DNA of 20,103 nucleotides from a virus. The notes under the pieces were generated by a model. The model was not told the DNA's origin. It saw only the letters and a list, made by a program, of their open reading frames with translations, and did no database searches. The stretch covers positions 1-20,103 of IMG/VR virus record IMGVR_UViG_3300031569_000053; one strand, given 5' to 3'. A program made the position numbers and the translations under genes. Below, piece after piece: positions 1 to 20,103 of this stretch (the stretch's first letter is position 1; each line of letters begins with the position of its first letter).

Positions 1-28
1 TATATACGGTGTTTACGTTTATAGCCAT
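1..28 (-). CDS. N-terminal fragment of a probable virion (neck/tail) protein
   Basis: A start codon at 26-28 on the minus strand opens a frame that runs off the window edge and reads MAINVNTVY. It follows the 274-residue gene by 63 bases and is preceded by an A-rich leader (AAAAAATAATG) like the other starts here. The short N-terminus resembles that of a conserved structural protein downstream of the capsid gene in marine phages, as I remember those proteins. Nine codons cannot prove a family, so the product is tentative. The gene continues outside the window. Confidence 0.5.
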
Positions 29-44
29 TATTTTTTATTATTTT

Positions 45-80
45 AATATAGGAGGATAATTTTCATATCCCCCTTATATT
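45..80 (-). promoter_or_regulatory. Strong intergenic hairpin between two virion genes
   Basis: Bases 45-58 pair with 66-80 through a seven-base loop, giving a stem of about 13 pairs with one A-C mismatch (53/71) and one bulged base (75). The core is GGGGGATA pairing with TATCCTCC on the minus strand. It lies between the stop of the 274-residue gene and the start of the next gene. The minus strand after the stem is A-rich rather than T-rich, so this is not a classical intrinsic terminator. An mRNA processing or stabilising hairpin is possible. Confidence 0.55.
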
Positions 81-91
81 AATATTACATG

Positions 92-916
92 TTATTTTAG
101 TTTTTTCTCAATAGATTTAAATACCTCCGTACCTTCATCTGTTTTGAAAAAAGCTGCCATTGCTGAATATGGATTTTCATCAAATGGTATAGTCATTAAT
201 TTTTTATCATTAGAAGCCCACATAAATGTTCTTTGATCTTGTGATAATTTAATAATACCATTTTCTTGTGCTACAATTGCAGTGTTTCTTAATTCTACAT
301 TATCATCTGCAGCTAAATCTAAAAATAAATCAGGTTTACGCTTAGCAAATAACAATAAGTCTCTTCTAATTTCTTTTGAACTCATTGTAGTTACTTGAGA
401 ACCTAATTCTACTCTTAAAATAGCTTCTCCATGATCTATGTCAATATTTTTAGCAGCATTTAATGCATCAATTTGCATTTCTAAATCATCTAATTCATCT
501 TTAGCTTCTTCAACTGCATCAAATTCTGTATAAGAAACGTTTAGTTTAGGATGATATAATGATAATAATTTTTGCAAATTTTGTTTTTCTTTAGGAACTG
601 TTAATGTTCCTTCTTTAAATATAATATGTCCTAAAGTTGCTTCACCTTTATGATCGTTTGCAAAAGGAGAGGATTGATTAGTAGCATATTTTAATTCTTT
701 TTGTTCATTATTATTAGAGTCAAACCATAATAAAGGAACTTTTGTTGTATGACGAGAAGGTATTGTATAAGTTAAAGGATTGTGTGCTCCTGTTAAAAAA
801 TAATTTCTGTCTTTTATTTCCCACTGTGGTTTAGTAGGTTTTTTAATTGTTTCTTTTACTGTTGGTGCTTCATGTTCTATTACTGGAGCATCCATAATTT
901 TAGCTTTTTTAGCCAT
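92..916 (-). CDS. Conserved phage protein downstream of major capsid gene, probably virion-associated
   Basis: The product has 274 residues. The first 30 or so are Lys/Pro-rich and probably disordered. A globular part follows from about residue 32, beginning near WEIKDRNYFLTGAHNPLTY. An acidic, helix-prone segment at about 133-160 could form a short coiled coil. There is no signal peptide or membrane helix. It is the first gene after the major capsid gene, separated by a hairpin terminator candidate, which suggests a head decoration, neck or completion role. I do not recognise a named family. Similar proteins sit at this place in marine flavobacterial phages as far as I recall. The ATG at 916 follows an AT-rich leader and no better start is seen. 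Confidence 0.8.
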   Translation of the reverse strand: MAKKAKIMDAPVIEHEAPTVKETIKKPTKPQWEIKDRNYFLTGAHNPLTYTIPSRHTTKVPLLWFDSNNNEQKELKYATNQSSPFANDHKGEATLGHIIFKEGTLTVPKEKQNLQKLLSLYHPKLNVSYTEFDAVEEAKDELDDLEMQIDALNAAKNIDIDHGEAILRVELGSQVTTMSSKEIRRDLLLFAKRKPDLFLDLAADDNVELRNTAIVAQENGIIKLSQDQRTFMWASNDKKLMTIPFDENPYSAMAAFFKTDEGTEVFKSIEKKLK

Positions 917-943
917 GATATAATATAATTTAAAAGTTAATAT

Positions 944-975
944 AAAAAATTACCCAAGGGGCGTTATGCCCCCTG
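944..975 (-). terminator. Candidate intrinsic terminator after the major capsid gene
   Basis: On the plus strand, bases 955-962 (CAAGGGGC) pair with 968-975 (GCCCCCTG) around the loop GTTAT, with a single mismatch (957/973). On the minus strand the stem is followed after five bases by six T residues (949-944). The hairpin begins 21 bases beyond the capsid stop codon. The T run is offset from the stem, so termination may be partial. That would give capsid mRNA in excess over the downstream gene. Confidence 0.65.
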
Positions 976-996
976 AATAATAATTTGTAAAATTTA

Positions 997-2436
997 CTAC
1001 TTAGTAAATAATACGAAGTTATTAGCAGCTTGAACTACTAAACATCTTTCAGATAAGAAATGAACTTCCATCGCATCTAATGAAGATGTAAATGCACCTC
1101 CAACAGATCCTGTTAACCAAGATTTCATTCTTCTATCATCCGCTTCAGATGCACGGTAACGTACATGTAAGAAAGGTCGTCTGATATTAGTACCTAAAAT
1201 TTGGTCATATACAGTTGATGTACCAGCTGGAACAAGGACACCATCAATAGGATTGTCTGCCATTGCACCTCTAGTAGAAGCATCATTTAAGTATTTCCAG
1301 TCAGTCTTATAAAAATCATAAGAACCTCTACGGAAACCAGTAAATCCAAGATTTAAAGCCATTTCTTCAGAGTTTTCAAATAATCCATAAGCAGTTCCAC
1401 CGTTTGCACCAGCAGAAAGACCAGCTAACATATCATCAAAATCAAGAGACGTTGAACGATTTAAGAAAAGCATGTTTTCTTCAATAGCTCCTTGAGTATC
1501 TAAATTTTTAAGGATGTTGTCAAATGTTCCTAATCCACCAGCAGCAACAAAGCCACTTACTACATTACCTCTATCTTGAATAGCTGCAAATAAACCTTGA
1601 GTACCACCGTAAGCAATACCTGCAATTCCTGCAACACCAGAACCAGCTGCTGCTAATTCTCCTTCAACTACAGCCATTTCTAAGTAATCTTCAAAACGTA
1701 AACGAGTTTCTGATTCAGCTTTTAAATACCATAGAAATCCAGATGTTCCATCTTCAGTTGCAACTTCTACCCATCCAATTTGAGCAGTATCAGATCCATT
1801 GATCGCATACTTTTCTTTAATAATAATAGGAGAGTTGTGAAACTGAGAAAAACTTGGAGTTACACTTTTGATATCATTGTCTGTAGTTCCTTTTCTATAT
1901 TCTGAACCATAAACAAATATCTTTAATCCTGCCGTAGCCTGTGGAATCGTTGGAGCAACATTAGCTGCTGTATAAGATTTCACTGAAATACTGGCTACAC
2001 CACCTGCTGTTACACTTCCTGTTACAAGAGCTTTTACTTCTGCTCCGTTAGCTGGATTCATAATAACAATAGTTTGGTTAACAGAAATAACATTTTCTAC
2101 AAATGCTGGTCCTGCTGCTGCGTTAGTTGCAAATGTAATATCATCTGCTACTGCAGCTGAGTGAGTACATGCATCATATGCAATATGTAAACGGTTTTGT
2201 TCAGACCAAACAATTTGATCAGAAGTCATGGGCATTTCTGCACCTACCATTCTTAAAAAGCCAGATAACGTTCTGTTTCCATAACGCTCTACTTCTTGCT
2301 CATAAATTTCAGGAAGATACTGTTGAGCAAAGTCATTAGTACCATCGGTAAAATTTAAATAATTTGTCTCTAAAAGTTGTTGCTTTTGAGACGGTTTAAT
2401 TGACCCAAATACTGGGGCCACTGGAACTGTTGCCAT
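997..2436 (-). CDS. Major capsid protein (HK97-like fold inferred)
   Basis: This 479-residue protein is the likely shell subunit. The order terminase, portal, scaffold-like protein, capsid is the classical head module. The N-terminal third contains YLPEIYEQEVERYGNRTLSG (about 40-59) and MPMTSDQIVWSEQNRLH (about 68-84), which resemble capsid proteins of marine Bacteroidota phages and crAss-like relatives. Residues about 95-178 are Ala/Val/Thr-rich and beta-prone, and look like an inserted domain in the capsid fold. The C-terminal half is rich in Gly/Ala and carries the conserved-looking RRPFLHVRYRASEADDRRMK (about 417-436). There is no sign of a protease prodomain. The start at 2436 follows an A/T-rich leader (AAAATTATG). 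A candidate terminator lies just downstream. Family placement is from memory; the role is well supported by context. Confidence 0.88.
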   Translation of the reverse strand: MATVPVAPVFGSIKPSQKQQLLETNYLNFTDGTNDFAQQYLPEIYEQEVERYGNRTLSGFLRMVGAEMPMTSDQIVWSEQNRLHIAYDACTHSAAVADDITFATNAAAGPAFVENVISVNQTIVIMNPANGAEVKALVTGSVTAGGVASISVKSYTAANVAPTIPQATAGLKIFVYGSEYRKGTTDNDIKSVTPSFSQFHNSPIIIKEKYAINGSDTAQIGWVEVATEDGTSGFLWYLKAESETRLRFEDYLEMAVVEGELAAAGSGVAGIAGIAYGGTQGLFAAIQDRGNVVSGFVAAGGLGTFDNILKNLDTQGAIEENMLFLNRSTSLDFDDMLAGLSAGANGGTAYGLFENSEEMALNLGFTGFRRGSYDFYKTDWKYLNDASTRGAMADNPIDGVLVPAGTSTVYDQILGTNIRRPFLHVRYRASEADDRRMKSWLTGSVGGAFTSSLDAMEVHFLSERCLVVQAANNFVLFTK

Positions 2437-2454
2437 AATTTTAATTTTTAATTT

Positions 2455-3660
2455 TTAATTGAATCGTTTTTTCTTAATTGTTAATTTTGAAGAATCAAGA
2501 CCACTTATAGCTCTAACTTTAAGACCATTAATAAATACATTTCCATCAGCAGTAGCCCTAGGCTCTGTGCTAACATTTTTAGATTTATCAATTACGTTTT
2601 TAACTGCATCAACTTTTCCTTGTTCATAAAAATGATTTGCAATTTTATCAACATTAGACGCTGCATACATTGCCTTATGATAACCTTTAGTATCTACAAC
2701 TTCACCTTTATCATTTAGGAACTTCCCAATAATATTGTTGATATTAGATTGATTATCAGCAACTTGATCTGTGTTTTGAACTTTATATCTAAATTTCTTT
2801 TCGCCTACATTGAAATCAAAACCTTTGAAATCATTATTAAACAGCTCTTTAGTGTTAGATTTAAATTGTTCGTGTTGCTCTTTAGCGGTATTTTGTTCTT
2901 CATTATATCTGTTAAAAAAGTCTACAGCCTTTTGTTGTTCTTGGGTAGCACCAGGTCTCAACTTGATTTCCTGATAGTATTTACCCTTTAGTTCATCTAA
3001 ATAGCTTTTAGCTTTTGCAACCTCTTCTTTGTACGCTAATTTCTTTTTACGTACATCTCGCTCATCATCAACTTCTTCATCAATGTCAAATTCGTCTTCC
3101 ATAAGAAAACTAATTTCTTCAAAGTCTAAATGTGGGCGAGTATTTTTATAATATTCTCTTAAAAGCGTTTTATCATTAACATTATCATAGTCTGCATTTA
3201 ATCGAACATAGTCTTCAATATTTCCGCCTGTTTCTTTCATAAATGAAACTAAGCTTTCAATATTTTCCGGTAATATCCTTTCGTCTTTTACCGCTTCTTT
3301 AATTTCTTTTTTAATTGTATCTTGTTTGGTTTCAACTTCGTCACCAATTTCAACAATTTCTTCTATTAATTTTTCTTCAGAATCTTTGGTAGTATCTTCA
3401 GATTCTTTGTTTCCTTCAGCCACTTCTTGGCCATTGTCGGATGATTCGCGAACATCCACTTCATTTGTGCTTTGCTCCTGAACGGCATCTTCTTCTGTTT
3501 TTTCGTTAGGTATAACTACTTTAGTTATTGTTTCTTCTTTTTCAACCTTAGGTTCAACTAATTTTACTTTTGTAATTTCGTTTTTTTTCCCAAGTTTTTT
3601 CATTTTAGGTTTTTTCTTTAATTTAAAATCCCCTTCTTTTATTTCTGTTGTTGTTGACAT
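2455..3660 (-). CDS. Highly charged protein between portal and capsid, probable scaffolding protein
   Basis: This 401-residue protein is dominated by Lys and Glu. Residues 1-145 are low-complexity, first strongly basic (KKKPKMKKLGKK near 15-26) and then acidic, and are probably disordered. The middle (about 150-270) is helix-rich with acidic clusters such as DEFDIDEEVDDERD. The C-terminus (about 370-401) is compact and basic, ending in LTIKKKRFN. Scaffolding proteins are typically helical, charged, and encoded directly before the capsid gene with a basic C-terminal capsid-binding end, all of which fits. No homologous domain is recognised, so the call rests on position and composition. It ends 18 bases before the capsid start, in an A/T-rich spacer made of repeated AATTAAAA units. 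Confidence 0.7.
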   Translation of the reverse strand: MSTTTEIKEGDFKLKKKPKMKKLGKKNEITKVKLVEPKVEKEETITKVVIPNEKTEEDAVQEQSTNEVDVRESSDNGQEVAEGNKESEDTTKDSEEKLIEEIVEIGDEVETKQDTIKKEIKEAVKDERILPENIESLVSFMKETGGNIEDYVRLNADYDNVNDKTLLREYYKNTRPHLDFEEISFLMEDEFDIDEEVDDERDVRKKKLAYKEEVAKAKSYLDELKGKYYQEIKLRPGATQEQQKAVDFFNRYNEEQNTAKEQHEQFKSNTKELFNNDFKGFDFNVGEKKFRYKVQNTDQVADNQSNINNIIGKFLNDKGEVVDTKGYHKAMYAASNVDKIANHFYEQGKVDAVKNVIDKSKNVSTEPRATADGNVFINGLKVRAISGLDSSKLTIKKKRFN

Positions 3661-3692
3661 AATATAATAGTATAAAATTGATTAATAAAAAA

Positions 3693-6104
3693 TTATCTAG
3701 GATTAAATTGCTCTAATCCAAATCCATCTAAGTTGTCATTCCCGGCGGATTCAAAATTCTTAGGTAATAAATCATTTTGTCTTTGATCTATTAATTCAGA
3801 TTGTTGTGTTCCTTGTATTTTAACACGTTGATCTTTACGATCTTCAATTTCTTGTTCTTTAGTTGTTTCAACTTTAGATTTCATTGATGCTAATTGCATT
3901 TGATAATTAAATTCTTCAGCCATAAGCTCTCTTTTAATTTGAGCTTCTGTTCTCATTCTTTCAATTTCAAACTGTGATTTAGCTTGTTCAATACTTACTT
4001 TTTCACCTGTTATAGCTTGTTGTTTTTGAACTTCTGCCATAGCTGCTGCTTCAGAGGCTTTAGCATTTGCTTGTGCTTGTGCATTTATATTAGCTAATTG
4101 CTGTGCCTCAGCAGCTTCTTGTTTTTTCTTACGTTTAAACTTAAGAGTTTGATTTGCAAGTTTTAAATTTTTAATTTGTCTTACATCAATGGCATCTTCT
4201 AAATCTATTCCACCTGATTGTAATGCAACTTGAATGTTTTGTTCTAACTGTGCTTGTTCTTCAGCTTCAGGTTCTAATTCTAAATAAATACCAAAGTCAT
4301 ATAAATTTAAATCTTTTATTTCATTTAATGTTTTAACATTAAAATTAGATATACTTTGTTTTAAAGATTCATTAGTTAAAGGATTTGATAAACAATCTGC
4401 TATTCTTAATGAAACGTTTTCACATATTCTTAAAGTTAAAAATAAACTTGATTTTAAAATATGTTTTGTAGCTATGTTTGATTGATTAGCTGCTAATTTT
4501 TGTAATCCAACTAAAGCATTTTTATCAGGAGTACTAGCATCTCTTGCTTCATTTAAACCGGTTACATCTCTTATCATTTGTAAATAATATTGATAAGTAC
4601 CAATTAATGAATTTATTTTTGCTTGACCTGCTGATGATGTTAATTCTTGAACAGGAACTTTTCCTCTATTTAATTCACCATCTTGTGTTAATGATCTTCC
4701 AACAATACTACCAGTTTGAAAATACATATTCAATGCTTCTGCTGGATTATAATTTGTACCGTTGCCTAAATCTACTTCAGCTAATCCATCCATATCTAAA
4801 AATACTCCGTCAGGAACTATTCGAGACATTACTTGTTGTAATTTTAAATGAGTTAATTGAATCATATCTGCAAATCCTGTTATCCTACTTACAAGAGATT
4901 CTAAACGACCTTTGTACATTCTAGGTGCAACAATTGCATAATTCATTTTAACTCGAGTGGTGTCAGCATAAGGACGTGTCATGTTTTCTGACAACTCCCA
5001 TTGTAACATTGTATTGTTTCCTAAAACTTTTACACCCGTATACAATACTTCTATTGTTCTTGCAACTCTTTCAAAATTGTCGTTTGGTGGAGGATTAAAA
5101 GTATCAGGTTTTTCAATAACTTTTTCTAATCCGTTTTCTGTTTGTTTTATTTTAAACACTTGATTCATATAAGTCTTGTATTCAAAATACAATACTTGAA
5201 CAGTGTTTTCATCATAATTACCCCAGCCAGTAACATATTGTTTATTGCCGGGCATATTTTGAATATCTTTTAATTCTTCTTCTGAAATATTAGGAAATTG
5301 CTTTTTTAATTCTGCAATGGTAATAGCTTTAGCTTCACCTGCATAATAAATATCATCAAAGTTAGGATCTTCTGTATAAGAATAAACTAAATAAGCTGGA
5401 TCAACGTAATCAATAACAATACCATTTGTTACATTAAAACTAGTTTTAGAAGCTCCAATACCTAATACAGCTAAATCATAAACACTTCTTGTTTTAATAT
5501 TATCATATTTATTATTTGATAATACATTATTTATAGCTTCTTCTTCTGCAATCTCAACAGATTGCTTATAGCTAGTCTGCATCATTACTTCTAACTCTTC
5601 TGGAGTTTCTGGTAATTGTTCAGGAGAAATAGGTGAATTAGAAAAATCTTCTCCTAATAATTTATTAGCCATACCTTGAAGATCTTGAGTATACATATCT
5701 CTAAGTACACTTCTAGCATATTCTGTTTTTTCTTTTAATGAAGCAGGGTCTTGAGCAAAAGCTTTTATTTCAAAATCTTTTTCAGCTATACCATTTACTA
5801 CAATATCAATAAACTTAGGAATTACAGGTACAGGTTTCCAATCTAAATTTAAATAAGATAAATCACCATTAATAGATAATTCATCTTTATATTTTTGAAT
5901 TGATTGTTCGCCTCTAGCATACAATCTTAATTGATGGTAATTATTCCAAGAAGTTTGAAATCTATTAAAATTAGTTCTTCCTTGATTAAACCACTCTCTT
6001 TCTATAGCGTGAGCAACTTGTCTACCATAATCTATGCTGGCTTTTTCTTCATTGCTTACTACTTGACTTGGAAATGAGCTATTAGGGTTTGTATATACGT
6101 TCAT
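3693..6104 (-). CDS. Portal protein
   Basis: At 803 residues this is a large portal, the dodecameric ring at the head vertex through which DNA enters and leaves. It starts immediately after the stop codon of the large terminase gene, the usual portal position. The N-terminal and central parts contain beta-rich clip/wing-like sequence (WKPVPVIPKFIDIVVNGIAE) and a helix region with RDVTGLNEARDASTPDKNAL, a pattern typical of large portals of podovirus and crAss-like type. From about residue 655 to 770 the chain becomes a long Ala/Gln/Glu/Lys-rich helix (QQLANINAQAQANAKASEAA and beyond), suggesting an extended C-terminal coiled-coil barrel inside the head. The last 30 residues are polar and probably flexible. 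The family call is from general resemblance plus position. Confidence 0.88.
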   Translation of the reverse strand: MNVYTNPNSSFPSQVVSNEEKASIDYGRQVAHAIEREWFNQGRTNFNRFQTSWNNYHQLRLYARGEQSIQKYKDELSINGDLSYLNLDWKPVPVIPKFIDIVVNGIAEKDFEIKAFAQDPASLKEKTEYARSVLRDMYTQDLQGMANKLLGEDFSNSPISPEQLPETPEELEVMMQTSYKQSVEIAEEEAINNVLSNNKYDNIKTRSVYDLAVLGIGASKTSFNVTNGIVIDYVDPAYLVYSYTEDPNFDDIYYAGEAKAITIAELKKQFPNISEEELKDIQNMPGNKQYVTGWGNYDENTVQVLYFEYKTYMNQVFKIKQTENGLEKVIEKPDTFNPPPNDNFERVARTIEVLYTGVKVLGNNTMLQWELSENMTRPYADTTRVKMNYAIVAPRMYKGRLESLVSRITGFADMIQLTHLKLQQVMSRIVPDGVFLDMDGLAEVDLGNGTNYNPAEALNMYFQTGSIVGRSLTQDGELNRGKVPVQELTSSAGQAKINSLIGTYQYYLQMIRDVTGLNEARDASTPDKNALVGLQKLAANQSNIATKHILKSSLFLTLRICENVSLRIADCLSNPLTNESLKQSISNFNVKTLNEIKDLNLYDFGIYLELEPEAEEQAQLEQNIQVALQSGGIDLEDAIDVRQIKNLKLANQTLKFKRKKKQEAAEAQQLANINAQAQANAKASEAAAMAEVQKQQAITGEKVSIEQAKSQFEIERMRTEAQIKRELMAEEFNYQMQLASMKSKVETTKEQEIEDRKDQRVKIQGTQQSELIDQRQNDLLPKNFESAGNDNLDGFGLEQFNPR

Positions 6105-8312
6105 TTATTTTATAATTTTTGAGGTACTACCATCATTATTGTACTTTTTTATACCTAAATTAATTGAAGTTTTTATTCTTTTACTTACTGGTGCATATCT
6201 ATTTTTATTACAGGCCATAATAGCAAGTCCTGAACTAATTGATGCATCATGAGCTGTTCTATTATTAATATTAAATGTTGCCCAATCTTCTAATGTTCTT
6301 TGAAAATACATATCACCATATCCTTCACCTAAAAAACCAACTTTAGTTTCTATATAAGATTCGATTGCCGCTGCGTGAGCTTGCTTAATATCTTCACTTG
6401 AATTAGGTATTCCTCCAATTTCTTTTTCTGTTACAGATAATTTACTAAATTTTTTATCAGGACGATTCATTGAAAAACCTCTATAACCTCTTCTTTTAAA
6501 ATGATATAACAATCTAGGTTTATTATTTTCTGCTAATATTGGCATACCATAAAAAATACATGCCATTAATACATCTTCAAAAAATATTTCTGCTGTTTGA
6601 GGTCTTGCTATATATTCTAAAAAAAACTGATCCAACGGAGCTTCTTCCATTGAAAACTTTGTTAATCCATGAAGCGAGCCATTCGAACCCCTTCTATCAA
6701 CCGTACCAGAAATATCATAACTATCGCACCCAAAAGCACCCAAGTGCTCGTTTCCGGGGTATTTAATTCCATTTTTTTCTATTGTTCTATTTTGAAGATT
6801 GTAAGGTGGTATCCAACTTATTCTAAATCTTCCTTGTTTGTTGGGATTAAATATTACTCTAGTATCCGATATACCATTGTACCATTGAAAATTACCCGTA
6901 CTTATTATATTTGTATTTCTTAAATCATTGTTATAATCAATTTGCTCATAAATTTTAGTCAAATTAAATAATGATTGTTTAGCTTCATCTCTAAATGCAT
7001 GATCCTCCGTTCTTGGAAACTGTCTATAAAGTTCATTTAAACTGTCTTGATCTTCTTTTAATCCATCAACTTCATTTTCCCAATGCTCTATAACTCCTAT
7101 ATCTATTTCTTCGTTGTCAATACCTTGAATGACTTGTTCCGGTGTTTCAAATACAGGAAATCCATAAGTATTAATGAATCCTTCGTAGTTCCATTCCATA
7201 GGTATGAACAAACTATATAATCCTGAGCTAGTCTGTCCATTGCGGTTTCTTTTTGTAACATCAGATTCGTAATATAATTTTTTAAAGTTTTTACCACCTT
7301 TATCTAAAGCATTTGATGTTGATCCCATCATACATTTGCCTATAATCTTACTTCCTAATCGTAATGTAGTTTTTGTTACTCTCCAGTTATTAAGAATATT
7401 ATCAGGTCTTTCCCATTTACCAGATTCGTCATGCACCAATAACTTTAACTTTTCACCGTCATAACTATTATCTCCTGTATTTTTCCAGTCTATAGTAGTA
7501 TCTAATCCTTCTAGTATTTGCTTTTCAGCGGTTTCCGTAATGGACTTTTTGGTAAATTTTGAGGCCGGTACTCTGTACGCCAATTCTGATTTTGGTCTGT
7601 CCATCCCATCTTGTATTGGTTTGAAGAAGAAGGGGTAATTAACAGATATTGGGACAACCTTATCTGTGAACATTTTTTTAGCATCAGCACCCGATTTGGA
7701 CAATACCCCAAACCGTGCATCTGAAGTAATTGTAGCTTGATGGACGGTCTCTGCTGAAGACATAAAGCTAAAACCGGATCTACGGTTTTTAAGATAGCAC
7801 ATTCCATAACAACGCTTGTCTGATTTGCAGGCTTCCCAAAAAATAAAGAATAATCTATTAGCTTCTCTGAAGTCTGGCTTCCCAACATCAATTTTGGTGT
7901 GCTGCAAGTACATGTAATGAGAACCAGTAATATAAGTAGAAATATCTTTATTATTAAACCAATGGCCTTCTTCACGTCTTGTAAACTCTCTATTAATATA
8001 ATCATACCATCTATTTTTAAAATCTTCAGGATATGTTTCCCATTCAAATATGCTATTAATTTGAGCTAATTCTTTTGGAAAAACATGAGGCTTCCAAACA
8101 TTATTATTGTTTTCTAAAGTTTTGGGTTCTTTAGGAAGAGCAATTACTAAATTTTGTATTTCAACAATGTCACCTATTGTTCCATCTTTGCTTATAACAA
8201 TTATATCATGTTCTTTGTTATATCCATACTCCCATTTTTTATACCTATTTTTTCTTTTTATTATATTAGGCTTAATAGGGGAAACATTTTTAACTAATGT
8301 TTGCTTGTACAT
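6105..8312 (-). CDS. terL: Terminase large subunit (DNA-packaging ATPase and nuclease)
   Basis: The 735-residue protein has both expected domains. In the ATPase half, a degenerate Walker A lies at about 174-186 (LKNRRSGFSFMSS). Walker B is at 290-296 (LLVHDE, with D295 and E296), and a coupling motif is at 324-332 (IGKCMMGST). In the RNase H-like nuclease half, acidic metal ligands are likely D530 (AFGCDSYD), E595 (ILAENN) and D689 (HDASISSGLA). The P-loop lysine of the usual GKT signature is missing and an RR-G-F-S pattern takes its place, as in some Bacteroidota phage terminases. It overlaps the upstream 90-residue gene by one base (TAATG) and abuts the portal gene, so the three are probably translationally coupled. 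The first 75 residues are a basic N-terminal extension. Confidence 0.92.
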   Translation of the reverse strand: MYKQTLVKNVSPIKPNIIKRKNRYKKWEYGYNKEHDIIVISKDGTIGDIVEIQNLVIALPKEPKTLENNNNVWKPHVFPKELAQINSIFEWETYPEDFKNRWYDYINREFTRREEGHWFNNKDISTYITGSHYMYLQHTKIDVGKPDFREANRLFFIFWEACKSDKRCYGMCYLKNRRSGFSFMSSAETVHQATITSDARFGVLSKSGADAKKMFTDKVVPISVNYPFFFKPIQDGMDRPKSELAYRVPASKFTKKSITETAEKQILEGLDTTIDWKNTGDNSYDGEKLKLLVHDESGKWERPDNILNNWRVTKTTLRLGSKIIGKCMMGSTSNALDKGGKNFKKLYYESDVTKRNRNGQTSSGLYSLFIPMEWNYEGFINTYGFPVFETPEQVIQGIDNEEIDIGVIEHWENEVDGLKEDQDSLNELYRQFPRTEDHAFRDEAKQSLFNLTKIYEQIDYNNDLRNTNIISTGNFQWYNGISDTRVIFNPNKQGRFRISWIPPYNLQNRTIEKNGIKYPGNEHLGAFGCDSYDISGTVDRRGSNGSLHGLTKFSMEEAPLDQFFLEYIARPQTAEIFFEDVLMACIFYGMPILAENNKPRLLYHFKRRGYRGFSMNRPDKKFSKLSVTEKEIGGIPNSSEDIKQAHAAAIESYIETKVGFLGEGYGDMYFQRTLEDWATFNINNRTAHDASISSGLAIMACNKNRYAPVSKRIKTSINLGIKKYNNDGSTSKIIK

Positions 8313-8584
8313 TATTTAGATCTTCTTTCAGCAAAACCACTAAATGCTTCTTTTTTATCAATTGGTTTATTTTCTAATAAATTTCTTTCTGCTTCAATAC
8401 GTGTAAGTATTTCAAATGCATCAAAAATTGCTAATTTTTTTGTAGCTGCAGCATTCTTTAATCTATCGGCTGATACATCATCTGCACTACCTGTAACTAT
8501 TTTTTCTTCGGCAACTTTAATTAATTCTTTAACAGCTTTTTGCCCAGCTTGGATTATATTCAACTTCGTTTCCTTGGAATTCAT
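8312..8584 (-). CDS. Small helical protein upstream of terL, possible terminase small subunit
   Basis: The product has 90 residues, is predominantly helical and of mixed charge, with the segment DDVSADRLKNAAATKKLAIF (about 35-54). No helix-turn-helix is certain. Its place directly before the large terminase, with a TAATG overlap, is where the small terminase subunit normally sits, and its length is at the short end for that role. The ATG at 8584 lies 56 bases inside the preceding gene, an unusually long overlap in this tightly but cleanly packed genome. No later methionine preserves the compact N-terminal helix. The function is inferred from position only. Confidence 0.7.
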   Translation of the reverse strand: MNSKETKLNIIQAGQKAVKELIKVAEEKIVTGSADDVSADRLKNAAATKKLAIFDAFEILTRIEAERNLLENKPIDKKEAFSGFAERRSK

Positions 8585-9134
8585 ATTTAATTACTATATC
8601 ATTAGATTGCATGCAAAAAAGTCTTTCATTATCTATAATAAAATCCCATTCGCTATTTGGAGTAAAACCAATTAAATCTCCAGGATTGATTCCAGAAGCC
8701 TCTAATGAGCTATTACCGTATTTTAATATACCAACAAGCTTTTTTTCTTTATCAAGCGTAAAATCGTTTGTATCAACTATAGGTTTAACAAAACAACGTT
8801 CTAAAATAGTTTGCCATTTGTTTTTTTGCTTGTATAAATATAATTGACTTATATTACAAAAATATAAATCTTCTTTAAACCAAGATCTACTGTCTTTTTG
8901 TTTACCTTTTATATCGTAAAATCTTCTAAATACATTTTGATGTACTACAACTAAATCATTTTTTTTTATTTTAGTTGAAAAAGCTAATGGCGTTTCAACA
9001 ACTATAGCAATTCTATTTACCGCTTTCCAGTTTTCAATATTTGTATTTAAAATTAATTCTTTATCATTAATTTTAATTTTATTACTATATCTTTCACCAG
9101 CTGGTTTAACTATAAAGTCGTATATACTTTTCAT
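8529..9134 (-). CDS. Tandem GroES-like (co-chaperonin fold) protein in the packaging module
   Basis: This 201-residue protein reads as two GroES-like folds in a row. Each copy opens with an F(I)VKP strand (residues 7-11 and 115-118), comparable to DRVIVKR at the start of GroES. The second copy has GILKYG (135-140), then PGDLIGFTPNSEWDFIIDNE (151-170) and RLFCMQSNDIVIKYE (171-185). These follow the GroES order of a GD-I-F strand, a turn, an (E/I)-D-(N/D)-E strand and an SDI-A-I end. The first copy has IKKNDLVVVHQNVFRRFYDI (56-75) at the matching place and a longer insert (18-40) where a mobile loop would be. No clear IVL-type GroEL-binding tripeptide is visible. It lies between small virion genes and terminase, far from the groEL-groES pair. 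The fold is inferred by eye, and the role (co-chaperonin, or a structural protein reusing the fold) is open. Confidence 0.68.
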   Translation of the reverse strand: MKSIYDFIVKPAGERYSNKIKINDKELILNTNIENWKAVNRIAIVVETPLAFSTKIKKNDLVVVHQNVFRRFYDIKGKQKDSRSWFKEDLYFCNISQLYLYKQKNKWQTILERCFVKPIVDTNDFTLDKEKKLVGILKYGNSSLEASGINPGDLIGFTPNSEWDFIIDNERLFCMQSNDIVIKYEFQGNEVEYNPSWAKSC

Positions 9135-9362
9135 TTAATATTGTAGATCATATTCTACAGAAATAGCCATATTAGAATTAAATTTTTTCCAAGGCATAAC
9201 TTCATTATTTTTTTTAATATGAATGTTATATGAACTGTCTTGATCTTCAAACAAAATGTATGCTATTTCATGTCCGCCATAAACTTGTTGGCCTACCGCA
9301 TAATGCATAGCTTCATTTTTATAATCAGCCCCTATACTTATTTTTCTAATAATGGAAGACAT
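9135..9362 (-). CDS. Small conserved phage protein of unknown function
   Basis: The product has 75 residues and starts MSSIIRKISIGADYKN. It looks like a small all-beta protein with alternating hydrophobic strands (HEIAYILFE, SYNIHIKK, AISVEY). The N-terminal IRKISIG-DYKN pattern recalls small proteins found beside terminase in marine phages, from memory. It abuts the tandem GroES-like gene (stop at 9135, next start at 9134) and ends two bases before the coiled-coil gene's territory, so it belongs to the same operon. There is no membrane segment or known motif. Confidence 0.75.
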   Translation of the reverse strand: MSSIIRKISIGADYKNEAMHYAVGQQVYGGHEIAYILFEDQDSSYNIHIKKNNEVMPWKKFNSNMAISVEYDLQY

Positions 9363-9364
9363 TT

Positions 9365-9619
9365 TTATTCTTTATCTTCTTCTGCAATATCAGTATAAGA
9401 ACCGTCTTCAATATTAATTCTTATTCTACCATACGCAGTTTCAAGTTCTTGCTTAAATTCTTCAATCTCTTGACTAAGACCAGCTTGCTGATGTAATAGC
9501 GCATGCTTTTGGGATTCAAGTTGTCCAATACCTTTAATAGTATCGCTTAAAGTTTCTTGTTGTTTTTTTATTTTTACTAATTCTTCAGAAGAAATAGATT
9601 TAGTTTCTACTTTTTTCAT
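9365..9619 (-). CDS. Short coiled-coil phage protein
   Basis: The product has 84 residues. Residues about 10-65 form a single helix rich in Gln, Glu, Lys and Leu (for example EELVKIKKQQETLSDTIKG), consistent with a coiled coil. A short tail follows with YGRIRINIEDGSYTDI (about 63-78). The combination of a helix plus a YG-x-INI-x-G tail is common in small marine phage proteins near holin or terminase genes, as I recall them, with no assigned function. It sits 39 bases after the holin gene. An oligomeric structural or assembly factor is plausible. Confidence 0.78.
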   Translation of the reverse strand: MKKVETKSISSEELVKIKKQQETLSDTIKGIGQLESQKHALLHQQAGLSQEIEEFKQELETAYGRIRINIEDGSYTDIAEEDKE

Positions 9620-9658
9620 ATTATTAAATTTAATTATTATTTGTAAATATAATTCTTT

Positions 9659-10039
9659 TTATTTTGTTTTATCTTTTATTTTTTCATAAGTTCTTAATCC
9701 ACCTAATCCAAGCATTCCTAATAATACTGTCATTAAATGTTCCATTTGTAATGCAGGTGGAATGTCTACAGGTTTTAATATCCAAATAAATAAATCACGT
9801 ATAATAAAATTATAAGCTAAAGCAATCCCACAAATCCAACCAATAAATGGACGCCAACCAGCAACAAATATGCTACGATGCCCGGCCTCTATTTCATTTA
9901 TTTTAGTTTGTAATGATATTAATTCATTAGGATCTAATTCTTTACCTTTTATAGCTTCTCGTATTTCCCAAGCTAAGTTGCCAACTGGTGTTTTACCACC
10001 GCGCCCGCCTTTTAATAACCCAAGTAATGCTTGCCACAT
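9659..10039 (-). CDS. Holin, three-helix GTA_holin_3TM-like
   Basis: The 126-residue protein probably makes the inner-membrane lesion that releases the endolysin. The N-terminus is amphipathic (MWQALLGLLKGGRGGK), then comes a polar helix (25-54). The signature GWRPFIGW (61-68) leads into hydrophobic segments at about 64-90 and 100-115, and the protein ends in GLGGLRTYEKIK (111-122). The WRPF-GW and LG-GGLR-YEK signatures match the GTA_holin_3TM family as I know it. The M15 peptidase lies about 2.5 kb upstream in transcription, so the lysis genes are not adjacent. The ATG at 10039 lies just 4 bases after the preceding stop codon. Confidence 0.88.
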   Translation of the reverse strand: MWQALLGLLKGGRGGKTPVGNLAWEIREAIKGKELDPNELISLQTKINEIEAGHRSIFVAGWRPFIGWICGIALAYNFIIRDLFIWILKPVDIPPALQMEHLMTVLLGMLGLGGLRTYEKIKDKTK

Positions 10040-10042
10040 AAT

Positions 10043-10468
10043 TTATCTTTTTCTAGAACCTCCTGGACGTGATTTTTTAATATTGCTAGGAATTCTTTGA
10101 GTTGTAAAACTTTGTCCTTTAATAATAGAAGATGAAGCTGGTCCAACAATAGATTTTGGTTGTACAATTCCCGTTACAAATTCTCCTTGATTTCCGGATT
10201 TTTCAGCAAATCCTTTTACACTTGCTCCGACCGCTTGTCTCTTATTTCCTCTTGTTCCTACAAAAGCTCTTCCTGAATAAGGGGTGCCCACAACTTCTCT
10301 AGTAACATCTGATACAAAATCTTTTGGGATTGGATTTCCAAATTCATCTACTTTATTCTTATTAAATAAAGCACTACCTTCCATTTTTTTAATTGCATTA
10401 TTTCTAAAAGGGCTTCCATCAGAAGTAGCTCTATTATCAATTGGCATATCTTTTAAATCTTTATTCAT
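10043..10468 (-). CDS. Small basic phage protein with DLKDMPIDNRA motif
   Basis: The frame is open from 10528, but an ATG at 10468 lies 10 bases after the preceding stop, behind the A-rich leader TATAAAAAAAATG, and is preferred. This gives 141 residues beginning MNKDLKDMPIDNRATSDG. The same DLxDMP core occurs twice in the 313-residue protein encoded at 10971-11912, and SALFN also recurs between the two. The chain is rich in Gly, Ser, Lys and Arg, ends SRPGGSRKR, and appears mostly disordered. There are no enzymatic motifs. An ejected or internal virion protein, or a nucleic-acid-binding assembly factor, are possibilities. No function can be assigned. Confidence 0.72.
   Translation of the reverse strand: MNKDLKDMPIDNRATSDGSPFRNNAIKKMEGSALFNKNKVDEFGNPIPKDFVSDVTREVVGTPYSGRAFVGTRGNKRQAVGASVKGFAEKSGNQGEFVTGIVQPKSIVGPASSSIIKGQSFTTQRIPSNIKKSRPGGSRKR
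10427..10459 (-). repeat. DLxDMP motif copy 1 (coding)
   Basis: Encodes DLKDMPIDNRA at the start of the 141-residue protein. It shares ten of eleven residues in kind with the copy at 11742-11774. Confidence 0.65.
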
Positions 10469-10478
10469 TTTTTTTATA

Positions 10479-10793
10479 TTAAGTTGTTTTATTATATGCC
10501 TCTTTTTCCCACGGTAAATTCGAAGCACCTTCTTTCATTGTTGCACGCGGGTATGTTTTGCCTTTCCAAAATACAGCTGAATCGTTATAATCTAAGTCAC
10601 CTCGATTTATTTGATCTAAATGAACTTGCTCGTGTTTAATAACGTCTTTTAATTGTTTATCATCAGTAATATCTTTATTTACTAAAATACTACCATTACG
10701 ATTAGCCTTACCTAAAACACCATCACCTAAATCTACATTGTAAATAGGGGTGTTATCAATAGTATATGGGGGGTTAGTCAAATTGAATGCCAC
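10479..10793 (-). CDS. Small HExxH metallopeptidase-like protein
   Basis: The conserved part contains HEQVH in the context DVIKHEQVHLDQINRGDL, the zincin HExxH signature, followed by DYNDSAVFWKGKTYPRA and LPWEKEAY. A Glu in the latter could be the third zinc ligand of a gluzincin. The frame is open to a GTG at 10856, but that would overlap the preceding gene by 83 bases. The GTG at 10793 follows AAGAAAAA and leaves a 20-base overlap, giving 104 residues. Similar small proteins with a WKGK-YPR and LPWE pattern are known to me from marine phages. A virion-associated or maturation peptidase is possible, but the protein is very short and activity is unproven. Confidence 0.7.
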   Translation of the reverse strand: MAFNLTNPPYTIDNTPIYNVDLGDGVLGKANRNGSILVNKDITDDKQLKDVIKHEQVHLDQINRGDLDYNDSAVFWKGKTYPRATMKEGASNLPWEKEAYNKTT

Positions 10794-10956
10794 TTTTTTC
10801 TTGTTGTTTATATGGAAAGAGTTTATTAAGTGCTTCTTTACGATGGCTACATCCACACGGAATGTTTAATCCTTCTGAAACCTTATCTACAATTGTTTTA
10901 ATTCCTGTTGCAGTAGTTATTTTTTCTACCGTATCTCCAAATCCTTTTGATTGCAT
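10774..10956 (-). CDS. Short Cys-containing conserved phage protein
   Basis: The product has 60 residues, beginning MQSKGFGDTVEKITTATGIK, then CGCSHRKEALNKLFPY near residues 34-49. The layout (a G-GDT-EKIT--TGIK segment, then a C-G-C--RKE-LN--FPY segment) is one I recognise from small proteins of Bacteroidota phages, function unknown. The C-x-C pair could bind a metal together with the neighbouring His. The ATG at 10956 sits in a T/A-rich leader. The 3' end overlaps the HExxH gene. Confidence 0.75.
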   Translation of the reverse strand: MQSKGFGDTVEKITTATGIKTIVDKVSEGLNIPCGCSHRKEALNKLFPYKQQEKSGIQFD

Positions 10957-10970
10957 TTAATTATATTTTA

Positions 10971-11912
10971 TTATTTTCTATTAGAAACTCGTATTGCTCT
11001 TTTTTCTAATCTATTATATTTCTTTTTCTTTCTAAGAGCCTTAGCTTGATTTTTAGCTACATCTGAAGCACTGCTTGAGGATTTAATGTTTTTTATTGCT
11101 TTAATGCTTTCTTTTTTAGCCTGAACAGCTTTAGAAACTGTCTTTTTAATTCTTCTGCTTTTTCTGGATGATCTTTTGCTAGTAGCATCTTTAACGATAG
11201 GCATGTCTTTTAAATCTGCTTTAACTGCCGCCTTTTTTGTTTGCTTTTTAGTTGGTTTATTTGAAACCACATCTGCTGATTTTAAAGTTGAGTTAATTCC
11301 TTTAACTTTTGCTCTAGGTTTTGTTTTAACTTTAACTGGTTTTTTAACAGATCCTCCAACACCATATCCTTCATTTCCAGATCCATCATTTTGTACACCA
11401 CTTGTGCCTACAGAAGGTATTTGAGTTGAACTTCCCGGCATGGATTTTGTAGAATTAGCTAAGCTAGTTTTTAATTTAGTATCTGCAGTTGCTTTATTAT
11501 ATTCTCCAGTTGAAAATTTTGGAGCTTTGGTTGGAACTCCTTGCAATTTTGTATCATTAACTTCGCCTGAAGCTATTCTTTTTTTTCGTACTTTTGATTT
11601 TTCAAAGTCTGAACCAATACTACTAATTGAATCTCGTAAACCTCTTAAACCTTTAATAATTATTCCATCTTCAATACCTAAAGGACTTTTAACTTGTTGG
11701 CCATAGCCTTTATTCATATTGGCTGCAGGAGTTGATCCTCCAGCTCTATTGTCTACAGGCATGTCTTGTAAGTCTGCAGCGGCTTGTTTTGCAGCATCAG
11801 ATTTACTCATTCCTTTATCCATATTTTCTTTTAGCTTACCACCAAAAGCATTTCCTTCTAAAGGACTTTTATAACCTTTATTTAAATTAAATAATGCTGA
11901 TTTTTCTTTCAT
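10971..11912 (-). CDS. Basic, low-complexity protein with repeated motifs, possible internal virion protein
   Basis: The 313-residue protein is dominated by Lys, Ser, Ala and Gly. Near the N-terminus an NKGY-SPL unit occurs twice (LNKGYKSPLEGNAFGG and NMNKGYGQQVKSPLG). The DLxDMP motif occurs twice, as DLQDMPVDNRA (about 47-57) and DLKDMPIVKDA (about 233-243). The C-terminal 80 residues are extremely basic (RSSRKSRRIKKTVSKAVQ and KALRKKKKYNRLEKRAIR), suggesting nucleic-acid binding. There is no catalytic motif, signal peptide or membrane segment. It lies 4 bases after the 70-residue gene. Candidates are an ejected DNA-binding protein or a head-internal protein; this is inference. Confidence 0.75.
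   Translation of the reverse strand: MKEKSALFNLNKGYKSPLEGNAFGGKLKENMDKGMSKSDAAKQAAADLQDMPVDNRAGGSTPAANMNKGYGQQVKSPLGIEDGIIIKGLRGLRDSISSIGSDFEKSKVRKKRIASGEVNDTKLQGVPTKAPKFSTGEYNKATADTKLKTSLANSTKSMPGSSTQIPSVGTSGVQNDGSGNEGYGVGGSVKKPVKVKTKPRAKVKGINSTLKSADVVSNKPTKKQTKKAAVKADLKDMPIVKDATSKRSSRKSRRIKKTVSKAVQAKKESIKAIKNIKSSSSASDVAKNQAKALRKKKKYNRLEKRAIRVSNRK
11184..11216 (-). repeat. DLxDMP motif copy 3 (coding)
   Basis: Encodes DLKDMPIVKDA inside the 313-residue protein. The first seven residues match the copy at 10427-10459, and the last residues diverge. Confidence 0.6.
11742..11774 (-). repeat. DLxDMP motif copy 2 (coding)
   Basis: Encodes DLQDMPVDNRA in the N-terminal part of the 313-residue protein, between the two NKGY-SPL units. 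Confidence 0.65.
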
Positions 11913-11916
11913 AATA

Positions 11917-12129
11917 TTAATGTTTCATGTGTTTACTCAAATAGGAACCATCTGATTTAATATCTCCCGCTAATTTTGAAATGTGTTTTTCATCTGCAGT
12001 TTGATTAATATCTTTATATTTACCACCTTTACGTTGATCGTCTAATACATCCCTTTTTAAATAATCAATATGTGCTTTGTCATCCCGCATTGCATCACGT
12101 GCATTGCCTTTAGTAATTTTAGTTCCCAT
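11917..12129 (-). CDS. Small charged phage protein, 70 residues
   Basis: The protein is rich in Asp, Lys and His: GNARDAMRDDKAHIDYLKRD near the start and ADEKHISKLAGDIKSDGSYL near the end. It looks helical and soluble. Similar short proteins with a DAMRDDKAHI and ADEKHISKLAGD pattern are, as I recall, common in marine flavobacterial phages without a function. The ATG at 12129 lies 18 bases after the preceding stop, and the gene ends 4 bases before the next ATG. It is clearly part of the same transcription unit. Confidence 0.8.
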   Translation of the reverse strand: MGTKITKGNARDAMRDDKAHIDYLKRDVLDDQRKGGKYKDINQTADEKHISKLAGDIKSDGSYLSKHMKH

Positions 12130-12147
12130 TTGTTTAATTTTAATTGT

Positions 12148-12468
12148 TTAACAATTCCATCTACGTCTTGCTGCTCTACCTCTTTCTGATTTCCATCCTT
12201 TAGATCTAGCACAAAATGATTTACGTCTTTTCCAAGCTTTACTTCCTTTTTTAAGTTTTTTAGGATCTTTAGTAACTGCTGTTTGTAGCTTACTACCAGG
12301 ATTATCTCTTTTGTATTTTTTAACACCTTTTTCAGACATACCTCCACCAGCAGCGCCACCTGTACCAGTAGGCTTTGCTTTATTATAATAACCTAACGAC
12401 TTTTTTTTAGAAGGAGCCGGTGGTTTAGCTCTTTTAAGAAAAGGTGAATTTGTTTGAACGTAAGTCAT
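12148..12468 (-). CDS. Basic DUF6321-like protein
   Basis: The 106-residue protein is strongly basic. After a Pro/Lys/Gly-rich linker (1-45) comes a compact conserved block: GGGMSEKGVKKYKRDNPGSK, then KKGSKAWKRRKSFCARSKG, ending GRAARRRWNC. The order (a GLSEKG-KKY start, NPGS, RRKSFCAR and a terminal RKWNC-like end) matches DUF6321, a domain I know from cyanophages, other marine phages and algal viruses. Two Cys residues, one at the very C-terminus, could pair or bind a metal. Function is unknown; nucleic-acid binding is plausible from charge. It shares one base with the peptidase gene stop. Confidence 0.78.
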   Translation of the reverse strand: MTYVQTNSPFLKRAKPPAPSKKKSLGYYNKAKPTGTGGAAGGGMSEKGVKKYKRDNPGSKLQTAVTKDPKKLKKGSKAWKRRKSFCARSKGWKSERGRAARRRWNC

Positions 12469-12935
12469 TATATTATTTTATATTCTGTTTTATTGTTTAC
12501 TCTAAATGCTTGAAGCACTCTTTGTCTATTTTGTGTTTCGGAAATAAAACTTAAATGAACCCAATCAGGATTATGAGAATTTCCATATTCCCAAATAAGT
12601 TGATCAAAATTTAAATTGTTTTTTATAAAATGAAACATTTCAGCATTTGATTTATAATTGTATATATCATCAACATCAATAGCTCTTCCTTCACAATGTT
12701 GAGATTTAGAACTCCCCCCAATAGTTTTATTTAATTCTTCACTTCGAAAAAATGAAGTAATTTTTATAGGGCCTTTAACCCATTCTCTTAAAGGTTCAAA
12801 AACTTTTTCAGCAACTAACCCCATGTTTTGAAGTTCGTATTCTTTAGGAATATTTTCAATACCTTTTCGAATTGCTGTTGAAGATTTTATAGATTCATTG
12901 TAAGTTATATGTTCACTAATATACTTACTTTTCAT
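12468..12935 (-). CDS. M15-family D-Ala-D-Ala-type peptidase, endolysin candidate
   Basis: The 155-residue protein fits the Peptidase_M15_3 family. It shows ITSFFRSEELNKTIGGSSKS followed by QHCEGRAIDVDD. Zinc ligands are likely H80, D87 and H127 (the last in PDWVHLSF), the classical H-x6-D...W-x-H layout, and D124 is near the active site. These enzymes cut peptide crosslinks or stems of peptidoglycan, so it is the probable endolysin or a virion-borne wall hydrolase. There is no signal peptide, so export would need the holin encoded downstream. The protein has normal length and is intact. It lies between a one-helix membrane protein gene and the DUF6321-like gene. Confidence 0.9.
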   Translation of the reverse strand: MKSKYISEHITYNESIKSSTAIRKGIENIPKEYELQNMGLVAEKVFEPLREWVKGPIKITSFFRSEELNKTIGGSSKSQHCEGRAIDVDDIYNYKSNAEMFHFIKNNLNFDQLIWEYGNSHNPDWVHLSFISETQNRQRVLQAFRVNNKTEYKII

Positions 12936-12940
12936 ATTAC

Positions 12941-13093
12941 CTATTTTTTATTTGTTTTACTCATGATATACCACTTGTTAATAGTATAACCTATTGTTAA
13001 TAATAATAAAGTTATTTTTAAAAACGCGTCAATATTCATTAATGATACCATAAACGATGCACCATTTATAATGTAAAGTTTAAAATCTGTCAT
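12941..13093 (-). CDS. 50-residue single-pass membrane protein
   Basis: A short open frame with an ATG at 13093 begins 7 bases after the preceding stop and ends 5 bases before the M15 peptidase start, filling the gap exactly. The product starts MTDFKLYIING and carries one hydrophobic helix at about 23-37 (AFLKITLLLLTIGYT), then a basic end NKWYIMSKTNKK. The neat fit between genes and the leader support a real gene. Very similar one-helix proteins with an LLL-TIGYT-KW pattern occur in marine phages to my knowledge. Its position beside an endolysin suggests a lysis role (antiholin or spanin-like), but this is inference. Confidence 0.8.
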   Translation of the reverse strand: MTDFKLYIINGASFMVSLMNIDAFLKITLLLLTIGYTINKWYIMSKTNKK

Positions 13094-13100
13094 TGTTAAT

Positions 13101-13373
13101 TTAAAATTTAGCATTACCTGTATATCTTTTTACAGATCTTAAGGCATTTACATCTCCACCTTTATTTGCTTGAGCTATAGAAGTAATAGGAGTACCCATA
13201 GGATAATTTTTAGTTGGATATTTTGAAACTTCCATTCCGTTAATACCACTACTAGAACCTGGTCCGTGTTGACGTCCTTCTTGATTTAATGGTCCATCCC
13301 AAATATGAGATTCTCCTACTATACTAACTTTTTTATTTTTTGAAGCTTGATTATATGCTTTATCTTCTTTCAT
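13101..13373 (-). CDS. Small Gly/Asn/Lys-rich phage protein
   Basis: The product has 90 residues. Notable stretches are VGESHIWDGPLNQEGRQHGP (about 19-38), GSSSGINGMEVSKYPTKNYP and the basic end RSVKRYTGNAKF. It has no membrane helix and little predicted secondary structure. Its ATG overlaps the stop of the preceding gene by 4 bases (ATGA type), indicating translational coupling. I do not recognise a family. A minor virion component is possible. Confidence 0.72.
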   Translation of the reverse strand: MKEDKAYNQASKNKKVSIVGESHIWDGPLNQEGRQHGPGSSSGINGMEVSKYPTKNYPMGTPITSIAQANKGGDVNALRSVKRYTGNAKF

Positions 13374-13642
13374 TGTATGTTGTTTAAATTTGTTGTTTGT
13401 ATTTGTCTATCAAATGAATTTGGAAGTGGTTGACCAAATATTTGTGATCCTGTTTGCATTTCTCTAGGAGAAAAGGGTGATGGTGGCATAGCTGGTCCTA
13501 CACTCATTTGACCAGGCATTTGAGTTGGCTGAGCTTGTTGGGCTATAGCCTGAGCTTCTTGTGCACTTTGTGGCATTAAGGTAGATGGATCTGGTTGAGC
13601 CATATAACTAAATGCAGATTCTTTATTTAAATTATTATTCAT
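13370..13642 (-). CDS. Pro/Gln/Met-rich low-complexity protein
   Basis: The 90-residue product is dominated by Gln, Pro, Ala, Met and Ser (AQEAQAIAQQAQPTQMPGQM, PAMPPSPFSPREM). It is almost certainly disordered. It starts 2 bases after the winged-helix-like gene and overlaps the next gene by 4 bases. Such Q/P-rich short proteins accompany minor structural genes in phages, but no function is assigned. Confidence 0.7.
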   Translation of the reverse strand: MNNNLNKESAFSYMAQPDPSTLMPQSAQEAQAIAQQAQPTQMPGQMSVGPAMPPSPFSPREMQTGSQIFGQPLPNSFDRQIQTTNLNNIQ

Positions 13643-13643
13643 A

Positions 13644-14090
13644 TTATCTATTTTTATCGTTATTTACATTTTGAATTGCAGTTTGCAAAACAGTGTCGGT
13701 ATAAGTTTTACCCCTCATTATTGAATTTCTTTTTTCACTACTTGGAATATCATCTTTACCGAGCATAATACGGTACATCTTACTTATTAGCTGTTTACAC
13801 TTAAATGAAACTTTATACATATTATATTTTTGAGTAGTTTGATTCCGACGTCTCCATACTTCAATCCAACCCTCTTTTAATAATCTGTTCCAGCGCTTAT
13901 TATCCCAGCTGTAAGCGTACGTACCTATTTTATAATCTTGTTTTGTAAATAATTTAGTACAATCAAAATAAATTAAAAGCTCTAAATCAGCATCGTTTAG
14001 ATTATTATTGCGGCAAGCCCATTTTCTAATTATTCTATAATGCTTAAGCAAGTTTATATCTCTTATTTCACTTGCTTCAAGCTTTCTCAT
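13644..14090 (-). CDS. Winged-helix-like protein, possible regulator
   Basis: The 148-residue product has a helix-rich N-terminal half followed by WNRLLKEGWIEVWRRRN and TTQKYNMYKVSFKCKQLI (about 68-108). A recognition-like helix is followed by a two-stranded wing ending in basic and aromatic residues, as in MarR-type winged helices. The C-terminal 40 residues are basic and polar. It overlaps the groES stop by 4 bases, so it is probably expressed with groEL-groES. Related proteins are frequent in marine flavobacterial phages by my recollection. It could be a transcription factor or a DNA-binding virion protein. The fold is by-eye inference. Confidence 0.7.
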   Translation of the reverse strand: MRKLEASEIRDINLLKHYRIIRKWACRNNNLNDADLELLIYFDCTKLFTKQDYKIGTYAYSWDNKRWNRLLKEGWIEVWRRRNQTTQKYNMYKVSFKCKQLISKMYRIMLGKDDIPSSEKRNSIMRGKTYTDTVLQTAIQNVNNDKNR

Positions 14091-14347
14091 AAAACCACTA
14101 CTATATCTGATGATTTTATAACGTGATAAGCAGTCTTATCAATTTCTATTATATGCCCAGAATGCTTGTCAAAATATATTTTATCGTCTTGATTAATACC
14201 TTCAACTTCATCACCTACTGAAATAACAATAGCCTCTACATATCTTACATCATCTTTATGAGCTTCTGCTAAAAGCAATCCCCCTTTTGTTGTAGATATT
14301 TCTTTTGCTGTTTTATTTATTATTAAATTTCTACCTATTGCCTTCAT
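14087..14347 (-). CDS. groES: Phage GroES-like co-chaperonin
   Basis: The 86-residue protein is a single GroES fold. It has the KAIGRNLII first strand, a mobile loop at about 13-33 with the hydrophobic GroEL-binding tripeptide LLL in GGLLL (22-26, replacing IVL of E. coli GroES), and the closing SDIVVVL. The dome hairpin present in E. coli GroES between the AVG strand and the VGD-V-F strand is missing (VGDEVEGINQDDKIYF). That suggests an open roof, as in T4 gp31. The frame could start at a TTG at 14350, but the ATG at 14347 is preferred. It overlaps groEL by 17 bases and lies immediately downstream, the typical partner order being reversed (groEL first). Confidence 0.88.
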   Translation of the reverse strand: MKAIGRNLIINKTAKEISTTKGGLLLAEAHKDDVRYVEAIVISVGDEVEGINQDDKIYFDKHSGHIIEIDKTAYHVIKSSDIVVVL

Positions 14348-15884
14348 CAATTCTTAAATTATTAATTACACAATCTGTAGATAATATAGTAGTTGCTACT
14401 GAAACAGCATTTGACAATGCACTTTTTGTAACTAGTAGTGGATCTATAATCCCACTTTTAATAAGATTACAGCTTTCACCTGTTATAACATTAATTCCCC
14501 ACCCAACATCAAGAAATGGTCCGTATGAAATACCAGCATTACTTAATATTTTTTTGTAAGGATATTTTATTGCATTAATTAAAATTTGCTCATTTAATGT
14601 TGGATCCTCAATTGAATCAGCCGCATTATGTAATGCTATACCAGCACCGGGAACAATTCCTTCTTTTATTGCAGCTTTAGTTGCGCATATCGCATCTTCA
14701 ACTCTATCTGATTTTTCTTTTAATTCAATATCTGAATTTGCACCTACTTTTACTATTGCTATTTTAGCTGATAGTCTTGCCAATCTTTTTTCTAAACGAA
14801 TAATTTCAGCTGGAGGTTTGTTTTTAGATAAATCTTTTTTAATAAACTTTATTGCTTTTTTAATTTCGTCTGATGGTTTATCTACTTGAATAATAGTTTC
14901 TTCATCAGTAGTTACACTTTTTAAACATGTACCTAAAAATTCTGGTTTAATTAAATCAAGATCGTCTCCTAAATCTTCATTAATTATTGTTGCTTTCGTT
15001 AGCATAGCTAAGTCAGTTAACATTTCTTTTTTTGTTATTCCGTATGTTGGAGCATTAATAACATTAACCTTTATATTTCCTTTAACTTTATTCATTGCTA
15101 AAGCGGATATTACTGGTGCTTCTATATCTGCAACTATTAATAAGGGTTTATTGTTTTTTATAACATATTCTAATACACTTTGTATTTGTCTTACATTTTC
15201 TACAGGAGATTCAATTAATAAAACCAAAGGGTTTTCTAATTCTGCTGCACGCTTTTCTTTACTAGTTATAAAATGAGAGTTTGTTAATCCTTTATCGTAT
15301 TGTACTCCATTAACTACTTCAACTTCTGTTTCTGCTAGATCTGACATTTCCATCATTACAACACCTGTCTTATTGACTGCTCTAAAAGCATTGCCAATTA
15401 TTTTTCCAAGATGTGGATCGTTATTAGTTGATATAGTTGCTATTTGATCAATCATATCTCCTTTAACAGGAACCTTAATTTTATCTAAATATTTTAAAGT
15501 CTTTTTAAGAGCCTGTTCAATTCCTATTCGAACATCCCTAGTACTTATACTCTTATCTACTTTAGATGCCTCTACGAGTATTGCATGAGCTAATACGGTT
15601 GCTGTAGTAGTTCCATCTCCAGCTTCTCTAACTGTTTTACGGGCAGCTTCTTTTAAAAGTGTTGCTCCCATGTTTTCAACTGGGTCTAATAGTATAATAC
15701 TATCTGCCACAGTTACTCCATCTTTTGTAATAACAGGTTTGCCTGCTCCATCTTCTAGCATAACACATTTACCGCCAGCTCCTAATGTAGAGCTGACAGC
15801 ATTAGTGAGTTTATTTATACCTTCAAATACTTTTTCCCTAGCTTCATCTCCAAAGCTAAGATTTTTGACGATTGCGTCTGACAT
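14331..15884 (-). CDS. groEL: Phage-encoded chaperonin GroEL (group I-like Hsp60)
   Basis: The 517-residue protein aligns along its whole length with GroEL. It has the nucleotide-loop equivalent TLGAGGK (33-39), ITKDG with D55, DGTTTAT (90-96) with D90 (catalytic base D398 equivalent is D397 in RVEDA), and the apical helices. Differences from E. coli GroEL are visible. TLGPKGR has become TLGAGGK. Apical substrate residues Y199 and Y203 are L and H, L234 is Q, and the hinge glycines G374-G375 are A373-K374. VAGGG is VPGAG, and the C-terminal GGM tail is absent (ends NLRIDEGNR). All acidic ATPase residues remain, so it should hydrolyse ATP. It overlaps a groES gene, making a self-contained pair. 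Likely clients are phage capsid or fibre proteins. Confidence 0.95.
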   Translation of the reverse strand: MSDAIVKNLSFGDEAREKVFEGINKLTNAVSSTLGAGGKCVMLEDGAGKPVITKDGVTVADSIILLDPVENMGATLLKEAARKTVREAGDGTTTATVLAHAILVEASKVDKSISTRDVRIGIEQALKKTLKYLDKIKVPVKGDMIDQIATISTNNDPHLGKIIGNAFRAVNKTGVVMMEMSDLAETEVEVVNGVQYDKGLTNSHFITSKEKRAAELENPLVLLIESPVENVRQIQSVLEYVIKNNKPLLIVADIEAPVISALAMNKVKGNIKVNVINAPTYGITKKEMLTDLAMLTKATIINEDLGDDLDLIKPEFLGTCLKSVTTDEETIIQVDKPSDEIKKAIKFIKKDLSKNKPPAEIIRLEKRLARLSAKIAIVKVGANSDIELKEKSDRVEDAICATKAAIKEGIVPGAGIALHNAADSIEDPTLNEQILINAIKYPYKKILSNAGISYGPFLDVGWGINVITGESCNLIKSGIIDPLLVTKSALSNAVSVATTILSTDCVINNLRIDEGNR

Positions 15885-15911
15885 AATTTAATTAAATTTG
15901 ATTAGTAATAT

Positions 15912-16202
15912 TTATTTGAAAGTTTTTACAACTTTAGGTCCTTCAAGATAACCAATTTTCTTTTTATAATAATCTATAGAGGCATCAATTGCAGCTTCCG
16001 CTCCTTCTAATGTTTCTCTTCTAGTTACATCATTCCAATTAGTATTAATCTTAAAGTCCTGATATTCAGTTTGAAAAAATCCGTTTGGTAACTGGGTTAT
16101 ACGCCAATTTTCTTTATCGGCAATGTGCTTCCAAAGGTTTGTGGTTTCTTCTGAGATTTGTGGTTGACTACTCCACGAACTAGTCTGGTAATATACTGTC
16201 AT
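15912..16202 (-). CDS. 96-residue phage protein of unknown function upstream of groEL
   Basis: The frame is open to a TTG at 16229, but the ATG at 16202 follows the A-rich leader ACCAAAACCAAAATG and gives the compact start MTVYYQTSSWSSQPQ. The middle is rich in aromatic residues (LWKHIADKENWRITQLPNGF), and it ends helical and basic (AIDASIDYYKKKIGYLEGPK). It has no membrane helix or catalytic motif. The C-terminal TLEGAEAAIDASIDYYKKK segment resembles short helical tails seen in phage proteins of unknown role. It lies 27 bases before groEL and downstream of the structured leader at 16219-16265, so its translation may be regulated by that element. Confidence 0.72.
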   Translation of the reverse strand: MTVYYQTSSWSSQPQISEETTNLWKHIADKENWRITQLPNGFFQTEYQDFKINTNWNDVTRRETLEGAEAAIDASIDYYKKKIGYLEGPKVVKTFK

Positions 16203-16218
16203 TTTGGTTTTGGTTTTT

Positions 16219-16265
16219 AGCTTACACAAATTGTTATAATGCTAAAGGTAAGCTTTCTTTAGCAT
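16219..16265 (-). promoter_or_regulatory. Candidate H-type pseudoknot in the leader of the 96-residue gene
   Basis: The arms of one hairpin are 16239-16247 (ATGCTAAAG) and 16257-16265 (CTTTAGCAT), nine perfect pairs around a nine-base loop. The loop bases 16248-16254 (GTAAGCT) are also complementary to 16219-16225 (AGCTTAC), seven pairs. The order A-B-A'-B' is a pseudoknot topology, or else two alternative stems that switch. It lies 17 bases before the preferred ATG at 16202 on the transcribed (minus) strand, so it could control that gene and the chaperonin genes behind it. Not a recognised riboswitch class. Confidence 0.5.
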
Positions 16266-16308
16266 ATTGGTTTATATTATATTATCACTTGTTTTTTGTG
16301 TTTTTTAA

Positions 16309-17286
16309 TTATTTTATTTTTATAAATAAAGGTTTTGTTGTATCAGTGTCTGTTCTTGCTGTTGTATCACCTATACCTCCAAAAGCAACTCTTGTTACTT
16401 CCATAGTATAAGCACCAGCAGTCATACAGAAAAAATAGCCATTATAATATTGCAATGAAGCACCTCCAGCAGATCCTAAGTTTACGTTATATCCTGTACT
16501 TACCCCTTGTAAATCATATTGATAAGTTGGAGCCCCTGCTTGCTCACCCATAACATAATAATTATTACCATCAAAAGCACATCCTTCTTTAGTACCACCT
16601 CCTTGAAATCCAAAACCTGTAGCAACACCAGTAACCGCGTTGTACGTTGCTACCCTTCCACCTTGGAAGTGAGGACTTGCAACTGAAGTATATACTATAT
16701 ATACACCATCTCCACCGTCATCATAGTAGCCTAAACCAAGAATACTACTTCCCTGGTAAGCCACACTAAAACTAAAGCCTGTAGAACCGCCTGAAGTAGT
16801 ACGTTCAACTAAATTAGTACCACTGCTTGGTATAAGAAGAGTAGTTCCATTAGAAGTCATAGCTTGCATGTTTGCATATGCAGTAAAAACAATACCACCC
16901 CCTCCAGAAAGATTACCAGTAGTGGCATCAACGGTGTATTCTCTTACAGCACCAGTTGTTTGTTCTAACGCATACCAATTAGTACTAGTTCTAGCTAGTC
17001 CTCTAGTAACAAAAGTAGTTGAAAAAGCTGAAGATGTTTCAAATTGAGTTAAAATTTGATAATTTACATTAGCATCAGGATAAGTAGAATTTACTCCGGC
17101 TAATGTATTGCCTGTTTTTAACCAATAATCTCCGTTAGGATGAGTATAAAGACCAGTCGTTGCATTATAACCCGTAGGGTTTCCTGTTGTGCTAACACTA
17201 AAAGATTCATAAGTATTAACTGGTAAACCCGTACCGGTTGCTCCACCTCCTGTTGCTAATTCTAAACTTCCTAAATATATTGCCAT
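16309..17286 (-). CDS. Tail protein, beta-propeller-like
   Basis: This 325-residue protein starts MAIYLGSLELATGGGATGTG, a tail-fibre-like N-terminus seen in marine phages. The body shows repeated strand-turn units: WYALEQTTGAVREYTVDATT, a VYIVYTS unit with RVATYNAVTGVATGFGFQ, and NNYYVMGEQAGAPTYQYDLQ. The repeats have (Y)-(T/V)-x-TG-x pairs about 45-55 residues apart, as expected for a beta-propeller of kelch or NHL type. It ends in TKPLFIKIK. It belongs to the tail-fibre cluster, after the 42-residue mini protein. A receptor- or glycan-binding role is likely but inferred. Confidence 0.75.
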   Translation of the reverse strand: MAIYLGSLELATGGGATGTGLPVNTYESFSVSTTGNPTGYNATTGLYTHPNGDYWLKTGNTLAGVNSTYPDANVNYQILTQFETSSAFSTTFVTRGLARTSTNWYALEQTTGAVREYTVDATTGNLSGGGGIVFTAYANMQAMTSNGTTLLIPSSGTNLVERTTSGGSTGFSFSVAYQGSSILGLGYYDDGGDGVYIVYTSVASPHFQGGRVATYNAVTGVATGFGFQGGGTKEGCAFDGNNYYVMGEQAGAPTYQYDLQGVSTGYNVNLGSAGGASLQYYNGYFFCMTAGAYTMEVTRVAFGGIGDTTARTDTDTTKPLFIKIK

Positions 17287-17298
17287 TGTATTGTTATT

Positions 17299-17427
17299 TT
17301 ACGGTGTTGTTATGTATATTGTTGATGAACTATAAGATGGTAAAGCAGTATACTCTGCAGCTGTTAATGTTATAGTTTTTATAATTGATGAATCTACATT
17401 TGTTGATTCTATTTGTGTTCCTGCCAT
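17299..17427 (-). CDS. 42-residue mini tail protein with LTxxEYxAL...TIYI motif
   Basis: The ATG at 17427 opens a 42-residue frame beginning MAGTQIESTNVDSSI and ending TALPSYSSSTIYITTP. The segment ITLTAAEYTALPSYSSSTIY is the L-T-x-x-E-Y-x-A-L ... T-x-Y-I pattern common in the connector repeats of phage tail fibres and minor tail proteins. The gene exactly fills the gap between the glycine-rich fibre gene (ends 17438, 10 bases away) and the 325-residue gene (starts 17286, 12 bases away), with an A-rich leader (ACAATAAAATGG). It may be an independent adaptor subunit. It has no signal or membrane helix. Confidence 0.72.
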   Translation of the reverse strand: MAGTQIESTNVDSSIIKTITLTAAEYTALPSYSSSTIYITTP

Positions 17428-17437
17428 TTTATTGTTT

Positions 17438-18667
17438 TTAGCTAAATGTTATTGTTCCTGTTCCAGTTGTAAAAATTAATACTGAGTCTGTGCCTACTAT
17501 ACTAGGTGTAGGTGTGTTTAAAGTACCTGTAACTGCAAAGCTTGAAACATCAGCTGTTGGGTAGCGTAGGATAACTGTACCTGAGCCGCCATCTCCAGGG
17601 TTTTGACTGCTGTCCCCAGCTCCAGCTCCTCCGCCAGTATTAACAGCGCCATCAACCCCATCAGATGCATTACGTTTTGCACCAGCTCCTCCGCCTCCGG
17701 CGCCCCCTGGATTTGCACTAGAATAACTAGTACCACATCCACCACCACCACCACCAGCGTAATAGTTTCCTGTTCCTCCAATAATGTTTACCTCTAATCC
17801 ATCGCCACCATGCCCAGTGGCGTTTGTACCCCCTAATTCCGAAGCTCCGCCTCCACCCCCACCTTTAAATGTAGCTGCTGGATTATTTCCTACAAAACCT
17901 AACCCACCACCGAAACCTTGATTAGATGTTCCATTGTTTGGATAAACTGTATCGTTGTCGTAATCATTTCCTCCACCAGATCCTCCTACAACAATTCCTG
18001 TACCTTGATGTCCTGAACCACCAGAACCGCCAACAGATGTTATTGTTGAAAATACAGAATTTAAGCCACTAGCCCCATTGTTAGGATTTACATTACTACC
18101 AGCTCCTCCAGTTCCGATAGTGACTGTGTAATTTGTTGCAGCTGTTAAAGATAAAGATGATTCAGCAGTAGCTCCTCCACCAGATGTAGAGCCATAAGAA
18201 GTCCGTAAACCTCCAGCACCCCCTCCACCAGCGGCGTCTCCACCTCCTCCGCCACCTCCAGCAACTACTAAAAAGTCAACAGCAAAGGTAGTAGGTACAT
18301 TAACAAGTGCATCAGTACCATCATTAGCAGCAAATTCTGCCACCCAACCTTGTATAGTTCCTGAGTATATAATGCTTACAGCACCTCTTTGGTAATCTAT
18401 TTTAACATCGTTTGCAGAACCGTTTATATTAGATTGTGCAGTAATTGTAATCTTATTAGTCTGTGCAGTACCAGCATAATCTACTATGCTTACTATATCT
18501 CCTACACTGGCAGTTGGTGGCATAGTTACAATAACTTGATTAGATGTTGTATTAACAAAATAGCCTTGCGATGCTACAGCTTGGAAGTTACCTGTTTTAA
18601 CAGTTGCTTGCCAGTCTACTCCTAAACCTCCTTGTATAAGTTCTTTTGTTACTTTTGTTAATGCCAT
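17438..18667 (-). CDS. Glycine-rich tail fibre protein
   Basis: This 409-residue protein has a conserved head, MALTKVTKELIQGGLGVDWQ, then VKTGNFQAVASQGYFVNTTS (1-115), which I recognise as a tail fibre attachment domain found in cyanophage and marine phages. From FLVVAGGGGGGG (about 132-143) to about 360 it is a glycine-rich domain with SLSLTAATNYTVTIG and SVFSTITS interruptions, likely polyglycine-type strands or an adhesin-like region. The last 48 residues (362-409) form a conserved end module, SGTVILRYPTADVSSFAVTG ... GTGTITFS. The partner fibre gene upstream shares this module. The fibre probably binds the host surface. The start at 18667 is an ATG six bases after the upstream stop. Confidence 0.85.
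   Translation of the reverse strand: MALTKVTKELIQGGLGVDWQATVKTGNFQAVASQGYFVNTTSNQVIVTMPPTASVGDIVSIVDYAGTAQTNKITITAQSNINGSANDVKIDYQRGAVSIIYSGTIQGWVAEFAANDGTDALVNVPTTFAVDFLVVAGGGGGGGDAAGGGGAGGLRTSYGSTSGGGATAESSLSLTAATNYTVTIGTGGAGSNVNPNNGASGLNSVFSTITSVGGSGGSGHQGTGIVVGGSGGGNDYDNDTVYPNNGTSNQGFGGGLGFVGNNPAATFKGGGGGGASELGGTNATGHGGDGLEVNIIGGTGNYYAGGGGGGCGTSYSSANPGGAGGGGAGAKRNASDGVDGAVNTGGGAGAGDSSQNPGDGGSGTVILRYPTADVSSFAVTGTLNTPTPSIVGTDSVLIFTTGTGTITFS
17442..17464. repeat. 23-base exact direct repeat, copy 1 (fibre gene 3' ends)
   Basis: CTAAATGTTATTGTTCCTGT plus TCC is identical to 18678-18700. It encodes the last residues (GTGTITFS) of both glycine-rich fibre genes and reads through the end of the C-terminal module. 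Confidence 0.85.
17511..17587. repeat. 77-base near-identical direct repeat, copy 1
   Basis: Matches 19413-19489 with six mismatches over 77 bases and no gaps. It codes for the SGTVILRYPTADVSS--TGTLNT core at the end of the glycine-rich domain in both fibre genes. Confidence 0.85.
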
Positions 18668-18673
18668 AATATT

Positions 18674-20103
18674 TTAACTAAATGTTATTGTTCCTGTTCC
18701 GCCTATAAATTGTAATATTGAATCTGTGCCGTCTGTAAATTTTGTTTGAAAATGTTCATTAGCAAGCAATGTAACATTACTAGCTGACAAAGCTGAATTA
18801 AATATACGTACTTGGTCTATTGAGCCATTTAAATATCTTGTGCCTGATGACAACCCAAGCTGAATAGATGATATTGTTCCTACTGGATTTGAAAGCGTAA
18901 AACTTGCGCTATCAACCAAAGAGCCATCTATATAAGATTTTACGGTTGAGCCGTCATAAGTCATAGCATAATGCTTCCAAACACCTTTTGTTACTGAACC
19001 TGATGGATTGTAATTATATTGATTAGTAGTATAATTTCTAAACAAAAATCTTGATGAATATCCAGTGCTTCCTGCTGAAAAAACAATAGTTGTATGATTA
19101 GGATAAGATTGATTATCAGATAATTCTAAAATTGTATTTTCATCAGTATCCGATGTTACATTACACCAAGCTGATAATGTAAATGTAGATGGAGAAAAGG
19201 TTGAAGTAGGTAAAACTATTTTACTACTACTCCCATTAAACACAGCCGCTTGACCAAATCTTCCAGCTGCATAAGGGCTAAGATTTGAAGCTGTACCATT
19301 ATATCCATTACCACTTGAATCAGTAACCGTAGTACCACTTCCACCTTCTAACTTATAGTAAGCTGTGTTTGCTATAGGATAAGCTGTGTCTGCAATTGTG
19401 TCTACTGTAGATGGTGTGTTTAAAGTGCCTGTAATTGCATAGCTTGAAACGTCAGCTGTTGGATAGCGTAGGATGACTGTACCTGAGCCTCCAGCTCCTC
19501 CACTAAAAAATCCACCATCTCTTTCAGAGCCACCACCACCGCTTCCAGTATTTGGTGTTCCATTACTACCAGTTGAATGGCTTGCATCACCTCCCCCACC
19601 AGAGCCACCAGTTCCAGGGGTATATGCTGACGGAAACGTTGATCCACCACCACCTCCAGCTCTTGTTACCGAAGTTCCTGTTATTGATGAAGCTAAACCA
19701 GAACCACCATTACCTCCAGTGCTTCCACCATTAACTCCAGCGGAACCACCTCCACCACCACCTCCAGCGGAATAGGGCGGATTTGATCCACCTCCATCTC
19801 CACCAGCGTATCCTTGATTAGAATCTCCAGCTGCCCCTGTGCCAGTACTGTTACTACTCTCCACCCTAGTTGAACCACCTCCAGAGCCTCCAGTTAAGGG
19901 CTGTTTTGTATAGGCTCCACCGCCACCCCCTCCATTGGAGGTAATTGTTGAAAAGACTGAGTTATAACCTGTATTTCCTTGAGAACTTTCACCACTTGCT
20001 GAATACCCTCCATTTCCTCCAGCCCCTACATTTACTGTATAGCTTGTACTAGCTGATAAAGAAAGAGATAATTCACTAGATCCACCACCTCCAGATGACT
20101 CTG
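18674..20103 (-). CDS. Glycine-rich tail fibre protein with inserted LamG-like domain (5' end cut by window edge)
   Basis: The frame is open to base 20103, so the N-terminus lies outside the window. A GTG at 19864 is only an internal codon. The visible part starts SSGGGGSSELSLSLSASTSY, parallel to SGGGATAESSLSLTAATNY of the downstream fibre gene. It continues through NSVFSTITS and glycine-rich repeats to SGTVILRYPTADVSS. After TGTLNTPS the paralogue ends within about 20 residues. Here about 215 residues intervene with YYKLEGGSGTTVTDSSGNGY, GQAAVFNGSSSKIVLP, FTLSAWCNVTSD, GVWKHYAMTYDGSTVKSYID and LNGSIDQVRIFNSALSAS, a classic LamG/concanavalin-like jelly roll. The end module DGTDSILQF--GTGTITFS follows. 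It is probably a carbohydrate-binding fibre. Confidence 0.85.
   Translation of the reverse strand, partial: ESSGGGGSSELSLSLSASTSYTVNVGAGGNGGYSASGESSQGNTGYNSVFSTITSNGGGGGGAYTKQPLTGGSGGGSTRVESSNSTGTGAAGDSNQGYAGGDGGGSNPPYSAGGGGGGGSAGVNGGSTGGNGGSGLASSITGTSVTRAGGGGGSTFPSAYTPGTGGSGGGGDASHSTGSNGTPNTGSGGGGSERDGGFFSGGAGGSGTVILRYPTADVSSYAITGTLNTPSTVDTIADTAYPIANTAYYKLEGGSGTTVTDSSGNGYNGTASNLSPYAAGRFGQAAVFNGSSSKIVLPTSTFSPSTFTLSAWCNVTSDTDENTILELSDNQSYPNHTTIVFSAGSTGYSSRFLFRNYTTNQYNYNPSGSVTKGVWKHYAMTYDGSTVKSYIDGSLVDSASFTLSNPVGTISSIQLGLSSGTRYLNGSIDQVRIFNSALSASNVTLLANEHFQTKFTDGTDSILQFIGGTGTITFS
18678..18700. repeat. 23-base exact direct repeat, copy 2
   Basis: Identical to 17442-17464. It sits at the 3' end of the LamG-containing fibre gene. 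Confidence 0.85.
19413..19489. repeat. 77-base near-identical direct repeat, copy 2
   Basis: Counterpart of 17511-17587. Together with the 18678-18700 repeat it brackets the LamG-coding stretch, which is missing between the equivalent repeats in the other fibre gene. Confidence 0.85.

Follow-up and report, generated by a model that had tools for sequence, protein, structure and literature searches.

Two adjacent fibre genes at the edge of the window share a C-terminal ending that is compact in the short gene and holds a LamG domain between its two halves in the long one. The window is the whole stretch analysed, an IMG/VR virus record of 20,103 bases from a marine bacteriophage, with its main genes all on the minus strand. 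The explanation that we hold to be the probable one is that the genes encode modular host-recognition fibres with hinge-bounded cassettes, which are exchanged in frame among distant flavophages.

The long form, gene 1, predicts 475 aa and lacks its 5′-end at the contig edge. The terminase matches listed are to Flavobacterium, Cellulophaga, Tenacibaculum and Maribacter phages and to the uncultured podovirus MW202828.1, with 64% identity to MW202828.1 and 46% to most of the others listed, and these relatives make a flavobacterial podovirus the likely source. The window also carries a phage GroEL gene at 14331-15884 (-) (Cpn60, E 6e-57) and, after it, at 14087-14350 (-), a small gene in the GroES place. 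Both are common to the window and its sister phages, and MW202828.1 too has groEL followed by a chaperonin-10 gene.

Table 1. Position and basis of the features of the fibre region. Positions are those of the window unless a locus is named.
Feature	Position	Strand	Basis or remark
Fibre gene 1 (long form)	18674..20101	-	ORF; glycine-rich domain, half A, LamG, half B
Glycine-rich (Gly_rich_2) domain, gene 1, variable cassette	19463..20101	-	Pfam E 2e-15
Half A (hinge A), gene 1	19412..19486	-	SGTVILRYPTADVSSYAITGTLNTP; 23/25 residues identical to gene 2
Inserted cassette (227 aa) between halves	18731..19411	-	Filled and empty alleles in relatives
Exact 95-bp match to L176:4353-4447	19228..19322	-	LamG N-terminal edge; longest exact match with L176
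LamG/ConA-like jelly roll (Pfam stretch)	18773..19237	-	Laminin_G_3 match; AF2 model; Foldseek
Half B (hinge B), gene 1	18677..18730	-	GTDSILQFIGGTGTITFS; 14/18 residues identical to gene 2
Fibre gene 2 (short form)	17438..18667	-	409 aa; XD1-like N-domain, glycine-rich domain, half A, half B
XD1-homologous N-domain, gene 2	18332..18634	-	Profile E 7e-12 to 7RFV residues 76-176 (CBA120 TSP4)
Glycine-rich domain, gene 2, variable cassette	17561..18301	-	Pfam E 7e-18
Half A, gene 2	17510..17584	-	SGTVILRYPTADVSSFAVTGTLNTP
Half B, gene 2	17441..17494	-	GTDSVLIFTTGTGTITFS
Unrelated 129-aa gene and half-B remnant	L241:1437-1922		Also in L240 and L242

The original prediction was placed on the long gene only, with the short gene as its comparison, and the fibre ending that it saw in both genes is real (Table 1). 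At the DNA level, half A of gene 1 is 90.7% identical to that of gene 2 over 86 bp (E 3e-29), and half B with the bases 3′ of it is 83.6% identical over 61 bp (E 7e-11), hence the likeness of the two genes is not due to chance. The halves of the short gene had been described as directly joined, which is nearly right, as 5 residues (TPSIV) intervene. The spacing in gene 1 is 227 residues rather than the approximately 215 first estimated, but the LamG assignment stands: Laminin_G_3 (PF13385) matches gene 1 only (E 6.9e-27, 94.9 bits against a cut-off of 27.6).

In a predicted model of gene 2, residues 361-409, which include both halves, form strands (pLDDT 87-97) that end the glycine-rich domain. 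Halves A and B are most likely the closing strands of this adhesin domain and, at the same time, conserved joints for cassette exchange. Half A may pair with half B; the hinge strands are confident in the gene 2 model and have low confidence (pLDDT about 45-63) in the model of A, LamG and B. The inserted segment was expected to be an independent jelly roll, and a confident one was obtained when the end of gene 1 was modelled with AlphaFold2 from a 53-sequence alignment (pLDDT about 80-94 over most of the insert). The model gave 549 PDB fold matches at E<=0.001 (Foldseek), the best being domain 4 of AbnA (5HON; E 2.7e-13, target TM 0.81), which was also found by sequence with phmmer (E 3e-11). 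The two domains share the same jelly-roll fold, but AbnA domain 4 is part of a bacterial arabinanase whereas the phage LamG domain sits in a fibre gene. Fold matches to clostridial neurotoxin and trypanosome sialidase were dismissed beyond the shared ConA-like jelly roll, being non-specific for the fold. Judged by family and fold, carbohydrate binding by the LamG domain is plausible, and the domain could alter cell recognition or host range.

The remaining domains also belong to known fibre types. Gly_rich_2 (PF21722) was found in both genes, at 57.8 and 66 bits against a cut-off of 24.3. The glycine-rich domain of gene 2 has a weak profile match to the Pam3 fibre (E 0.0065) and a partial Foldseek match to its structure, 7YPX (E 5e-4), with a low target TM of 0.40. 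Pam3 gp24 has a glycine-rich stem and a hypervariable tip proposed as receptor-binding, like gp38 of Salmonella phage S16 (PMC9608196). The gene 2 domain may be akin to this glycine-rich adhesin type, although S16 gp38 was not among the Foldseek matches listed for gene 2, and window gene 1 differs from Pam3 gp24 and S16 gp38 in its inserted LamG. The N-domain of gene 2 matches XD1 of CBA120 TSP4 (residues 76-176; domain borders from PMC8825819), and has fold matches to 7REJ (E 2e-6) and the T4 baseplate, 5IV5 (E 2e-3). The XD domains of CBA120 TSP4 and T4 gp10 belong to branched fibre assembly (PMC8825819). Only an XD1-type domain was recognised in gene 2, with no anchor domain, XD2 or XD3. 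It would be a fibre attachment domain of the T4 gp9/gp10 family. The corresponding part of window gene 1 is off the contig, and the XD1-type domain is present in the orthologous long gene of L003.

Viral contig scans with the terminase, GroEL, gene 2, the LamG end and the short end yielded about 250 loci, designated by L-numbers, and all sequences are metagenomic. Fibre ORFs surveyed in these loci occur in four states: empty, filled once, filled twice, and with LamG after half B. Besides the window, six IMG/VR contigs are filled once (L003, L176, L177, L014 and, with more divergent linkers, L109 and L115), and L178 is filled twice, with two LamGs in tandem between the halves. Pfam confirms LamG in all of the filled relatives but L177. 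More than 40 alleles are empty, with half B directly after half A, and these include gene 2 of the window, gene 2 of L003, two genes in L098, and alleles in L099, L006, L007, L011, L013, L237 and L244. L003 has exactly the two-gene order of the window, a filled gene and then an empty one, and at this position the sister phage L098 (GroEL 90% and terminase 93% identical) carries a pair of empty genes. The two-half arrangement thus occurs in relatives with LamG and in relatives without it, and the empty, single and double alleles strongly support the modular gain or loss of a cassette that had been proposed.

LamG follows half B, via a different linker, in L186, L106, L113, L237 and the second gene of L014. 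As many relatives are of this kind, the site between the halves is one of two places of LamG addition. The giant fibre genes L178:3896-7249 and L237:127-3474 are made up of a glycine-rich domain, two LamGs and a C-terminal DUF7483 (PF24299). The neighbours of the window in a GroEL tree are L096, L098 and L099; L098 and L099 are without the insert, and L096 stops short of the fibre genes. As the history of the fibre genes departs from that of the backbone, this pattern does not tell gain from loss of the cassette.

A trace of gene replacement was found at the same junction. In L097 (the same contig as L241), L240 and L242, gene 2 is absent and replaced by an unrelated 129-aa gene, and a half-B remnant lies behind the stop of that gene, in frame and dead. 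The remnant is a near base-for-base match to the window from the A/B junction into the following small ORF, and it appears to be a fossil recombination junction. Since this scar begins at the A/B junction, the junction that holds LamG in gene 1 is also the one at which gene replacement ended in the sister phages. The small ORF (MAGTQIESTNVDSSIIKTITLTAAEYTALPSYSSSTIYITTP, 17287-17427, -) lies directly after gene 2 and is kept behind the half-B scar in L097. Its DNA is highly conserved with L003, within a 310-bp match at 92%. The next gene (16309-17286, -), which has no Pfam or PHROG match, is variable, with 25-35% identity to its positional counterpart in L097, L098 and L003. Beyond it, L097 and L098 match the window at about 80-95% identity in most genes.

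Exchange of DNA at the hinges was assessed at fourfold sites, with a correction for codon usage, as raw counts take no account of regional codon composition. Between the window and L176, 21 of the 25 fourfold sites in halves A and B are identical, where 9.7 would be expected at saturation and none of 20,000 simulations reached the observed number; with hinges of about 75 and 54 bp, these samples are small. The four backbone genes shared with L176 are all at saturation (25/76 sites identical), and so is the glycine-rich domain of gene 1 (27/87). Nucleotide identity of that domain is 52-54% to its L003 and L176 orthologues, with fourfold sites saturated, and half A (about 90%) and half B (94%) are conserved in comparison with both. 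A profile of the long gene against L176 gives about 50% identity in the glycine-rich domain, 89-96% in half A and 96% in half B. Within LamG the profile stands at 100% over residues 261-290, at the edge that includes the exact match in Table 1, and at 35-50% in the core; the edges are conserved in DNA and the core (about residues 300-420) is hypervariable. Outside the fibre region, the window and L176 share no 20 exact bases.

Gene 2 has a similar profile in comparison with its L003 counterpart. Identical fourfold sites number 23/27 in A and B, 51/54 in the N-domain and 45/88 in the glycine-rich domain, and GroEL of the two phages is saturated (19/51). The glycine-rich domain has 51% aa identity between flanks of 85-100%, and the gene 2 N-domain includes an exact match of 148 bp, against one of 48 bp outside the fibre region. 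The LamG edge GRFGQAAVFNGSSS (window 19217-19265) recurs at about 84-94% DNA identity over 40-50 bp in the LamG arrays of dozens of viral contigs, which suggests that LamG edges may themselves be recombination joints. The original prediction was of a single insertion; the locus has several variable cassettes between conserved DNA islands, namely two glycine-rich domains, the LamG core and the gene after gene 2.

These comparisons bear on an alternative in which the two genes are old paralogues from an ancient duplication, LamG was gained once, and A and B stayed alike by purifying selection with no recent exchange. A and B are indeed conserved in protein across many relatives, and the similar insert linkers (YP..NTAYYKL) in the window, L003, L176, L178 and L014 fit one ancient insertion. 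However, the backbone is saturated at synonymous sites and A and B are nowhere near it, and purifying selection on the protein does not explain such identity, which points to recent DNA exchange and largely refutes this history. The 95-bp exact match to L176 inside LamG and the half-B scar behind an unrelated gene also oppose it, and we consider it unlikely.

Half B could instead be an independent, reusable terminal strand carried by whatever domain is last, in which case nothing has been inserted between halves. Half B does join two glycine-rich domains within one gene in L009, follows LamG in L178 and L014, where further domains then follow, and survives alone as the remnant in L097, L240 and L242. 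Against this, compact alleles keep A and B within about 30 residues of one another at the end of the glycine-rich domain, and the gene 2 model shows the two as a single beta region of high confidence. On either side, the empty junction of L237, TGTLNTPSAGAQTQFTEGSDT, also agrees with the filled junctions of L014 and L178, and an independent half B is accordingly a quite improbable account. A chimeric assembly joining LamG to the fibre gene was rejected as having a negligible chance since, although the long gene is at the contig edge and near-identical hinges could mislead an assembler, the independent metagenome contigs L003, L176 and L177 share the A-LamG-B join with different LamG cores.

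The preferred explanation is thus exchange of hinge-bounded cassettes. The two genes would be modular host-recognition fibres of a flavobacterial podovirus, each with an XD1-type attachment domain, a glycine-rich adhesin domain like that of Pam3 or gp38 and, at the C-terminus, a beta module (A and B) that closes it, and gene 1 would carry the LamG jelly roll in the loop between half A and half B. Half A, half B, the LamG edges and the XD1 domain are short conserved DNA islands and may supply the arms when phages in a co-infected cell recombine, by a homologous or homology-assisted route. Glycine-rich and LamG cassettes would be exchanged, added or dropped in frame, even among distantly related flavophages. 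It is from the sequence patterns that we infer recombination as the process behind the exchange. A broader proposal, to which we give about even odds, is that the fibre region is a multi-cassette exchange locus, with the islands as standing homology arms and the A/B junction as a preferred breakpoint. The islands might then comprise the XD1 domain, half A, the LamG edges, half B and the small ORF after gene 2, a list held with the same balanced confidence. No firmer, the exchanged units may be the glycine-rich, LamG and following-gene cassettes, swapped across backbones without 20 shared exact bases.

The shuffling of domains among phage receptor-binding proteins is well established (Smug et al. 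2023, PMC10684548). The case described here has in common with it a recent, mosaic swapping of recognition domains by tail fibre genes that otherwise diverge, with high-identity segments beside saturated segments within the same protein. In the tail-protein examples of that study it is the C-terminal domain that changes behind a nearly identical N-terminus, whereas here the beta module that closes the C-terminus holds an extra domain, with a conserved hinge at either end of it, and a scar is visible. A tblastn search of named phages with the whole long protein gave no match, and the LamG end alone gave weak partial matches, mostly to cyanophages and mycobacteriophages, with no isolate having the arrangement. 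No description of it was found in open-licence papers on LamG in marine or flavobacterial phage fibres. This looks like a known evolutionary habit, here well resolved and with unusually clear junctions.

The natural pairs of empty and filled alleles (window gene 1 and gene 2; L237 and L014/L178) lend themselves to binding tests, and the two halves together may be usable as a sequence handle to find fibre cassettes in metagenomes. For the abundant, mostly uncultured marine flavophages, the insertion sites, joints and allele states would amount to a testable rule for how fibres are re-tooled.
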